Assembly (NCBI GenBank): GCA_021462855.1 | Contig: JAJTXQ010000039.1 | Location: 1-64,000 of the forward strand | DNA length: 64,000 bases | Direction: 5' to 3' | From: Dehalococcoidia bacterium | Lineage (GTDB): Bacteria > Chloroflexota > Dehalococcoidia > DSTF01 > JACRBR01 | The notes under the pieces: model-generated | What the model was told of the DNA's origin: nothing | The model's input: the letters and a program-made list of their open reading frames with translations, nothing else | Databases searched by the model: none | Shown here: piece after piece, positions 1 through 64,000 of the stretch | Layout of the letters: the number at the start of each line of letters is the position of its first letter | Position numbering within the stretch: the first letter of the stretch is position 1 | Position numbers and translations under genes: made by a program

Positions 1-146
1 TCGAACACGAACGGCTGTACACCGCAGGGGTGCATGCGGCATGATGCGCCAAGAAACCAACTGTCCGGAAAACCGGGGTAAGCTCAATCATCCAGAAGCT
101 CGAACAGAAGCTTGGACGGGAGATCTCCGGTGACGATAAGTTTCTA

Positions 147-596
147 TTGGCCGTGCTGCTGGAGCCGGGTGAACTCACTGTTCCGCAGGTCGTGCCGATC
201 GAGCCGTGGGCGTCGCTTCACGTCAACACACCGGGGAACCTACCGATTGAGCGTGACACGCAAGCGGCGTTCGAGGCGGCCATCGCGCCGTTGAAGGCGA
301 GGGCGATCCGGTTCACCTACTTCAAGCCCGACGCCTTCTCACCGGCATTTCGTATCGAAGTGAAAGATGGGCTCGCTGACGCGGAGTTGGATTCGTTCTG
401 TTCGACCATCAGCCGCCAGATCACAGGCCCGTTTGTGCGCGAGCCGTATCCCCAATACCTCGCGGATGTGATGGCGAAGTCGGTGGGTCTCGGACTGAGT
501 GCATTGCAGACTGCCGTACAGGTGGGACTAAGCGGGATCGGGCGACCAGAGATGGCAGAATTGCTCATCCACTCGTATCGAACGGAAGGCGTGTAA
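147..596 (+). CDS. small protein, first gene of a HerA/methylase operon; start uncertain
   Basis: The 149 residues from a TTG codon at 147 match no family I recognise. The same frame is open back to position 45 and looks coding (it reads a helical, charged stretch including IIQKLEQKLGREISGDDKF), but it has no ATG or GTG there, so the true start is TTG147, or an unusual codon, or lies beyond a frame disruption near position 44. The stop is 3 nt before the ATG of the HerA-like gene, so the two are almost certainly cotranscribed. By position it may be a partner or specificity subunit of that ATPase; this is inference from context only. Confidence 0.55.
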   Translation: MAVLLEPGELTVPQVVPIEPWASLHVNTPGNLPIERDTQAAFEAAIAPLKARAIRFTYFKPDAFSPAFRIEVKDGLADAELDSFCSTISRQITGPFVREPYPQYLADVMAKSVGLGLSALQTAVQVGLSGIGRPEMAELLIHSYRTEGV

Positions 597-599
597 GTC

Positions 600-2345
600 A
601 TGGACGACGTTGGTGTTGTAGGTTCACCGAGCACTACTACGAAGGTGACGGTAGACATTCTTGAGGATGCGACTGGAGCGCCGCTGCACGGACAACTTGT
701 CGCGCTTGCGCACCCATTTGAGCAGAAGTGCCTGATCGCACTGGGAACCGTGACGGAGATCCGAACATCGAACCGCTGGCACGAGGATCCGAACATGCGC
801 GGCGTCCTGAAACGGCACGGATCATTGCCGCATTTGTCCAACGTCGGCGACGTTCGTACAGCGGATGTGCTGGTGCAAGCCGCGTACCTCGCGCAGTCGT
901 CGGATCCAGCGGAAGGCGATCCACCGATAGAGAGCGGCGCGTCTTTGAGCATGTCGCCGACCACGGGCGCACAGGTCACGCGAGTAACGAACGACTTTCT
1001 AGAGCAATTGCTTCGGAGACACGAGGCTGAGATCGTGTTTCTCGGACACATCTACCGGAGCGATGCCGTTCGATTGCCAATGACCATACGTCACTTCGGC
1101 CCGGCGAACGTTGGCGGTGCGGGTGAGGCGTATCACACGGGCATCTTCGGCATGACAGGCAGTGGGAAGTCAGCCTTCGCGTCATATCTGTTGGCGGCGC
1201 AACTTCGACACACCGAAATGGCCGTCGTGATCATGGATCCACAAGGGCAGTTCACGAGTGAAGAAGGGTTGCCCTTCTCGTTACAAGAGTGGGCCGAATC
1301 GATTGGGCGTCCGGTGCGCCTATACTCAATATCATCCGACCTGCGGTTGGATCAGGAAGCCGACCTACTGGGAGACCTCCTGGGACTCACGCGATTCTTC
1401 GCCGACCTGCTCACCATCAAGGCCGAACCAAATAGGGAATCGGCAGTGGCAGAGTTCACGAGGATCCTCCGGGCCACTACGAACTGGTCTCAGATTGCCG
1501 CCGACACATTGCTTCAACAGCTAACGAGCACGCTTGCCAATGACGCACAGGCGATCCAACGGATCTACTCGTCCCCGCAAGCGCAGGCGCGTTTGGTGAA
1601 TGCTCTCTCTGCGATCACACCGGGCACGAACGAGTTCACGATAGCGGCGGAGATATTCCGACCCTTGCACTCGCTGTTTGCGCCTACCAATCCGCAAGGT
1701 GGAAACAGGCGCTCCATTCACTCAGTCCTGCAAGAACTGCTTGCTACGGGGGACGGCGCACGCCCATTACTCATCATCGACTTCTCAAGTGCACAGGCGG
1801 GCGCGACTGACATCCTGAACTCGACGCCTGTAAAGGCGGCGATTCTCCGGCGCGTGTGCTCACGGCTCAACCTCCGTGCCGAGGAACAGTTCAGGCAAGG
1901 GCACGGGAATCTGAACACGTTGGTTGTGTTCGATGAGGCACAACGGTTTGCGGCAGAATCGCCCGAAGATGAGGAATCGGAGATCCTTGCAAACAAGCTC
2001 GTTGACTATGTTCGTACCACGCGCAAGTACGGGCTCGGATGGGCGTTCATCACGCAAGAGGTTAGTTCGCTTCGGCGCGGGATCTACTCACAGTTGCGCG
2101 TCCGTTGTTTCGGGTATGGCCTGACTTCGGGAACCGAGTTGCAGCGCCTCCGTGATACTATCGGCGATCCAGCCGCCCTCGATCTCTATCGCTCGTTCGT
2201 TGACCCTGCCGCCATACAACCCTCCGAGTACCCGTTTATGCTCACGGGGCCAATCTCCCCGTTGTCCTTCACCGGCGTACCGGTGTTTCTTTCCGTGTAC
2301 ACGGATTTCGACACGTTCAGGGCGGACAACAACCTCGCGACATGA
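600..2345 (+). CDS. HerA/DUF87-type ATPase
   Basis: 581-aa ATPase of the HerA/FtsK superfamily. The Walker A motif GMTGSGKS lies near residue 184, followed by a beta-strand VVIMDPQGQ. A Walker B-like VVFDEAQRF lies near residue 445, and TRKYGLGWAFITQE a little further on resembles the conserved region after Walker B in DUF87 proteins. HerA-type enzymes form hexameric rings that translocate DNA and usually work with a nuclease. The stop codon overlaps the ATG of the following methyltransferase gene (ATGA at 2342-2345), which implies translational coupling. Such ATPases recur in anti-phage systems beside nucleases or methylases. The substrate and the function within this operon are inferred, not shown. 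Confidence 0.85.
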   Translation: MDDVGVVGSPSTTTKVTVDILEDATGAPLHGQLVALAHPFEQKCLIALGTVTEIRTSNRWHEDPNMRGVLKRHGSLPHLSNVGDVRTADVLVQAAYLAQSSDPAEGDPPIESGASLSMSPTTGAQVTRVTNDFLEQLLRRHEAEIVFLGHIYRSDAVRLPMTIRHFGPANVGGAGEAYHTGIFGMTGSGKSAFASYLLAAQLRHTEMAVVIMDPQGQFTSEEGLPFSLQEWAESIGRPVRLYSISSDLRLDQEADLLGDLLGLTRFFADLLTIKAEPNRESAVAEFTRILRATTNWSQIAADTLLQQLTSTLANDAQAIQRIYSSPQAQARLVNALSAITPGTNEFTIAAEIFRPLHSLFAPTNPQGGNRRSIHSVLQELLATGDGARPLLIIDFSSAQAGATDILNSTPVKAAILRRVCSRLNLRAEEQFRQGHGNLNTLVVFDEAQRFAAESPEDEESEILANKLVDYVRTTRKYGLGWAFITQEVSSLRRGIYSQLRVRCFGYGLTSGTELQRLRDTIGDPAALDLYRSFVDPAAIQPSEYPFMLTGPISPLSFTGVPVFLSVYTDFDTFRADNNLAT

Positions 2346-5300
2346 CGAGCCGGACGACGCCAACGACTGCCGATCTTCGCCGCGCGATCGGGCGCGGCAC
2401 TAGCGCAGGCGTCCGTTCTGGTCGTCCAGAGGCAGTGCTGCGCGAGCATGTTCAGCCTGTGCTGGAAGCGTTGCTCATCGCGCGCGGCGCTAGGGCTATC
2501 GGGCGTAATGAGTCGCGGCTGCTTGTTCCGTCTCCTCAGGAAGCCGAGTCACTTGATGCGCCGCTCTCAACAAACGGCCGCGCCGACGCCATCTACAACC
2601 GGTTCGTGATCGAGTTCGAGCCGCCGGGCTCGATGAGGGCTTCGGTGCAGCACAGCGCCACCAAGCACGCGGTTGGGCAGGTGCAGCAATACCTAAGAGG
2701 GATGAGCGAACGCGACTCGATCCCCCTTGAACGCCTCGCTGGGTGTGCCTTCGACGGAACGTGGATCTCCTATGTGACCTGGGAGCGGGGCGGTTGGCGC
2801 GTGACTCCGCCGAAGCGGGTTGACGAAGCCGCTCTGTCCGCGCTGGTCGATACGCTCGAATCGCTCTCAACCGGTCGGGGACTCACCGTCGAGAACCTGT
2901 ATGAGGACTTTGGCCGCGAGAGCGCTATCGCCGGTACGGCAGTTCGGGCCTTACATGCGGTGCTTACGTCTCCCGAGGTCTCAGGTCGGACAATCGCCAT
3001 GTTCGATCAGTGGCGGATCGATCTCGGCAATGCATCCGGGCCTTTCGCAGCGGGTGATCTAGGCGAGTGGCAGACGCTCTGTGCTGACCTCGGCGTAACG
3101 CCTGATCCGGAACTGGCGGAGCATGTCTTGTTCAGCGTGCAAACTTACTTTGCTCTGGTAGCGAAGCTCGTAGCACTGATCATCCTCGAAGGAGCGACCG
3201 GGCATCGCTTGGTGAGCGAGTTGATCCCGCGTGAGGGAATCTGGGAAGGCTATGGTCGTCTCGAATCAGGGCGGTTGACCGCAGCGACGAAGGCGGTGAA
3301 TGCGGTTGAGCCCGGCGTGTTCTCTTGGTACGTGACCGAGCAGACTGATGCATTGAGCACGGCTCTATCGGACATGGCTCGGCTGGCTGGCGAGTACTCC
3401 GCAGAGGTTGTCGAGGTGACGCCGCTCGTAGCGCGAGACGTACTCAAAGATCTGTACCAACGCCTGTTGCCGAGAACGATTCGCCATCGGCTAGGCGAGT
3501 ACTACACCCCCGATTGGCTCGCGCAGCGTGTCGTCAATCAAGTGACGGGATCTCCTGAGACCATACCCGTAACCAAGCGTGTACTCGATCCCGCGTGCGG
3601 TTCGGGCACGTTCCTTGTGGAAGTGATTTCGCGGATGGTGGCGACCGCTTCGGAGCAAGATCCACAGCGCACGCTTGAGCGGGTTCTCGGCAACGTCGTA
3701 GGATTCGACCTCAGTCCGCTCGCCGTGCAAGCCGCGAAGGTGAACTATCTATTGGCGCTGTCGCCGTTGCTGCGACACGCCGATCATCCGATCTTCCTGC
3801 CGGTTTACCTAGCTGACTCTGTTTCTCCTCCGCGACGTGGTGGATTGCTCGACGGTGACGTGTACGTGTTCGAGACGAGTGAGGGAGACTGGCGCGTGCC
3901 GGTGCCGCTTGCGGAAGCGCAGTATCTACCGGCGCTGGGGGATATTCTCGGTGAGGCCATTGAACATCGCCGCTCTGTCGCCGATGTGCGACGACGCATC
4001 GTCGCGAGCTTGCCCGTGAACGCCGACGACGCGGATGTGCTGGATGCCGCCTCCTCGCTGTTCGAGAAGCTCCGTGACCTTCACGCGGCAGATCGTAACG
4101 GCATGTGGTGGCATCTCCTCACCAATGCCTTCGCGCCGACACTTCAACCGAAGTTCGACTACGTTGTTGGTAATCCTCCATGGGTTTCATGGGAGACTCT
4201 GCCGGAGCCTTATCGGCGAGCGAACGATGAGCAGCTCCGAGGATATGGCCTTCACCCTGACGTGCCGCCTGACCGCCGACAAGCGTCAACACATGCGCCG
4301 CTGGATCTCTCGATGCTGTTCGTTGCACGTTGTATGGATCGATTCCTGACCGAGAGCGGGCGCCTGGGCTTCGTCATAACCGCTACGGTGTTTCAGTCTG
4401 AGATCGGAGGACGTGGATTCCGCCGCCGCCGCCTCCCGAACGGGCGATATCGGTTCATTCAAATTGATGATCTATCGGGCCTTCAAGTGTTCGAGGGCGC
4501 AACAAACATGAGCGCCGTCCTCGTAGCGGATCGCGGACGCACACAGAATCGGATACCAGTTACGCGGTGGACTGGCGGGGAAACAAGAACCATCCCAACA
4601 AACAGGGAGCTTGCTGAGGCGGTGGCCCTAACCGTTCGGCGCAACCTATATGCAGAACCTGCCGACCCCGCCGACGAAGCGTCTCCTTTGCTCGTGATGC
4701 CAAGAGCCGGGCTGGAGGCGAGCAGGCCGCTTCGGCGTAGGTCGTACTACCTCGATCTCATTCGGAAGGGCATCGATACCCGCGGGGCGAACGGAATCTA
4801 CTTCGTCAGCGCTGGCCCGCAGGACGGGCGATACGTGACGATAGAGAACGATCCCTCAGAGGGCCGCAACAAGAAGGTTCCCCAGTTGCGCGGTGAGGTG
4901 GAACATTCCGCGATTCGTCAACTCCTACGAGGCTCCAACGTGGGCAGAATGTCGGCGGCTCCGTCGGGCTCGTTGCTTCTGTTCCACGATGAGCGCCACG
5001 TCAGCCAACCAATGAGCGAAGGAGAAGCTCAGAGAGCCATCCCGAAGGCACTTGCCTACGCTCGGCAGTTCGAAACCCTACTCAAGGCACGGAAGAAGTT
5101 CCGCAACTTCGATCCGAGTGGGGACGACTGGCTCGGCATCTACTCGGTGACGTCAGCAGCAATCGCGGAGCACAAGGTTGTGGTGCGCGAGATCGCCGGC
5201 GGCATGATTGCCGCGCCCGTTCACTCAAGCAATATCATCCCTGATCACAAGCTCTACGTGATTCCGTGCCGCTCGGCGCGTGAAGCTGATCTTCTAGCAC

Positions 5301-5560
5301 GCGTGCTCAACTCCCGCGTTGTTGACTTTGTGCTGCGAGCCTTCTCGGTCAGCACGTCGATCACCGGCTCGTTCCTTCGGTACATCGGCGTGCAGGATCT
5401 CGCAGCCATCCCCGATAACCGTGACGAAGAAACGCTGTTAGCCTCTGCGCTCGGCCTTACGCTGGAGCAGTACCGAACGCTCGACCGCATCGCGGCGTCG
5501 GAGTTGCCGGAGCTTGCAGAGCTAGAGCCCGTGGCCCAAGTGGACGATTCTGGCGACTAG
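2342..5560 (+). CDS. Type IIG/PglX-like N6-adenine DNA methyltransferase with nuclease-like N-terminus
   Basis: 1072-aa protein. Residues about 25-125 resemble a PD-(D/E)xK nuclease core: D82 in GRADAIY, then E91-F-E93 in VIEFEPPGS, and Q113 on a following helix; the usual lysine is replaced by glutamate, as in the ExE arrangement of BamHI. The methyltransferase core has SAM motif I DPACGSGTF (D416) and the catalytic NPPW motif (N611-W614), typical of N6-adenine methylases of the Eco57I/PglX type. The remaining 450 residues would hold target recognition. It could be a single-chain restriction-modification enzyme or the methylase of a larger defence system with the upstream HerA ATPase. It is the last gene of the operon and converges on the XRE gene 7 nt away. 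Confidence 0.85.
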   Translation: MTSRTTPTTADLRRAIGRGTSAGVRSGRPEAVLREHVQPVLEALLIARGARAIGRNESRLLVPSPQEAESLDAPLSTNGRADAIYNRFVIEFEPPGSMRASVQHSATKHAVGQVQQYLRGMSERDSIPLERLAGCAFDGTWISYVTWERGGWRVTPPKRVDEAALSALVDTLESLSTGRGLTVENLYEDFGRESAIAGTAVRALHAVLTSPEVSGRTIAMFDQWRIDLGNASGPFAAGDLGEWQTLCADLGVTPDPELAEHVLFSVQTYFALVAKLVALIILEGATGHRLVSELIPREGIWEGYGRLESGRLTAATKAVNAVEPGVFSWYVTEQTDALSTALSDMARLAGEYSAEVVEVTPLVARDVLKDLYQRLLPRTIRHRLGEYYTPDWLAQRVVNQVTGSPETIPVTKRVLDPACGSGTFLVEVISRMVATASEQDPQRTLERVLGNVVGFDLSPLAVQAAKVNYLLALSPLLRHADHPIFLPVYLADSVSPPRRGGLLDGDVYVFETSEGDWRVPVPLAEAQYLPALGDILGEAIEHRRSVADVRRRIVASLPVNADDADVLDAASSLFEKLRDLHAADRNGMWWHLLTNAFAPTLQPKFDYVVGNPPWVSWETLPEPYRRANDEQLRGYGLHPDVPPDRRQASTHAPLDLSMLFVARCMDRFLTESGRLGFVITATVFQSEIGGRGFRRRRLPNGRYRFIQIDDLSGLQVFEGATNMSAVLVADRGRTQNRIPVTRWTGGETRTIPTNRELAEAVALTVRRNLYAEPADPADEASPLLVMPRAGLEASRPLRRRSYYLDLIRKGIDTRGANGIYFVSAGPQDGRYVTIENDPSEGRNKKVPQLRGEVEHSAIRQLLRGSNVGRMSAAPSGSLLLFHDERHVSQPMSEGEAQRAIPKALAYARQFETLLKARKKFRNFDPSGDDWLGIYSVTSAAIAEHKVVVREIAGGMIAAPVHSSNIIPDHKLYVIPCRSAREADLLARVLNSRVVDFVLRAFSVSTSITGSFLRYIGVQDLAAIPDNRDEETLLASALGLTLEQYRTLDRIAASELPELAELEPVAQVDDSGD

Positions 5561-5567
5561 GACGACG

Positions 5568-6515
5568 CTACTGAGACATGAGCCGCTTTAGCGGCGGTGT
5601 CAGTTCCTCTGCTACGCGATGTTCGATGCGTTCCTGTGCTTCATGCCGAAACTGTCGCAGCGCAACTTGGAGACGTGGCCGCACCTTGTTCAGTACGTCT
5701 CCGCCCTTGCGCTGAACGACGCTGCTGAGCGTGACCAGCACCAAGAGTCGTATCGGCTTCTCCGCGGTCAGATCGTCGGTGAGTCCTTCGACGATCGAGT
5801 GACCGGCCCAATCATTACCGATCGACGTGTAGGCTTGTTCGGCTGATTGTGCAACGTTCTCACCATGCCACGTCAGGTAGTAGGCGAGGTTCCACTTATT
5901 GAGCAGATCATCGTCCATGAGACGCTCGATCATCTCGTCGTGAAGGAGCCTGCGATCTCCAACGAGAGCAGCAGCAATCTCAATCGCCCGCCTAACAAGG
6001 AGACTCTCTCGTGGGTAGATATCCCTTATGAGGGTTTGCGCCTCGGTACGCCGCATCTGGATCAAGTAGTAGGCGGCTTGTTGCCGAATCGACTCGGATT
6101 GCCAACCTTCGCCGGTCGCGCTTTGGAACAGATCAAGGAGCGACTCGCTCGCTGACTGTGCCTCAGCCTCATACAAGTACTCGTCTGTCGTCAGGCCGTA
6201 CATCAAATGCTTTGCCCTGCCCCGATCGAGTGGAAGGCGGAACAGTTCGTGCAGCCTCGACGGTTCCTCAACGATTGTGAGCAACGCTTCATCGGCCTCC
6301 GCCGCTTCCGCGAGTTGTTGGGCTCGTTCTCGGCTGAAACCGACGGCGCGAAGAATGTCGCTGACCTTGCCGGGCAGCGTTACGGGCCGCACGCCCTGCT
6401 CAATGGCTTGGATGTGTGCTTCGGAGACTCCAGAGCGGCGCGCGAGTTCCTTCTGTGTGAGTCCGCTCTTGATGCGCCAACTTCGGAGAAGCGTACCCGC
6501 GAGATTCCGTTTCAC
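5568..6515 (-). CDS. XRE-family HTH regulator with long helical C-terminal domain
   Basis: 315 aa. Residues about 8-60 form a canonical Cro/C1-type helix-turn-helix (LTQKELARRSGVSEAHIQAIEQG). The remaining 240 residues are predicted mostly helical and carry repeated helical hairpins (IRQQAAYYLIQM, VRRAIEIAAALVGD), suggesting a HEAT/TPR-like sensing or dimerisation domain. It converges with the HerA-methylase operon and is transcribed away from a set of tandem direct repeats just upstream of its start. The likely role is transcriptional control of itself and perhaps the neighbouring defence-like operon, like C proteins of restriction systems; that role is inferred. The ATG at 6515 is the first in frame before the HTH. 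Confidence 0.8.
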   Translation of the reverse strand: MKRNLAGTLLRSWRIKSGLTQKELARRSGVSEAHIQAIEQGVRPVTLPGKVSDILRAVGFSRERAQQLAEAAEADEALLTIVEEPSRLHELFRLPLDRGRAKHLMYGLTTDEYLYEAEAQSASESLLDLFQSATGEGWQSESIRQQAAYYLIQMRRTEAQTLIRDIYPRESLLVRRAIEIAAALVGDRRLLHDEMIERLMDDDLLNKWNLAYYLTWHGENVAQSAEQAYTSIGNDWAGHSIVEGLTDDLTAEKPIRLLVLVTLSSVVQRKGGDVLNKVRPRLQVALRQFRHEAQERIEHRVAEELTPPLKRLMSQ

Positions 6516-6529
6516 GGCTTTCTCCCCTC

Positions 6530-6646
6530 TTTGAAAGTCTTACCGACGGTCAGACCGCCCACAGATGATGAGACGGTTTTGAAAGTCCTACCGATGGTCA
6601 GACAAATGCGCCGCGTCGGTGTGGAAAGCTTCAACCGACGTTAGGG
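6530..6646. promoter_or_regulatory. tandem operator-like repeats upstream of the XRE gene
   Basis: Two 26-bp direct repeats occupy 6530-6555 and 6578-6603 and differ at two positions. A weaker third copy begins near 6621 (GAAAG, then CCGACG, then TTAG). The start-to-start spacings are 48 and 43 bp. They lie 15-130 bp upstream of the XRE start codon, where autoregulatory operators are expected, so the XRE protein is the obvious candidate ligand. No clear -35/-10 pair could be assigned. Confidence 0.55.
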
Positions 6647-6782
6647 GTACAAGCGCGCAACCCAGAACATAACAACCCGGTACCCCGAAGTCAACGAAGC
6701 GCGGGCGTAGCGTTGGCACGAACAGGTGCGCCGTGGCTGGGGTGCCGACGTGGGAGACCGGCCCGAGAAAGGAGGTGAGCAG

Positions 6783-7016
6783 ATGAAGTACGAGCGGATG
6801 TACGACCCGACGACACGCGAGAAGGGATGGGGCGAGAAGCACGTTTCTCAGCCGTGGGCACCGTCTTGGCTGGGCGGGAGCCCGAGAGAGACGATCACCT
6901 TCACGCCGGACATCGGCAATCCTCGGATCCAAGAGCGGTTCCTCCCGAACGGGCTTCCGCAGGTGGGGGGTGAACCCCGGTTCCCCGGCTGGGAAATCGG
7001 GCCACTGAGGAAGTAG
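6783..7016 (+). CDS. small hypothetical protein (77 aa)
   Basis: The ATG at 6783 is preceded by a near-perfect ribosome binding site (AGGAGGTGA, about 6 nt spacing), which decides the start over longer in-frame versions. The product is short, rich in Trp, Pro and Gly (WGEKHVSQPWAPSWLGG), with no membrane segment or signal peptide and no family I recognise. A long hairpin follows 10 nt after the stop. It stands alone between the XRE operator region and the next unknown gene, and is probably an accessory gene of the island. Confidence 0.55.
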   Translation: MKYERMYDPTTREKGWGEKHVSQPWAPSWLGGSPRETITFTPDIGNPRIQERFLPNGLPQVGGEPRFPGWEIGPLRK

Positions 7017-7025
7017 ACGCGGTAT

Positions 7026-7079
7026 CGGGCAAGACGAGCGAGGGGCCGGGCGCGCTGACCCCTCGCTCTCTATTGCCCG
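7026..7079 (+). terminator. long hairpin downstream of the 77-aa gene
   Basis: Nested complementary arms: CGGGCAA (7026-7032) with TTGCCCG (7073-7079) outside, and GAGCGAGGGG with CCCCTCGCTC inside. There is no T-tract, so it is either a factor-dependent or bidirectional terminator or a structured RNA element. Confidence 0.45.
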
Positions 7080-7153
7080 CCATGTGGCCTGTAACGGCGG
7101 GGCCGTCGATCCGTTCTCACTCGTACAGGGGCGATCCACGCCCGGAGGACGCG

Positions 7154-7276
7154 ATGATCACGCCTAACTATCGGCCTCGCGCCGGAGCGAAGAAGTCTCA
7201 CCAATGGCCCCTTATCGGGGCCATTTCGTTTATACGGCGAGTCTTGGGTGTAAACGCCAAGAGGCCCGCCCCATGA
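7154..7276 (+). CDS. possible 40-aa leader peptide
   Basis: ATG at 7154, preceded by GGAGGA at good spacing. It encodes a basic 40-aa peptide whose TGA overlaps the ATG of the next gene (ATGA at 7273-7276). A terminator-like hairpin lies inside the reading frame (7203-7225), so it could be a leader peptide coupled to the downstream gene; it could equally be a chance frame over an attenuator. Confidence 0.3.
   Translation: MITPNYRPRAGAKKSHQWPLIGAISFIRRVLGVNAKRPAP
7203..7231 (+). terminator. intrinsic terminator or attenuator
   Basis: A perfect 9-bp stem AATGGCCCC/GGGGCCATT with a 5-nt loop is followed by TTCGTTT. It sits 48 nt before the ATG of the 405-aa gene and inside the possible leader ORF, so it could attenuate that gene or end transcription from upstream. 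Confidence 0.5.
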
Positions 7277-8490
7277 ATGCGCATCGACAACAGCGGCGAT
7301 TCGCACGAGAGCTGGTTCGGCAGTCAGATAGTCTAAGCCGCTCCCCGCGCTGGCCACGCAACGCGGTCGTTGTATTCGATGATGCACGCGCCCTAGTCGA
7401 GGGCGTGCAAGATGCTGCTCGCGAGAGTCCGCGTGCGGGCAGAGGATTCGTGAAGGTCAGAGTAGTTGCCAGCCGTCCGCTTGATCCGGTCACGCGTCAG
7501 CCGTGTGGCCTACCGTCAGTGAGTGGTTGGAGGCCCGATCTTGACGTGTTTGCTCCAGACTTCGGCGGTGGTGATCCCGAGTATGGCTGCGAGTGGCCGT
7601 TCGGCGCGCCGTTCGTGACCCACCAAGAACGCCAGCGTACGCTCGATGAACTTGTTCGGCGTGGATTCCTGCGTCTCCCTTCGGATGTGTGTGGACTCGC
7701 CTGCGAATCATTTGTTCGGTGCCGACTATGGCGCACGCTACATGCACCCATTCGCATCCTAGATTGGCCTCGACGAGATGCGTTCGATGCTTCGATCACA
7801 GTCCTGACAACGTGGCCTCCCTTCGAGGAGTGGACAACCTGTCGCGGTCGGGTGAAGGAACTCGCTCAGAGTGCGCGTAGCTGGTTCGGCGATGATGCCG
7901 CCTCGATTGTCGTTCGGACGATTCGGCGACGCGTCACCAGTCTCAGCGACGTGCTCGAAGTGCGGAAGGTTGTGGCCCAAGTCCTCAGACGTTGGGGTTA
8001 CGCGAAGTTGCGCACACCAACGCACTCTGCCCTCTCAACCTCAGTCCGCGACGTGATCAGCATCATCGAAGCTGCATATCTCGGAGCGGCGACGGGGAAG
8101 GCACCCTACCTGATCGCTCGGCGAGAGGCCGTCCTGCCCAAGGCGCGGAGGGGCGACGCGAAACTCGTAGGCCACACGCTGATCCCGCTCGGTGTTGCGG
8201 ATGCATGGTGCGCCAAGCTTGAACCTCTGGGCGCATCGCGGCTTGATTGGAAGAAGGCGCGGAAGATACTCAATGCGGTCTCCCCTAAGCCGAAACGAAA
8301 TCCTGCACCACCCTTCGCCGTTGGCGTCCGCGCTGCCGTCGCGGACATGCTCACCAATGGCAAGACGATCTCGATCAAGGCATTGGCGCAGCGAATGGCT
8401 ATGACCGAACCGGCGCTTAAGAAGGCATTGGCGCGTGCGTCGCTCAATCTGGGCAAGCTGCAAGCAGAGTTCGCCGGTCAGTCCCCGTAG
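7273..8490 (+). CDS. hypothetical protein (405 aa)
   Basis: I do not recognise this protein. The chosen ATG at 7273 overlaps the stop of the short upstream frame; a longer frame back to 7204 runs through the terminator hairpin and is unlikely. The N-terminal half contains several Cys and Trp residues (DVCGLACESFVRCRLW). The C-terminal 60 residues read like a helix-turn-helix (SIKALAQRMAMTEPALKKAL), so a DNA-binding role in the mobile element is possible. There are no membrane segments. Codon usage resembles other island genes rather than the GC-richer chromosome to the right. Confidence 0.6.
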   Translation: MNAHRQQRRFARELVRQSDSLSRSPRWPRNAVVVFDDARALVEGVQDAARESPRAGRGFVKVRVVASRPLDPVTRQPCGLPSVSGWRPDLDVFAPDFGGGDPEYGCEWPFGAPFVTHQERQRTLDELVRRGFLRLPSDVCGLACESFVRCRLWRTLHAPIRILDWPRRDAFDASITVLTTWPPFEEWTTCRGRVKELAQSARSWFGDDAASIVVRTIRRRVTSLSDVLEVRKVVAQVLRRWGYAKLRTPTHSALSTSVRDVISIIEAAYLGAATGKAPYLIARREAVLPKARRGDAKLVGHTLIPLGVADAWCAKLEPLGASRLDWKKARKILNAVSPKPKRNPAPPFAVGVRAAVADMLTNGKTISIKALAQRMAMTEPALKKALARASLNLGKLQAEFAGQSP

Positions 8491-8685
8491 GGGACATATC
8501 GGGGGTGAACACGCATAGCGGCGAGCCTCCCTTTCTCTATCTAGATCTGTGCGTGTTCACTCCTCGAAGTGTCCCTCGAACCGAATCGGGTGGAAATTCC
8601 GTTCGCACTGCTACTAGATCCAAGCGCGCCGAGCCGATAGATGCTGGCCCCCACCCCTCTGCCCACCACCTCTAACGGGCGTCCG
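8491..8685. repeat. intergenic region with an 11-bp inverted repeat
   Basis: This 195-bp gap holds GTGAACACGCA at 8505-8515 and its exact complement TGCGTGTTCAC at 8550-8560, separated by 34 nt. No gene is visible. The structure could be a factor-dependent terminator for the 405-aa gene or an operator. Confidence 0.4.
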
Positions 8686-9246
8686 TCACGCCGCGATCCC
8701 AACGCGGGCGCGGAGCACGTCGCGTACGTGGTCACGAGCAACCGGCCCGGCGCGGTTGAGATCAGCGACACTCGCTCGCCAGCCGCACTCGCAGAGGACG
8801 GCCCGTGATCCGTCCCCGTCGCTGGCGGTGAAGGTCATTTCGTGGCCCTCCAGCGGGCGCGCGATCTGTTCGCCGTCGTCTCCGATGTACCGGAACCGGA
8901 CGCGAGACCAAGCGGGGACGTTGGCCGTCATGTGGCGCTCGGCCTGCCCCGGCGTCTCGAACGTGTCGCCACAGGCACATGAGCCCCAGCCGTATGGCTC
9001 GTGACGCACGCGGCGGGGTATAGAGCGCCCCCAGACGGTCGTAGGACGCGGGTAGCGGACGCCCTCGTAAGTGACCCAGATCACGTCCCCTGCCTTGAGA
9101 CCTTCTTCTGGGCGGTCACGGGTGAGCGTCAGCGCGATCTTGCCGTCAACGACGGGCAGATCGTCCTCCCAACTAGGCGTTCCGAACAGAACCATGCACT
9201 CAGTTTATCGAGCCGCTGACTAGGCCCGCGAACTCGAAGTGTCCCT
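8563..9246. repeat. 14-bp direct repeats flanking the 169-aa gene
   Basis: CTCGAAGTGTCCCT occurs at 8563-8576 and again, same orientation, at 9233-9246. The copies bracket the minus-strand gene 8686-9195, and the right copy lies about 115 bp before the integrase start. They could be recombination scars or binding sites for the recombinase; two copies alone do not prove it. Confidence 0.35.
8686..9195 (-). CDS. hypothetical Cys-containing protein (169 aa)
   Basis: Unknown protein with two short Cys/His clusters that could bind zinc: SCACGDTFETPGQAERHM in the middle and LCECGW near the C-terminus. The first half is beta-rich. No signal peptide or membrane segment. It is the only minus-strand gene between 7.2 and 10.3 kb and is flanked by 14-bp direct repeats, so it may have been inserted as a unit. 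Function unknown. Confidence 0.55.
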   Translation of the reverse strand: MVLFGTPSWEDDLPVVDGKIALTLTRDRPEEGLKAGDVIWVTYEGVRYPRPTTVWGRSIPRRVRHEPYGWGSCACGDTFETPGQAERHMTANVPAWSRVRFRYIGDDGEQIARPLEGHEMTFTASDGDGSRAVLCECGWRASVADLNRAGPVARDHVRDVLRARVGIAA

Positions 9247-9361
9247 GTCCCGCTGCCATCGCCGTACATGCATATCCGCCCGCAATGGGCCTGTGTAACG
9301 GCCCGGCTGAGTCCGAGTTTGATTATGAGAATGGCCCTTCTCGGTGAAACGGAGGCACTCA

Positions 9362-10366
9362 ATGACTGTCCCAACGGCCAGCCCGGAACCGCTCCCGTCC
9401 GTTGCGCTGTACGGCGTACCGGCGTCTCAGAGGCCCGCGCTCGTTTACCTTGCGCGGCTCTCAGGAGGCTCCCGGCGCACCATGCGGGGCGCGCTAGACC
9501 TGATCGCCCGCGAACTCATGGACGGCAACCCCGGCGAGCCGTGTGACGCCGAAACGCTCAATTGGGGCGCTCTGCGCTACACGCATACGGCAGCGATCCG
9601 GCGTCGGCTCATTGAGAGGGAATACGCGCCCGCCACGGCGAACAAGATGCTCGCGGCGCTCCGGGGCGTGCTCCGTGAGGCATGGAAGCTCGGACACATG
9701 ACCGCAGAGGACTTTCACCGAGCCGTGGAGCTTGAGCCGGTGCGGGGGACGGTAGAGCCGCGCGGGCGCGCCCTCAATCAGGTCGAAGTAATCGCGCTGT
9801 TCAAGGAGTGCGAGTCCGACGATACGGCCAGCGGCGTACGCGATGCGGCTATGATCGCGCTTCTCTACGGTGCTGGGCTGCGACGGTCGGAGCTTGTGGG
9901 GCTAAACGTCAGCGACTACGACGCGCCTTCCGGCGCGTTGAGAGTTCGGGGAAAGGGACGGAAGGCACGCACAGTGTATGTGACACACGGAAGCCGAGAA
10001 GCTCTTGAAGCGTGGCTCTCGCACGCGCGCATCGGGATAGATGCAAGCACGAAACCGCTGTTCGTCCCCATCGACAAAGCTGGGCGGCTGCAACCGCGAC
10101 GTATGACGGATCAGGCGCTCTACTACGCACTCCGACGACGCGCAAAGGCCGCAGGTATCAAGGAGTTCTCACCCCACGATCTCCGGCGGACGTTCATCGG
10201 CGACATGCTCGACGCGGGCGCAGACATTAGCGCCGTTCAGCAACTCGCCGGACACTCGAACATCAGCACGACAGCTAGGTACGACAGGCGCGGCGAGCGG
10301 GCGAAGAAGAAGGCGATGAGCCTGTTACTTGTACCCTACACGAGCAAACAATCTCGACGACACTAG
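9362..10366 (+). CDS. tyrosine recombinase / integrase (XerC/D-like)
   Basis: 334 aa from the ATG at 9362, which has ACGGAGG upstream at good spacing. An N-terminal SAM-like core-binding domain (about residues 20-125) precedes the catalytic domain. The full catalytic set is visible: Arg in AGLRRSEL, Lys in GKGRKART, His-x-x-Arg in HDLRRT, His in LAGHSN and the nucleophile Tyr in TARYDRR. The enzyme therefore looks intact and could excise or insert island segments. Related but truncated C-terminal fragments occur at about 12.55 and 14.23 kb. Its stop shares a CTAG with the stop of the convergent kwaB gene. Confidence 0.93.
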   Translation: MTVPTASPEPLPSVALYGVPASQRPALVYLARLSGGSRRTMRGALDLIARELMDGNPGEPCDAETLNWGALRYTHTAAIRRRLIEREYAPATANKMLAALRGVLREAWKLGHMTAEDFHRAVELEPVRGTVEPRGRALNQVEVIALFKECESDDTASGVRDAAMIALLYGAGLRRSELVGLNVSDYDAPSGALRVRGKGRKARTVYVTHGSREALEAWLSHARIGIDASTKPLFVPIDKAGRLQPRRMTDQALYYALRRRAKAAGIKEFSPHDLRRTFIGDMLDAGADISAVQQLAGHSNISTTARYDRRGERAKKKAMSLLLVPYTSKQSRRH

Positions 10367-11307
10367 ACCGTACTCTTGGAGTTCGCCTCATACCGCAATG
10401 TCGTGAGGTTCGACGTAAGGTAGTCGTCGTCAAGCAGTTTGAGGATCGTCCAACGCTTCTCGCGATCCTGCTCGAACACGAGTTCTTCGCGGCCCGAACC
10501 TGGATCGCGACGAATCTCCAATGGCAGATCGAAATCACGCACATGGTTCTTGATCGCCTCCATCGTCAACGTTGCGAGGTAGGGCTTCCCTGCCACGCGA
10601 GCGGCCTTCGCCACCATCTGTATCTGCCCGGCGACGGCGCGGCGGAACTCCTCCTCGTTAGCGATTGGCACACTCGCGACAAGTTGATCGATAGCTTGAT
10701 CGGCGCGAGCGCGTAGTTCCTCTAAGTAGTCGAAGATGCGTTCAAACTGCGTGACGTTGGCGATGAACAAGTACCCATCCCACGCGATGCAATCTATGTC
10801 GCGATCAAACAGGAACGCGCGATCAGTGATCTTTGTGTAGGTGCCCCCGGCGAAGATTGCTCCAATGCCGCCTCGGTCTAGTTCGAACCGGGCGGTTGTG
10901 TGCCGGAAGAAGATGGCACGCTCACCGGCTCGGCCTCCGAGCGCGAGGGCGTAGAAACGGAGACCTCGGAAGTAGTGATCTTCTTCCACGAGGAGCGGAA
11001 GGTTACCGACTCGTTCAAACGAGTCCACAATGCCACGCACTCGATCGTGATCGTCGTTCAACGGCAGGTACGTAAGTTCGTGCGAGTCGGGCTTGTACCC
11101 GGCGTCGTAAGCTCTCAGGTCTCGCTCGGCGAATCGATCGTACGCGTTCTTCGCGATGGCCACGAACTCCGATGCCAAGTCCTCCGTGATGTTGGCGCGG
11201 CGCATGTCGAAAGTCAGATTCTCGGCACGCGCCGCCAACGCCACCGAAGCTCTGATCTGCCGTCCTAAGAGCGCCCCCAGCGAAGCGAAGGACTCCTCTA
11301 CTGTCAT
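10363..11307 (-). CDS. kwaB: Kiwa anti-phage protein KwaB (DUF4868)
   Basis: 314 aa from an ATG at 11307 that overlaps the kwaA stop (ATGA) and follows GGAGAAGGGG; an upstream in-frame start at 11325 is less likely. Length and the C-terminal signature (KLLDDDYLTSNLTTLRYEANSK) match the DUF4868 family to which KwaB belongs. In Kiwa, the membrane protein KwaA senses infection and KwaB is the DNA-binding effector that blocks phage replication and late transcription; this is knowledge of the E. coli system. Gene order kwaA-kwaB, coupling and sizes all fit. Confidence 0.85.
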   Translation of the reverse strand: MTVEESFASLGALLGRQIRASVALAARAENLTFDMRRANITEDLASEFVAIAKNAYDRFAERDLRAYDAGYKPDSHELTYLPLNDDHDRVRGIVDSFERVGNLPLLVEEDHYFRGLRFYALALGGRAGERAIFFRHTTARFELDRGGIGAIFAGGTYTKITDRAFLFDRDIDCIAWDGYLFIANVTQFERIFDYLEELRARADQAIDQLVASVPIANEEEFRRAVAGQIQMVAKAARVAGKPYLATLTMEAIKNHVRDFDLPLEIRRDPGSGREELVFEQDREKRWTILKLLDDDYLTSNLTTLRYEANSKSTV

Positions 11308-11819
11308 GACCCCTTCTCCAACCATAGATAGTCGCCGAGCGTCGCGACCTCAATGTTCTCGCCCGGCCTGACGTAGTGTCGTTTCGTAAGCATCATCCTG
11401 GGCAGTTTGTCCGCGCCGGAAACTTCGAAGATGTGGTACCCCATGAAGTTGAGAAGCGGATTGAAGTAGATCAGGTTCGAGTTGACGTACAAGACACCCA
11501 GCACGATGAACAACACGACGAGGGCAATGAGATCGGCACGGCTGCCGGTATCCACGTCCAAGAACGGGATGATGTATGTGACGATGTAGGCCATCGCGTC
11601 GCCCGTTCGTGACTCAACGTTATCGATTCTCTCGAACTGCCCCGCCAACCGCCGCGCTTGCCGCTCGTACGTCAATAGTCCGGCCACACCTAACACACCG
11701 ACGGCGATCGCGACGACCGCGATCGTACGCTCGTCCTCCCAATATCGGATCGCGAAGATCACGAACAGCGGGGTGTAGGAGCTAAGGAACAGCACCCAGC
11801 GGACGAATCGGGCTGGCAC
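11304..11819 (-). CDS. kwaA: Kiwa membrane protein KwaA
   Basis: 171-aa membrane protein with about four hydrophobic segments (near residues 8-26, 31-50, 75-90 and 96-116), followed by the sequence VNSNLIYFNPLLNFMGY and a soluble C-terminal tail. Four membrane spans and a gene coupled by ATGA to a DUF4868 gene are the hallmarks of KwaA. The GTG start has GAGGGGGT about 9 nt upstream. In characterised Kiwa systems KwaA forms the inner-membrane sensor that recruits KwaB. The family match is by architecture and neighbour rather than by a catalytic motif. Confidence 0.78.
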   Translation of the reverse strand: MPARFVRWVLFLSSYTPLFVIFAIRYWEDERTIAVVAIAVGVLGVAGLLTYERQARRLAGQFERIDNVESRTGDAMAYIVTYIIPFLDVDTGSRADLIALVVLFIVLGVLYVNSNLIYFNPLLNFMGYHIFEVSGADKLPRMMLTKRHYVRPGENIEVATLGDYLWLEKGS

Positions 11820-11851
11820 GGACGTTCAACCCCCTCTGCGCGTTGACTGGG

Positions 11852-11857
11852 AGTATA
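11852..11857 (-). promoter_or_regulatory. candidate -10 box for kwaAB
   Basis: TATACT on the minus strand lies 33-38 nt upstream of the kwaA GTG. No convincing -35 is visible, so this is tentative. Confidence 0.3.
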
Positions 11858-11966
11858 GCTTCGCTTACAGGCTTCATCGCCCGTCCATACGTGAGAATGC
11901 GGATAGCCGCCCCCTCCACGGCCCCTCAATCCTGCGTTTGACTCGTCGAGGCCGAAGGAGGACTTT

Positions 11967-12314
11967 ATGACGCTCGATACTTCAAGCCAGAACGCCGAAG
12001 CGCCGGTGACGAATGCGGCTATCGTTGACGAACTTCTCTACATCGTCGGACACGAGGACGAAGCGGAGCGAAGAACGCGGTTAGCTCGACTCCGCAAGGA
12101 GCACGGAGCGGACACCGTGGAGGCCAAAGCTCGCTATGTCGTGTGGCTTCTTGACACCTTGGCGACGGTCAACGACCGGTTACTCCAACTCACGATGAAG
12201 CAGCGCGAGGCATTCGGCTACACAACGGAGAACCGCGACCTTGAGACACTGATCACGAGGCATCGAACGGAGGCGCAACGCCTTCGTCGCTTGCTCGGTC
12301 TAGACGCGGACTGA
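11967..12314 (+). CDS. hypothetical helical protein (115 aa)
   Basis: ATG with a strong site AAGGAGGA 7-8 nt upstream. The product is highly charged, Arg/Glu-rich and predicted nearly all helical ([34 protein letters not shown]), with no membrane segment. It could be a small coiled-coil or DNA-binding protein; I do not recognise a family. It lies between kwaA, which is transcribed away from it, and the first recombinase fragment, so it is probably part of the same acquired segment as Kiwa. Confidence 0.55.
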
Positions 12315-12469
12315 GGCCGACTCTGGCGCTCGGTCTGGGCCACAGTCTATTGACTCTACGCACGTTGCCTCCGGCGCTTCAAGGGCTGCGCCGGGAACAC
12401 GGGTACCACCGTCATGTGCCAGCGGCGTATCCGAGGATCGTCAGGCTCAGAAGTGCGGTTGCTGGAAGT

Positions 12470-12606
12470 CCGAATCCCTTCGGGGTCGCCACTAGCACAC
12501 TTCGACTCGCCCGGTTCGAACGCCGAAACCGGGCGAACGCTTCCCTCGCAGACCTTCAGTTCAGTCCCATTGACGTGAGGCGCACCTTCATCAGTGACCT
12601 CCTCGA
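12470..12606 (+). repeat. island repeat, copy A (tRNA-3'-end-like core plus inverted repeat)
   Basis: The core at 12470-12492 (CCGAATCCCTTCGGGG then TCGCCAC) resembles the T-arm/acceptor 3' end of a tRNA. It is followed by inverted arms TCGCCCGGTTCG (12507-12518) and AACCGGGCGA (12527-12536). Block 12530-12606 matches copy B at 74 of 77 positions. I interpret it as an attachment-site remnant. Confidence 0.6.
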
Positions 12607-12739
12607 TGCCGGAGCGGACATGTCCACCGTTCAGGGACTCGCCGGTCACGCGAACGTGCAGACAACGGTACGCTATGACCGCCGATGCCAGCGCGAACTG
12701 CTCCATTGGGACGGCATGGGCCCAACGGACGACGCTTGA
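12551..12739 (+). pseudogene. C-terminal fragment of a tyrosine recombinase (copy A)
   Basis: The frame reads [19 protein letters not shown], then [16 protein letters not shown], i.e. the last catalytic motifs of a tyrosine recombinase, with no N-terminal two thirds. The HxxR histidine is isoleucine. After RYDRR the sequence decays into an unrelated tail. Upstream the frame runs through the repeat (open from 12350), which is probably not coding. It is a relic, related to the fragment at 14.2 kb and more distantly to the intact integrase at 9.4 kb. Confidence 0.7.
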
Positions 12740-12799
12740 TGCCGGCTCGGTGGGATAGGAACCCGACAGCGACCGGGAGACAGGACCGAGTCTGAATCT

Positions 12800-13441
12800 A
12801 TGAAAGTCAACGCGACCTTACGGCGAGTGTTAGACCCAGCCTATCTGCCCTGCTCCGGGTTTACGTTTCCATGTACGGAGATGCGCTGGAAGCCAGAAGC
12901 AGGTCACGTGCCTCGCGGCTTTGCGGGCGCGTCCGGCGCGCTGGAAGCCATCGAACTCGTGCTCGTGTTCGCCGAGCCGGGAGACCCTCAACCCGGAGAG
13001 CAGCACGTGGGGCTACAGACGGCATACAACTATGCCTATTCCGCGTTCGAGACGGGGCTGACCCGGTTCCACAAGAATGTCCGTTACATCCTCGACGCGT
13101 GCTGGCCCGCTCTGACCTTTGCACAGCAAATGGAACACGCATGGCTCACCGAGTCGGTCTTGTGCTCGGCGACGAAGAAAGGCGGCACAGTGCACGCCTC
13201 GACTGTCCGCGCGTGTGGCGAGCGTTTCCTTTCGAAGCAAGTACAGTTGCTTCCGAACGCGGTCGTTGCGGCTTCAGGCAGCAAGGCGACGGCGCGTCTT
13301 CGCATTGCGGGTATCACGGGCTTCCTTGAGGCCGCAGCGGTAGCGCCGCCGGGGTGCAACTTCGTTGGCGCTCGTGAGTCGTGGGACGCGATTGCGCGGG
13401 CCGTACGCGCGCGAGAGGTCTCAGACCATCAAGATGCCTAA
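12800..13441 (+). CDS. uracil-DNA-glycosylase-like protein
   Basis: 213 aa. The order of motifs resembles the uracil-DNA glycosylase superfamily: LVLVFAEPGDPQPGE near residue 52 (motif A-like), WLTESVLCSA near 115, a central LLPNAVVAASGSKA near 150, and a late AVAPPGC near 180 where family members carry their His-containing loop. The catalytic His expected there is not evident, so activity is uncertain. Members remove uracil or modified bases from DNA, leaving abasic sites. It overlaps the next gene, a GIY-YIG protein, by 8 nt, so the two are coupled. The family call rests on motif impression only. Confidence 0.45.
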   Translation: MKVNATLRRVLDPAYLPCSGFTFPCTEMRWKPEAGHVPRGFAGASGALEAIELVLVFAEPGDPQPGEQHVGLQTAYNYAYSAFETGLTRFHKNVRYILDACWPALTFAQQMEHAWLTESVLCSATKKGGTVHASTVRACGERFLSKQVQLLPNAVVAASGSKATARLRIAGITGFLEAAAVAPPGCNFVGARESWDAIARAVRAREVSDHQDA

Positions 13442-14045
13442 CTCGCCTCGCCAACTCTTCGACGATGTCGGATGCGTGACTATCAGCGCCGTTCCTTGGG
13501 GCACTAAGCCGCAATCCGCGCGCCCGGGCGTCTATGTCGTGTCGCTACATTCCGACGCAACACGGAGTGATGGGTTGTCTGGCGCTCCGCTTGACGTGGC
13601 AGCCATTGCTGCATGGATCGTGAGAGTGCCGTCTCTGACGCTTGACGGGCGACGACCCACGCCAGAGAGTCTCGCCAAGCGGCTCGCTCGCTACTGGCTC
13701 GCCGATGAAGCCGTGCTCTACATCGGTAAGGCCACCTCGCTTCGCGCGAGGCTGGGTCAGTACTACTCGACACCTTTGGGTGACCGGCGCCCCCACGCCG
13801 GCGGCTACTGGGTCAAGACGCTGACGAAACTCAATTCGTTGACTGTCCATTACAGTGAGTTGGACGCTGCCGCAGACCCAGGGGACGTGGAGAATCGTAT
13901 GCTTCGGCTGTTCGCGCAGGCGGTGCCGAGGCGGGTGAGGGCGGCCCACCCTCAACCAAGCCTGACAATCCCATTCGCGAACCTTGTGGTGACCGGCGTT
14001 GGCCAGCGCAACCACGGCATACGCCACGCGGTGCCCCGAGGTTAG
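13434..14045 (+). CDS. GIY-YIG-fold nuclease-like protein
   Basis: 203 aa, ATG at 13434 inside the end of the preceding gene. The signature halves are PGVYVVSL near residue 30 and VLYIGKATSLRARLGQYY near residue 98, separated by an insertion longer than usual. The Arg expected after YIG is present (RARL). GIY-YIG domains cleave DNA in UvrC, homing endonucleases and some restriction enzymes. Paired with a glycosylase-like gene it could cut DNA at processed bases; that pairing is inference. The rest of the protein is unassigned. Confidence 0.65.
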   Translation: MPNSPRQLFDDVGCVTISAVPWGTKPQSARPGVYVVSLHSDATRSDGLSGAPLDVAAIAAWIVRVPSLTLDGRRPTPESLAKRLARYWLADEAVLYIGKATSLRARLGQYYSTPLGDRRPHAGGYWVKTLTKLNSLTVHYSELDAAADPGDVENRMLRLFAQAVPRRVRAAHPQPSLTIPFANLVVTGVGQRNHGIRHAVPRG

Positions 14046-14125
14046 GCGCAGTCTGGGTTGTCACGTGTCACCGGGACGACTGTGATACCCCAGCGCTTCA
14101 GTCTCGGGTCAATCTCGCGCAACTT

Positions 14126-14189
14126 GTGCTGACAACCGCCCCGAATCCCTTCGGGGTCGCCACAACCGCTATCTGAATCGCCCGGTTCG
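14126..14189 (+). repeat. island repeat, copy B
   Basis: This 64-bp stretch is identical to 16113-16176 (copy C). It contains the hairpin CCCCGAA-TCCC-TTCGGGG at 14139-14156 and ends in CGCCCGGTTCG, whose complementary arm GAACCGGGCGA follows at 14197-14207. From 14201 on, 77 bp match copy A instead, so B looks like a junction joining the C-type left part to the A-type right part. Confidence 0.65.
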
Positions 14190-14200
14190 TCGCCCTGAAC

Positions 14201-14434
14201 CGGGCGAACACTTCCCTCGCAAGCCTTCAGTTCAGTCCCATTGACGTGAGGCGCACCTTCATCAGTGACCTCCTCGACGCTGGCGCCGACATTTCGACGG
14301 TGCAGGGTCTTGCCGGTCACGCGAACGTGCAGACGACCGTGCGCTACGACCGACGCGGCGAACAGGCGAAGCAGAAGGCGTCCGCGCTGCTCCACGTCCC
14401 CTACATCGACGATAAGACTAGGGGCACTGTATGA
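14201..14434 (+). pseudogene. C-terminal fragment of a tyrosine recombinase (copy B)
   Basis: The frame contains [36 protein letters not shown] and a complete C-terminus ([16 protein letters not shown]), lacking everything before the HxxR box. The HxxR histidine is isoleucine, as in copy A. A GTG at 14246 could start a 62-aa peptide, and its TGA overlaps the ATG of the next small membrane gene (ATGA), so translation of the relic might still feed that gene. Confidence 0.7.
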
Positions 14435-14652
14435 AGCTGCTACGAGGCGTCCGGTCAACCCTGTTCGTCGTGACGATGATGGTCGCCCCGTTCGCGTTGG
14501 CGTACTTCATCGGCACGGGCTTCGACGGCATCCCCGGGAGCTACTCGTGGCCGTTGTTCCTGCCGCTCCGGTTCATCGTCGCCCCGGTCATCTTCGCTGG
14601 TGCGATGGTGTGCATCGGACTCACGTTCAAGCTGCTCGGAGAGAAGCTCTGA
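14431..14652 (+). CDS. small membrane protein (73 aa)
   Basis: Two hydrophobic segments (about residues 10-27 and 42-65) separated by a short loop, with a basic N-terminus (MKLLRGVR) and a KLLGEKL tail, so a two-span inner-membrane protein. Its ATG overlaps the stop of the recombinase fragment. The next gene, on the other strand, ends 7 nt downstream. No family recognised. Confidence 0.55.
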
Positions 14653-14659
14653 CGGGAGA

Positions 14660-15304
14660 CTAACGCGGCACTATCCTGAACGTCGCGTAATCCGCATCAC
14701 GGTTGTCGAGGCGAAACCGCCCGACCGCACGAAGTCCTGATGACGAAGCGACCACGTCCACGTCGTACTGTTTGCGTTCGAGTTTCCACTTCGGGTTCCC
14801 GAAGGTGCCGTAAGCGTAGGACTCCGCACCAAACATGAAGGCCTGACCATCGCGAGTGATGGCAACCGCAACCTCCTGCCCGACCCCGGAAGGCGGAACA
14901 TCGAGGCGCAGGGTGTCCGGTACGAGCGTGGGGTCGTACACGGCGTTGAAGGTCACAGGGCCACCAGCGGTCGTGGGTGATTGCGGCGAAAGGGTGATGG
15001 GCTCACGGTTCGCGCTCCAACGAGCCGCTACCTCGGGAAGCGTCGGCACGGACTGTCCCGCTTCGCGAAACTGCAACGTCCCCTCACAACCAGCGGCACT
15101 CTGGCGCACGAGCAATCCGCGCAACGCCGAGGGCAGCGGCCTGTTCCGAACGTGAACGACAGCGAACCACCACGGTGTCGGCCCGGTTGGTTTCCACGTC
15201 TCCGCGATGACCTCCAACCGTGGCCGCTTTATCCACTCAATGGCGAGCGTAACGACGAGACCTATGGCTCCGATGATGCCGAGAATCAGTCCAGCGACTT
15301 CCAT
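14660..15304 (-). CDS. hypothetical membrane-anchored protein (214 aa)
   Basis: The first 24 residues (MEVAGLILGIIGAIGLVVTLA) form one membrane span, followed by an IKRPRLEV stretch and a beta-rich soluble domain with TPWWFAVVHVRNRPL and KLERKQYDVDVV. The topology suggests a single-pass protein whose soluble domain may fold as a beta-sandwich. A much longer same-frame reading extends back to 16075 but has no support, and the ATG at 15304 directly precedes the hydrophobic segment. Function unknown; it occupies the acquired segment between repeat copies B and C. Confidence 0.6.
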   Translation of the reverse strand: MEVAGLILGIIGAIGLVVTLAIEWIKRPRLEVIAETWKPTGPTPWWFAVVHVRNRPLPSALRGLLVRQSAAGCEGTLQFREAGQSVPTLPEVAARWSANREPITLSPQSPTTAGGPVTFNAVYDPTLVPDTLRLDVPPSGVGQEVAVAITRDGQAFMFGAESYAYGTFGNPKWKLERKQYDVDVVASSSGLRAVGRFRLDNRDADYATFRIVPR

Positions 15305-15339
15305 TGACGATGATGCTACACGAAGGAATGAGCGGAGCC

Positions 15340-15594
15340 CTAGCGTGAGGCATCTGTGTTGCCGAGCGGCGTGAACCGAGCAAGCCCGCCCCAGTCGGTG
15401 ACCTCGTACTCGATGGTTACCGACCGCAGCGGCCCGCACAACTCCTCGGCCCTTCTCCATAGATTGCCGTCCGCGTGGACGACTTCGAGCCCGTCGCGTG
15501 TGTCGATGAAGACAACGACGACGCTGCCCGCATAGACAGTGTCGTAGATGGTGCCTGTCTTCACGTTGAGCAATGTTCGTGCCCTCCCGTCCAC
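15340..15594 (-). CDS. hypothetical small protein (up to 84 aa)
   Basis: Beta-rich, without membrane segments (TIYDTVYAGSVVVVFID, RSVTIEYEVTDWGGLARF). A GGGAGGG ribosome site inside the frame favours a TTG start near 15571 over the GTG at 15594, so the true protein may be about 76 aa. It lies 35 nt upstream of the membrane-anchored gene in the same direction and could share its transcript. No family recognised. Confidence 0.45.
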   Translation of the reverse strand: MDGRARTLLNVKTGTIYDTVYAGSVVVVFIDTRDGLEVVHADGNLWRRAEELCGPLRSVTIEYEVTDWGGLARFTPLGNTDASR

Positions 15595-15657
15595 GGTCGG
15601 GTGGATTCACCAGACCGAGGTCTTGACCCACTTCAATTGTCTTTCGCGGGTGGGAAG

Positions 15658-15996
15658 CTATCCGTGCAGCCCGTGGCCATCGTCCTCGCGGAGAGACAAG
15701 TTGCCGTCGTCGTCCTCGACGTAGTCGCAGCCGTAGCAGTTGCGCTTGTCGTCGAAGCCCTGACCGCAATCTCCGCAGAGGTGACCATCGAAACTCCGAA
15801 CCGTGGTGCAGTCGTCCTCGTCGCAGAGACACACCTCGGCGACCGGCCCGTACAACGACGGGTACTTGTCGATGAGTTCCTCGCCGCGCGGCAGACGTAC
15901 ACGACCGCGACGTTCGCCGGGCGAGACGGCCCAGCCGAGGGCGCGGGCCCGAGATAATGCGGACGCCGGTTGGCGCGAATTGGACTGTCGGTTCAT
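15658..15996 (-). CDS. Cys-rich, probably zinc-binding protein (112 aa)
   Basis: The ATG at 15996 overlaps the stop of the upstream short frame (ATGA) and follows GGAGGTG. The C-terminal half contains CLCDEDDC, then CGDC and CYGC, spaced like a treble-clef or rubredoxin-like zinc site, in an acidic context. The N-terminal 45 residues are basic. It could be a small regulatory or nucleic-acid-binding protein. The family is unknown. Confidence 0.5.
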   Translation of the reverse strand: MNRQSNSRQPASALSRARALGWAVSPGERRGRVRLPRGEELIDKYPSLYGPVAEVCLCDEDDCTTVRSFDGHLCGDCGQGFDDKRNCYGCDYVEDDDGNLSLREDDGHGLHG

Positions 15997-16112
15997 GATG
16001 CACCTCCACGCTTTTTCGGGCTCTTGCCGGGTCGGCGAGGAGGGCACTTCGGGCAGAAGGTGGGGACAACAGCAATGGCCCAACGCTTCAAACGCGGGTC
16101 ATTCAGATTCAG
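15993..16112 (-). CDS. possible 39-46-aa zinc-ribbon protein overlapping repeat copy C
   Basis: The frame reads GGCQH, then NDPRLKRWAIAVVP, then FCPKC and a basic tail, and ends in an ATGA overlap with the Cys-rich gene. No ATG or GTG is in frame; CTG codons at 16112 or 16106, or ATT at 16133, are the only near options. The same peptide pattern (DPRLKRW-x-I-x-VVP) is readable on the minus strand beside copies A and B with mostly synonymous base changes, which argues that it was once, or still is, coding. Confidence 0.35.
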   Translation of the reverse strand: MNLNDPRLKRWAIAVVPTFCPKCPPRRPGKSPKKRGGAS

Positions 16113-16176
16113 GTGCTGACAACCGCCCCGAATCCCTTCGGGGTCGCCACAACCGCTATCTGAATCGCCCGGTTCG
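16113..16176 (+). repeat. island repeat, copy C
   Basis: Identical over 64 bp to 14126-14189, including the hairpin CCCCGAA-TCCC-TTCGGGG at 16126-16143 and the terminal CGCCCGGTTCG. After that point it diverges completely from copies A and B; the second inverted-repeat arm is absent. The break in similarity therefore falls at GGTTCG, a plausible crossover point. Confidence 0.65.
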
Positions 16177-16365
16177 ATCTCCCACGGCCCGCAGCGGCTT
16201 CCCCGCTTCGGGTCTCGCTTGGCCACGGTCGGCCAGCGCCGGCGGCGTCGTCCACGCGAGGCCGCCTCGCGAATTGGCCACCTGAACGCCGCATTCGGGC
16301 CACTCGGCCGGTGCGGCCGCTGCAAGGCAGCGCGTAACGTGAGCCTGAGACAAGAGGGGCGGGCG

Positions 16366-16650
16366 ATGATGGCCGATGAGCAGCCGCGACGACGATCTCC
16401 GATTCACGCGAGTCTCGCCAGCCCGGAGGTTCGCGTCGCGCTCGTTACTGCCCTCATCCTGCTTGTGCAGGCAGTGCTGGCGAAAAACGTTCTCGACGTC
16501 GATCTGGACTACTGGGGGCAGTTCGCAGCCCTCTGGGTCTTCATCGCGTTCATGCTCAGCAACCAGCGGGACCGCCTGGCCGAGCTCGGCACGATCGCCG
16601 TGATCGTGGCGACGAGCGCCGCCGTGCTTGTGCTCTACGCGGCGTGGTAG
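16366..16650 (+). CDS. small membrane protein (94 aa)
   Basis: ATG at 16366 (or 16369) after GAGGGGCGGG. A basic N-terminus is followed by hydrophobic segments at about residues 24-40, 45-62 and 75-93 (VALVTALILLVQAVL, FAALWVFIAFML, IAVIVATSAAVLVLY). It is probably a two- or three-span inner-membrane protein of unknown function. A longer frame reaching 16219 runs from an Arg-rich, non-conserved region and is not favoured. It sits between repeat copies C and D and so belongs to the last accretion unit of the island. Confidence 0.5.
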   Translation: MMADEQPRRRSPIHASLASPEVRVALVTALILLVQAVLAKNVLDVDLDYWGQFAALWVFIAFMLSNQRDRLAELGTIAVIVATSAAVLVLYAAW

Positions 16651-16740
16651 TCCTGATGCGGAGATCGCTGGCGGTCGGTGACATATCGCGTGGCATCTTG
16701 CGAGGCCGTCGGTGAAGACACCGGCGATGCCCCTCGCGTC

Positions 16741-16799
16741 AGCCTTGGGTCAATCTGGGGTAGCTGTGCTTGCGGCGGCCTCGAATCCCTTCGGGTCGC
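16741..16799 (+). repeat. degenerate island repeat, copy D (probable right boundary)
   Basis: TCGAATCCCTTCGGGTCGC at 16781-16799 is a shortened copy of the repeat core, preceded by a recognisable GGGTCAATCT stretch also present before copy B. To its right the sequence turns into GC-rich chromosome-like genes, so it probably marks the outer attachment site of the island. Confidence 0.45.
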
Positions 16800-16832
16800 G
16801 AGACTCCCTCCCGAGAAGCCGGAGCAAGCCAC

Positions 16833-17171
16833 TCACCGCTTCGCGATGACGACGTGCATCGCATCGGCCGTTGTCGCGTGATCTGCCCGCTCGTAACCCA
16901 GCGAGGGCAGGTGGATCCCGGCAAGAAGGTGCTCGCCGGAGCCGAGCAACCGCGGCGAGATGGCGAAGTGCATCTCGTCGATCAGGCCGGCTTCGAGATA
17001 CTGCCTGACCGTCGAAACGCCCCCGCCAATCCGGATGTCCTTCCCGCCCGCGGCCTGCCGCGCCCGCTCCAGCGCCGCCTCAATGCCCCCGGTCACGAAG
17101 TAAAACGTCGTCCCGCCGGCCATCTCAAACGGCGCGCGGTCATGGATCAGGCGGTGACGCGGCCGGGTCAA
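16833..17171 (-). pseudogene. 5'-truncated dihydrofolate-reductase/RibD C-terminal domain gene
   Basis: 112 residues readable from a TTG match only the second half of the DHFR/RibD-like family: FEMAGGTTFYFVTGGIEAAL, KDIRIGGGVSTVRQYLEAG, IDEMHFAISPRLLGSGE. The N-terminal 90-100 residues, including the first nucleotide-binding strand, are missing upstream, where the frame degenerates. It lies immediately right of repeat copy D, but the truncated end faces away from the island, so the loss need not be due to the insertion. Confidence 0.7.
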
Positions 17172-17240
17172 GGCCTCGACCGGACGCCCACGGCTCGTCG
17201 CGCGAAGGCGGCCGCCGCGTGCGGCGCACGCGGCGCGGGC

Positions 17241-17465
17241 CTACGGGCGCGCTCGCTCGCGGCGCCCGCTGTCGCGCATCACGCGGTCGAAGGCGTCCCA
17301 GCCGAGCACGTAGCCGCGCTTCTTGTTCGCCGGCGACCAGACGACGGCGCCCTTGCTCAGCTTCAGCATGCCCAGGCGCTCGTTGTCGCTGTACACCGTG
17401 AACTCGATGTCGGCGTTTCCGAGGCGGCGTTCGGGGATCGTGAACCGGACGTCGTGGCGCGCCAT
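17241..17465 (-). CDS. conserved small protein (74 aa)
   Basis: ATG at 17465 with GGAGG upstream. The sequence (DVRFTIPERRLGNADIEFTV, LGMLKLSKGAVVWSP, GYVLGWDAFDRVM) resembles a family of short conserved proteins seen in Actinobacteria and Chloroflexota whose function is not known to me. It is predicted as a small beta-rich domain with a basic C-terminus and no membrane segment. It stands alone between the truncated DHFR-like gene and the PAS gene. Confidence 0.6.
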   Translation of the reverse strand: MARHDVRFTIPERRLGNADIEFTVYSDNERLGMLKLSKGAVVWSPANKKRGYVLGWDAFDRVMRDSGRRERARP

Positions 17466-17618
17466 CGCCTCCTCCTTCGCACGCGGCGATCCTAACCCAT
17501 CGCGCCGGGCACGTTGACGCGATGTCAAGCACAGCGGCATGCCATATCAGCGCGCAGCGGAGCGCACCGGCGGTCCGGTGGCGCACCCGGCGTGGGGCGA
17601 GCGCGTTGACGGTCGCGC

Positions 17619-18053
17619 TCAGTTCGCAGGCGTGGCCTCGCCGCCGGCACGCTCGCGCTGCCGTTGCGCGCGCTCGCGCTCGTATCGTTCGGTGATGTCG
17701 CGCGAGAGCGCCAGCGCGCCGGTCACCGCGCCGTCACCGTCCTTGATGATCGCGAACGTGAGCTCCACGTAGAGCGTGGATCCATCCTTCCGCATCGACC
17801 GCGTCGGTAACGCTTTGCCGCGGTACTTCGTGTCGCCCGCAGCAAGTGCGCGGTCGAACCCCGTCCAGTGCTGTTCGCGGAACCGCTCGGGGATGATGAT
17901 GTCAAGGCTCTGCCCGACGGCTTCCGCGCGGGCATGCCCGAACATCACTTCCGCCGCGGCGTTCCACTCGACGATCACCCCGTCGGTCCCGGCGAAGATG
18001 ACGGCGTCCGGCGCCTGGTCGATGAGCAATCGCGCGAGTTGTGCTGCGTCCAT
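17619..18053 (-). CDS. single PAS-domain protein
   Basis: 144 aa. A complete PAS/PAC fold spans about residues 8-125: APDAVIFAGTDGVIVEWNAAAEVMFGHARAEAVGQ, then the PAC part IKDGDGAVTGALALSRDITER. It ends in an Arg/Glu-rich helix that in full sensors would join a kinase or cyclase, but the gene stops there. As a stand-alone sensor it would act through another protein. The neighbouring genes (ApbE, small proteins) do not suggest a partner; a class III cyclase fusion lies 2 kb away. Confidence 0.8.
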   Translation of the reverse strand: MDAAQLARLLIDQAPDAVIFAGTDGVIVEWNAAAEVMFGHARAEAVGQSLDIIIPERFREQHWTGFDRALAAGDTKYRGKALPTRSMRKDGSTLYVELTFAIIKDGDGAVTGALALSRDITERYERERAQRQRERAGGEATPAN

Positions 18054-18196
18054 GCGTGCGCCTCCTGCGGCAATTGTGCGCGGCGCTGTCGCTTCGGGCC
18101 ACCGCGCTCCGACAGATATGCGGCGTTTCCGCTCAAACGCCGGCGCGTCGTGGCTGACGCCAGACGGCGCGTCCCGCGGCGAGGGGTGCCCCTCCT

Positions 18197-19120
18197 TCAG
18201 CCGGGTGGCTCGCCGGGCCAGTCAGCCGTCGTGGCGACGGTCCCGTCGGTGAGCACGAGCAACCCCGGCGTTCGCTGCCGCTCGAGGAACGCGATACCGT
18301 CCGGACGGCCGAGGATCAGCGCGACCTTGGCGAAGACATCGGCGGTGGCGGCGCGCGCCGCAACGACCGAGGCCGAGAGCACATCGGTGCGGGCGGGTGC
18401 GCCCGTGCGCGGATCGATGATGTGGTGCATCGTATCGAGGCCGCGCCGCCACCGGCGGACCGACGTCGTCGACGTCGCAAGCGCCTGGTCTCGCAGCCAG
18501 AGCACGCTGATGTTCCGCCCGGGCGTATGCGGGTCGCCGACGGCGGCGTACCACCCCTCATCCCACTCGCTGCGTCCCGATGCGTACATGTCGCCGCCGG
18601 CGTTGACGAGCACGTCGCGCGCCGGCGCCAGCATCCGCGCCGCCTCATCGACCGCCCAACCCTTGCCGATGCCACCCAGGTCGATGCGCAGCCCGGTGGG
18701 CGCGCGCACGACGCCGTCCTCGTCCACGCGCACGTCCGCGATGGAGTGCCGCGCACGCGGAGGTGCGCCGGCCTCCGCGTCTGGCGCAACGCGTTCGAAC
18801 GATCGGTCGTAGCCGGCGGACTCGAGATCGACGAGCCCCGCCGGATCGAAGATCCCGCCGGTCAGGCGTTGGAGATCAGCCGCTTCGCGCAACATGGTCG
18901 CGAGCTCCGGCGAGGCGGCGTACGGGCCGTCGCCACGACGGGCATTGAACGCGGAAAGCTCGCTGTCGGGACGGAACCTGCTGAAGCGCCGCTCGAACGC
19001 GTGGAAATGCGCCTCGACGCCTGCGAGCAGCGGGGCGTGCGCCGCGTCGCGCAGGTACAACTCGATGTCCGTGTTCATGGCGCGGAAGCGCCGCACGACG
19101 CGAACGTCTTCAGATGTCAT
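18197..19120 (-). CDS. apbE: FAD:protein FMN transferase (ApbE)
   Basis: 307 aa from the ATG at 19120 (a start at 19135 is possible). ApbE attaches FMN covalently to Ser/Thr of target flavoproteins such as NqrB/C and RnfD/G. Family motifs are present: a first-strand AMNTDIELYL, RFSRFRPDSELSAFNA, GIGKGWAVD, NAGGDM, and the Mg-binding end HHIIDPRTGAPA. No lipobox or signal peptide is seen, so it is probably cytoplasmic or starts further upstream. No Rnf/Nqr partner is in the window. Confidence 0.88.
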   Translation of the reverse strand: MTSEDVRVVRRFRAMNTDIELYLRDAAHAPLLAGVEAHFHAFERRFSRFRPDSELSAFNARRGDGPYAASPELATMLREAADLQRLTGGIFDPAGLVDLESAGYDRSFERVAPDAEAGAPPRARHSIADVRVDEDGVVRAPTGLRIDLGGIGKGWAVDEAARMLAPARDVLVNAGGDMYASGRSEWDEGWYAAVGDPHTPGRNISVLWLRDQALATSTTSVRRWRRGLDTMHHIIDPRTGAPARTDVLSASVVAARAATADVFAKVALILGRPDGIAFLERQRTPGLLVLTDGTVATTADWPGEPPG

Positions 19121-19367
19121 TGCCGGTGAGAGCATATCGACCGGCGGGCCGCTGATCGATGCAGAGGTCGTCCGCAACCTGCACCCCGTCGTGATTACGA
19201 CCGCCGTCGCGAAAGGTCACGCGCCCGGGCCGCGGCGACTGCGCTGCGCGCCGCATGCCACGTGGCGCGCCCGCCGCGATCGGCGTCGTAACCGCGCTCG
19301 GTGGCATCGTCCGGCGGTTTCCGGCGGCTCGGCGTGCGGTACGCTGCCCGGCGGAAGGGCGCGCACG

Positions 19368-19760
19368 ATGAGCGAGGAACAGTCATTCGCGATCCGCGTT
19401 GCGCCGGTGTGGCGGCCGCTGCTGCTCGTTGCCGGGGTGACGCGCGCCCGCGCCAGCGCAACGATCGGCGGAGACACGCTGCGGGTGCGCTTCGGCTTCT
19501 TCGATCGGACGTACCCGCTCGCGTCGGTCGCGTCCGTCGGGACCCGCAAGGGGTCGCTCCTGACCGGCGCCGGCATCCACGCCGACCTGCGCGGCGGCGT
19601 GTTCGTGAACGGCGACTTCGGCGAAATCACGGAGCTCACGTTCCGCGAAGAGCAACGCGCCGCAATTCCGTTCCCGGTGCGTTTCCGGCGACTCGGCATG
19701 ACGCTGGAGGACGCGCCGGCGTTCGTCGCGGCGATTCGCGCGCGCATGGGTGTGGCGTGA
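19368..19760 (+). CDS. hypothetical protein (130 aa)
   Basis: Strand-rich protein beginning MSEEQSFAIRVAPVWRPL, with a repeated beta pattern (GDTLRVRFGFFDRTYPLASV, GGVFVNGDFGEITELTF) reminiscent of bacterial PH-like domains; the resemblance is structural impression only. The ATG at 19368 is preceded by GGAAGGG. The 247 bp upstream, between the ApbE start and this gene, hold no other gene I can support. It is followed after about 90 bp by the hydrolase-cyclase gene on the same strand. Confidence 0.55.
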   Translation: MSEEQSFAIRVAPVWRPLLLVAGVTRARASATIGGDTLRVRFGFFDRTYPLASVASVGTRKGSLLTGAGIHADLRGGVFVNGDFGEITELTFREEQRAAIPFPVRFRRLGMTLEDAPAFVAAIRARMGVA

Positions 19761-19850
19761 TCCATCTGACCCGCCCGCCCATCGTGCGGGCGCATCGAAC
19801 CGCGGCCATCGATTGCCCCTCGCGGCCACGCCGTGCTGTACGATGTGCCG

Positions 19851-21230
19851 ATGGAACCGCGAACGGAGTACACCACCACGCGCGACGGCATTAGCATCGC
19901 CTGGTGGTCGGTCGGCGACGGGACGCCGCTCGTGATGCCGCCACCGGCGCTGCCGTGGAGCGACGCACAGCAGGAGTGGCGGATCCCGGAGTGGCGCCAC
20001 TGGTACGAGCATCTCACGAAGCAGTTCCGGCTGATTCGTTATGACAATCGCGGTTCGGGACTCTCCGACCGCGACATCGACCACAGCGATCGCGAGACAG
20101 ACATCGTCGACCTGCAGGCGGTGGTCGACGCTGTCGGCGCCGACAGGGTTGCGCTCTTCGGCTTCTACTACTCAGGCGCCACGGCCGTCACCTTCGCGGC
20201 TCGCCACCCGGAGCGCGTCTCGCACCTGTTGCTGTGGTGCGCCTTCTCATCCACCGGTGACATGGCGCAACAGACGCTGATCGGCGACTCCATGAGGGCG
20301 CTCATGGATGCGGACTGGGAGCTTTTCACGGAGACCACCGCGCACACGGTGTTCGGCTGGGCGGAAGGCGACCCGGCGCATCGCGTCGCGCAGTACATGC
20401 GTGCCGCGGCGACGCCCGAGACCACGCGCATGCACTGGGAGAGCCACAAGTCCATTGACATCCGCGACGACGCAGCGCGCGTGCAGGCGCCGACGCTCGT
20501 CATGCATCGCCGCCAGTTCCCGCTCGTCGGCCTCGGCGCGGCGAGGCAGCTCGCCGCGATCATCCCGGACGCGCGGCTCGCCGTGCTCGATGGCGCGTCG
20601 CTGGCGCCGTACGTCGGCGACATGGCGTCGGCGCTGCGCGCGATCGACGAGTTCACCGGCGGCGACGGCCGCATGCTCGACGGCGAGTTCACCGAAGAGC
20701 GCCGCGCTGGCGGCTTCCGCGCAATCATGTTCACCGACATCCCCGGGTCGACCGAGGCGACGCAGCGCATCGGCGACGAGCAGATGCAGGAGTTGCTGCG
20801 CGCGCACAACGACGTCGTGCGCGAGGCGCTCCACGCCTACGACGGCACCGAGATCAAGCACACCGGAGATGGCATCATGGCGTCGTTCGCCTCTGCCGTG
20901 CTTGCCGTCGAGTGCGCGATCCGCATCCAGCGCCGGCTGCACGCCCGCAACGAAGCGCCGCCCGATGCGCTCCCGGTGTCGGTACGCATTGGCGTCAACG
21001 CGGGCGAGCCGGTGGCCGAGGGCGGCGACTTGTTCGGCACGTCGGTGCAGCTTGCGTCGCGGATCTGCGCGCACGCCGAGCCCGGGCAGGTGCTCGTCTC
21101 CGACGTCGTGCGGCAGCTCGTGGCCGGCAAGGGATTCCTCTTCAGCGACCGCGGCGACGCCGGGCTGCGCGGTTTCGACGAGCCCGTGCGCCTCTACGAG
21201 GCGCGCTGGCGCGCCGACGGCGGACCATGA
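19851..21230 (+). CDS. alpha/beta-hydrolase fused to class III adenylate cyclase
   Basis: 459 aa. Residues about 1-270 form an alpha/beta-hydrolase domain (RLIRYDNRGSGLSD, then FGFYYSGATAV and HPERVSHLLL). The nucleophile elbow reads GFYYSG where GxSxG is expected, so the serine is displaced or lost and this half may only bind a ligand. Residues about 285-455 are a class III nucleotide cyclase: FTDIPGS and HTGDGIM supply the metal-binding Asp pair, EIKHTG the substrate Lys and VQLASRI the transition-state Arg. It would make cAMP in response to a signal sensed by the hydrolase half. The stop overlaps the next ATG. Confidence 0.88.
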   Translation: MEPRTEYTTTRDGISIAWWSVGDGTPLVMPPPALPWSDAQQEWRIPEWRHWYEHLTKQFRLIRYDNRGSGLSDRDIDHSDRETDIVDLQAVVDAVGADRVALFGFYYSGATAVTFAARHPERVSHLLLWCAFSSTGDMAQQTLIGDSMRALMDADWELFTETTAHTVFGWAEGDPAHRVAQYMRAAATPETTRMHWESHKSIDIRDDAARVQAPTLVMHRRQFPLVGLGAARQLAAIIPDARLAVLDGASLAPYVGDMASALRAIDEFTGGDGRMLDGEFTEERRAGGFRAIMFTDIPGSTEATQRIGDEQMQELLRAHNDVVREALHAYDGTEIKHTGDGIMASFASAVLAVECAIRIQRRLHARNEAPPDALPVSVRIGVNAGEPVAEGGDLFGTSVQLASRICAHAEPGQVLVSDVVRQLVAGKGFLFSDRGDAGLRGFDEPVRLYEARWRADGGP

Positions 21231-22855
21231 CGGAGGCGCCGTCTCCCGTCTTCGACCTGCTCATCCGCAACGGCGACGTGTACGACGGCAGCGGCGGACC
21301 GCCGCTCGCCGCAGACATCGGCGTGCGCGGCGACACGATCGCCGAGATCGGGCGGCTCGATGGCGCCCGTGCCGGCACGACGATCGACGCGCGCGGCCTC
21401 GCGGTCGCGCCTGGCTTCGTCAATATGCTCAGTCATTCGTACATCAGCATGCTCCAGGATCCCCGCGCGCTCTCCGAGCTCAAGCAGGGCATCACGTTGC
21501 AGGTGTTCGGCGAGGGCATATCGATGGGCCCGCTCACACCGTGGATGCGCGACCGCATGAACCGCGACCTCAACGAGGACATACCGGTCGACGTCACGTG
21601 GCAGTCCCTGGCGGAATATCTTGCGCACGCCGAACACCACGGCGTGTCCCAAAACTTCGCGTCGTACGTCGGCGCGACCACGCTGCGCATCAACGCCGTC
21701 GGCCAGGATGACCGCCCGGCCACCGCGGAGGAGCTCGACACCATGCGCGGCCTCGTCCGCGACGAGATGTCGGCCGGCGCGCTTGGCATCGGGTCGTCGC
21801 TCATCTACCCCCCGGCGTTCTTCGCGCCGACCGAAGAGCTCATCGAGTTGTGCCGCGCCGCAGCGCCGTACGGAGGCAAGTACATCTCCCACATGCGCGA
21901 TGAAGGGCACGCGCTGATCGAGGCGGTCGAGGAACTCCTGCGCATCGGCCGCGAGGGCGGCGTGCCGGCGGAGATCTACCACCTCAAGGCCGCCGGCACC
22001 GATAACTGGCCCAAGCTCGACCGCGTCATCGACATGGTCGAGGGAGCGCGGGCAGGGGGTCAGCCGGTCACCGCCGACATGTACCTGTACACGGCCGGCG
22101 CCACGGGTCTCTCGAACTCCATCCACCCCAGGTTCCACGACGGCGGGCCACTGAAGCTCCTCGGTCGTCTCGAGGACGCGGACGTGCGCCGCGAGGTCCG
22201 CCGCGTCATCCAGGAGGAGCACGACGGCTGGGAGAACCTGTACGCAGGCTCGGGCCCGGACGGCATCCTCATCCTTGGGACGCGAAAGGACGCGCAGCGG
22301 CAGTTCCAGGGGCAAACGCTCACGCAGGTCGCCGCGTCGCTCGGCATGCATCCGATCGACGCACTGATCGAGCTGGTGCGGCGCGACCGATCGCGCATCG
22401 AGACCGCCTACTTCATGATCTCGGAGGACAACGTACGCCGCGAGGTGCAGCTGCCGTGGATGGCGTTCGGTTCCGACGCCCCGGCGTGGGCGGCCGAGCC
22501 GCCCTGGCTCAAGCGCTCGACGCACCCGCGCGCCTACGGCAACTTCGCGCGCCTGCTCGGCCGGTACGTGCGCGACGAGGCGCTGGTGACGCTGCCGGAG
22601 GCGGTCCGCAGGCTGACGCGCTTCCCCGCCGACAACCTGGGTCTTTCCCGCCGCGGGCGCATCGAGCGCGGCTTCGCGGCAGATATCGTCGTGTTCGACC
22701 CGGCGACGATCATCGACCGGGCGACGTTCGCGGACCCGCAGCAATACGCCGAAGGCGTGCGCGACGTCGTCGTCAACGGCGTGCCTGCGCTGCGCAATGG
22801 CGAACACACCGGCGCATTTCCGGGCCGCGCGGGGTACGGCCCCGGCCGGCGCTAG
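21227..22855 (+). CDS. N-acyl-D-amino-acid deacylase-like amidohydrolase
   Basis: 542 aa. Amidohydrolase-superfamily protein with the D-aminoacylase layout: small N-terminal beta-domain (FDLLIRNGDVYDGSGG), a TIM-barrel core with KYISHMRDEG and EIYHLKAAG (metal-binding His), and a C-terminal FGSDAP Asp motif near residue 420. The first HxH motif, normally GFIDxHxH, is here GFVNMLSHS, so one metal ligand is missing. Related enzymes hydrolyse N-acyl-D-amino acids or similar cyclic amides. The ATG overlaps the cyclase stop (ATGA), so the two are translated together. Confidence 0.82.
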   Translation: MTEAPSPVFDLLIRNGDVYDGSGGPPLAADIGVRGDTIAEIGRLDGARAGTTIDARGLAVAPGFVNMLSHSYISMLQDPRALSELKQGITLQVFGEGISMGPLTPWMRDRMNRDLNEDIPVDVTWQSLAEYLAHAEHHGVSQNFASYVGATTLRINAVGQDDRPATAEELDTMRGLVRDEMSAGALGIGSSLIYPPAFFAPTEELIELCRAAAPYGGKYISHMRDEGHALIEAVEELLRIGREGGVPAEIYHLKAAGTDNWPKLDRVIDMVEGARAGGQPVTADMYLYTAGATGLSNSIHPRFHDGGPLKLLGRLEDADVRREVRRVIQEEHDGWENLYAGSGPDGILILGTRKDAQRQFQGQTLTQVAASLGMHPIDALIELVRRDRSRIETAYFMISEDNVRREVQLPWMAFGSDAPAWAAEPPWLKRSTHPRAYGNFARLLGRYVRDEALVTLPEAVRRLTRFPADNLGLSRRGRIERGFAADIVVFDPATIIDRATFADPQQYAEGVRDVVVNGVPALRNGEHTGAFPGRAGYGPGRR

Positions 22856-22920
22856 CCTGCGCTTGCGCCTAACGTGCCCGGGGACGATAACGTAGCCTCA
22901 TTCCGCACGCAGGAGACCGC

Positions 22921-24402
22921 ATGCAGCAGTTCTCGCCCGCCCGTCTCGACGCGATCCGCGCCGCGGCCGCGCGCGAGATCGAAGCGCACCACTTGCCCGG
23001 TGTCATGGTCGGTGTCGCCACTGCGGATGGCCCCGTGTACAGCGAGGCGTTCGGGCTGAGCGAGATCGAGACCGGCACGCCAAACGACATCAACCGCCGG
23101 CACCGCATCGCCTCGGTCACGAAGACGATGGTCGGGCTGTGCGTCATGGCGCTCGTCGATGAGGGGCGGCTGGCGCTCGATGATTCCGTCGCCGCGCTGC
23201 TTCCCGAGCTTGCGTTCGATGGGCCGGGCGACCGCGTCACGATCCGCCACTTGCTCACGCACACGTCGGGCATCGGCGAGGCGGCGACGCTGGCGGCGCT
23301 CGCGGACGCCGTCGACCCGGCGCGGCCGCCCGGCGCCAGGCCGCGCGAGTTCACGGAGATGTACCCCGATGGCATCGTCATCGAGGCGGAGCCGGGCACC
23401 AAGTGGGCGTACTGCAACATCGGCTTCGGGCTGCTCGGCGAGATCCTGCAACGGCTCGAACGCGACACCCTCGACGGCATCATGCGCCGCCGCATCTTTG
23501 CGCCGCTGGGCATGGACGCGAGCGACGCGCTGGACGCCGCCGACGAGCGGCTGAACACGCCCTACCACCGCCCACCCACGCCCGACGAGGTCGAGCTGCT
23601 GGCGCGCGCCGGTCGCCCGCCCAAACCCGAGCCCACCGTCGACGGCCACAACATCCGCGGGTCGCTCGTGGCCGAGTTCAACAAGGCCATGCTCGGCGCC
23701 GGCGGCGTACAGTCGACGCTCGCCGACATGCTCAAGTACGGCAGTGCGCTCCTGCGCGACGGTGGCGGCATCGTCCGGCCCGCAACGCTTTCGTCGATGC
23801 TCGCGCCACACTGGTGCCCGGATGAACGGCTCGCGTCGCGCGGGCTCGCGTTCGGCCGCACGCCGGGGTACCGCACGCCCGCGGCCGGGCATTCGGGCGC
23901 GTATTTCGGCGGCTGGAACACCAGCTTCATGCTGTTCCCCGAGCTCGGGCTTGCCACCGTGATTTTCATGAACATCATGCACGACGCGCCGGCGCCCATC
24001 TTCACGCGCATCATCCGCGCGATCGCCGGCCGGCCCGCGCCACAGCTCACGCTGTCCGCGCCGGCTGCGTCCATCATCGCCGCGGCGCCCGGTGTGTACG
24101 AGGCGTCGCCCGGCGCGCTGACCAACTTCCGCACATCGTTGCGCGCCGGCCGCGTGCAGATCAGCGCGCGCGATGGCGGCCTGGTGCTGCACGCGCGGCG
24201 CGGCGCGTGGAAGGGCGGCGCCGCGCTCATGTTCGCCGGCGGTGACGACCCCGCGTTCCTCGCGGCGACGACCGAGGGCGCCGAACCCGCGTACATCGCG
24301 CTCCAGCGCGATCACGCCGGCGCCATCGACGCGCTGCGGTTCGATGACCTGATCGAGATGCGGCGGACAACCGCCGTCGCGCCGTGGATAACGGAGGAGT
24401 GA
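22921..24402 (+). CDS. beta-lactamase-family serine hydrolase
   Basis: 493 aa with the class C beta-lactamase/penicillin-binding fold: SVTK (S65-K68, nucleophile and base), YCN (Y164-N166) and HSG near residue 323. The C-terminal 120 residues are an extra domain common in such esterase/peptidase homologues. There is no signal peptide (starts MQQFSPARLDAI), so it probably acts in the cytoplasm as an esterase or D-amino-acid peptidase, consistent with the D-amino-acid deacylase upstream. Start ATG at 22921 after CAGGAGA. The next gene starts 1 nt after the stop. Confidence 0.85.
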   Translation: MQQFSPARLDAIRAAAAREIEAHHLPGVMVGVATADGPVYSEAFGLSEIETGTPNDINRRHRIASVTKTMVGLCVMALVDEGRLALDDSVAALLPELAFDGPGDRVTIRHLLTHTSGIGEAATLAALADAVDPARPPGARPREFTEMYPDGIVIEAEPGTKWAYCNIGFGLLGEILQRLERDTLDGIMRRRIFAPLGMDASDALDAADERLNTPYHRPPTPDEVELLARAGRPPKPEPTVDGHNIRGSLVAEFNKAMLGAGGVQSTLADMLKYGSALLRDGGGIVRPATLSSMLAPHWCPDERLASRGLAFGRTPGYRTPAAGHSGAYFGGWNTSFMLFPELGLATVIFMNIMHDAPAPIFTRIIRAIAGRPAPQLTLSAPAASIIAAAPGVYEASPGALTNFRTSLRAGRVQISARDGGLVLHARRGAWKGGAALMFAGGDDPAFLAATTEGAEPAYIALQRDHAGAIDALRFDDLIEMRRTTAVAPWITEE

Positions 24403-24403
24403 C

Positions 24404-25468
24404 ATGAAGGCCGCCGTCCTGCGCGAAGTGAACCGGCCGATGCTCGTCGAGGACGTAGAGCTCGATGCGCCGGCGCGCGGCCAGGTGGTCGTGCGCACGG
24501 CCGCCGCCGGGGTCTGCCACAGCGACCTGCACTTCATCGACGGCTCGTGGCCCATGCGGCTCCCGGCCGTGCTCGGGCATGAGGCGGCCGGCGTCGTCGA
24601 AGAGGTTGGCGAGGACGTGACGTACGTCAGGCCTGGCGACCACGTGATCCTGCTGTTCGTGGCGTTCTGCGGACGCTGCCGTTTCTGCGCGATGGGCCGG
24701 CCGAACCTCTGCGCCGATGGCCGCCTCCGCGACCGCACGCTTCGCATCGACGGCCAGGCGGTGGCGCCATTTCTCGGCATGTCCGCGTTTGCCGAGCGCA
24801 TGCTGGTCGGCGAGAACGCGCTCGTGCGCGTCCGCGAGGACATGCCGCTGGACCGCGCCGCGCTCATCGGCTGCGCGGTGATGACGGGCATCGGCGCGGC
24901 GATCAACACCGCCCGCGTGCAGGCGGGGAGCACATGCGCGGTCATCGGCGCGGGCGGCGTCGGGCTGAACGTGATCCAGGGATGCGCGCTTGCCGGCGCC
25001 GCGCGGATCATCGCCGTCGATATGGCGCCGGCGAAGCTCGAGATTGCACGCGAGTTCGGCGCCACCCACACCATCGACGCGTCTGGAGGCGACGCCGTCG
25101 CACAGGTGCAGGACCTCACGGAAGGTGGCCCGGACTACGCGTTCGAGGCGATCGGACTGCCGCAGACGATCTCGCAGGCATGGGAGATGGTGCGGCGCGG
25201 CGGCGAGGCAGTGATCGTCGGCATGGCGCCGTATGGCTCCGTGGCCGAGATCAGCGCGCCGTCGTTCCTCGACGAGAAGGTGCTGCGCGGCTGCATGTAC
25301 GGCTCGACGCGGCCGCGTGTCGACATGCCGCGCATCGTCGACCTGTACCTCGACGGCCGCATCAAGCTCGACGAGCTCGTGAGCCGCCGCGTGCCGCTCG
25401 GCGGCATCAACGACGCGTTCGACGCGATGCGCCGCAGCGAGGTCGCCCGGAGCGTCATCGTCTTTTAG
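24404..25468 (+). CDS. zinc-dependent alcohol dehydrogenase (MDR family)
   Basis: 354 aa. Catalytic-zinc ligands in GVCHSD and GHEAAG, structural-zinc cysteines in CGRCRFCAMGRPNLC, and a Rossmann motif GAGGVG near residue 187 followed by the acidic residue AVDMAPAK, which favours NAD over NADP. The layout is that of class III/aryl-type alcohol dehydrogenases; substrate unknown. GGAGGAG before the ATG overlaps the end of the serine hydrolase gene, so the two are one transcript. Tail-to-tail overlap of 4 nt with the next minus-strand gene. Confidence 0.88.
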   Translation: MKAAVLREVNRPMLVEDVELDAPARGQVVVRTAAAGVCHSDLHFIDGSWPMRLPAVLGHEAAGVVEEVGEDVTYVRPGDHVILLFVAFCGRCRFCAMGRPNLCADGRLRDRTLRIDGQAVAPFLGMSAFAERMLVGENALVRVREDMPLDRAALIGCAVMTGIGAAINTARVQAGSTCAVIGAGGVGLNVIQGCALAGAARIIAVDMAPAKLEIAREFGATHTIDASGGDAVAQVQDLTEGGPDYAFEAIGLPQTISQAWEMVRRGGEAVIVGMAPYGSVAEISAPSFLDEKVLRGCMYGSTRPRVDMPRIVDLYLDGRIKLDELVSRRVPLGGINDAFDAMRRSEVARSVIVF

Positions 25469-25722
25469 GCGACGCCGTCGATCGCGCCCTCGTCGGTCAC
25501 GCAGACGCAGATTGCGCCATGGTGCTCGAAGCGCAGCGCGTAGCGCGCCTCGCCCGCAGCTTCGCTCAGGCCGGCGACGGTCGCGATCGTCCAGGACGGC
25601 ACGCACGCCGCGGGCACGCGCCGCCCCAGGTCGATGTCGAGCACTTCGACGCCCGTCAGGCGCACGACGACCTCCTCCCCTGTCGCGTATGCGAAGACCA
25701 CTGCCCGTCCTGCGGCCTGCAT
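25465..25722 (-). CDS. hypothetical small protein (85 aa)
   Basis: The ATG at 25722 has GGAGGGTGAC immediately upstream, which fixes the start. The sequence is beta-rich and lacks membrane segments (RAVVFAYATGEEVVVRLTG, RYALRFEHHGAICVCVTDEG). No family recognised. Its 3' end overlaps the alcohol dehydrogenase stop by 4 nt and its 5' end faces the WYL regulator start 122 bp away, so the two may share a divergent promoter region. Confidence 0.55.
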   Translation of the reverse strand: MQAAGRAVVFAYATGEEVVVRLTGVEVLDIDLGRRVPAACVPSWTIATVAGLSEAAGEARYALRFEHHGAICVCVTDEGAIDGVA

Positions 25723-25844
25723 GTCACCCTCCACACCGCGCTTGCTGTGCCGGCTCCGCCTCTGCGGCGCATGCGGCGTTGTCAACGTACGGGCGAGCGG
25801 CGACAAGTCCTGTCGCTTCCCGCGGCAACCCGCGCGGGAGTACG

Positions 25845-26888
25845 ATGGTGTCCATGACCGCCCAGCCGCGCGCCGCGCGACTCCTCCAGATGCAACAGCT
25901 CTTCAAGGGCCGCGCCGCCGGCTTCACGACCGCCGAGCTCGCGAGCCTCACCGGCGTCGACGTCCGCACCGTCCAGCGCGACATCGCCACGCTCCAGAAC
26001 ACGATGTACTTCGCGCTGGCGAAGCAGGGGCAGCGATACGTGCACCCGCGCGACGCGCGGCTGTCGCTCGAGATCAACCTGCACGAGGCGCGCGCCCTCC
26101 TCTTCGCCGCGCGCCTGCTCGTGCGCTACAGCGACGAGACGGACCCGTACGCCGCATCCGCCGTCGAGAAGCTCGCGCGCGCCATGCCGGACGCCGTGCG
26201 CCCGCAGGTGCTCGCCGCAGCGGCGTCGATCGCGAGGTCGCCGGCGAACGCGGAGTTCACCCGCACCCTCACGACCGTCACCGAAGCGTGGGCGCGCCGC
26301 CGCGTCCTACGCCTCAGCTATCGCTCTGCCGGGAAGAGCCGCCCGCGCGAAGTGCGCCTGCAGCCCTACTTCATCGAGCCGAGCGCGGCCGGCATGTCGA
26401 CGTACGTCATCGGCCTCTCCGAGACGCACGGCGCGATGCGCACGTTCAAGGTCGAACGCATCGTCTCCGCCGAAGCGCTGCCGCGGCACTTCGAGATCCC
26501 GCCTGACCTCGACCTCGACCAATTGCTGCAGTCAGCGTGGGGCATCATCTGGGGCGAGGGCACGCTCGTGCGGTTGCGGTTCACGCCGGGCGTGACGTGG
26601 CGCGTGAAGGAGTCGCGCTGGCACCCGTCGCAGCAGATCGAAGACCTGCCCGACGGTGGCTGCATCCTGACGATGACCGTTGCCAGCCTGATGGAGGTGG
26701 GACGCTGGGTGCGCTCGTGGGGTCATGAGGTCGAGGTGCTGGCGCCGGCGTCGTTGCGAAACGAGTTGCGCGACGAGGCGCTGAAGATCATGCGCACCTA
26801 CACGGCCAAACCGAAGCCGCAACGCCGCGCCCGTCGTGTGCGCCAGCCCGTGGCGGATGCCACGCTGCCGCGCCTCGCGATCCCCTGA
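25845..26888 (+). CDS. WYL-domain transcriptional regulator
   Basis: About 347 aa. An N-terminal winged helix (residues about 8-65, FTTAELASLTGVDVRTVQRDIATL), a linker, then a WYL ligand-binding domain around residues 140-230 (RRRVLRLSYRSAGKSRPREVRLQPYFIEP, TYVIGLSETHGAMRTFKVERI) and a C-terminal extension (FTPGVTWRVKESRWHPSQQI). WYL regulators respond to nucleic-acid or nucleotide ligands and often control defence or DNA-damage genes. The ATG at 25845 has GGGAG too close and the one at 25854 slightly far, so the start is either. Divergent from the 85-aa gene. Confidence 0.88.
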   Translation: MVSMTAQPRAARLLQMQQLFKGRAAGFTTAELASLTGVDVRTVQRDIATLQNTMYFALAKQGQRYVHPRDARLSLEINLHEARALLFAARLLVRYSDETDPYAASAVEKLARAMPDAVRPQVLAAAASIARSPANAEFTRTLTTVTEAWARRRVLRLSYRSAGKSRPREVRLQPYFIEPSAAGMSTYVIGLSETHGAMRTFKVERIVSAEALPRHFEIPPDLDLDQLLQSAWGIIWGEGTLVRLRFTPGVTWRVKESRWHPSQQIEDLPDGGCILTMTVASLMEVGRWVRSWGHEVEVLAPASLRNELRDEALKIMRTYTAKPKPQRRARRVRQPVADATLPRLAIP

Positions 26889-26960
26889 CGGGCACATACC
26901 CGACGATACTCGTACGCGCGTCGCGCCGCGTCGTACGCTCGACATGTCAGGGGGTCGCGT

Positions 26961-27428
26961 GTGGTACAGCACGCGAGCATCGTGACACTCCGATCCGATG
27001 GCCCAGCGGTGAGACTCCTCGTGGCGCCCGCGACAACGCTGGCATTCGTCGCCGCGCCGGCGCGCCGCCTGCTCCAGGGCGTGTTCGATGACCTGTCGCT
27101 GCGGCACGAGCTCGTCGCCTCGCCGGGTGAGTTGGTCGAGCGCGCGTTGTGCCTGCAACCGGCGTCCGTATTCGTCGACGCCGACGCGCCCGGCTGCGCG
27201 GTCGACCTGCTGCGCGCCCTGCGTTCGGTCGTGCCCGACGCGCTGCTCGTGGCGCTCAACGGCTACTGGTCGGAGCACGAGCAGGCGCTGCGGGCCGCCT
27301 CCGACCTGATGCTGTACAAGCCGCCGCGTGCCGGGGCGTGGCAGCGCGCGCTTCGTGCGTCGGGCCTGGGTCCCGCGGGTGCGCCGCTCGCTACGCCTTC
27401 GCCGTCTGTGCGGCTTCCTGTTCAATGA
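26961..27428 (+). CDS. receiver-like hypothetical protein (155 aa)
   Basis: GTG start after AGGGGGTCG. Alternating strands and helices with AVRLLVAPATTLAFV, ASVFVDADAPGCAVDLLRALRSVVPDALLVALNG and a late DLMLYKPPR look like a degenerate response-regulator receiver: the DAD stretch is at the phospho-Asp position and the KP pair at the conserved Lys. No output domain follows. It may be a pseudo-receiver. It overlaps the next gene tail-to-tail by 38 nt, which is unusually long and leaves the exact end of one of the two open to doubt. Confidence 0.5.
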   Translation: MVQHASIVTLRSDGPAVRLLVAPATTLAFVAAPARRLLQGVFDDLSLRHELVASPGELVERALCLQPASVFVDADAPGCAVDLLRALRSVVPDALLVALNGYWSEHEQALRAASDLMLYKPPRAGAWQRALRASGLGPAGAPLATPSPSVRLPVQ

Positions 27429-27714
27429 CCGCGGAATAGAGCTTCACGGCCGGCGGGCCTTGCAGCACACCCATCAGCGAGCCGCCCTGGCGGTGTCCGG
27501 CGGTGAACGCCGGGCTCTGCGTCCATGCCAGGAACGCGTCACGATCGGCCCACGTGCTGTGGCTGATGTACTCGCCTTCCGCGTCGCCCTTCAGCAGCGC
27601 GAACCGCACGAATCCCGGCACACCATCGAGATACGTCTCGCGCGTCTTCCAGATGCGCTCGAACTCCTCTTCCTTGCCCGGCGCGACCTTGAAGTTGTTC
27701 ATAGCGACAAACAT
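27391..27714 (-). CDS. antibiotic biosynthesis monooxygenase (ABM/IsdG-like) domain protein
   Basis: 107 aa, a single ferredoxin-like ABM domain: VAMNNFKVAPGKEEEFERIW, PGFVRFALLKGD, YISHSTWADRDAFLAWTQS. The asparagine in AMNNFKV and the late Trp match the haem-degrading IsdG/HmoB branch, but a haem-binding His is not certain. The start ATG at 27714 has GGAGAG upstream. The likely role is oxidation of a small aromatic or haem substrate; function not provable here. Convergent with the receiver-like gene. Confidence 0.75.
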   Translation of the reverse strand: MFVAMNNFKVAPGKEEEFERIWKTRETYLDGVPGFVRFALLKGDAEGEYISHSTWADRDAFLAWTQSPAFTAGHRQGGSLMGVLQGPPAVKLYSAVIEQEAAQTAKA

Positions 27715-27854
27715 AGTCTCTCCTCCCCGAGGCGCGTTGCGCCTTCGATATCCCCCTGCTCCCAAGATTACCCGAGTGGCGGGTAACGCACTGGCGGCGG
27801 CCGCGTTCTATCTGTTGACGGACTCCCGACCGGTCCGCGGCAAGGACAGAATCG

Positions 27855-28340
27855 ATGCTTTCGCACTCCGCCTACTCCACCCGAAACATCTCGCTGCTGA
27901 TGCTGGCGGCCTTCGCGGGAATTGCGCTGTGGCTGTTCGCTCCGTGGGACACCGGCCGCGACCTGACGCCCGGGGGCAGCGCCGCCCTCCCGCCGTCGCT
28001 GGCTGTCGACGGCCCCGTCGGCGTGACGAGCGAGGACGGCGTCGTACGGCGGCTCGTGGTGCCGCTGGTGGTCCGCGGCGATGACGGTGTCGTGCTGGAC
28101 GACGGCGCGACGGTGCGCGCCGAGACGTTCATGTCGGACAGCGCGGCGGCAGCCGTCCCGGCCGAGCACAGCATCGCCTGGCTCGACGGCAACGGCGACA
28201 ACCGGCTCGACCCCGGCGAGCACGCGGTGCTCACCGTCGACCTGCCGGCCCGGACGAGCGTGCACCCGGATAACCCGCTGCGCCTCGTCGTGAAGCCGGT
28301 CGACAGCATGCCGCTCGTCATCGAGGACGTGATCCGCTAG
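27855..28340 (+). CDS. membrane-anchored protein with archaellin-like C-terminal domain
   Basis: 161 aa. A single hydrophobic N-terminal segment (ISLLMLAAFAGIALWLFA, residues about 12-29) is followed by an extracytoplasmic beta-rich domain. The phrases SIAWLDGNGDNRLDPGE, VDLPARTSVHPDNPLRLVVKP and VDSMPLVIEDVI follow the order seen in archaeal flagellin (archaellin) cores: a D-x-N-x-D loop, a gE-turn and a final hydrophobic strand. It lacks an obvious class III prepilin cleavage site, so it may be only a relative. No assembly genes are nearby. Confidence 0.45.
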   Translation: MLSHSAYSTRNISLLMLAAFAGIALWLFAPWDTGRDLTPGGSAALPPSLAVDGPVGVTSEDGVVRRLVVPLVVRGDDGVVLDDGATVRAETFMSDSAAAAVPAEHSIAWLDGNGDNRLDPGEHAVLTVDLPARTSVHPDNPLRLVVKPVDSMPLVIEDVIR

Positions 28341-28402
28341 GCGGCTCGAGACTCCCTGTGTCGCCGAGGGGCGCGTCACCGCAGGGCGCGCCCTTCGTGC
28401 GC

Positions 28403-28954
28403 CTACGCCCGGCCGATGTGCCGCAGGTACATGAGCAGCGCCGCGATCGTCTTCGCGTCGCAGATCGTGCCGTTGTCGATGAAGCGCAGCGCCGTATCGA
28501 GATGCACGTGCTCAAGGCGCAGGTCCTCGTCCTCGTCCGCTTCGAGCGCGTCCTCGATGAGGTCCGTCGCCTCGAACACCTCCTGGTACTCCTCCGAGTA
28601 CCCGGGCGCGAGAAACATGCCGCCGATGCGGCGCAGGGTGCCGCCGCGACCCGTCTCTTCCCGCAGTTCGCGCAGCGCGGCCGCCTCGCTCGACGCGTCG
28701 CTCGCATCGACGCCGCCGGCGGGCAGTTCGAGCAGCCAGCGCCCGGTCGGGTGCCGGTACTGGCGTACCATCAGCAGTCGCCCGCCGGCATCGACCGGTA
28801 CCAGCACGACCGCGACGCCGTACTCGACCACCTCGCGGTTGAACGTCGTCCCGTTGCTCGTGCGCAGCGCGTCGACGCGCAGACCGATCATGCGGCCGCT
28901 GAACACCTGTTTACTCGAAACGACGTCCGGGATCTCCATCTCGCGCTCGGTCAT
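28403..28954 (-). CDS. Nudix hydrolase, ADP-ribose pyrophosphatase type
   Basis: 183 aa. The Nudix box GGVDASDASSEAAALRELREETGRGG-type sequence lies near residues 84-107 with all acidic metal ligands (REETG with preceding E). The N-terminal strand pattern and the acidic insert (EADEDEDLRLEHV) match the NudF ADP-ribose pyrophosphatases, which hydrolyse ADP-ribose to AMP and ribose-5-phosphate. The ATG overlaps the GNAT gene stop (ATGA), so it is second in a GNAT-Nudix transcript, downstream of NAD kinase: an NAD-related cluster. Confidence 0.85.
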   Translation of the reverse strand: MTEREMEIPDVVSSKQVFSGRMIGLRVDALRTSNGTTFNREVVEYGVAVVLVPVDAGGRLLMVRQYRHPTGRWLLELPAGGVDASDASSEAAALRELREETGRGGTLRRIGGMFLAPGYSEEYQEVFEATDLIEDALEADEDEDLRLEHVHLDTALRFIDNGTICDAKTIAALLMYLRHIGRA

Positions 28955-29475
28955 GGGCGCACCGGGCGGACCATCGCGATCTCGTTGCAGCCGGGGAATT
29001 TCGGGCATCGGTAGCACTCGCCCCACACCTTCCGCGGCAATGTCATCACGTCGGCCTGCGTGAACCCGAGCCGCTCGAAGAACGCCGGGCGGTACGTGAG
29101 CGCGAACGCCGTCTCCAGCCCCAGCTCGCGAGCTTCCTCCACGCACGCCTCGACGATGCGCGCGCCGAGGCCGCGGCCCTGCTGGTCCTCGCGCACCGCC
29201 AGCGACTTGATCTCGCCCATGTCCTCCCACAGGATGTGCAGCCCGCCGCATGCGACGACCTCGCCCGTCTCATCGCGGACGACGTAGAAGTCGCGCAGGT
29301 TCTGGTAGACCTCGGACATCGTGCGGGGCAGCATCTCGCCGCGGCGCGCGAACGTGTTGACGAGGTCGCAGATCGCTTTCGCATCGGCGATCGATGCGCG
29401 GGCAAGCTGATGGGTCGTCGGCGTCGCCACGGGCGTTCTCCGCAGGAACGATGAAGCGGGCGCCGCGGCCCGCAT
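28951..29475 (-). CDS. GNAT N-acetyltransferase (ArgA-like)
   Basis: Up to 174 aa; a GTG at 29427 (158 aa) is an equally good start. GNAT core with acetyl-CoA loop QGRGLGARIV after the strand IKSLAVREDQ. The C-terminal RKVWGECYRCPKFPGCNE is characteristic of the short N-acetylglutamate-synthase-like transferases, which may make N-acetylglutamate for arginine synthesis; no arg genes are near to confirm. It is preceded, 35 nt away, by NAD kinase on the same strand. Confidence 0.78.
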   Translation of the reverse strand: MRAAAPASSFLRRTPVATPTTHQLARASIADAKAICDLVNTFARRGEMLPRTMSEVYQNLRDFYVVRDETGEVVACGGLHILWEDMGEIKSLAVREDQQGRGLGARIVEACVEEARELGLETAFALTYRPAFFERLGFTQADVMTLPRKVWGECYRCPKFPGCNEIAMVRPVRP

Positions 29476-29510
29476 CGGAACTGTACCGATTTCCGGCGCG
29501 CGCGGCGAAT

Positions 29511-30386
29511 CTACTCGTTGAGCCAGTTGAGCCGCCGCCCGACGCGCAGGAAGAACTCGCCCGGCGGCCCCATGCGGAGGAACCGGGCGACGTGCGGGCT
29601 CGCGCTGACGCGCACCACGTCGCCGCCGCGCAACTCCTGGTCAGGCTGCCCGTCGATGCTGAGGATGGCCTGCTGCCCCGCCGCGATCTCCACCGCGACG
29701 CGCGCGCCCGCCGGCAGCACGATGCTGTTTGCCGGCGCCAGGTGCGGCGCCACCGGCGTGACGATGATCTCGCGCGATTCGGGGTGAAGGATCGGCCCGC
29801 CGACGCTCAGTGAGTACGCGGTGCTGCCCGTCGCCGTCGCCACGATCACGCCGTCCGCGCGGTAGTTGCCGATCGTCGTGTGGTCGGTGCGGACGCCGAA
29901 CTGCACCGTCCGCCCGATCGCCGCGCGGCCGATCACGACGTCGTTGAGCGCGTGGAAGTGCGCGGCCAACTCCTCGCCGGCCCGCACGGTGTCCGTCTCG
30001 ACCATCGCCCGGCTCTCGATGCGCCCCTCGCCGCCGATGACGTCGTCGAGCGAATCCCAGAGCACCGACGGCGTCAGCTCGGTGAGGAAGCCAATGCGCC
30101 CGAGGTTGACGCCGAGCAGCACGACCGGATGCGGGATCACGGCCCGCGCGGCGCGCAGGACGGTGCCGTCGCCGCCGCAGCAGATCAGCAGGTCGGTGCC
30201 GGGGATGTGCGCGTCGCGCGCCTCGTCGTCCCACGCCGACGCGCACCACACCTCGGAAACGCGCCCGTCGAGGCGGGATCGCGCCTCCTCGGCGACGCGA
30301 CGCGCCGCTTCGGACTTCGGGTGATACGCGACGCCGATCTTGTTCAGCCCGCACCTCGCTCGCGCGCCCCCGCGCGCCCGCCGCAC
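29511..30386 (-). CDS. nadK: NAD kinase
   Basis: NADK phosphorylates NAD to NADP. The conserved CGGDGTVL motif (substrate-binding, catalytic Asp), the downstream YRADGVIVATATGSTAYSLSVGGP (NAD-binding GGDG/TGST signature) and the C-terminal SIDGQPDQEL are all present. The protein is 291 aa from a GTG at 30386, but homology begins at LNKIGVAYHPKSE, so a CTG at 30347 with GAGGTG upstream is the likelier start (278 aa). First of three co-directional genes (nadK, GNAT, Nudix). Confidence 0.93.
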   Translation of the reverse strand: MRRARGGARARCGLNKIGVAYHPKSEAARRVAEEARSRLDGRVSEVWCASAWDDEARDAHIPGTDLLICCGGDGTVLRAARAVIPHPVVLLGVNLGRIGFLTELTPSVLWDSLDDVIGGEGRIESRAMVETDTVRAGEELAAHFHALNDVVIGRAAIGRTVQFGVRTDHTTIGNYRADGVIVATATGSTAYSLSVGGPILHPESREIIVTPVAPHLAPANSIVLPAGARVAVEIAAGQQAILSIDGQPDQELRGGDVVRVSASPHVARFLRMGPPGEFFLRVGRRLNWLNE

Positions 30387-30398
30387 GATATCACAACG

Positions 30399-31091
30399 CT
30401 ACGGCTCCACGCCGAGCCGCCCGGCGATCTCCACGTAGTGCTCCCACGCGTGCTCCAGCATGCGGCGTACGGCGCCGCGCGCGGTCCACGGCGACTGCCC
30501 GCGCATGATGACGCCGTCGCGCTCGGACGCCGGCATGGTGCGCAGGCGCTCGCGTTCGAGCGCGAGCAACGCGTCGAGCGCGTCGTGCGGGTCCATCTCG
30601 CCGCGGTCCACCAGGCGCTCGATGCGCGAGGCGCCGGTGACGCCGCGCAGGTACGCGCCCTCGCCGCAGACATGCGCGAGGATCCGGCCGATCGGGCGGC
30701 CGGATGGCGGCTTCGCATCGAGCCTCCGCCGCGTGAGGCCGGCCGTCGCCCCGCGCATCGCCTTGTGGATCGCGTCGAGGCGGCGCATCAGCGCGTCGGC
30801 CTGGCGCGAGGTGAGCGGACGCGCGTCGGGCGGCAGGAACGACATTCCGCCGGCCGGGAACACGCTGTCCGTCGCGTGCGCCGCCACCCGCGCGCGGAAC
30901 GGCGCGTCCGGATCGACGCGCTCGCCGTTTCGCGCGAGGAATCGCAGGAACGCGCGGATCGCGTCCGGCGCCGCCGCGATCGCCTCGTCGGTCGTGTCGC
31001 CGCGCGCGATGCACCCCGGCAGCGACGGAATCTGCGCCATCGTCTTCCTCTTCATCGGCCCGGAGTCCAGGTAGAGGTCGTAGGTCTTCAT
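30399..31091 (-). CDS. HicB-like domain fused to DinB-like domain
   Basis: 230 aa. The first 60 residues (MKTYDLYLDSGPMKRKTMAQIPSLPGCIARG-type start with TTDEAIAAAPDAIRAFL) have the HicB/UPF0150 fold that in toxin-antitoxin pairs neutralises HicA; no hicA is adjacent. Residues about 100-228 resemble the DinB four-helix bundle (RRLDAIHKAM, RPIGRILAHVCGEGAYLR, RRMLEHAWEHYVEIAGRLG), with histidines in place for metal binding. The combination is uncommon. Its ATG overlaps the tlyA stop (ATGA), so it is last of the yebC-ruvC-tlyA transcript. Function unknown. Confidence 0.6.
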   Translation of the reverse strand: MKTYDLYLDSGPMKRKTMAQIPSLPGCIARGDTTDEAIAAAPDAIRAFLRFLARNGERVDPDAPFRARVAAHATDSVFPAGGMSFLPPDARPLTSRQADALMRRLDAIHKAMRGATAGLTRRRLDAKPPSGRPIGRILAHVCGEGAYLRGVTGASRIERLVDRGEMDPHDALDALLALERERLRTMPASERDGVIMRGQSPWTARGAVRRMLEHAWEHYVEIAGRLGVEP

Positions 31092-31828
31092 CGTGGAGTC
31101 TCCAGCAGCAGGAAGAACTCGCGGTTGCCGGCCGGGCCGAGCAGCGGCGACGCCGCTACGCCGCGCACGCGCAGGCCGTGCGTCACGCACCACCACGCCA
31201 CCCGCCCGATGACCGTGGCATGGATGAGCGGATCGCGCACCACGCCGTCGCGCCCGACTTCCGCGCGCCCGGCCTCGAACTGCGGCTTCACCAGCGCGAC
31301 GATGCGCGCACCCGGCGTGAGCAGCGCGGCGACCGGCCCCAGCACCTGCGTGAGTGAGATGAACGACACGTCGACCGTCGCCAGCGACGGCCGTTCGGGC
31401 AGCGACGCAAGCTCGCGCGCGTGCGTGCGCTCCATGACGATAACGCGCGGGTCATCGCGCAGCTTCTGGGCGAGCTGCCCGTACCCAACATCGACGGCGT
31501 ACACACGCGCGGCGCCGCATTGCAGCAGGCAGTCCGTGAAGCCGCCAGTCGATGCGCCTGCGTCCAGCGCCACGAGCCCCGCAACATCCATGCCGAACGC
31601 GGTGAGCGCGTGCGCGAGCTTTTCGCCGCCGCGGCTCACGAACCGCGCCGGGCGCTCGACCTCGATCTCCGCTGCTGCAGCGACCGGCGCGCCCGCGCGC
31701 GTCGCCCGCTGCCCGCCGACGCGCACCTCGCCGGCGAGGATCAGCGCCTGCGCCTTCTCGCGCGACTCGGCGAGCCCGCGTTCCACCATGGCGACATCGA
31801 GCCGTTGCGTTCCGGCGGCGCGGGGCAC
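31088..31828 (-). CDS. tlyA: TlyA-family rRNA 2'-O-methyltransferase
   Basis: 246 aa from a GTG one nucleotide after the ruvC stop. N-terminal S4 RNA-binding domain (LDVAMVERGLAESREKAQALILAGEVRV), then an FtsJ-type SAM methyltransferase: SRGGEKLAHAL (first catalytic Lys), LDAGASTGGFTDCLLQ (SAM motif), VDVSFISL (Asp), ALVKPQFEAGR (second Lys) and FFLLLE (Glu). TlyA methylates 2'-hydroxyls of cytidines in 16S/23S rRNA and can affect capreomycin sensitivity; older records call it haemolysin A. Confidence 0.92.
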   Translation of the reverse strand: MPRAAGTQRLDVAMVERGLAESREKAQALILAGEVRVGGQRATRAGAPVAAAAEIEVERPARFVSRGGEKLAHALTAFGMDVAGLVALDAGASTGGFTDCLLQCGAARVYAVDVGYGQLAQKLRDDPRVIVMERTHARELASLPERPSLATVDVSFISLTQVLGPVAALLTPGARIVALVKPQFEAGRAEVGRDGVVRDPLIHATVIGRVAWWCVTHGLRVRGVAASPLLGPAGNREFFLLLETPR

Positions 31829-31829
31829 G

Positions 31830-32336
31830 CTATCCGCGCGCGAGCAGCGCGGCGGCCCGCGCATGCACGGCATGGCACAGCGCGACGGCGAGCGCGTCGG
31901 TGGCGTTGAGGTCACCCGGCAGGTCGCGGCGGAGCTGCAGCCGCAGCATCTCGCGCAGCTGTTCCTTCTCGCCGCGTCCGCTGCCGGCGACGGCCTGCTT
32001 GACGCTGGCCGGCGGGTAGTGCCGCACCTGCAGCCCGGCGAGCGTCGCCGCCAGCATCGCCACGGTGCGTGCCTCGCCGATCGCCATCGCCGACCGCGCG
32101 TTCGCGCCGACAAACGGCGCCTCGATCGCCATCACCATCGGCTGGTGTTGCGCGATGACATCGCCCAATTCCGAGAAGATGTGCTGCAGCCGTTGCTCGA
32201 TCGGCATGCGCGCAGCCGGCGCGATCACTTCGCAGGCGACCGCGTGGGGTTCGTCATCGATCACGTGAAGCACGCCCCAGCCCGTCACGCGGGTGCCCGG
32301 ATCGACTCCGAGGATGATCAGGTCGGGCGCCGGCAC
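31830..32336 (-). CDS. ruvC: Holliday junction resolvase RuvC
   Basis: 168 aa. RNase-H-fold endonuclease with the acidic catalytic set in GVDPGTRVTGWG (Asp), MAIEAPFVG (Glu) and NATDALAVALCHAV (Asp pair region), plus SGRGEKEQL. It cleaves four-way junctions made by RuvAB branch migration. GTG start two nucleotides after the yebC stop; the usual ruvA/ruvB do not follow in this window, tlyA does. Confidence 0.94.
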   Translation of the reverse strand: MPAPDLIILGVDPGTRVTGWGVLHVIDDEPHAVACEVIAPAARMPIEQRLQHIFSELGDVIAQHQPMVMAIEAPFVGANARSAMAIGEARTVAMLAATLAGLQVRHYPPASVKQAVAGSGRGEKEQLREMLRLQLRRDLPGDLNATDALAVALCHAVHARAAALLARG

Positions 32337-32338
32337 GG

Positions 32339-33088
32339 TCAGCCGGCGTACGTCGCCAGGACGTCCTCGCTGAACTCGGCGTTGAAGTACACCTTCTGCA
32401 CGTCGTCGAGCCCCTCGAGCTTCTCGACGAGCCGGAGCGTCTGCACGGCCGCGCGGTCATCGAGCTGCACGGTGGTCTTCGGCACGCGCTGCATCTCCGC
32501 CGAAGCGACCTTCAGGCCGTGCTCTTCGAGCGCGCGCTTCACGGATTCGAGGTCGCCCGGCTGCGTGTAGATGTCGATGCTGTCGCCGCTCATCTGCACA
32601 TCATCGGCGCCGGCATCGATCGCCTGCAGGGCGACATCGTCGCGGTCGGCGCCATCGGGAGAGATGTTGAGCACGCCGCGCGTCTCGAAGTTCCACGAGA
32701 CGGAGCCGTTCTCGCCGAGGTTGCCGCCGGCGCGTGTGAACACGTTCCTCACTTCGGCGACGGTGCGGTTGCGGTTATCCGTCGCCGCTTCAACGATCAC
32801 CGCGGTGCCGGCAGGGCCGAAGCCTTCGTACGTCACTTCCTCGACGTTCGCGCCCTCGCCGCCGCCCGCGCCCTTCTTGATGGCGCGGTCGATGTTGTCG
32901 GCGGGCATATTCGCGTCCTTCGCCTTCTGAACGGCGAGGCGCAGGCGGAAATTGGCGGCGGGGTCAGGACCGCCCGCTTTGGCGGCGATGATGATCTCCT
33001 TCGACAGCTTGGTGAACAACTGCCCGCGCTGAGCGTCGGCGACGCCCTTCGCGCGCTTGATCGAAGACCATTTTGAGTGGCCGGACAT
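32339..33088 (-). CDS. yebC: YebC/PmpR-family regulator
   Basis: 249 aa, full family length. Starts MSGHSKWSSIKRAKG, followed by family signatures FTKLSKEIIIAAKAGGPDP and ANMPADNIDRAIKKG. In E. coli, YebC and YeeN are now tied to ribosome stalling relief at polyproline and to transcription control in other bacteria. yebC-ruvC is a common conserved pairing. First gene of the yebC-ruvC-tlyA-HicB/DinB transcript. Confidence 0.93.
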   Translation of the reverse strand: MSGHSKWSSIKRAKGVADAQRGQLFTKLSKEIIIAAKAGGPDPAANFRLRLAVQKAKDANMPADNIDRAIKKGAGGGEGANVEEVTYEGFGPAGTAVIVEAATDNRNRTVAEVRNVFTRAGGNLGENGSVSWNFETRGVLNISPDGADRDDVALQAIDAGADDVQMSGDSIDIYTQPGDLESVKRALEEHGLKVASAEMQRVPKTTVQLDDRAAVQTLRLVEKLEGLDDVQKVYFNAEFSEDVLATYAG

Positions 33089-33192
33089 AGGTCGATGTCA
33101 CTCCTTGGAAACGGCGATACGCCACCCTGCGCACGCCAGCGTACCCGCGGCATTCTAGCAATCCGCCGTCGGGCGCCGAAAGTTATGTCCTG

Positions 33193-34032
33193 CTACGGCG
33201 CGCGGAGGAGCGTGTTGTCGATCAGCCGCGTCGTGCCGAACCGGACCGCCAGCGAGACGAGCGCGTCCCGGTCGACGACATCGAGCTCGTCGAGCGTGCC
33301 CGGGTCGGCGATGCTGACGTAGTCAATATCCGCGAGCGGCTGCTTCGCGATGAGCGCCCGCATGGCATCGCGGATCGTTGTCGCGTCGCGCTCCGCTTCG
33401 TCGTACATCCGTTCCGCGAGCGACAGGGACAGGCAGAGCACGTGCGCCGCCTTCCGTTCGTCCGGCGAGAGGTAGACGTTGCGGCTGCTCATCGCCAGCC
33501 CGTCGGGTTCGCGCACGATTGGCATCGCCACGACCTCGGTGTTGATATCGAGGTCGCGGACCATGCGGCGGATGACGGCGAGCTGCTGCGCGTCCTTCTG
33601 ACCGAAGTAGGCGCGCCGCGGCGCCGTGATATTGAGCAGCTTGGCGACGACCGTGGTGACGCCGCGGAAGTGCGTCGGGCGGCTGGCGCCCTCGAGGCGC
33701 GCCGCCAGGCCCTCGACGGGGACGCAGGTGCTGAAGCCGTCCGGGTACATCTCGGCCGCGCTGGGCGCGAACACGGCATCGACGCCAGCGCCGCGCAGCA
33801 GCGCGAGGTCGCGCTCCTCGTCGCGAGGATACCGAGCGAGATCCTCGTTTGGGCCGAATTGCGTGGGGTTGACGAAGATAGTCGCCGCGACGTGCGCATT
33901 GTCACCGCGCGCCGCGCGCACGAGCGACATGTGGCCGTCGTGCAGGTAGCCCATCGTTGGCACGACGCCGAGGTCGCCATCGAGCGCTTGGCGCCAGAGG
34001 CGGCACTCGGCGATGGTCCGGAAGACGCGCAC
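33193..34032 (-). CDS. panC: pantothenate synthetase
   Basis: 279 aa. Condenses pantoate with beta-alanine using ATP. VPTMGYLHDGHMSLV carries the HIGH-type nucleotide motif (HDGH), and FVNPTQFGPNEDLARYPR, YFGQKDAQQLAVIRRM and SSRNVYLSP are the standard family blocks. Starts at an ATG abutting the panB stop with no gap. Last gene of the panD-panB-panC operon. Confidence 0.95.
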   Translation of the reverse strand: MRVFRTIAECRLWRQALDGDLGVVPTMGYLHDGHMSLVRAARGDNAHVAATIFVNPTQFGPNEDLARYPRDEERDLALLRGAGVDAVFAPSAAEMYPDGFSTCVPVEGLAARLEGASRPTHFRGVTTVVAKLLNITAPRRAYFGQKDAQQLAVIRRMVRDLDINTEVVAMPIVREPDGLAMSSRNVYLSPDERKAAHVLCLSLSLAERMYDEAERDATTIRDAMRALIAKQPLADIDYVSIADPGTLDELDVVDRDALVSLAVRFGTTRLIDNTLLRAP

Positions 34033-34917
34033 TTAGGCGTCGAGGCCCAGCGCGTGGCGGCGCTGAAAGCGTTCGCTGCCGGGCGGCCGCAGCTCGGCGA
34101 GCGCGGCCGGGTCCATCTTGAAGCTCTCCTTCGGCGTCGGGAACGCGCCGGCCTTCACCTCGGCCGAGTACCGGGCGACCGCGTCGCGGATCATCGTACC
34201 GATGTCGGCGTAGCGTTTCGCGTGCTTGGGCACGAACGCGTCGTACATGCCGAGCATGTCGTGGAACACCTGCACCTGTCCGTCGCAGTGCACGCCGGCG
34301 CCGATGCCGATCGTCGGCACGCTGAGCCGCTGGGTGAGCAGCTCCGCAAGAGGCGCCGGGACCAGCTCCAGGACGATCGCGAACGCGCCGGCCTGCTCGA
34401 GCGCCTGCGCATCGTGCATCAGCTGCACCGCGGCGGCGGGCGTCTTGCCCTGCACCTTGAAGCCACCGACCTGGTTCACCGACTGCGGCGTCAGGCCAAT
34501 GTGCCCCATCACGGGGATCCCCGCCTCGACGAGCTTGTGCACCGTCTCCGCCGAGCGCACGCCGCCCTCGAGCTTGATCGCGCCGCAGCTTGCCTCCTGC
34601 ATGAAGCGCGCGGCGTTGCGCATGGCGTCGGTCCAGCCGGTCTGGTAGCTCATGAACGGCATATCGCCAACAACGAGGGCGCGCTTGCTGCCGCGCACCA
34701 CCGCCTTCGTGTGGTGGATCATGTCTTCCATCGTGACCGGCAGCGTCGAGTCGTAGCCGAGCACGACCATCCCGAGCGTGTCGCCAACGAGGATCACCTC
34801 TGCGCCACCCTCTTCCACGAGGCGGGCCGTCGGGTAGTCGTATGCCGTCATCATGACGATCTTCTCGCCGCGCTTCTTCATGTCGCGGATGTCGGACGTG
34901 GTGATGCGTGCCATCAT
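34033..34917 (-). CDS. panB: 3-methyl-2-oxobutanoate hydroxymethyltransferase
   Basis: 294 aa. Makes ketopantoate from alpha-ketoisovalerate and methylene-tetrahydrofolate. Motifs: MMTAYDYPTARLVEEGG, ILVGDTLGMVVLGYDSTLPVT (Mg ligand Asp), EGGVRSAET, and GHIGLTPQSVNQVGGFKVQG. The two adjacent ATGs (34917, 34914) are equivalent starts. Lies 14 nt downstream of panD and directly upstream of panC. Confidence 0.96.
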   Translation of the reverse strand: MMARITTSDIRDMKKRGEKIVMMTAYDYPTARLVEEGGAEVILVGDTLGMVVLGYDSTLPVTMEDMIHHTKAVVRGSKRALVVGDMPFMSYQTGWTDAMRNAARFMQEASCGAIKLEGGVRSAETVHKLVEAGIPVMGHIGLTPQSVNQVGGFKVQGKTPAAAVQLMHDAQALEQAGAFAIVLELVPAPLAELLTQRLSVPTIGIGAGVHCDGQVQVFHDMLGMYDAFVPKHAKRYADIGTMIRDAVARYSAEVKAGAFPTPKESFKMDPAALAELRPPGSERFQRRHALGLDA

Positions 34918-34931
34918 CGTTCTCCTCGCCG

Positions 34932-35312
34932 TCAGGCGACCGCGGCCGGTTCGATGTGGTGGCCGATGCGGGCGATGCGGTTGCGCTCGTCGACGTACAC
35001 GAGCGATGGCCGCAACTCGCGCGCGTCGCCATCGCTCACGCCGTGGTAGGTCAGGATGATCACGACGTCGCCCGGACTGACGAGCCGCGCGGCCGCGCCG
35101 TTGATGCAGATCTGGCCGCTGTCGCGTTCGCCCTCGATCGCGTACGTCGCGAGGCGGTTGCCGTTGTTCACGTCGAGCACGTGCACCTGCTCAAACGGCA
35201 GGATGTCGGCCGCATCCATGAGCGCCGGGTCAATCGTGATGCTGCCCTCGTAATGAAGGTCAGCCTGCGTCACCGTCGCGCGGTGGATCTTGCTCTTCAG
35301 TACCGTTCGCAC
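34932..35312 (-). CDS. panD: aspartate 1-decarboxylase proenzyme
   Basis: 126 aa from a GTG with GAGGTGGG upstream; a longer frame to 35456 crosses the leader and is not coding. Makes beta-alanine. [20 protein letters not shown] holds the self-cleavage site Gly23-Ser24 that creates the pyruvoyl group; the pro-peptide Tyr-Glu preceding it is conserved. First gene of the pantothenate operon, with panB and panC in order. Expression is likely controlled by the structured leader just upstream. Confidence 0.94.
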
Positions 35313-35340
35313 TCGCCCACCTCTGCCCGGCAACAAAACG

Positions 35341-35399
35341 GCCTCTGCCGGCAAGCCGGAGAGGCACGTGGACACGAGGCTTCGCCCGTCGTATGTGCC
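35341..35399 (-). promoter_or_regulatory. structured panD leader with attenuator-like terminator
   Basis: On the minus strand a hairpin pairs GGCAC (35399-35395) with GTGCC (35367-35363), with ACGA/TCGT pairing inside. It overlaps by 3 nt the 5' arm of a terminator hairpin at 35365-35341 (GCCTCTCCGGC/GCCGGCAGAGGC) that is followed by GTTTTGTT. The two structures compete for the same bases. The published pan RNA motif occurs before pan genes in Chloroflexi and other phyla; whether this leader fits its consensus is unverified. Confidence 0.5.
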
Positions 35400-35485
35400 G
35401 TCCCGGTCTGCGGATCCAGGCAGCCTGGTTGTCAGGTCTCTCGCCGTGCTGCTCACCGTCCCCGAGGATCGATGGCGCGCTTCAG

Positions 35486-35513
35486 CCTATATGGCTGCAA
35501 TCGAGCCTGTCAA
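35486..35513 (-). promoter_or_regulatory. sigma-70-type promoter of panDBC
   Basis: TTGACA (35513-35508) and TATAGG (35491-35486) on the minus strand with a 16-bp spacer. Transcription would begin near 35478, leaving a leader of about 165 nt before panD. The promoter lies within 30 bp of a position unrelated to the divergent coding sequences, which makes it credible. It overlaps no gene; the next gene upstream, a lipoprotein on the same strand, ends at 35557. Confidence 0.55.
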
Positions 35514-35556
35514 TGGCGGCGTAAAGGGCGCCGGCCGAGGCGTCCTGCAGGGCCGG

Positions 35557-36183
35557 TCAGTCGAGTTCGCGGGGCTCGACGACATAGCTCGCGACGCGTT
35601 CCTCGCCGAGCAGGCGGTCGATGCCGCCGCAGTCGGTCTCGACGGAGACGATGCGTCCGCCGCGGATGCCGAGCGCGACCGCGGTCTGCGCGCCTTCGCG
35701 TGCGCCCGTGGCGATCACGCCCACGTACTCGGCCGGCTGTTCGAGCACCGCGCCATCCGCCGGCTTTGGACGGTAGACGGCGGCGAGCCGCAGCGGCTGG
35801 TCGCCGAGCGCCGCGGCGAACGCGTCGGGGACGGCCTCGGGCCTCACCCACGCGAGATCACAGCGCGTCACCGGCAGCCCCTCGACGTCCGCCCCTGCGG
35901 CCTCGCCCTCGCGGCACGCCGGCGCGCTGGCGCCCTGCGGCGCCGCCTCGCACGCGCGATGCTGGTAGCCAGCGAGCGCTGCCATCTCGATCACGTCGCC
36001 GTCGAGTGCGGCGTTGAGGGTGCCGTCGAGCGACTGGTCGCCCGTGCCGGCGCGGTCAACCGACGTGGGCCGCGCCAGCACGCCGTCTTCGCCGCCGTCG
36101 CCGCCTTCGTCATCGCCACCGCACCCGGCGGCGAGCGCGATCGTCGCGGCGGCCAGGAGCACGAGCATCGTTCGTGGCTTCAC
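35557..36183 (-). CDS. secreted lipoprotein of unknown function (208 aa)
   Basis: A GTG with GAGGGA upstream gives the signal VKPRTMLVLLAAATIALAAGC, with lipobox LAAGC, so it is exported and lipid-anchored. An acidic Gly/Asp linker (GGDDEGGDGGEDG) follows, then a domain with paired cysteines (HRACEAAP, APACREGE, VTRCDLAWV, ETDCGGI) and repeating strands. No family recognised. It stands alone between the polyferredoxin and the pan promoter. Confidence 0.65.
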   Translation of the reverse strand: MKPRTMLVLLAAATIALAAGCGGDDEGGDGGEDGVLARPTSVDRAGTGDQSLDGTLNAALDGDVIEMAALAGYQHRACEAAPQGASAPACREGEAAGADVEGLPVTRCDLAWVRPEAVPDAFAAALGDQPLRLAAVYRPKPADGAVLEQPAEYVGVIATGAREGAQTAVALGIRGGRIVSVETDCGGIDRLLGEERVASYVVEPRELD

Positions 36184-36265
36184 CGGGCTCCCTCCAGCAG
36201 GAAACCCCTCGCTACGGAGGGGCTCCACGGTCGGACTCGCGCCTGCGGGTCGTAGCGGGGCGCGC

Positions 36266-36769
36266 TTAGGGCGCGACCGGCTCGGCGATGCGCTTGCGCT
36301 CCGCCTCTTCTTCTTCGCCCGGGTAGGCGCGCTTCTTCAGCAGCTCGCGCGGCGGGGCGATGTAGATCGCGCCCCAGCCGCATGCATCCTCGCAGAGGCG
36401 GCAGCCGGTGCAGCGCTTGTCGTTCAGCACGGCGATGCCGAAGAAGTCGCCGGCCGTCCGTTCCGGCTGTCCGAGCGACAGCGCCTCGAACGGGCAGATC
36501 TGGATGCACAACTCGCACCCGCTGCCGATGCAGTTGTCCTCGACGACGATCGCCTTCGGCCACTCCTTGCGCGGGAACGTGCGGCACACGTCGCCCAGGT
36601 CGTCGAGGATCGCCTCCGGCGGGCACACGACGCCGCACGCGCCACAGTCGATGCAGAGCGTGGCATCGATGACGTGCACAACGTTCCGGGAGCCGGTGAT
36701 GGCGTTCGTCGGGCAGCGCTTCGTGCATGCGGTGCAGCCGATGCAGGTGTCGATGATGGTGTAGGCCAC
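36266..36769 (-). CDS. polyferredoxin with four [4Fe-4S] cluster motifs
   Basis: 167 aa. Four cysteine clusters: CIGCTACTKRCP near residue 9, CIDCGACGVVCP near 39, CIGSGCELCIQICP near 80, and CTGCRLCEDACG near 118, so up to four [4Fe-4S] clusters, the third with unusual spacing (CxxxxCxxC). It carries electrons in the cytoplasm; no dehydrogenase partner is adjacent. The GTG start at 36769 has GAGAGGAT upstream. The acidic-basic C-terminal tail (EEEEAERKR) is unassigned. It is transcribed divergently from the SnoaL-like gene. Confidence 0.85.
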   Translation of the reverse strand: MAYTIIDTCIGCTACTKRCPTNAITGSRNVVHVIDATLCIDCGACGVVCPPEAILDDLGDVCRTFPRKEWPKAIVVEDNCIGSGCELCIQICPFEALSLGQPERTAGDFFGIAVLNDKRCTGCRLCEDACGWGAIYIAPPRELLKKRAYPGEEEEAERKRIAEPVAP

Positions 36770-36938
36770 GCGTATCCTCTCGTGCAATCCGGCGTGCTGC
36801 GCCCGTCGCCGATTTCCACACCGCTCGCTTGTGAAACCCGATACCTGAGTATAGGCGGGCCTTCGGCGGGCGGGCAAGCAGCGGCGCGCCGCAAGCGGTA
36901 CGCTCTCCCATCGCCGGAAAACAGGGGAGGGAGGAGCG

Positions 36939-37307
36939 ATGCCCACGACCGCAGAGACGATCGCCGACTACGTGGCCGGATGGAACGAGCCCGACGAAGA
37001 GAAGCGGCGGGCGCACCTGGAGCGCGCCTGGGCCGACGACGGCATCTACATCGACCCGATGGCTGACGCGCGCGGACGCGAGGCGCTCCTCGCCGTCATC
37101 GCCGGTTTTCACGCACAGCAGCCCGGCGCGCGTATCGTGTTGGCGAGCGGGGTCGACCAGCACCACAACCAGGTGCGCTTCCGCTGGGATTTCCTGAACG
37201 CCGAGGGGAAGACGCAAATCGCCGGCATTGATGTCGGCGAGCTGGGGCCCGACGGCCGGCTCGCGCGGATCATCGGGTTCTGGGCGGAGCCGCCGCCGCT
37301 GGCATAG
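36939..37307 (+). CDS. SnoaL/NTF2-like protein
   Basis: 122 aa, a single NTF2-like cone fold: IADYVAGWNEPDEEKRRAHLERAWADDGIYIDPM at the start and VRFRWDFLNAEGKTQIAGIDVGELGPDGRLARIIGFW at the end are typical of SnoaL-family proteins (polyketide cyclases, isomerases, ketosteroid-isomerase-like). Catalytic role unknown. Start ATG follows GGAGGGAGGAG. Convergent with the DinB-like gene, 7 nt apart. Confidence 0.78.
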   Translation: MPTTAETIADYVAGWNEPDEEKRRAHLERAWADDGIYIDPMADARGREALLAVIAGFHAQQPGARIVLASGVDQHHNQVRFRWDFLNAEGKTQIAGIDVGELGPDGRLARIIGFWAEPPPLA

Positions 37308-37314
37308 CGGCGCG

Positions 37315-37794
37315 CTACTCGCCGCCGGCGTCGGCCCAGCCCCAGGCGTCGATCTGCGGCGCGGCGATGCCCAGCGCTCCAAGGATCGTGCACACGTGCG
37401 CGCGATGCTCAGTGCCGTGGTTGATCGCCTGCGCCATCGGGATCACGAGCTTCATCTCGAACGGGCGCCCGCCGTGCTCGCCGCGCAGGAGTTCGCCGCC
37501 GTCGCGCGTGCGCGCCGCTTCGATCAGCGCGTCGTCGGAGCGGCGAGCTTCGTCGCGGAGCGCGGCCACGCCCGGGAATCGCATGCCCTCCGCGAACGCC
37601 GAAGGCCTCGGCTCGCCGCGCAGTGCCGCAAGATAGCGCGACTGCGCGGCGACGACGTGCACGAGCGTCGCGGCGATCGTCCCGTACGTGCCGGGCACGC
37701 CGGCGTCGAGCGTCGCCGCGTCGAGCGACTCGCAGAAGCCGAACAGCCGGGCGTTTGCCCAGCGATGCTGCAGGAACATCCCGGCGCTGTCCAT
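37315..37794 (-). CDS. DinB-family protein
   Basis: 159 aa, four-helix DinB fold: FLQHRWANARLFGFCE, GTIAATLVHVVAAQSRYLAAL, PMAQAINHGTEHRAHVCTIL. Three histidines (QHRWAN, LVHVV, NHGTEHRAH) sit at the positions that bind a divalent metal in this family, related to metal-dependent thiol transferases. Its ATG is 11 nt after the pyrK stop, so it may be read as the tail of the pyrimidine operon. A second DinB-like domain occurs in the window at 30.4-31.1 kb. Confidence 0.8.
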   Translation of the reverse strand: MDSAGMFLQHRWANARLFGFCESLDAATLDAGVPGTYGTIAATLVHVVAAQSRYLAALRGEPRPSAFAEGMRFPGVAALRDEARRSDDALIEAARTRDGGELLRGEHGGRPFEMKLVIPMAQAINHGTEHRAHVCTILGALGIAAPQIDAWGWADAGGE

Positions 37795-37805
37795 GCGTCC
37801 TCCCG

Positions 37806-38618
37806 TCAGTACACGTCGCGCACGTCGAAGCGCGGCCCGTCCTTGCACACGAGCTTCATCGCTGTCCCGCCGCGCACGCGCACCTTGACCGCGCAGCCGT
37901 AGCAGATCCCCGTGCCGCAGCCCATGCGCTCCTCGAGCAGCGCCTGCACCGATCGCCGCACCTTCGCGCGCCGCGCGATGTCCGCCATCGCGCGGAACAT
38001 CGGCGTCGGGCCGCAGGCGAACGCCTGGTCGCACCATTCGAGCAGTTCTGCGAACGGTCCCGTCGCGAACCCCTTGCGGCCCGCGGAGCCGTCATCGGTG
38101 GTGACGACGACCTCGACCTCCCGCGGCAGCAGCGACGACGGGAAGACGTGCTCCGCCGACCGTGCCCCCACGACGAGGGTGACGTTGCGTCCCTGAGCGA
38201 CAGCATCCTCCGCGAGCCACACCAGCGGCGCGATTCCGATGCCGCCGCCGACGAGCAGCAGATTTCGTGACCCGCGCCCGACCTTGTACCCGTTGCCGAG
38301 CGGGCCCCAGGCGTACACGCGGTCGCCCGGTGCGCGCCGCGAGAGCCACGCCGTACCCCGTCCGACGACGTCGTACAGCACCGACCATTCGTTGCCGCCC
38401 GCACCGGCGCGCACGCGGTGGTAGCTCATCGGCCGCGGCAGGAGCGGGTCGTCGGCGTGCGCGATGCCGTCGCCATATGCCTCGTCGTCGGAGCAGCGGA
38501 GCATCATGAACTGGCCGGGGTGGGCATTGCGCGCCAGTTCGGGCGCACGAAGCCACATCAGGTGCGTGCTGCCGTACAGCCGCCCGTTCTCGATGACCTC
38601 CGCGTATGCCGTCCGCAT
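37806..38618 (-). CDS. pyrK: dihydroorotate dehydrogenase electron-transfer subunit
   Basis: 270 aa. Ferredoxin-reductase-type FAD domain (GQFMMLRCSDDE, RPMSYHRVR), NAD domain (LLLVGGGIGIAPLVWLA) and the C-terminal [2Fe-2S] cysteines in ERMGCGTGICYGCAVKV plus LVCKDGP. PyrK passes electrons from type 1B PyrD to NAD. pyrD is not in the window; it would have to be elsewhere. Starts 5 nt after the carB stop. Confidence 0.9.
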   Translation of the reverse strand: MRTAYAEVIENGRLYGSTHLMWLRAPELARNAHPGQFMMLRCSDDEAYGDGIAHADDPLLPRPMSYHRVRAGAGGNEWSVLYDVVGRGTAWLSRRAPGDRVYAWGPLGNGYKVGRGSRNLLLVGGGIGIAPLVWLAEDAVAQGRNVTLVVGARSAEHVFPSSLLPREVEVVVTTDDGSAGRKGFATGPFAELLEWCDQAFACGPTPMFRAMADIARRAKVRRSVQALLEERMGCGTGICYGCAVKVRVRGGTAMKLVCKDGPRFDVRDVY

Positions 38619-38623
38619 CCGCG

Positions 38624-41968
<3,345 letters not shown>

Positions 41969-42005
41969 TGCGGCGTCCTCGCGTGCGATCTGTTGTGGGC
42001 ATGGG

Positions 42006-42503
42006 TCATCGGCGGCGCACCGCCGCCCCGGGGCGCATCTGTCGCGTCTCCTGCAAGACCTGCATCCCCGCGAGATTCCCCGCGACGAGGAAGCCGGCGA
42101 CGAATGCGACCGACATCGTAATCGTGAACGAGAGATACACCGGCACCGGCGTCGACATCATGAGGTATGCCTGCGCGACGCACATCGCCGCGGCGATGCC
42201 GAACGCGACGGCGTACCCGGGCCATTCGGTGATCCAGTCGCCGGACCACCGCCAGCAAAACACGCCGAGCAGCCCCCCGGCCACGGTCACGCCGATGCCC
42301 GCGAGCCAGCCGAACAGCCAGAGCGCGATCGCCTCGCGCGTGTCATTCACGAAGAACGGCACGATCGACGCGGTGATGAAGAGCGCCGGCCCCGCGAGCA
42401 TGGCCATCGCCGCGACGCACTGGCCGCCGTACGCGAGGCGGCCGTACACGTCGATGCGCTTCATTATCTCCTCAAAGTCGTGTTCGCCGGGACGGTCTCT
42501 CAT
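42006..42503 (-). CDS. hypothetical four-span membrane protein (165 aa)
   Basis: ATG at 42503. Four hydrophobic segments: [66 protein letters not shown] and [19 protein letters not shown]; a soluble acidic N-terminus ([16 protein letters not shown]) and a short basic C-terminus. No family recognised. It lies 14 nt downstream of a GNAT gene and 37 nt upstream of carB, all in one direction, so it is within the pyrimidine transcript. Confidence 0.55.
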
Positions 42504-42517
42504 CGGCGCGCGCACCA

Positions 42518-42991
42518 TCACACCAGCGGCAATTCGAACCGCGCTTCGGGGTTGTAGATCGGGACGAGCGCGCCGATGCTGCTCAGGAAGCTCAGCGCGA
42601 TCTCGTTGTCCTGCGGCAACCGGCCGCGGATCCGCTTGTAGCCCTTGTCCCGCGCAAAACCGAGCGCGTACTCCGCGAGCGCCGTGCCGATGCCCTTGCG
42701 TCGCGTCTCCGGCAGCATCCACACGCCGAGGACGACCGTGTCCGGCTCGAACGTGTTGTAGTCGAGCGCCGCGAACCCTACGACGCGACCGTCGATGATG
42801 GCGAGGAACACGCCGCCCTCGCCGCCGAGGCGGCTGAGCCACGTGCGCACCTGTTCCGCGCTCATCGGTCCGTCGAATGCGACGGGGTTCGGCTCCTTCA
42901 CGACGACCGCGATCACCGAGGCGATCGACTCTGCGTCGTTGATGTTCGCCTGCCGGTACGTCGGCTCCGAAGTGACGTTTGTCTCGCTCAT
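42518..42991 (-). CDS. GNAT N-acetyltransferase
   Basis: 157 aa, standard GNAT fold: YRQANINDAESIASVI (strand/helix 1), VVLGVWMLPETRRKGIGTALAEYAL (acetyl-CoA loop RRKGIG), and DKGYKRIRGRLPQDNEIALSFLSSIGAL (motif B). Substrate unknown. Starts at ATG 42991, 28 nt downstream of the carA stop; it is probably cotranscribed with the pyr genes, with no obvious link to them. Confidence 0.8.
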   Translation of the reverse strand: MSETNVTSEPTYRQANINDAESIASVIAVVVKEPNPVAFDGPMSAEQVRTWLSRLGGEGGVFLAIIDGRVVGFAALDYNTFEPDTVVLGVWMLPETRRKGIGTALAEYALGFARDKGYKRIRGRLPQDNEIALSFLSSIGALVPIYNPEARFELPLV

Positions 42992-43019
42992 GGTGGCCTC
43001 CTCGCCTGCGGCGGCGATC

Positions 43020-44123
43020 CTACGCCCTGGCTGCGTTCACCCGCGCCTCGTCGACCATCGTCATGAAGCGCTCGAAGAGGTACATGCTGTCCAGCGGCCC
43101 CGGCGACGCTTCCGAGTGGTACTGGATCGTCATCACCGGTTCGCGGCGATGCCAGAGCCCCTCGACCGTCCCGTCGTTGACGTTGCGGTGGCTTACCTCG
43201 ACATCGCTGCCGAGGCCGGCATGGTCGACCGCGTACCCGTGGTTCTGCGCCGTGATGTAGACACGTCCGGTGGCCTCATCGCGCACGGGGTGGTTCGCGC
43301 CCCGATGGCCGAACTTCAGTTTGAACGACTTCGCGCCGAACGCCTCGCCGATCACCTGGTGACCCAGGCAGATCCCCATGATCGGCGCCTTGCCGATGAG
43401 CCCGCGAGCCGTCGCCACCGCGTAGTCGAGCAGCGCCGGGTCGCCGGGGCCGGGCGACAGCAGCACGCCATCCGGTCGCATTCCGAGGATGTCCTCGGCC
43501 GACGTGTGGCATGGCGCCACGGTCGCTTCGCATCCGAGACGGTCGAGCACGCGCAGGATGTTGTATTTCACACCGAGGTCGAGCACGACGATCCGGCGTG
43601 CGCGCTCGCGCGAGCGGTCGTCGTACGTGTACTGGTGTCGTGTGCTCACCCACGGCACGAGGTCGGTGCTGCCGTAGCGCGGCAGGTCGCGCAACCGCGC
43701 GAGCGCCTGCGCTGCCGTCTCGTCGTGCGTCACCGTGCCCATCATGACACCGGCGTTGCGCAGTTTGCGCGTTAGCGCGCGCGTGTCGACGCCGGCGAGC
43801 CCGGGCACACCCTGCTCCTCGAGATACTGGTGGAGCGTTCGTCGCGCGCGCCAGTGGCTCGGCGCCTCGCACTCCTCGCGGACCACGAACGCGCGCACCT
43901 GGATGCGCCGCGACTCGTAGTCATCGTCGTTGATGCCGTAGTTCCCCTGCAGCGGGTACGTCATCACCAGCACCTGCTCGGCGAACGACGGGTCCGTCAG
44001 CGCTTCCTGGTAGCCCGTCATCGACGTACTGAACACGACCTCGCCGTGGGCGCGCGCCGCCGCGCCGATGGCCTCGCCACGGAACACCGTGCCGTCTTCG
44101 AGCACGAGCAGCGCGTCAGCCAA
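43020..44123 (-). CDS. carA: carbamoyl-phosphate synthase small subunit
   Basis: 367 aa. N-terminal CarA domain (GTVFRGEAIG, STSMTGYQEALTDPSF) and a class I glutamine amidotransferase with the nucleophile in MGICLGHQ, and the His/Glu pair in IQYHSEASPGP. It hydrolyses glutamine and tunnels ammonia to CarB. TTG start at 44123 overlaps the pyrC end by 8 nt. Confidence 0.94.
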   Translation of the reverse strand: MADALLVLEDGTVFRGEAIGAAARAHGEVVFSTSMTGYQEALTDPSFAEQVLVMTYPLQGNYGINDDDYESRRIQVRAFVVREECEAPSHWRARRTLHQYLEEQGVPGLAGVDTRALTRKLRNAGVMMGTVTHDETAAQALARLRDLPRYGSTDLVPWVSTRHQYTYDDRSRERARRIVVLDLGVKYNILRVLDRLGCEATVAPCHTSAEDILGMRPDGVLLSPGPGDPALLDYAVATARGLIGKAPIMGICLGHQVIGEAFGAKSFKLKFGHRGANHPVRDEATGRVYITAQNHGYAVDHAGLGSDVEVSHRNVNDGTVEGLWHRREPVMTIQYHSEASPGPLDSMYLFERFMTMVDEARVNAARA

Positions 44124-45444
44124 CGGCCACCTCGCTCTCGTGCGCCACGCGCCCGGCGGCGACCGTGGCGACGACCGCGCCCTTGAGCCGCGCACCGGCC
44201 AGCGGCGTGTTCTTCCCTTTCGACGCGAACCGCGCGGCATCGACGGTCCACTCCGCGTCCGGGTCGAGCACCACGACGTCTGCCGGCGCGTCAACCGCGA
44301 GCGTGCCGATGCCCGGGACGCGCGAGCCCAGCGCGAGCACGCGCGCCGGCCCGCCGGTGAGGCGCTCGATCAGCGTTTCGAGCGGCAGCCGGCGCTCGTG
44401 CACCACGCGCATGCACAGCCCGAACGCCGTCTCCAGTCCGCTGATGCCGCAGGCGGCCTCATCGAACTCGCACAGCTTCTCGGTGACGGCGTGCGGCGCG
44501 TGGTCGGTCGCGATGCAGTCGATCGTGCCATCGGCAAGCGCCCCGACGCACGCATCGACGTCGGCGCGGGAACGCAGCGGCGGGTTGACGCGCGCGTTCG
44601 TGTCGTAGACCAGTTCGGTGCCGCCGAGCGCGCCGAAGGCGACCGTCTCATCGGTGAGCGTGAGGTGGTGCGGCGTCACCTCGGCCGTGACGCGCACGCC
44701 GCGCGCCTTCGCGCGGCGGACGGCGTCGACCGCCCCGCGCGTGCTGACGTGCGCGATGTGCACGTGCGCGCCCGTCGTCTCGGCGAGCGCGATGTCGCGG
44801 GCGACCGCCGCTTCCTCGGCCGCCGCGGGCACGCCCCGCAGGCCGAGCCGCGTCGACACCCACCCCTCGTTCATCACACCGTCGCCGGTGAGCGAGGGGT
44901 CCTCGCAGTGGTCGATGACTGGCAGCCCGAACGCGCTCGCGTACTCGAGCGCGCGGCGCATCAGCGTCGCGTCCCACACCGGCGCGCCGTCGTCGCTGAA
45001 GGCGATGCAGCCGGCGGCCGCCAGGTCGCCGAGCTCAGCGAGCTCCTTGCCGGCGCGGCCGCGGCTGACGGCGCCGATCGGCAGCACGCGCACGCGGGCA
45101 CGCGTCCCCGCATCGCGCAGCACGTGCTCGATAATCGACCGGTTGTCCATTGCCGGCTCCGTGTTCGGCATCGCGCAGACGGTCGTGAACCCGCCGCGCG
45201 CCGCCGCCCGCGTCCCCGACTCGATGTCTTCCTTGTACTCCAGCCCCGGCTCCCGCAGGTGCGTGTGCAGGTCGATGAACCCCGGCGCCACCACGCAGCC
45301 GCGCGCGTCGATGACCCGTGCGCCGTCGGCGGTGGCGTCGAGCGCGGCGATGCGGCCGTTATCGACCAGCAGGTCCGCGACGCGGTCGACGCCGGTTGCC
45401 GGGTCGAGCACCCGGCCGCCCCTGAAGAGGATGCGCTCGCTCAT
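44116..45444 (-). CDS. pyrC: dihydroorotase
   Basis: 442 aa, type I dihydroorotase. Zinc-binding FIDLHTHLREPG (HxH), further metal His in HCEDP and HIAHVSTRG, and the catalytic Asp in IATDHAPH. It closes carbamoyl-aspartate to dihydroorotate. The ATG overlaps the pyrB stop (ATGA), a hallmark of tight coupling in this operon. It ends inside the start of carA. Confidence 0.95.
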   Translation of the reverse strand: MSERILFRGGRVLDPATGVDRVADLLVDNGRIAALDATADGARVIDARGCVVAPGFIDLHTHLREPGLEYKEDIESGTRAAARGGFTTVCAMPNTEPAMDNRSIIEHVLRDAGTRARVRVLPIGAVSRGRAGKELAELGDLAAAGCIAFSDDGAPVWDATLMRRALEYASAFGLPVIDHCEDPSLTGDGVMNEGWVSTRLGLRGVPAAAEEAAVARDIALAETTGAHVHIAHVSTRGAVDAVRRAKARGVRVTAEVTPHHLTLTDETVAFGALGGTELVYDTNARVNPPLRSRADVDACVGALADGTIDCIATDHAPHAVTEKLCEFDEAACGISGLETAFGLCMRVVHERRLPLETLIERLTGGPARVLALGSRVPGIGTLAVDAPADVVVLDPDAEWTVDAARFASKGKNTPLAGARLKGAVVATVAAGRVAHESEVAVG

Positions 45445-46475
45445 TCCGTCTCCGTCGCTGCCCGGCGCCGGCCGTGCTGCGTGACGAGCCACAGTACCGC
45501 CATGCGCACGGCGACGCCGTTCGCCACCTGCTCTTCCACGTGCGACTGGAGCCCGTGCGCGACCTCATGGCTGATCTCCACGCCCTCGTTCATGGGGCCC
45601 GGGTGCAGCACGAGCGCGCCGGGCTTCGCCCGCGCGAGCCGCGACGCGTTGACCTGGTACATCCGCGAGTACTCGCGCATTCCCGGCACGAAGCCGCCGT
45701 TCATGCGTTCGAGCTGCATGCGCAGCGCCATCACGACATCCGCTCCCTCGATCGCCCGGTCGAGGTCCGTATCAACATGCACCGGCGGCAACGTCCCCTC
45801 GCCGGCGTCGAGCCCGCGCGGGATGAGCGTCGGCGGCGCGCAGAGCGTCACCTCGGCGCCCAGCGCCGTCAGCGACCACAGGTTCGAGCGGGCGACGCGG
45901 CTGTGCAGCGCGTCGCCGACGATGACGACCTTTCGGCCGCGCACGCTGCCGAACGAGGCGCGCATCGTGTGCAGGTCCAGCAGCGCCTGCGTCGGGTGCG
46001 CGTGCAGCCCGTCGCCGGCATTGATGATCGACGACTCCACCACGCGCGCGGCGAGGTACGGCGCGCCGGAACGGCTGTGCCGCATGATGATGACGTCCGC
46101 GCCGACAGCCTGCAGCGTCTTCACGGTATCGACGAGCGATTCGCCCTTCGCGACGCTGCTCGACGACGCGGCGATGTTGATAACATCGGCGCCAAGCACC
46201 TTGCCCGCGAGCTCGAACGAGGAGCGCGTGCGCGTGCTGTTCTCGTAGAACAGCGTCAGAATGGTCGTGCCGCGCAGCGCGGGCACGCGCGGCACCTCGC
46301 GCGAGAGCACTTCCTTCATCGTGTCCGCCGTCTGCATCACCAGCTCGAGCTCGTCGACCGTGAAGTCGTCGAGGTCGAGCAGGTGGCGGCGCTGCCACGC
46401 GACCGAATCGCTCGAACCGGTCGCGAACGGCGGCGCCTCCGCCGCGCGCGCCTCGGTCGCCCGTACGCTCGTCAT
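45441..46475 (-). CDS. pyrB: aspartate carbamoyltransferase
   Basis: 344 aa. Carbamoyl-phosphate loop STRTRSSFE and the later [12 protein letters not shown] and [12 protein letters not shown] motifs are complete. It transfers the carbamoyl group to aspartate. An N-terminal extension of about 25 residues precedes the usual family start. The ATG overlaps the pyrR stop (ATGA). There is no pyrI beside it, so it is probably the unregulated or dihydroorotase-associated form. Confidence 0.95.
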
Positions 46476-47023
46476 CGCGAAACCTCCGCGCCGGCGACGC
46501 CGGCCACACGCACGTACTCGTCGCCGTCCGATTCCTCGAGCCGCACCTGCACGTCGTCGTTGCGCGCCGTCGGGATGTTCTTTCCCACGAAGTCGGCGCG
46601 GATCGGCAGCTCGCGGTGACCCCGGTCGACCAGCACCGCCAGCAGGATGCGCTCCGGCCGCCCGTAGTCGATGAGCGCGTCGAGCGCGGCGCGCACGGTG
46701 CGCCCGGTGTACAGCACGTCGTCCACGAGGATCACGCGCTTGCCGGTGATATCCGGCAGGTCGCTCGGCTGGATATTCACCGCCGCGCCGCGCCGCGAGA
46801 GGTCGTCGCGGTACAGGCCGATGTCCAGCGTGCCGACGGGCACCGCGACCCCCTCGAACGCGTAGATCGCGCTGGCGATGCGTTGCGCCAGGGGCACGCC
46901 GCGCGTGCGCATGCCGACGAACACCAGCCCGTCGGTCCCGCGGTTGTGTTCGACGATCTCGTGCGCGATGCGCATGACGGCCCGTCGCACGTCGTCCGGG
47001 GACATAATCACGGAGTCGAGCAT
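46472..47023 (-). CDS. pyrR: PyrR bifunctional attenuator / uracil phosphoribosyltransferase
   Basis: 183 aa. PRPP-binding motif [21 protein letters not shown] and family blocks [18 protein letters not shown] and [13 protein letters not shown]. PyrR binds UMP and pyr mRNA leaders to increase termination, and has weak UPRTase activity. First gene of the pyr operon; a PyrR-type leader lies directly upstream. Confidence 0.94.
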
Positions 47024-47143
47024 CAAAAAACCCCCTGTGCCGCCGTGCGGCCGGAGGTTGCGCGTACGTATGCCAGCGCCGGGTGCGCCTCGCGGGAGAT
47101 AAGCACGTTCGTCGTCCTTTCCGGCCTCGCAGGACCGGATTAA
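47024..47143 (-). promoter_or_regulatory. PyrR-responsive attenuator leader of the pyr operon
   Basis: On the minus strand the loop TCCTGCGAGG (47134-47125) flanked by CCGG/CCGG fits the PyrR-binding consensus (UCCnGnGAGG), followed about 70 nt later by a terminator: GCCGC-ACG-GCGGC with outer CCTCC/GGGGG pairing and then TTTTTT, ending right at the pyrR ATG. UMP-bound PyrR would stabilise the first hairpin and favour the terminator. An anti-terminator pairing was not modelled. Confidence 0.7.
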
Positions 47144-47290
47144 AGGGGTGCGATGTTGGCACAAGGCTATCACGGCGCGCGGCGCTATTCAAGCGCGTGC
47201 GCGGCGCGGCTCCACGCTTGACACCGCGCGCGCAGCCGCCGCCACGCCCGTGATACACAATGGTATGGCGCCGCAGCGGAGCTACCGAAG

Positions 47291-49753
47291 ATGAAGTCGC
47301 CAGCGCTCATCCTCGCGTCGGTCGTGCAGCGGTGGCCGGCGCCGCTCGTCGCCGGCGCGATGCTCGTCGCCGTCGCGCTGTCGTTCGGGCTGCCGCGGCT
47401 CGAGTTCCAGACCGGGCAGGACACGCTGATCAGCCCGTCGTCGAAGGTCGCCCGCGACAATGCCCGCTTCCAGGCGGAGTTCGGCGGCGACCCCATGCTG
47501 GTGCTCTTCGAGGCGCCCGAAGGCGGCAGCATCAGCTCGTTGTTCACACCGCAGAACCGCGCCGAACAGCAGCGCTGGGCCAACGATCTCGTCGCGACGG
47601 GGCACTACGAAAGCATCATCACGCCGCTGCTCGTGCTGGAGTTCGCCCAGACGCAGGTGAAACAGCGGATGCAGGAAGCGCCGCTGCGCCTCGCGGCCGA
47701 CCAGCAACGGGCCGCCGACGAGGCGCGCGCAGCCTCCGCCGCCCGCGGCGAAGCGACGGAGGCGCAGGAAGCGGCCGCGCAGGCCGCGCGTCAGCGCGTC
47801 GCCGATGCGTTCCAGGCGCAGTTCGGCGCCGACGCGAAGCGTTTCCTCGATGTCGGCGCGCAGTCGCTCGAGAACCCGAAGTTCGTCGAGTTCGTCCTGT
47901 ACGCCGCCGACGGCAACATCCGCCCCGACCTCGCCGACGTCTTCCCCGATGGCCGCCACGCGCTCATGGTCGCGCGCCTCAAGGGGAACCTGTCGATCGA
48001 TGAGGGCGCGCGCGTCGCGGACGAACTCGACCGCACGGCCGCCCGGTACAGGTTCGAGGGTGTGACGCCGCTCGTCTCCGGCCCGCCGCTGCTGATCAAA
48101 GAGATCAATGACAAGATGCGCGAGGCGCTCGTCGTCATGGCGGTGTTCGCCGTCGCCATCATGACCGCGGTGCTCTTCCTGGTGTTCCGCGCGCGCTGGC
48201 GGCTGCTCTCGCTGCCCGCCGTGCTCGTCGGCTGCCTGGCCGCGTTCGGCTTGCTCGGGTTTCTCGGCATCCCGCTGACGATGGTGACCATCTCCGGCCT
48301 GCCGATCCTGATGGGCCTCGGCGTCGACTTCGCCATCCAGGCGCACAGCCGGATCGAGGAGGAGACGTTCGCCACGGAGTCCGCCGAGCGCGGCATCGAG
48401 CGCGCCGCGCTGCTGCTCGGCCCGGCGCTGGGGCTCGCCGTGGTCGCCGCCTGCATCGGCTTCATCGTGCTGCACCTGTCCGACGTGCCGATGATCCGCG
48501 ACTTCGGCTCCATGTTGGCCGTGGGCACCGCGATCGTGTTCGTGATGTCGATCGTGCTGATCGCGGGTATCGTCTTCCTGCGCGAGCGCACGCGCATAGG
48601 CCCGCGCGCCGGCGTCGGGGCGCGCATCGAGGTCGAGCGCATCGTCCAGGGGCTGACGTCGCGGACCGTTGGGCGGCTGTTGCCGGTAGCCGCCGCCGCC
48701 GCGGCGATCGCAGCGGCCGGACTGTACGTCAGCAACCGCATCGGCACCGAGACCGACCCGGAGAAGTTCGTCCCCTCCGACAGCAAGGTGTTGAAGGAAC
48801 TGCACCACGTCCGAGACATCTCCGGCAGCACGAGCGAGCTCAATCTGCTCGTCGAGCTCGCGCCGGGCCGCCGCGTGACCGACGACGATGTCCTTGGCTG
48901 GATGTACGACTTCGAGATGCGGCAGCGCGAACAACACGACGAGCTCAAGACATCGAACAGCATCGCATCCCTCACCAGCTCGCTGACCGGTGGCCGTCCG
49001 ACAGAGGAAGCCGCACTCCGCGCTATCGCCGACGCGCCGCCCGCGCTCGCCGCCACCGTGGTCGACGCCGACCGCACGATGGCATCGATTACATTCGCCA
49101 TCACCGGGTCCGAGACGCTGAGCGAGCGCAAGGAACTGACCGCGAGCATGGAACGCGACGCGAATCCTCCCGCTGGCGTCACGATCGCGCCCGCCGGCAT
49201 CGCCGTCGTCGGCACGGCATCGGTCGATGCGTTGAGCAGCAACCGCGACCTCATGTCGTTCGTCGCCATCGCCGCGATCTTCGCGATGCTGCTTGTCGTG
49301 TTCCGGAACGTCGTCAAGGCCGTCGCGCCGATGCTGCCCGTGATCGTCGCGCTCGGCGCTTCCAGCATGATGCTGTACGCCGCGGGGATGGAGTACAGCC
49401 CGCTGACGTCGATTTCCGGCCCGCTGATCATCGCGATGGGCACCGAGTTCAACATCCTGCTCATGTCCCGGTACTTCGAGGAGCGCGCGGCCGGCGCGCC
49501 GGCCCGCGCGGCGATGGCAAACGCGTCGCTGCGCATCGGCCGCGCGATCATGGCTTCAGGGCTGACGGTGATGGGTGGCTTCGCGGTGCTGGCGTTCAGC
49601 GACTTCCCGCTGCTCGACAATTTCGGTCAGGTGACGGCGCTGAACATCGGCGTGAGCCTGCTCAGCACGCTCGTGCTGCTGCCGCCGCTGCTCGTCTGGG
49701 CCGACGAAGATCGCGGCCTGGCGGGCGTCGCCGCGCGCGCCGCCACGAAGTAA
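47291..49753 (+). CDS. RND/MMPL-family exporter
   Basis: 820 aa. Two repeated halves, each with one leading span, a large extracytoplasmic loop and five clustered spans (ALVVMAVFAVAIMTAVLFLVF, then LPILMGLGVDFAIQAHSRIEEE; second half LMSFVAIAAIFAMLLVVF, then IIAMGTEFNILLMSRYFEER). This is the MMPL/HpnN-type RND layout. Conserved Asp/Glu residues in the GVDFAIQ and GTEFNIL spans fit proton relay. Substrate unknown, perhaps lipids. Monocistronic and divergent from pyrR. Confidence 0.87.
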   Translation: MKSPALILASVVQRWPAPLVAGAMLVAVALSFGLPRLEFQTGQDTLISPSSKVARDNARFQAEFGGDPMLVLFEAPEGGSISSLFTPQNRAEQQRWANDLVATGHYESIITPLLVLEFAQTQVKQRMQEAPLRLAADQQRAADEARAASAARGEATEAQEAAAQAARQRVADAFQAQFGADAKRFLDVGAQSLENPKFVEFVLYAADGNIRPDLADVFPDGRHALMVARLKGNLSIDEGARVADELDRTAARYRFEGVTPLVSGPPLLIKEINDKMREALVVMAVFAVAIMTAVLFLVFRARWRLLSLPAVLVGCLAAFGLLGFLGIPLTMVTISGLPILMGLGVDFAIQAHSRIEEETFATESAERGIERAALLLGPALGLAVVAACIGFIVLHLSDVPMIRDFGSMLAVGTAIVFVMSIVLIAGIVFLRERTRIGPRAGVGARIEVERIVQGLTSRTVGRLLPVAAAAAAIAAAGLYVSNRIGTETDPEKFVPSDSKVLKELHHVRDISGSTSELNLLVELAPGRRVTDDDVLGWMYDFEMRQREQHDELKTSNSIASLTSSLTGGRPTEEAALRAIADAPPALAATVVDADRTMASITFAITGSETLSERKELTASMERDANPPAGVTIAPAGIAVVGTASVDALSSNRDLMSFVAIAAIFAMLLVVFRNVVKAVAPMLPVIVALGASSMMLYAAGMEYSPLTSISGPLIIAMGTEFNILLMSRYFEERAAGAPARAAMANASLRIGRAIMASGLTVMGGFAVLAFSDFPLLDNFGQVTALNIGVSLLSTLVLLPPLLVWADEDRGLAGVAARAATK

Positions 49754-49768
49754 TTCCCGCGCACCTCG

Positions 49769-50662
49769 TTAGTGCACGTCGAGATCGCGCGGCAGCGCAA
49801 TGACGCCGGCGACCGCGCGCGTCCGCTGGGCGCGCGCGCCGGCGGGCAGCAACTGCCGGACCGCCGTCAGCGCCATCACCGCGACAAACATGCCGGCCGT
49901 CAGCAGCACGATCGTCGCGCCGGACGCCAGGTCGTAGTAGTAGCTCAGGTAGACGCCGGTGAAACCCGTGAAGGCGCCGATCGCCGCCGACAGCACGATG
50001 ATCCTCGCGAAGCTGTTCGTCAGCAGCCGCGCGATCACCGGGGGGATAACGAGCGACGCCGCGATCAGCGTCACGCCCATGATCTTGATCGAGACGATGA
50101 TCGTCGCCGCCAGGATCAACGCGAAGGCGACGTCGATCCACCCCGCGGGCACGCCGTACGTCGGCGCGACTTCCGGGTCGAAGGTGAGGAACAGGAGCTG
50201 CTTGTACAGAAAGAACACGATGACGGCCATCGCCGCAGCCGTCGCCGCGACGAGGTAGATGTCCGACCGCGAGATGCCGAGCAGGTTGCCGAACAGCGCG
50301 GCATCGAAGTTGCGGGTGAAGCTGCTGGCCCGGCTGATCAGCGCCACGCCGAACGCGAAGCTCGCCGTCGTCACGATGCCGATCGCCGCATCGGCGCCGA
50401 CCTGCCGGCGTCGCGTCACCTGGTTGATCAGCAGCGCCGAGAGGAAGCCCCACGCGCCCGCCACCAGGTAGAAGTTCCAGCCGAGCACGTACCCGACGAC
50501 GGCGCCGCCGAACACCGAGTGCGACATGCCGTGGCCGATGTACGACATCCGCCGCAGCACGACGTAGACGCCAATCAGCCCGCACAGCGCGCCGACCATC
50601 GTGGCCGCGATGAGCGCGTGCCGCATGAACTCGTACTGCAGCGGGTCGGTGAGCGTGTGCAT
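49769..50662 (-). CDS. znuB: zinc ABC transporter permease
   Basis: 297 aa, ABC-3 family integral membrane protein with about eight spans (MVGALCGLIGVYVVLRRMSYIGHGMSHSVFGGAVVGYVLG and later segments). RRMSYIGHGMSHSVFGG is the family signature. It forms the membrane channel with ZnuC and receives zinc from ZnuA. Its start overlaps the znuC stop by 1 nt. Last gene of the zur-znuA-znuC-znuB transcript. Confidence 0.9.
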   Translation of the reverse strand: MHTLTDPLQYEFMRHALIAATMVGALCGLIGVYVVLRRMSYIGHGMSHSVFGGAVVGYVLGWNFYLVAGAWGFLSALLINQVTRRRQVGADAAIGIVTTASFAFGVALISRASSFTRNFDAALFGNLLGISRSDIYLVAATAAAMAVIVFFLYKQLLFLTFDPEVAPTYGVPAGWIDVAFALILAATIIVSIKIMGVTLIAASLVIPPVIARLLTNSFARIIVLSAAIGAFTGFTGVYLSYYYDLASGATIVLLTAGMFVAVMALTAVRQLLPAGARAQRTRAVAGVIALPRDLDVH

Positions 50663-51468
50663 CAGTGGCGCCCCGCCTCCGCCGGCCTGCGCAGTTCCTC
50701 GAACAGGTGCGGGCTTTCGGCGACCAGCGTCATCCCGTTGAGCACGACGACGTTCATCTCCGCGTTGTACGTCCGGCCCAGGATCTCCGGCGTGAACACG
50801 TCCTCCGGCGCGCCGGTGGCAATGACGTGACGGTTCACGCAGACGACGTGCGGCAGGTGGGCCGCGACGGCGTTCAACTCGTGCGTCGTGAGGATGATCG
50901 TCACGCCCTCCCGGTTGAGGTCGGCGAGCATGTGCAAGACGTCGTCGCGCGTGGCGATGTCGACGCCGGTCGTCGGCTCATCGAGCAGCAGCAGCCGCGA
51001 ATCGCGCATCAGCGCCCGCGCGAGGAACGCGCGTTGCTGCTGCCCGCCCGACAGCGCGCGGATGTGCCGCTTCGCATAGCCGGCGATGCCCAGCCGTTCG
51101 AGGATCGCCTGCATCCGCTCGCGGTCAGCGCGTCGCGGCCACGGGAAAGGGCCGGAGTTCATCGCCCGGCCCATCATGACCACCTCCTCAACGGTGACCG
51201 GGAAGTTCCAGTCGACCGTCTGGAGCTGCGGCACGTACCCCGCCCGGGCCGAACCGGCGCCGCTCACGCGCTTGCCGTCGATCAGCACCTCGCCGTGCTG
51301 CAACGGGACGGTGCCGAGCATGGCGCGGAGCAGCGTCGTCTTCCCCGAACCGCTCGGCCCCACGACGCCGACGAACTGCCCCGCCTCGATGTCGAGCGTG
51401 ATGTTCTCGATGGCGGGCTTCCCGTCGTACCCCGCGTCCACGTGCCGCAAGCTGATGATCGGACGCAT
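50662..51468 (-). CDS. znuC: zinc ABC transporter ATP-binding protein
   Basis: 268 aa. Walker A GPSGSGKTTLL, signature LSGGQQQRAFLARAL, Walker B LLLLDEPTTG and the switch His in ILTTHELNAVA. The family is shared by zinc and manganese importers; zinc is chosen from the adjacent Fur/Zur-type gene and His-rich solute-binding protein. It lies 5 nt downstream of znuA. Confidence 0.9.
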   Translation of the reverse strand: MRPIISLRHVDAGYDGKPAIENITLDIEAGQFVGVVGPSGSGKTTLLRAMLGTVPLQHGEVLIDGKRVSGAGSARAGYVPQLQTVDWNFPVTVEEVVMMGRAMNSGPFPWPRRADRERMQAILERLGIAGYAKRHIRALSGGQQQRAFLARALMRDSRLLLLDEPTTGVDIATRDDVLHMLADLNREGVTIILTTHELNAVAAHLPHVVCVNRHVIATGAPEDVFTPEILGRTYNAEMNVVVLNGMTLVAESPHLFEELRRPAEAGRH

Positions 51469-51473
51469 CGCGA

Positions 51474-52511
51474 CTATCCCTGCGTGTACGTGTTCTCGAC
51501 CGGGAATCCGTCAAACACCGCGGCGCTGCCGCCGAGCGCCTCGACGAGCGTGCGCATGTTGAAGACGAGCATGCCGACGTAGGTGTGCTCCGGCGCATCC
51601 TCGTCGCCCGGCGGTGCGTCATCGCTGAGCTGCGTAACGTACTTGGCGCCCGTCTCCTTGGCGATCTGCTCGGTGACCGGGCTCGGGAACACCTCCGATC
51701 CGAAGACCGCCGGCACGCCCTGCTCCTTGATCTCGTCGATCAGGTCGGCGACGTCCTTCGCGCTGGGCTGAGCGAAGCTCGACGGCTGGATCGCGCCGAC
51801 GACCGTCCAGCCGTAGCGGCGCGCCCAGTACGCCCAGGAGTCGTGATAGGTGAGCAGCTTGCGGTTATCTTCGGGCACCGTCGCGGCGGCGGCCTCGATG
51901 GCTGCGTCGAGCTGGTCGATCACTCCCTCGAACGCCGCGAGGTTCGCGTCGAAGTATGCCTTGTCGCCGGGGGCGTTTTCGCCAAGCCAGCGGGCCGTGA
52001 GCCGCGCGTACGACCGCGCGTACTCGGGGTCCATCCACAGGTGCGGATTCGGCTTGCCCTCCGCCTTCGGGAACGAGAAGTCGTACAGGAAGCCATCCGC
52101 CGGGTCATCGCCGGACAGGGTGTTGTCCGCGAGCTTGTAGATCTTCGACGCGTCGGGCAGGTTCTCTTTCGCGATCTCCTCGCTCGTGCCCTCGAGGTCC
52201 GCGCCGTTCATGATAAAGATGTCGGCATCAGCAAGCGTGCGCGCGTCGCCCGTCGACGGCTCGTAGGTGTGCGAGTCGACGCCGTCCGGGATGATCCCGG
52301 TCAGCTCAATGCGGTCGCCGCCGATGTTGCGGACGATGTTCGTGATAGGCGCGACCGTCGTCACCACCTTCAGCGCGCCGACCGTGTGCCCCCCGTCCGG
52401 CGTCGCGGTCGGCGACGCGCCGTCATCGTCACCGCCGCACGCGGCCATCACGGCCGCGCCCAGCGCGGCGATCACGGTGATTGCGAGCAGCGTGCCTCGC
52501 GTCCTGCGCAT
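51474..52511 (-). CDS. znuA: metal ABC transporter substrate-binding lipoprotein (zinc type)
   Basis: 345 aa. Signal peptide with lipobox VMAAC (Cys near residue 25), followed by an acidic GGDDDG linker. Cluster A-I metal ligands: His in VDSHTYEPS, His in PNPHLWMDPEYA and His in TYHDSWAYWARRYG; the last is an Asp/Glu side chain near SEVFPSP or further on. Three histidines favour zinc over manganese. First transport gene, 24 nt after zur. Confidence 0.88.
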   Translation of the reverse strand: MRRTRGTLLAITVIAALGAAVMAACGGDDDGASPTATPDGGHTVGALKVVTTVAPITNIVRNIGGDRIELTGIIPDGVDSHTYEPSTGDARTLADADIFIMNGADLEGTSEEIAKENLPDASKIYKLADNTLSGDDPADGFLYDFSFPKAEGKPNPHLWMDPEYARSYARLTARWLGENAPGDKAYFDANLAAFEGVIDQLDAAIEAAAATVPEDNRKLLTYHDSWAYWARRYGWTVVGAIQPSSFAQPSAKDVADLIDEIKEQGVPAVFGSEVFPSPVTEQIAKETGAKYVTQLSDDAPPGDEDAPEHTYVGMLVFNMRTLVEALGGSAAVFDGFPVENTYTQG

Positions 52512-52535
52512 CCGTTGTCCTCCTGTCGTCGTTGC

Positions 52536-52970
52536 CTAGTTCGCGGACTGGCGCTGGCATTCGGCGCACAGCCCGAAGATCGCGAAGTGGTCGATGTCCG
52601 CGCGGAACCCCAGGTCCCGCGATAGCCCCTCGCCCAGTTTCTCCAGGTACCGGTGGTCGATCTCCTGCACGGTGTTGCAGCCCTTGCAGATGACGTGATG
52701 GTGCCGCTCGGCGCCGACCCACTCGAACGCGGCGTCGCCGCTGCCCATGTGCGTCTCGGAAATGAGGCGCATGTCTTTCAGCACCGTCAGCGTGCGGTAC
52801 ACGGTCGAGATGTCGACGTAGGGATAGGCGGCCTTCACGCGCTCGTAGATGTCGGAGGCGGTGAGGTGCCCGCTCGCGTGCCGCAACGACGTGAGGATCA
52901 TCATCCGCTGGGGGGTCATTTTGTGCCCGGACCCGCGGAGCGCGGTGACGGTTTCGGATTCGCAGCTCAT
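52536..52970 (-). CDS. Fur-family regulator, probable Zur
   Basis: 144 aa. Winged helix (MTPQRMMILTSLRHASGHLTASDIYERV, STVYRTLTVLKDMRLI), then the metal and dimerisation domain with HHHVICKGC and the C-terminal CAEC pair, which form the structural zinc site; the sensory site lies around HRYLEKLGEG/DHFAIF. First gene of the zinc uptake transcript and next to a palindromic operator, so it is most likely a zinc-sensing autoregulated repressor (Zur) rather than an iron Fur. Confidence 0.88.
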   Translation of the reverse strand: MSCESETVTALRGSGHKMTPQRMMILTSLRHASGHLTASDIYERVKAAYPYVDISTVYRTLTVLKDMRLISETHMGSGDAAFEWVGAERHHHVICKGCNTVQEIDHRYLEKLGEGLSRDLGFRADIDHFAIFGLCAECQRQSAN

Positions 52971-52983
52971 GGCTTCCGGCGGC

Positions 52984-53005
52984 TAACTGCAATTATTTGC
53001 AGTTA
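52984..53005 (-). promoter_or_regulatory. palindromic Zur/Fur-type operator
   Basis: TAACTGCAA and TTGCAGTTA form a perfect 9-bp inverted repeat around a 4-bp centre, 14 nt upstream of the zur ATG. A TTGCGC and TATGGT pair with an 18-bp spacer lies just before it on the minus strand, so a bound repressor would block the start site. The natural ligand is the Fur-family protein it precedes. Confidence 0.7.
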
Positions 53006-53094
53006 CCATACACCCGAAATATGGCGTCGCGCAACTGCCGGGAAGCGCGCGTACCACGCATTGCTGACGGCTGCTGACAGCAGTGCCCCCGGCG

Positions 53095-54540
53095 TTATGT
53101 AGTGTTTACCCCGGGGAGCGTCAGGGCAATCGTGACGCCCGAGGCGTCGTTGCGGGCGGCGATGTGCCCGCCGTTCATTTCCACCAGCTCCCGTGCGATG
53201 GCGAGCCCGAGCCCGCTCCCGCCTGACGTCCGCCGCGCCCGGTCGCCGCGGAAGAAGCGGTCGAACAGCCGCGGCAGGTCCTCCTCTTCGATGTGCGAGC
53301 CCGTATTGCTCACCTCGCACTGCACGCCGGCGCCGTTCTTCGATGCGCGCACCGCGATCTGGCCGCCGGGCGGCGTGAACTTCGCCGCGTTCTCGAGCAC
53401 GTTGGTCATCGCCCGCTCGACCTTGTCCGGGTCGACCCGTCGCAACACCAGGTCGCCGCTGACGTCGGCGGTGAGATCGATGTCTTTCTCGCGCGCCTGC
53501 GGTTCGATCCGTCGCACGCAGCGGGTGACGACGTCGGCCAGCGGCACGTCCTCGTGCGCGGCGACCAGCTGCCCGGCATCGATCTCGCCGAGATACAGCA
53601 GGTCGGCGAGCAGCGCGTTCACGTGCAGCGCTTCGTCGCGGATCACATTGCCGATGCGCGCCACATCCGCTGCCGGCGCTGTGCCGTCGGTCAGCGACGT
53701 CGCGTAACCCGTGATCGACGTCATTGGCGTCTTCAAGTCGTGCGAAACGTTGGCGAGCAGCGCCCGCATCTGTGCGTCGCGCTGGCCCACGCGCTGGCTC
53801 ATCGTGCTGAACGACCGTGCGAGCCGCCCGATCTCGTCGTCGCGGCCGACCTCGACCCGCTGCGAAAAGTCGCCGCGCGCCATCGCCTCCGACGCCGCCG
53901 TCAGCCTGCGCACGGGGTGCGCGACCTGCCGCGCCAGCAGGATCGACGCCAGCACGGAGATCGGGATCGCGACGAGCGCCGCCAGACCGAGCCCCGGCAG
54001 CACGCCCAGCCACGCATCGGCGATGTTGTCCGACTCCACCGCAAGCACGATGCGGAACGGCAACTCGCTCCCGTGTCGCGTCACGATGCGCGACGACGCC
54101 GACACGAACGTGATGTTGTCTTCCGGGAACCCCGGCTCGGGCTCCCAGGCGATGAACCCGCGCTGCACATCCTCGAACGAGGACTGCGGGATGCTGAGGT
54201 GCTCGCCGGTCACACGGCCGCCCGTGTCGTGCAGGATCGTGCCATCCGGCGCGATGACGAGGATGCGCGCATCCTGGTCATCGGCCAGTTCGTCGAGCGT
54301 CTCGGCGAACGTATGCTCCTCGTCATCCTCTTCATTGTCGGGAAGCAGCGCGACGAACGCCTGCTGATAGATCGCCGGTGACGCGGCGGCGACGCGTTCG
54401 AGCGCCTGCGTGCGCCGTTCATCGCGCGTGCGCGCGACGAACACGGCGCCGGCGAGCAGGATCGACAGCGCCATGACCGCCGTGAGCGAGAGCATCAGCT
54501 TGCTCTGGAAGCTGAACAGGAACGAGCGAACGCGCGCCAT
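53095..54540 (-). CDS. sensor histidine kinase
   Basis: 481 aa. Membrane span near residues 15-35, an extracytoplasmic sensor region of about 135 residues, a second span near 175-200, HAMP (ARQVAHPVRRLTAASEAMARGDFSQRV), HisKA with phospho-His in VSHDLKTPMTSI near residue 268, and HATPase_c with N box ALTNVLENAAKF-type, G1 GSGLGLAIARELVE. It is followed by no other gene on this strand. Forms a two-component system with the response regulator that ends 1 nt upstream. The sensor region matches no family I know. Confidence 0.93.
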   Translation of the reverse strand: MARVRSFLFSFQSKLMLSLTAVMALSILLAGAVFVARTRDERRTQALERVAAASPAIYQQAFVALLPDNEEDDEEHTFAETLDELADDQDARILVIAPDGTILHDTGGRVTGEHLSIPQSSFEDVQRGFIAWEPEPGFPEDNITFVSASSRIVTRHGSELPFRIVLAVESDNIADAWLGVLPGLGLAALVAIPISVLASILLARQVAHPVRRLTAASEAMARGDFSQRVEVGRDDEIGRLARSFSTMSQRVGQRDAQMRALLANVSHDLKTPMTSITGYATSLTDGTAPAADVARIGNVIRDEALHVNALLADLLYLGEIDAGQLVAAHEDVPLADVVTRCVRRIEPQAREKDIDLTADVSGDLVLRRVDPDKVERAMTNVLENAAKFTPPGGQIAVRASKNGAGVQCEVSNTGSHIEEEDLPRLFDRFFRGDRARRTSGGSGLGLAIARELVEMNGGHIAARNDASGVTIALTLPGVNTT

Positions 54541-54541
54541 G

Positions 54542-55243
54542 CTACGCCGGGATCGCCTCCACGAGACGGTAGCCGCTGCCCCAGACCGTCTCGATCTTCA
54601 GTCCTGAGCCGTCGAGCTTGCTTCGCAGCCGGACGATGTGCACATCGACCGTGCGCATGCCGTAGAACGACGTGCCCCACACCAGGTCCAGCAACTTCTC
54701 GCGGTCGAGCGTGACATTGGCGAACCGCGCGAATGTCGCGAGCAGGTCGAACTCCTTCGGCGTGAGCGGCACCGGCTCGCCCTTGACCGTCGCCAGCCTG
54801 TTCCGCACATCCATCCGCAACTCGCCGATCGCGATGTTCTCCGCCGCATCCGGGCCGTGCTCGCCGCTGCGGCGCAGCACGGACTGCACGCGCGCCACGA
54901 GCTCCGCCGGGTTGAACGGCTTGGTCACGTAGTCGTCGGCGCCAAGTTGCAGCCCGGCGACCTTGTCGATATCGGAGCCGCGCGCAGTGAGCAGGATCAC
55001 CGGCAGGTCGCCCCGCCGTCGAATCGCGCGCATCAGCTGCAGCCCGTCGGGGCCCGGCATCATGATGTCGAGCACGGCGAGGTCGACGCGTTCGTCGCGC
55101 AGAATGCGCTGCGCCGCATCGCCGTCCGGCGCGACGACGACGTCGTACCCGGCCTTCGCCAGGTACATGCGCACCAGGTCGGCGATGTTCCGGTCATCGT
55201 CGGCCACAAGGATGCGTGTGCGGTCTTCGGTCGGTGCGTTCAT
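54542..55243 (-). CDS. OmpR/PhoB-family response regulator
   Basis: 233 aa. Receiver domain with ILVADDDRN, phospho-Asp in LAVLDIMMPGPDG and Lys in VTKPFNPAEL; DNA-binding winged helix from about residue 130 (LTPKEFDLLATFARFANVTLDREKLLDLVWG, RTVDVHIVRLRSKL). First of the regulator-kinase pair; the kinase ATG is 1 nt after its stop. The targets may include the secreted repeat-protein gene transcribed next to it, but no binding sites were identified. Confidence 0.94.
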   Translation of the reverse strand: MNAPTEDRTRILVADDDRNIADLVRMYLAKAGYDVVVAPDGDAAQRILRDERVDLAVLDIMMPGPDGLQLMRAIRRRGDLPVILLTARGSDIDKVAGLQLGADDYVTKPFNPAELVARVQSVLRRSGEHGPDAAENIAIGELRMDVRNRLATVKGEPVPLTPKEFDLLATFARFANVTLDREKLLDLVWGTSFYGMRTVDVHIVRLRSKLDGSGLKIETVWGSGYRLVEAIPA

Positions 55244-55263
55244 AAATGTTGCGTCTCCAGTGT

Positions 55264-55299
55264 AAAAGGGACGGCAGGACGCGCCCGCCCTGCCGTCCG
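55264..55299 (-). terminator. intrinsic terminator of the secreted repeat-protein gene
   Basis: GGACGGCAGG pairs with CCTGCCGTCC across a short GC-rich loop, followed on the minus strand by CTTTTACA. It lies 8 nt beyond the stop of the secreted gene, between it and the response regulator, so the two-component genes need their own promoter. Confidence 0.7.
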
Positions 55300-55306
55300 T
55301 GCCGGT

Positions 55307-56350
55307 CTAGGAGCGGGACGCCGGCGCGAATTCGCGCAGGTCGATCCCGTCGTCGTCCGCGCCGCCGCCGAACGGCATCCCGCGCTTGAAGGACGGCGCG
55401 AAGCCGCCGCACCCCGAGTCGACGATGTCGTCCAGCCGCTCCGTCAACCCGCCCAGGATGTCATCGGCGCGGTCCTGCGTGAGGGCGCCGCTGGCGACCG
55501 CCTCGTCGAGCGCCGTCTTCGCCTCTGTCTCGATGAACGACTTCAGCTCATCGCGGCTCTTGCCGTGCGCCCCGGCCACCGATGCGAGCGTCGCGTCGTC
55601 GGCCGCCAGCTCGTCCCGCAGCTGCTCCTCGGTGATGCCGAGGAACTCCGCAAGCTTCTCCTTCGCTTCGCCGAGCCCGGGCAAACCCGGGAAGCCGCCG
55701 AACCGGTGACCGGCGAATGCCGGACGCGTCCCATCGATCAGCGCGTCGACGTTCTCGCCCAGCCGCTGCTCGATGGCGTCCGCCTGTTCCTGCGTGAGCT
55801 TGCCGTCGGCGACCGCCTCGTCGAGCTTGGCGCCCGCCTCGTTCTGGATGAACGACTTGAGCTCGTCGCGGCTCTTGCCGTGCGCCTCGGCGACCGTTGC
55901 AAGGGTCGCTCCGTCGGCCTCCAGTTCGTCCTCCAGCTGATCCTCGGTGATGCCGAGGAACTCCGCTAGGCGTGCCTTCGCATCGCCGAGGCCGAATCCA
56001 CTCTTGAACCCAAATCCGAAGGCGTGTCCATTTGCGCGGAAGCCGAAGTCTCCGCGGCCCCAGCCATGCCCGAACCCCGGGTCCGCCGGCAGGTCATCGA
56101 GCCGCTCCTTGAGCGCGTCGGCCTGCTCCTGGGAGAGGTCGCCGCTGGCGACCGCCTCATCGATCTGCTCGGTCCGCACGTCCTTGATGGCCTGATCGAG
56201 CTTCGGCCGGTCGATGCCCAGCTTCGCCGCCACCCGGTCGAGGAACGATGTCCCGTCCGATTCGCCCGACTGCTGCGCCATGACGGCGCCCGCGCCGGCC
56301 AGCGCCAGGACACCGAAAAGCGCTCCTGCGAGCAATGTTCGCCGCTTCAT
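55307..56350 (-). CDS. secreted repeat protein (DUF2680-like)
   Basis: 347 aa from the ATG at 56350 (GGAGGTGTGG upstream). Signal peptide MKRRTLLAGALFGVLALAGAG with likely cleavage after AVMA. The mature part carries three copies of a helical unit (Leu-Gly-Ile, then Lys-Leu-Asp-Glu-Ala-Val, then Gln-Ala-Asp), the second and third nearly identical in phrase (AHGKSRDELKSFI), with Gly/Phe-rich spacers (GFGHGWGRGDFGFRANGHAFG). Such units occur in DUF2680-type secreted proteins of unknown function. It is terminated by a strong hairpin. Confidence 0.7.
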   Translation of the reverse strand: MKRRTLLAGALFGVLALAGAGAVMAQQSGESDGTSFLDRVAAKLGIDRPKLDQAIKDVRTEQIDEAVASGDLSQEQADALKERLDDLPADPGFGHGWGRGDFGFRANGHAFGFGFKSGFGLGDAKARLAEFLGITEDQLEDELEADGATLATVAEAHGKSRDELKSFIQNEAGAKLDEAVADGKLTQEQADAIEQRLGENVDALIDGTRPAFAGHRFGGFPGLPGLGEAKEKLAEFLGITEEQLRDELAADDATLASVAGAHGKSRDELKSFIETEAKTALDEAVASGALTQDRADDILGGLTERLDDIVDSGCGGFAPSFKRGMPFGGGADDDGIDLREFAPASRS

Positions 56351-56525
56351 CCACACCTCCCGACTGAACCGGTATCTCGTGCCTGCATGCATCGTAGCGA
56401 GGCCGCGCCTTCGGACGTGTTTCGAAGGCATTAGCGGGCAGCAGCGGACCTCGGGACCTTTTTTCGGGCGGCCCCCATCAGATCCACACGCCGCGGCCGA
56501 TGTCTTGGGTGAACAACTGAGATCG

Positions 56526-56633
56526 CTCCGACAAAGGCAAACCCGCCGAAAGGCGGCGACGCAAAGCTACGGGCCTGTGTCCCCTTCCGGGATATGGCCG
56601 CCGAGCCGCCGAAGGCACCACGGGACGTCGGAG
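56526..56633 (+). ncRNA. c-di-GMP-I (GEMM) riboswitch
   Basis: The conserved elements are in order: AGGCAAACC, a GAAA-tetraloop hairpin (CCGCC-GAAA-GGCGG), GACGCAAAGC, then CGGGCC with a second stem and GCCGCCGAGCCGCC. An outer stem CTCCGAC (56526-56532)/GTCGGAG (56627-56633) closes the domain. GEMM-I aptamers bind cyclic di-GMP. A terminator follows within 10 nt, so this one would act on transcription. Confidence 0.85.
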
Positions 56634-56639
56634 TCTGCA

Positions 56640-56670
56640 GCCCTCATCCGCTGCGGATGCAGGGCATTTT
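56640..56670 (+). terminator. riboswitch-linked intrinsic terminator
   Basis: GCCCT-CATCCGC pairs with GCGGATG-C-AGGGC (one bulged C) around a 1-2-nt loop, followed by ATTTTCT. It starts 7 nt after the riboswitch's closing stem, the position expected for a c-di-GMP-controlled attenuator. Confidence 0.7.
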
Positions 56671-57106
56671 CTCTGCTCTCCGGCACCCCTTGACGGAGAG
56701 ATCGGTGTCGTCGTTCGCTGCTTGGCACTGTCTTCGCGAATCCACGCCCAGCCGGCCGTCGTTTGGCGTCGGCAACCGTCTCGCCGTCCTCGCACACGCA
56801 CATTCGGACGAAGTCCGTCCCGGTCACCTCACCCCAACCCCTTACCCCAACCCCCGTGACCGGGGCCAGCGCACGGAGTGCGCGCTGCGTTCGAGCGAAG
56901 AGGCGTCGCACCTGCATCGCCGGCGAATGCGTTCCGCCGGCGAGTGACGCCCACCGGGTCGGCCGGGAGCGCATACTCCCGCGCCATCGAGCCCCAACCG
57001 AGCGGCGCTGCCGCATCGCGGCGGCTCCCGGCCTGACCCGGCCTGCCTCATGCCCCTCAGAGACGCACCGCGCCGGGACTCGCGTTGTCATCGCCACCAC
57101 TGGTTC
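56671..57106. other. gene-free gap between riboswitch and surface-protein promoter
   Basis: No frame here looks coding: candidate readings are short, Arg/Ser-rich and lack ribosome sites. A run of CCCCAACCCC-type repeats (about 56830-56860) is low-complexity. Together with the riboswitch and the 175 bp before it (56351-56525), about 830 bp between two secreted-protein genes hold no protein gene. Confidence 0.6.
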
Positions 57107-57134
57107 TTGACAACACAACGCTCCCGCGTAAGAT
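57107..57134 (+). promoter_or_regulatory. candidate promoter of the large surface-protein gene
   Basis: TTGACA (57107-57112) and TAAGAT (57129-57134) with a 16-bp spacer. Initiation would be near 57141, 40 nt before the ATG, downstream of the riboswitch. Confidence 0.5.
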
Positions 57135-57181
57135 AGCGGCAGTAGTGCCCTGTCTCGTCCCCGCATCATAGGAGTCTCGTA

Positions 57182-59545
57182 ATGACACGGACGTCGTCGG
57201 TTCGCGCCCTGCTGTCCCTCTTCGGCATCGTGACGCTCGCTACGGCGGCGATAGCGCTCAACGCCTTCCGAGATACGCAGGTCGCGCGTGGCATCTCGTT
57301 CCCGTTCGCGCTGATCGTCGACTGCGACGCTTCGACCGGGACAATCGAGGCATCGTGCACGTACCCGGGCGGCACCCCGAGCATCACGACGCGCGTCGTC
57401 ATCCAGAACAACACGGGCACGTATGACCCGCCCACCCCCGGTTACAACACGAACCTCGCGGCGATGGCATTCGAGCTCATCGGCGACAACCAGACAGTAT
57501 TCAACCCGCCGCCCGGGGTGGACGCGAATTTCAACGCCAACCCGGACTTCGATGAGACGGGCGTGGGGGCCGTCGGCAGCTGGAACTGCAACCTCGTGCC
57601 GTCGTCACCCGACGTCGACCCCAGCCCTACGGTCTCCGCGTCGTTCCTCACGTGCTTCGCGACCTCGCTCACGGTGCCCCCGCTGAACGACGGGTCTACG
57701 CTCTCGCTTGCCATGGTCAAGTACAACGTGGTGGGCATGGGGACGCTGAATCTCTCGTTCCAGAACGTGGTCATGGGCGACACCGACGGGATCGAGCTCA
57801 TCAGCTGCAACCCGGTGGCGACAACCGAAGGCGACTGCATCGGCGCCATCGTGAACGTTGTCCCGCCCACCGACACGCCGACGTTCACGAACACGCCGAC
57901 GCCGACCGACACACCGACGGCCACCGAGACGCCGACCGCCACCGACACGCCGACGGCCACGCCTACCCCGTCGATCCCCGACACCGACGGCGACGGCCTC
58001 AACGACGTGCAGGAGGCGCTCCTCGGCACGAACCCGAACGATGCCGACTCCGACGACGACGGCCTCAACGATGGCCAGGAGGTCATGACCACGCTGACCG
58101 ACCCGCTTGACCCGGACTCCGACAACGACGGGCTCAGCGACGGCGACGAGGTCAATACCACCAACACCAACCCGCACGTCGCCGACTCCGACAGCGACGG
58201 ACTCAGCGATGGCGACGAGGTGAATACGACCAACACCGACCCGAACGACGCCGACTCCGACGACGACGGCGTCTATGACGGGCCCGAGGTCAATACGTTC
58301 AACACCGACCCGAACGACGCCGACTCCGACGACGACGGGCTCAATGACCTCCAGGAGCTCGTCATCGGCACCGACCCGAACGACGCCGACACCGACGGTG
58401 ATACGCTGCCCGACGGGCAGGAGGTCATCACGCTCGGCACGTCGCCGCTGCTGCAGGACACCGATGGCGACGGACTCGACGACAACGTCGAGGTCAACAC
58501 GACGAACACCGATCCGACGGACTTCGACACCGACAACGACAGCCTGGGCGATGGCGCCGAGGTCAATGTCCACAACACCGACCCGAACGACGACGACTCC
58601 GACGACGATGGCATCATCGACGGCGGCGAGGTGATCACCTACCTGTCGAACCCGAACGCGCCCGACACGGACGCGGACACGATGCCCGACGGGTTCGAGG
58701 TGCTGAACTCCTGTCTCAACATCCTCGTGCAAGACGGGCTGTTCGACCCCGACGGCGATGCGGTGCAGAGCGTTAACGAGCTCACGCAGCTCACGCTCCC
58801 CTGCAACCCCGACACCGACGCCGACGGCTTCAAGGACAAGAAGTCGACCACGCATGACCGGAACAACGCGAACGCGAACGTCGATAACTGCATCGTCGAC
58901 CCGAACCCGTCGCAGCTCAACTCCGACGCCGACTTCGTTGACCTGTCGCCGCTCCTGCTCGACGACCTGACGCACCCTGTTTCCGACGAACTCGGCGATC
59001 CGTGCGATCCCGACGCCGACGCCGACGGTCTGCCCAATACCACGGAAACGGGCGGCCCGCCGTGCGGCACCGCCTCCGGCCCGACGAACCCGCTCGCGGC
59101 CGACAGCGACGGCGACCGCGCGCTCGATGGCGCCGAATGCCTGCTTGGGTTCAACCCCAACAACCCGGCCAGCCGGCCGACCGGCGCGGGCGGCCCGACG
59201 GATCCGGACAGCGACCGGCTGAATACCTTCATCGAGATCGTCCTGGGCCTGAACCCGAACAACAACGACACCGACGGCGACGGTATCGCCGACGGCACCG
59301 AGGTCATCGCCTGGAACAGCAATGGCGCACTGTCCGACACCGACGGGGACCTCTGTCCCGACAACCGCGAGATCGCATCGGTCAACGGCGACCGTCTGGT
59401 GAACGTCATCGATCTGCAAATCATCGCTGCGAACGTCGCTGTGTCCCCGAGCCCTGCGTACATCCTGGGGCTCGACATCAATCGCGATGGCTCGACGAAC
59501 GTCATCGACCTGCAGGTTGTCTCACGTAATGTCGGCGCCTGCTAA
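57182..59545 (+). CDS. secreted Ca-binding surface protein with TSP3 repeats and dockerin-like end
   Basis: 787 aa. Signal peptide (SVRALLSLFGIVTLATAAIA), then a beta-rich domain of about 180 residues with cohesin/YD-like features, a Pro/Thr linker (residues about 230-265, PTDTPTFTNTPTPTD), then about 14 thrombospondin-type-3 repeats of DxDxDGLxDxxE(V) with NTxPNDADSD spacers, and a C-terminal pair of dockerin-like EF loops (NVIDLQIIAANV, LDINRDGSTNVIDLQVVSRNV). It would be an extended, calcium-stiffened cell-surface or extracellular protein. A GEMM riboswitch lies upstream. Confidence 0.85.
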   Translation: MTRTSSVRALLSLFGIVTLATAAIALNAFRDTQVARGISFPFALIVDCDASTGTIEASCTYPGGTPSITTRVVIQNNTGTYDPPTPGYNTNLAAMAFELIGDNQTVFNPPPGVDANFNANPDFDETGVGAVGSWNCNLVPSSPDVDPSPTVSASFLTCFATSLTVPPLNDGSTLSLAMVKYNVVGMGTLNLSFQNVVMGDTDGIELISCNPVATTEGDCIGAIVNVVPPTDTPTFTNTPTPTDTPTATETPTATDTPTATPTPSIPDTDGDGLNDVQEALLGTNPNDADSDDDGLNDGQEVMTTLTDPLDPDSDNDGLSDGDEVNTTNTNPHVADSDSDGLSDGDEVNTTNTDPNDADSDDDGVYDGPEVNTFNTDPNDADSDDDGLNDLQELVIGTDPNDADTDGDTLPDGQEVITLGTSPLLQDTDGDGLDDNVEVNTTNTDPTDFDTDNDSLGDGAEVNVHNTDPNDDDSDDDGIIDGGEVITYLSNPNAPDTDADTMPDGFEVLNSCLNILVQDGLFDPDGDAVQSVNELTQLTLPCNPDTDADGFKDKKSTTHDRNNANANVDNCIVDPNPSQLNSDADFVDLSPLLLDDLTHPVSDELGDPCDPDADADGLPNTTETGGPPCGTASGPTNPLAADSDGDRALDGAECLLGFNPNNPASRPTGAGGPTDPDSDRLNTFIEIVLGLNPNNNDTDGDGIADGTEVIAWNSNGALSDTDGDLCPDNREIASVNGDRLVNVIDLQIIAANVAVSPSPAYILGLDINRDGSTNVIDLQVVSRNVGAC

Positions 59546-59568
59546 CCGCGCGCCCGTGACGGCACCAT

Positions 59569-59598
59569 ATGAGGCCCCCGCAACGGCGGGGGCCTCAT
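59569..59598 (+). terminator. intrinsic terminator after the surface-protein gene
   Basis: A 12-bp stem ATGAGGCCCCCG/CGGGGGCCTCAT with a 6-nt loop, followed by TCGTT. It lies 24 nt after the stop codon and separates the surface-protein gene from the lyase gene. Confidence 0.75.
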
Positions 59599-59652
59599 TC
59601 GTTACGGCGGCGCGCCTTCGCGGGCGGTACGCTCACCATGGAGGTGGCTGCC

Positions 59653-61029
59653 ATGACCATGCGCATCGAGCGTGACTCACTCGGCGAAGTGCAGGTGCCC
59701 GCCGACGCGCTGTACGGCGCGCAGACCGCGCGCGCGGCGGAGAACTTCCGTATCTCCGGCCTGCGCGCGCACCCGGCGCTCATCCGCGCGACGGCGCTGG
59801 TCAAGGCTGCATCGGCGCGGGCGAACGCCGAGCTCGGCAAGCTCGATGCCCGCGTCGCGGAAGCCATCGCCGCCGCCGCGCAGGAGGTCGCCGGCGGCGC
59901 GCATCGCGAGCAGTTCATCGTCGACGTGTTCCAGGCGGGCGCCGGCACGTCGCACAACATGAACGCGAACGAGGTCATCGCCACGCTCGCCAACCGGCGC
60001 CTCGGTGAAGAGCGCGCGGTGCACCCCAACGATCACGTGAACATGAGCCAGTCGACGAACGACACCGTGCCCGCGGCGATCCGTGTCGCGGCACTCGACC
60101 TCGCCCGCGCGCTGCTGCGCTCCCTCGACGATCTCGCCGGCGCGTTCGAAGCAAAGGGGCGCGAGTTCGACGGCATCCTCAAATCCGCCCGCACGCACCT
60201 GCAGGACGCGGTTCCCGTCCGCCTCGGACAGGAGTTCAGTGCGTGGGCATGGACGGTGCGGCGCGACCGCGAGCGGGTCGAGCGCTCACTCGGCTCCCTG
60301 CGCGAGATCAACCTCGGCGGCACGGCAGCCGGCACCGGCATGAACACGCACGAGCGCTACGCGGAGACGGTCGCGCGCCACCTCTCGGCGCTGACGGGCG
60401 AGGACCTGCGCCCCGCCGGCGACCTGCTCGCCGTGACGCAGTCGATGGCGGACTTCGCGCACGTCTCGGCGGCGCTGCGGACGTGCGCGCTCGACCTCCT
60501 GCAGATCACGAACGACCTGCGGCTCCTCTCGTCCGGGCCGCGCACGGGGCTCGCCGAGATCGCGCTGCCGGCGCTCCAGCCCGGATCCTCGATCATGCCC
60601 GGCAAGGTCAACCCCGTGGTGCCCGAGATGACGGCGATGGTGTGCTTCCAGGTCTGCGGCAACGACCTCACGGTCGCCATGTCGGCGCAGGCGGGCCAGC
60701 TCGACCTGAACGTCATGATGCCGGTGATCGCGCACGACCTGCTGCAATCGTTCGACATCCTCACGAACGCCTGCTCCACGCTCGACCAGCGCTGCGTGCG
60801 CGGCATCACGGCCGACGAGGCGCGCGCGCGCCATTACTTCGAGTCGAGCGTGGGCATGGCGACCGTGCTGAACCCGCTCATTGGCTACGACGCAGCGGCG
60901 AAGGTGGCGCAGGAGTCGGCGCGCACGGGCGAGACGATCGTCGCCGTCGTGCGGCGCCAGGGCCTGCTTACGGAGGCTCAAATCGAAGCGCTGTTCGCCC
61001 CGGAACGGCTGACCGAACCGCACGAGTGA
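59653..61029 (+). CDS. aspartase/fumarase-family lyase, probable aspartate ammonia-lyase
   Basis: 458 aa from the ATG at 59653 (GGAGGTGG, 7-nt spacing). Signature GSSIMPGKVNPVVPE (catalytic Ser in the flexible loop) and GAGTSHNMNANEVIA. The phrases VVPEMTAMVCFQVCGND and AGQLDLNVMMPVI resemble aspartase more than fumarase, which usually has TQCEALTMV there. Aspartase deaminates aspartate to fumarate; fumarase hydrates fumarate. The distinction needs alignment. Three co-directional genes follow. Confidence 0.88.
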   Translation: MTMRIERDSLGEVQVPADALYGAQTARAAENFRISGLRAHPALIRATALVKAASARANAELGKLDARVAEAIAAAAQEVAGGAHREQFIVDVFQAGAGTSHNMNANEVIATLANRRLGEERAVHPNDHVNMSQSTNDTVPAAIRVAALDLARALLRSLDDLAGAFEAKGREFDGILKSARTHLQDAVPVRLGQEFSAWAWTVRRDRERVERSLGSLREINLGGTAAGTGMNTHERYAETVARHLSALTGEDLRPAGDLLAVTQSMADFAHVSAALRTCALDLLQITNDLRLLSSGPRTGLAEIALPALQPGSSIMPGKVNPVVPEMTAMVCFQVCGNDLTVAMSAQAGQLDLNVMMPVIAHDLLQSFDILTNACSTLDQRCVRGITADEARARHYFESSVGMATVLNPLIGYDAAAKVAQESARTGETIVAVVRRQGLLTEAQIEALFAPERLTEPHE

Positions 61030-61064
61030 CGCCGCACGCCCCGCCGATCTATGCTTGCGCCCAC

Positions 61065-61535
61065 ATGACGTCCTACTACCTCTCACAGGCATACGACGCG
61101 CCGTCGGCATTCATCTGGTCGGTGCTGACGGACTTCCCGAGGTGGCCCGAGTGGTTCCCGCGCATGACCGAGATGCGCGTCGAGGGCAACGGCGGCGCAC
61201 CCGGCCGCGGCGCCGCGCTCCTCGCCGTGGGCGCCTTCCCGGACGAGTGGACGCGCTGGCACATCGCGACGTGGAACGAGCCGGCGCTGCTGATCTGCGA
61301 GTACGTCGATTCCAACGTGCCCGTCTCGCACGGCATCCAGACCGCGTACCTGCAGTTCGAGCTGTTCGATGACCCCGACGGCTGCACGCTCGAGGTCGAG
61401 ATCGGAGCGGAGGGCGGTGGCATCGTCGGCGACTTCTTTGTCGGCATGACGTTCGGGAGTGGCGCGCGCCGCATGCTCCCGCAGCTCGTCGACGCGTTCA
61501 GCGACCACGTGGTCCGCCGCGCACGGGCGCCGTGA
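61065..61535 (+). CDS. SRPBCC/START-like protein
   Basis: 156 aa. Polyketide-cyclase/START-type helix-grip fold: YYLSQAYDAPSAFIWSVLTDFPRWPEWFPRM at the start is the classic opening, and LVDAFSDHVVRRARA the C-terminal helix. It would bind a hydrophobic ligand; specific role unknown. Starts 35 nt after the lyase stop; its TGA overlaps the GTG of the next gene. Confidence 0.82.
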   Translation: MTSYYLSQAYDAPSAFIWSVLTDFPRWPEWFPRMTEMRVEGNGGAPGRGAALLAVGAFPDEWTRWHIATWNEPALLICEYVDSNVPVSHGIQTAYLQFELFDDPDGCTLEVEIGAEGGGIVGDFFVGMTFGSGARRMLPQLVDAFSDHVVRRARAP

Positions 61536-62563
61536 CGCTCCTGCCTGGCAAGCTTCCTTCGGCGCTGCTCGCCGGCCTGCTGTCGCGCGTCACGCCGCGC
61601 GACCCGCGCGTGCTCGTCGGCCCGGGCATCGGCCGCGACGCCGCGGTGATCGACATGGGCGACCGGCTCCTCGTCGCGAAGATGGACCCCGTCACCTTTG
61701 CCGTGGATCGCATCGGCTGGTACGCCGTGAACGTCAATGCCAATGACATCGCCTGTATGGGCGCGCGCCCGGCGTGGTTCATGGCGACGGCCCTCCTGCC
61801 GGAAGGCGCCGACGCCGAGCTCCCCGCGCAGATCTTCGACGATGTGGCGGCGGCGTGCGACGCCCTTCGCATCGAGCTCATCGGCGGGCACACGGAGGTG
61901 ACGATCGGGCTCGACCGCCCGATCATCGCCGGCGCCATGCTCGGCGAGACGACGCGCGACGCGCTCGTCCGCGGCGAGGGCGTGGTGCCGGGCGACGCCG
62001 TGCTGCTCACGAAGGGCGTCGCGATCGAAGGCACGGCGCTGGTCGCCACCGACGCAGCGCCGGCGCTGCGCGCGCGCGGTGTGCCGCACGATGTCATCGA
62101 GCGGGCCGCCCGCATGCTCCACGACCCGGGCATCAGCGTGGTCAACGACGCGAGGGCGGCGTGCGCCGCCGCGCCCCCGCGGCTGCTCCATGACCCGACC
62201 GAAGGCGGCGTCGCCACCGCGCTGCAGGAGATGGCGACGCTCGCCGGCGCGACGATCCGCGTCGATCCTGCGGCGATCCGCGTGTACGACGAGACGCGTA
62301 TCATCTGCGGCGCTCTCGCGATCGACCCGCTCGGACTGCTTGCCTCGGGTGCGCTGCTGGCGATCGTCGCTGCCGGCCATGCCGCCGCGGTGATCGATGC
62401 GCTGCGCCACATTGCGGTAGATTGCCGGGTCATTGGCGCCGTCGAATCCGGCCCGCCGAGGGTTATAATGGGCGCCAGGGATTCAGAGGAGCCGTTCCCC
62501 CCCTTCGCCCGCGACGAGCTCGCGCGCTTCTTCGACGAGGACGCGAGCGCGGCGGACGCCTGA
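61532..62563 (+). CDS. AIR synthase-related protein (HypE/PurM-like)
   Basis: 343 aa. N-terminal GPGIGRDAAVIDMGDRLLVAKMDP, then AVNVNANDIACMGARPAWF and the C-terminal domain LLHDPTEGGVATALQEMA match the ATP-binding fold of the PurM/HypE/SelD superfamily. It lacks the HypE C-terminal Cys and the SelD Cys/Sec, so it is a member of unassigned function. GTG start overlaps the preceding TGA (GTGA at 61532-61535). Confidence 0.85.
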   Translation: MTLLPGKLPSALLAGLLSRVTPRDPRVLVGPGIGRDAAVIDMGDRLLVAKMDPVTFAVDRIGWYAVNVNANDIACMGARPAWFMATALLPEGADAELPAQIFDDVAAACDALRIELIGGHTEVTIGLDRPIIAGAMLGETTRDALVRGEGVVPGDAVLLTKGVAIEGTALVATDAAPALRARGVPHDVIERAARMLHDPGISVVNDARAACAAAPPRLLHDPTEGGVATALQEMATLAGATIRVDPAAIRVYDETRIICGALAIDPLGLLASGALLAIVAAGHAAAVIDALRHIAVDCRVIGAVESGPPRVIMGARDSEEPFPPFARDELARFFDEDASAADA

Positions 62564-62591
62564 TCGAGCAAGATTCCGGAAGGACGAGTGC

Positions 62592-63995
62592 ATGACGTCG
62601 GAAGCGCGAGCCCGCACACTAGGCGAACTCAAGGCATCGGGCTACAAGCCTTCGACCGTGAAGGAGGAGATGCGGCGCAACCTCATCAGGCGCATCCGCG
62701 CGGGTGAGCCGCTCTTCCCCGGCATCTACGGGTACGAGGAGTCTGTCGTCCCGCAACTCGAAAACGCGATCCTGTCCGGGCAGGACATCATCTTCCTCGG
62801 CGAGCGCGGGCAGGCTAAGTCGCGCATGATCCGCTCGCTCACCGGCCTGCTCGACGATGCGCTGCCGATCATCGCAGGCAGCGAGTTGAACGAAAGCCCG
62901 TTCGAGCCGATCACCAACGCATCGGCCCGGCGCGTTGCCGAGGAGGGCGACAACCTGGCGATCGAATGGGTCAGCCGCGACCGCCGTTACGGCGAGAAGC
63001 TCGCGACGCCGGACATCACGATCGCCGACCTGATCGGCGAAGTCGACCCGATCAAAGTCGCCGAGGGCCGCTACCTGTCGGATGAGCTCACGATCCATTA
63101 CGGGCTCATCCCGCGCACCAACCGCGGCATCTTCTGCATCAACGAGCTGCCGGACCTTGCGGAGCGCATCCAGGTCGGATTGCTCAACATCATGGAGGAA
63201 CGCGACGTGCAGATCCGCGGTTACCGCGTCCGCATGCCGCTCGATGTGCTGGTCGTCGCATCGGCCAACCCGGAGGACTACACGAACCGCGGCCGCATCA
63301 TCACGCCGCTCAAGGACCGCTACGGCGCCCAGATCCGCACGCACTACCCGCGCAGCGTCGAGCACGAGATCGACATCATGGAGCAGGAGAGCTCCGCCTT
63401 CGACGACGCGGACTACAAGGTCAGCGTGCCGCAGTACATGAAGGAGATCGTGGCCGAGATCACGCGGCTCGCGCGACGCAGCCCGGATGTCAACCAGCGC
63501 TCCGGCGTCTCGGTGCGCGCGTCGATCGCCGACTATGAGAGCCTGCTGGCGAATGCCATGCGCCGCAGCATCCGCATCGGCGAGAACGATGTCGTGCCGC
63601 GCATCAGCGACCTGCCGTACGTCATCCCGACGATCACCGGCAAGGTGGAGTTCGAGACGGTGGAGGACGGCAAGGAAGAGCAGATCATCGAGAAGCTCAT
63701 CCACCAGGCGGTCGTCGCCGTCTTCAACCGCCACTTCAACGTCGTTGACCTCGAAGACATCGTGACGAAGTTCAAGGCCGGCCAGTCCGTCGAGGTGGGT
63801 GACCAGATGTCGTCCAACGCCTACGTCTCGCTGATGAAGGCGGTCGATGGCCTGCCGCGCGCCGTCGCCACGCTCGACACCGGCGAGAACCCCGCCCTCG
63901 TCGCGAGCGCGATCGAGTTCATCCTTGAAGGGCTGCACCTGAACAAGCGCCTCAACAAGGATCGCGTCAGCGGCCGGACGCAGTACCGTGGATAG
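62592..63995 (+). CDS. Mg-chelatase/MoxR-type AAA+ ATPase
   Basis: 467 aa. AAA+ core with a modified Walker A GERGQAKSRM (Lys kept), Walker B-like GIFCINELPDL, and sensor ASANPEDYTNRG. This branch resembles ChlI/MoxR ATPases, which act with a VWA-domain partner to remodel or insert metals into proteins. The predicted partner would be the next gene: a GTG at 63988 overlaps its end. It lacks the tetratricopeptide or VWA domain itself. Confidence 0.88.
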   Translation: MTSEARARTLGELKASGYKPSTVKEEMRRNLIRRIRAGEPLFPGIYGYEESVVPQLENAILSGQDIIFLGERGQAKSRMIRSLTGLLDDALPIIAGSELNESPFEPITNASARRVAEEGDNLAIEWVSRDRRYGEKLATPDITIADLIGEVDPIKVAEGRYLSDELTIHYGLIPRTNRGIFCINELPDLAERIQVGLLNIMEERDVQIRGYRVRMPLDVLVVASANPEDYTNRGRIITPLKDRYGAQIRTHYPRSVEHEIDIMEQESSAFDDADYKVSVPQYMKEIVAEITRLARRSPDVNQRSGVSVRASIADYESLLANAMRRSIRIGENDVVPRISDLPYVIPTITGKVEFETVEDGKEEQIIEKLIHQAVVAVFNRHFNVVDLEDIVTKFKAGQSVEVGDQMSSNAYVSLMKAVDGLPRAVATLDTGENPALVASAIEFILEGLHLNKRLNKDRVSGRTQYRG

Positions 63996-64000
63996 CCGCA
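63988..64000 (+). CDS. start of next gene (partial, cut by window end)
   Basis: GTG at 63988 overlaps the end of the ATPase gene by 8 nt, the spacing seen across this genome, and reads V-D-S-R before the window ends. A VWA-domain protein would be expected by family habit. Only 13 nt are present, so this is a guess. Confidence 0.25.

What the first reader, a model, noticed from the sequence alone, without database searches (positions are those of the whole stretch)
147..5560. Three-gene HerA-methyltransferase operon with nuclease-like domain, possible defence system
A small protein of no recognisable family, a HerA/DUF87 ATPase and a 1072-aa methyltransferase with a PD-(D/E)xK-like N-terminus are packed with 3-nt and ATGA junctions and lie in an island that also holds Kiwa. 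The only published class I know with an ATPase and a methylase together is Hma (helicase, methylase, ATPase), but no helicase is visible here; one could lie left of the window. If not, this is a different system in which HerA supplies translocation to a single-chain restriction-modification enzyme.
Basis: partly seen in the sequence, partly recalled or inferred. Interest (0 to 1): 0.72.

Follow-up and report, generated by a model that had tools for sequence, protein, structure and literature searches.

The report
IS-broken druA-nurA-herA-restriction enzyme operon
What looked like a three-gene operon is the right-hand part of a four-gene mobile operon (DruA, the nuclease NurA, the DNA pump HerA and a one-piece restriction-methylation enzyme), probably for attacking foreign DNA or possibly for exporting DNA, whose nuclease gene has been cut in two by a jumping gene in this organism.

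Summary
HerA (600-2345) and a type IIG restriction-methyltransferase (2342-5560) are real and tightly coupled. The '149-aa protein of no family' is not a gene: it is the 3' part of a NurA nuclease gene. The window begins at a contig end; the 5' part of nurA lies on contig C13, and both ends carry termini of a repeated insertion sequence (at least three copies). Upstream on C13 lie druA, a serine recombinase and tRNA-Asp; no helicase. The intact operon druA-nurA-herA-IIG occurs in a Chloroflexi MAG and a phage-like contig. druA-nurA-herA without the IIG recurs: all 14 readable loci of this HerA in the phylum sample have nurA beside it, 11 also druA. Neighbours include Kiwa, a CBASS cyclase, type III R-M and phage genes. 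The IIG N-terminus models as a BpuSI/DrdV-like nuclease (D...ExE). The trio NurA + HerA + IIG is not unprecedented: the Thermus ICETh1 operon (Tth111II/TthHB27I, NurA-like, TdtA) drives DNA donation. DruA, gene order and phage carriage differ. Best reading: a mobile anti-invader translocase-nuclease module with an R-M partner, probably inactive here because nurA is split. DNA donation is the main rival. New variant of a known kind; function untested.

The parts
1..86 (.). Terminus of a multi-copy insertion sequence (24-base end at 63-86); the contig breaks inside it
   Evidence: Two terminus forms occur at six contig ends of the genome, three each, with identical inner 62 bases and unrelated outer sequence
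87..89 (.). ATC, likely 3-bp target duplication
   Evidence: C13 flank ends ...GCCATC, C33 flank starts ATCATCCAG
87..596 (+). 3' part of nurA (the ORF called at 147 with TTG start); lacks the conserved D, E and D residues, which are encoded on C13:84-701 (-)
   Evidence: family:
600..2345 (+). herA, DUF87 hexameric-translocase family ATPase, 581 aa; Walker A GMTGSGKS (about 1149-1172), DEA (about 1932-1940), RK of the arginine-finger region (about 2022-2027)
   Evidence: invariant residues
2342..5560 (+). Type IIG restriction endonuclease-methyltransferase, 1072 aa
   Evidence: PADLOC PDLC03630 700 bits; Pfam N6_Mtase and Eco57I
2357..2872 (+). PD-(D/E)xK-type nuclease domain of the IIG (residues 6-177), with D82 (2585-2587), E91 (2612-2614), E93 (2618-2620)
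   Evidence: AlphaFold2 model pLDDT 80, BpuSI Z 10.1, DrdV Z 9.8; motif
3587..3616 (+). Methyltransferase motif I DPACGSGTFL
   Evidence: sequence and alignment
4172..4183 (+). Methyltransferase motif IV NPPW, typical of N6-adenine enzymes
   Evidence: sequence and alignment
12468..12550 (-). att-like copy of the recombinase 3' end next to tRNA-Asp, 82% identical to C13
14142..14226 (-). att-like copy, 97.6% identical to C13
16129..16176 (-). att-like copy, 48/48 identical to C13

Best explanation
The feature is the downstream part of a mobile four-gene operon, druA-nurA-herA-IIG, in an island at tRNA-Asp that also carries Kiwa. Most likely it is an anti-invader system: HerA forms a ring that pumps double-stranded DNA into NurA, which degrades it; the IIG enzyme methylates the host's own sites and cuts unmethylated invader DNA, giving HerA-NurA free ends to load on; DruA helps to aim or regulate the complex. 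In this organism an insertion sequence has split nurA, so the full system is probably inactive, reduced at best to HerA plus the IIG enzyme. Shown here: gene content, order, the split, family membership, and recurrence of the operon with and without the IIG. Inferred: the anti-invader role, the coupling of IIG cutting to HerA-NurA, and any role of DruA.
For: Split nurA. NurA family. Four-gene operon in three places: window/C13, L010, L082. Core nurA-herA in 14 of 14 readable loci, with druA in 11. DruA is the Druantia family. Defence neighbours: Kiwa, CBASS cyclase and an IIG-like MTase in L059, type III R-M in L111, GajA/OLD-like ATPase in L064. Phage cargo position in L082 and L099. IIG nuclease domain; operon-linked IIGs are one clade and keep the N-terminal part while the methylase/specificity part is swapped in L082. 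Published: HerA with other nucleases is anti-phage (PMC11291478), archaeal HerA-NurA degrades dsDNA (PMC12977600).
Against: The only tested NurA-HerA-IIG operon (ICETh1) exports DNA and no defence role is reported in the passages I read. Most core operons lack the IIG, and no other sampled phylum locus has it. DruA does not co-diverge with NurA-HerA. Several core loci sit among housekeeping-like genes. No experiment.
Confidence: 0.45

Rival explanations
1. DNA-donation module of an integrative element, as in Thermus ICETh1: the IIG enzyme nicks or cuts donor DNA, NurA trims the ends and the HerA-like ring pumps DNA out of the cell.
For: Same trio in one operon in ICETh1, each of the three needed for donation, on a tRNA-integrated element of 14.9 kb without classical conjugation genes; IIG homologues also in tdtA-like clusters of two other bacteria. 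Here: recombinase, tRNA-Asp and att-like repeats. The top NCBIfam hit of HerA is CedD, a DNA-exchange ATPase, though far below its cut-off.
Against: Most loci of the core have no IIG and no recombinase visible; L082 and L099 lie inside phage gene sets, an odd place for a donation machine; DruA is absent from ICETh1 as described; gene order differs; HerA could not be compared with TdtA.
Confidence: 0.2
2. Two independent neighbours: a druA-nurA-herA module and a stand-alone type IIG R-M enzyme that happened to land behind it in a defence island.
For: The core usually lacks the IIG; IIG relatives stand alone on plasmids and phage-like contigs.
Against: ATGA overlap in the window and also 4-nt overlaps in L010 and L082; the three linked IIGs are one clade and were not found unlinked at that similarity in about 700 genomes; N-terminal part conserved while the rest is swapped, though linkage to herA could cause that too.
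Confidence: 0.25
3. DNA end processing for repair, replication or recombination of mobile elements, with no defence role.
For: NurA-HerA is an end-processing pair in archaea (published work). The same HerA subfamily lies on large actinobacterial plasmids near a NurA-like gene and an SMC-type ATPase gene and on a haloarchaeal plasmid with nurA.
Against: Pairing with DruA and repeatedly with R-M or other defence genes; patchy distribution (24 of 301 genomes).
Confidence: 0.1

Closest known systems
ICETh1 DNA-donation operon of Thermus thermophilus HB27 (type IIG Tth111II/TthHB27I TTC1877, NurA-like TTC1878, TdtA TTC1879, methylase TTC1880; PMC5365140, PMC7767461)
   Same: Type IIG enzyme, NurA-like nuclease and HerA-like ATPase in one operon; recombinase and tRNA-end repeats; element of similar size
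   Different: IIG lies upstream of nurA there and downstream of herA here; druA is not reported there; no separate methylase gene follows here; tyrosine integrase there, serine recombinase at the left end here; sequence relation of the ATPases not tested
Housekeeping NurA-HerA
   Same: NurA fold family with conserved D, E, D; HerA/DUF87 ATPase; adjacent genes
   Different: Divergent subfamily (profile match only), mobile context, DruA in front; searched relatives of the own family and order lack housekeeping NurA at the cut-off used
Druantia
   Same: DruA (PF14236, 395.7 bits)
   Different: No DruE-type helicase or other Dru proteins in the scanned flanks
Hma (helicase, methylase, ATPase)
   Same: An ATPase and a DNA methylase together
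   Different: Hma has a helicase and an m5C methylase (PMC8565338); here no helicase and an N6-adenine enzyme
HerA-DUF4297 and HerA-Sir2 anti-phage systems
   Same: HerA ring coupled to an effector enzyme; solved HerAs of these kinds are among the PDB matches of the profile
   Different: Effector here is NurA, with DruA and a type IIG enzyme
Type IIG restriction enzymes BpuSI, DrdV
   Same: Nuclease domain fold, adenine methylase and specificity region in one chain
   Different: ExE in place of ExK, and an operon with nurA and herA

Membership tests
Type IIG restriction-modification | Nuclease, methylase and specificity region in one chain | tested here: met
   PADLOC PDLC03630 700 bits over residues 78-1015; nuclease domain matches BpuSI Z 10.1
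Type IIG restriction-modification | Intact catalytic residues | tested here: inconclusive
   DPACGSGTFL and NPPW present; nuclease motif D82-E91-E93 with Glu instead of Lys; activity unknown
NurA-HerA pair | NurA domain | tested here: met
   Relatives over the Pfam cut-off, profile match to housekeeping NurAs; the window fragment alone scores nothing
NurA-HerA pair | Intact nurA next to herA | tested here: not met
   nurA is split by an insertion sequence in this genome; intact in relatives
Hma | Helicase HmaA | tested here: not met
   None among scanned neighbours left (C13) or right
Hma | m5C methylase HmaB | tested here: not met
   N6_Mtase/Eco57I families, NPPW motif
Druantia | DruA in type I | tested here: met
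   PF14236 395.7 bits on C13
Druantia | DruE helicase | tested here: not met
   No helicase in the scanned flanks
ICETh1-type DNA donation | IIG, NurA and HerA-like ATPase in one operon on a tRNA-integrated element | tested here: met
ICETh1-type DNA donation | Gene order integrase-IIG-nurA-tdtA-methylase | tested here: not met
   Here recombinase-druA-nurA-herA-IIG, no methylase gene after it
ICETh1-type DNA donation | ATPase orthologous to TdtA | not testable with these tools
   No TdtA sequence reachable; Thermus plasmid IIG hits were unrelated
ICETh1-type DNA donation | Promotes DNA donation | not testable with these tools
   Needs mating assays

The most novel reading that the evidence does not exclude
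druA-nurA-herA is an undescribed, recurrent anti-invader system in which DruA guides a HerA-NurA DNA shredder and restriction-modification enzymes (type IIG, type III) are interchangeable self/non-self partners; it would be related to the machine that Thermus uses for DNA donation, so defence and DNA transfer would share one engine.
Probability: 0.3. Interest if true: 0.78.

Novelty: new variant of a known kind. Interest (0 to 1): 0.5.

Why it matters
It gives DruA, a protein of uncertain role known from Druantia, a recurrent setting directly in front of a NurA-HerA nuclease-translocase pair. I found no paper in the open library that describes this cluster, and PADLOC gave no match to the NurA protein. 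It also ties these loci to the only experimentally studied NurA-HerA-IIG operon, a DNA-donation machine, so one can test whether the same engine serves defence, DNA export or both. For the given genome it is a caution: the striking small ORF is the stump of an interrupted gene at a contig edge.

Tried and rejected
Small novel protein: rejected. Hidden helicase to the left: not found among scanned genes. Hma and Druantia membership: rejected on missing helicase and, for Hma, methylase type. AlphaFold2 of NurA: pLDDT 54, not used. Foldseek alone gave no match under 0.001 for the IIG N-terminus; the VIA-align second look put BpuSI and DrdV on top, with mitoribosomal chains close behind at Z 8-9, so the fold call also rests on the motif and the IIG family score. 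NurA profile against PDB sequences: nothing relevant. HerA against phage records: no match. NurA and HerA alignments were too diverse for viral scans; single HerA proteins returned only contigs already known. Co-divergence of DruA with NurA-HerA: not seen. Thermus plasmid IIG hits as stand-ins for ICETh1: unrelated contexts. Papers holding both DUF4338 and NurA: none. One malformed report was sent before this one.

Full report
1. What is in the sequence. The window is bases 1-64000 of contig C33 of a 76-contig genome, so its left edge is a contig end. ORFs 147-596, 600-2345 and 2342-5560 are there, with a 3-nt gap before herA and an ATGA overlap (2342-2345) between herA and the methylase gene. 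HerA has DUF87 (48.5 bits). The 1072-aa protein matches the PADLOC type IIG restriction-methyltransferase model over residues 78-1015 with 700 bits. The 149-aa ORF matches nothing credible in Pfam, PADLOC or NCBIfam.

2. The small protein is a stump. A relative of HerA in a Chloroflexi MAG (L010) has a complete 371-aa gene directly upstream of herA. Its C-terminal half is 65% identical to the window ORF, whose frame extends back past the TTG. Searching the own genome with that 371-aa protein finds residues 202-371 in the window and residues 4-206 on contig C13. At the break both contigs carry a similar 24-base terminus. The two terminus forms occur at six contig ends of the genome, three each, with identical inner sequence and unrelated outer sequence. 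The outer flanks end ...GCCATC and begin ATCATCCAG, consistent with a 3-bp duplication, and with one ATC counted once the spacing across the site has the same number of residues as in L010. I read this as insertion of a multi-copy element, probably of the IS3 kind (inference from the termini and the short duplication); the element's own interior was not seen.

3. It is a NurA. Family members from related loci pass the Pfam NurA cut-off of 21 (L099 32.1, L103 32.3, L059 21.8, L071 21.4, L111 36.3 bits); L010, L082 and the own halves do not reach it. The family profile aligns with housekeeping NurAs of the own class over 257 columns (hhalign 93.8%, E 1.8e-7; a few of the 13 template ORFs may be mis-extracted, which should weaken rather than create the match). 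Nearly invariant D70, E131 and D146 (L010 numbering) lie in the half that is on C13.

4. The operon has a fourth gene and sits in a tRNA island. On C13, upstream of nurA, lies druA (PF14236, 395.7 bits), then a divergent serine recombinase whose 3' end overlaps tRNA-Asp. Copies of that recombinase/tRNA end occur in the window at 14142-14226 (97.6%), 16129-16176 (100%) and 12468-12550 (82%). Operon and Kiwa (10363-11819) thus lie between att-like repeats. Beyond the tRNA are ordinary chromosomal genes; no helicase is among the scanned neighbours. That C13 and C33 are neighbours is inferred from the split gene and the shared repeat.

5. Recurrence. The same four genes in the same order occur in L010 and in L082/L102. 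In L082 they lie between a minor tail protein and phage primase and exonuclease genes; in L099 druA-nurA-herA lies between a phage-type integrase and phage replication genes. A HerA profile found this subfamily in 24 of 301 genomes of the own phylum. Of the 15 strongest loci including the window, 14 can be read to the left; all 14 have nurA adjacent (in the window genome as the split gene) and 11 have a DruA-domain gene upstream of it. Several are from the same genus, so these are not independent events. In a sample of the phylum of L011 two of 296 genomes had it. None of the other phylum loci has the IIG. Neighbours are often defensive: a CBASS cyclase and an IIG-like MTase (L059), UvrD-PD-(D/E)xK then type III Mod and Res (L111), a GajA/OLD-like ATPase (L064). 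HerA and NurA distances agree (r 0.95) while DruA's do not (r 0.04-0.07), so DruA seems to be exchanged or to evolve differently.

6. The IIG enzyme. Residues 1-345 model well (pLDDT 80). The best solved-structure matches are the nuclease domains of BpuSI (Z 10.1) and DrdV (Z 9.8). The motif is D82, E91, E93, a Glu where the plasmid homologues have Lys. The Glu also occurs in unlinked relatives, and BamHI is an active enzyme with such a motif (own knowledge). The three operon-linked enzymes form one clade (100/100). Between window and L082, residues 1-390 are 59% identical but 391-1072 only 33%, whereas window and L010 are even (53 and 55%): the nuclease and linker part was kept and the methylase and specificity part replaced. 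Searches of about 700 genomes with this N-terminus found only weaker matches, most of them starting at model position 78 or later, and none with nurA or herA in the small flanks held. Physical linkage to herA could also preserve the N-terminal part, so this suggests but does not prove a functional contact.

7. What is known. Hma needs a helicase and an m5C methylase (PMC8565338). HerA with DUF4297 is anti-phage (PMC11291478), and archaeal HerA-NurA degrades dsDNA (PMC12977600). Two surveys of HerA/FtsK systems do not mention NurA (PMC10853773, PMC12839542). The decisive precedent is ICETh1 of Thermus thermophilus: integrase, type IIG enzyme, NurA-like nuclease and TdtA (HerA-like) in an element at tRNA-Ile; loss of nurA-like cost 4-5 orders of magnitude of DNA donation, loss of the IIG about 3, loss of tdtA all of it; IIG homologues lie in tdtA-like clusters of two other bacteria (PMC5365140, PMC7767461). 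So the trio is not new. DruA, the order, phage carriage and the frequent IIG-free form are the new points.

8. Verdict. The anatomy is secure. The function is not: I favour anti-invader action by HerA-NurA with the IIG as self/non-self and cutting partner, because of DruA, the defence neighbours and the phage cargo position, and hold DNA donation as the main rival because it is the only experimentally shown use of the trio. In this genome nurA is split, so the complete system is probably not active.

Noticed in passing
window 10363-11819 (-): Kiwa kwaA-kwaB pair in the same tRNA-Asp island as the operon, next to a tyrosine recombinase at 9344-10366.
   Followed up: partly
window 12468-12550, 14142-14226, 16129-16176; C13:3880-3956: Tandem att-like repeats of a tRNA-Asp/recombinase end, suggesting several integration events in a row.
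   Followed up: partly
contigs C9, C13, C33, C38, C40, C76 ends of G000: Six contig ends share two terminus forms of one insertion sequence, so at least three copies fragment this assembly.
   Followed up: yes
L010 14952-17723 (-); L111 10594-13461 (+): A UvrD helicase fused to a PD-(D/E)xK nuclease lies next to druA-nurA-herA in two unrelated loci.
   Followed up: partly
L013, L014, L015 (Dietzia, Corynebacterium, Rhodococcus plasmids): The same HerA subfamily with a NurA-like gene a few kb away and an SMC-type ATPase gene in a conserved plasmid cluster.
   Followed up: partly
L011 2-1240: At a contig edge the nurA frame continues into residues that resemble the DruA N-terminus, perhaps a druA deletion that fused the two genes.
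   Followed up: no
druA in 12 loci: DruA distances do not follow those of NurA and HerA, which hints at exchange of druA between operons.
   Followed up: partly
window 5568-6515 (-) and 7204-8490 (+): A 315-aa HTH-domain protein convergent with the IIG gene and a 428-aa protein of no known family lie between the operon and Kiwa.
   Followed up: no
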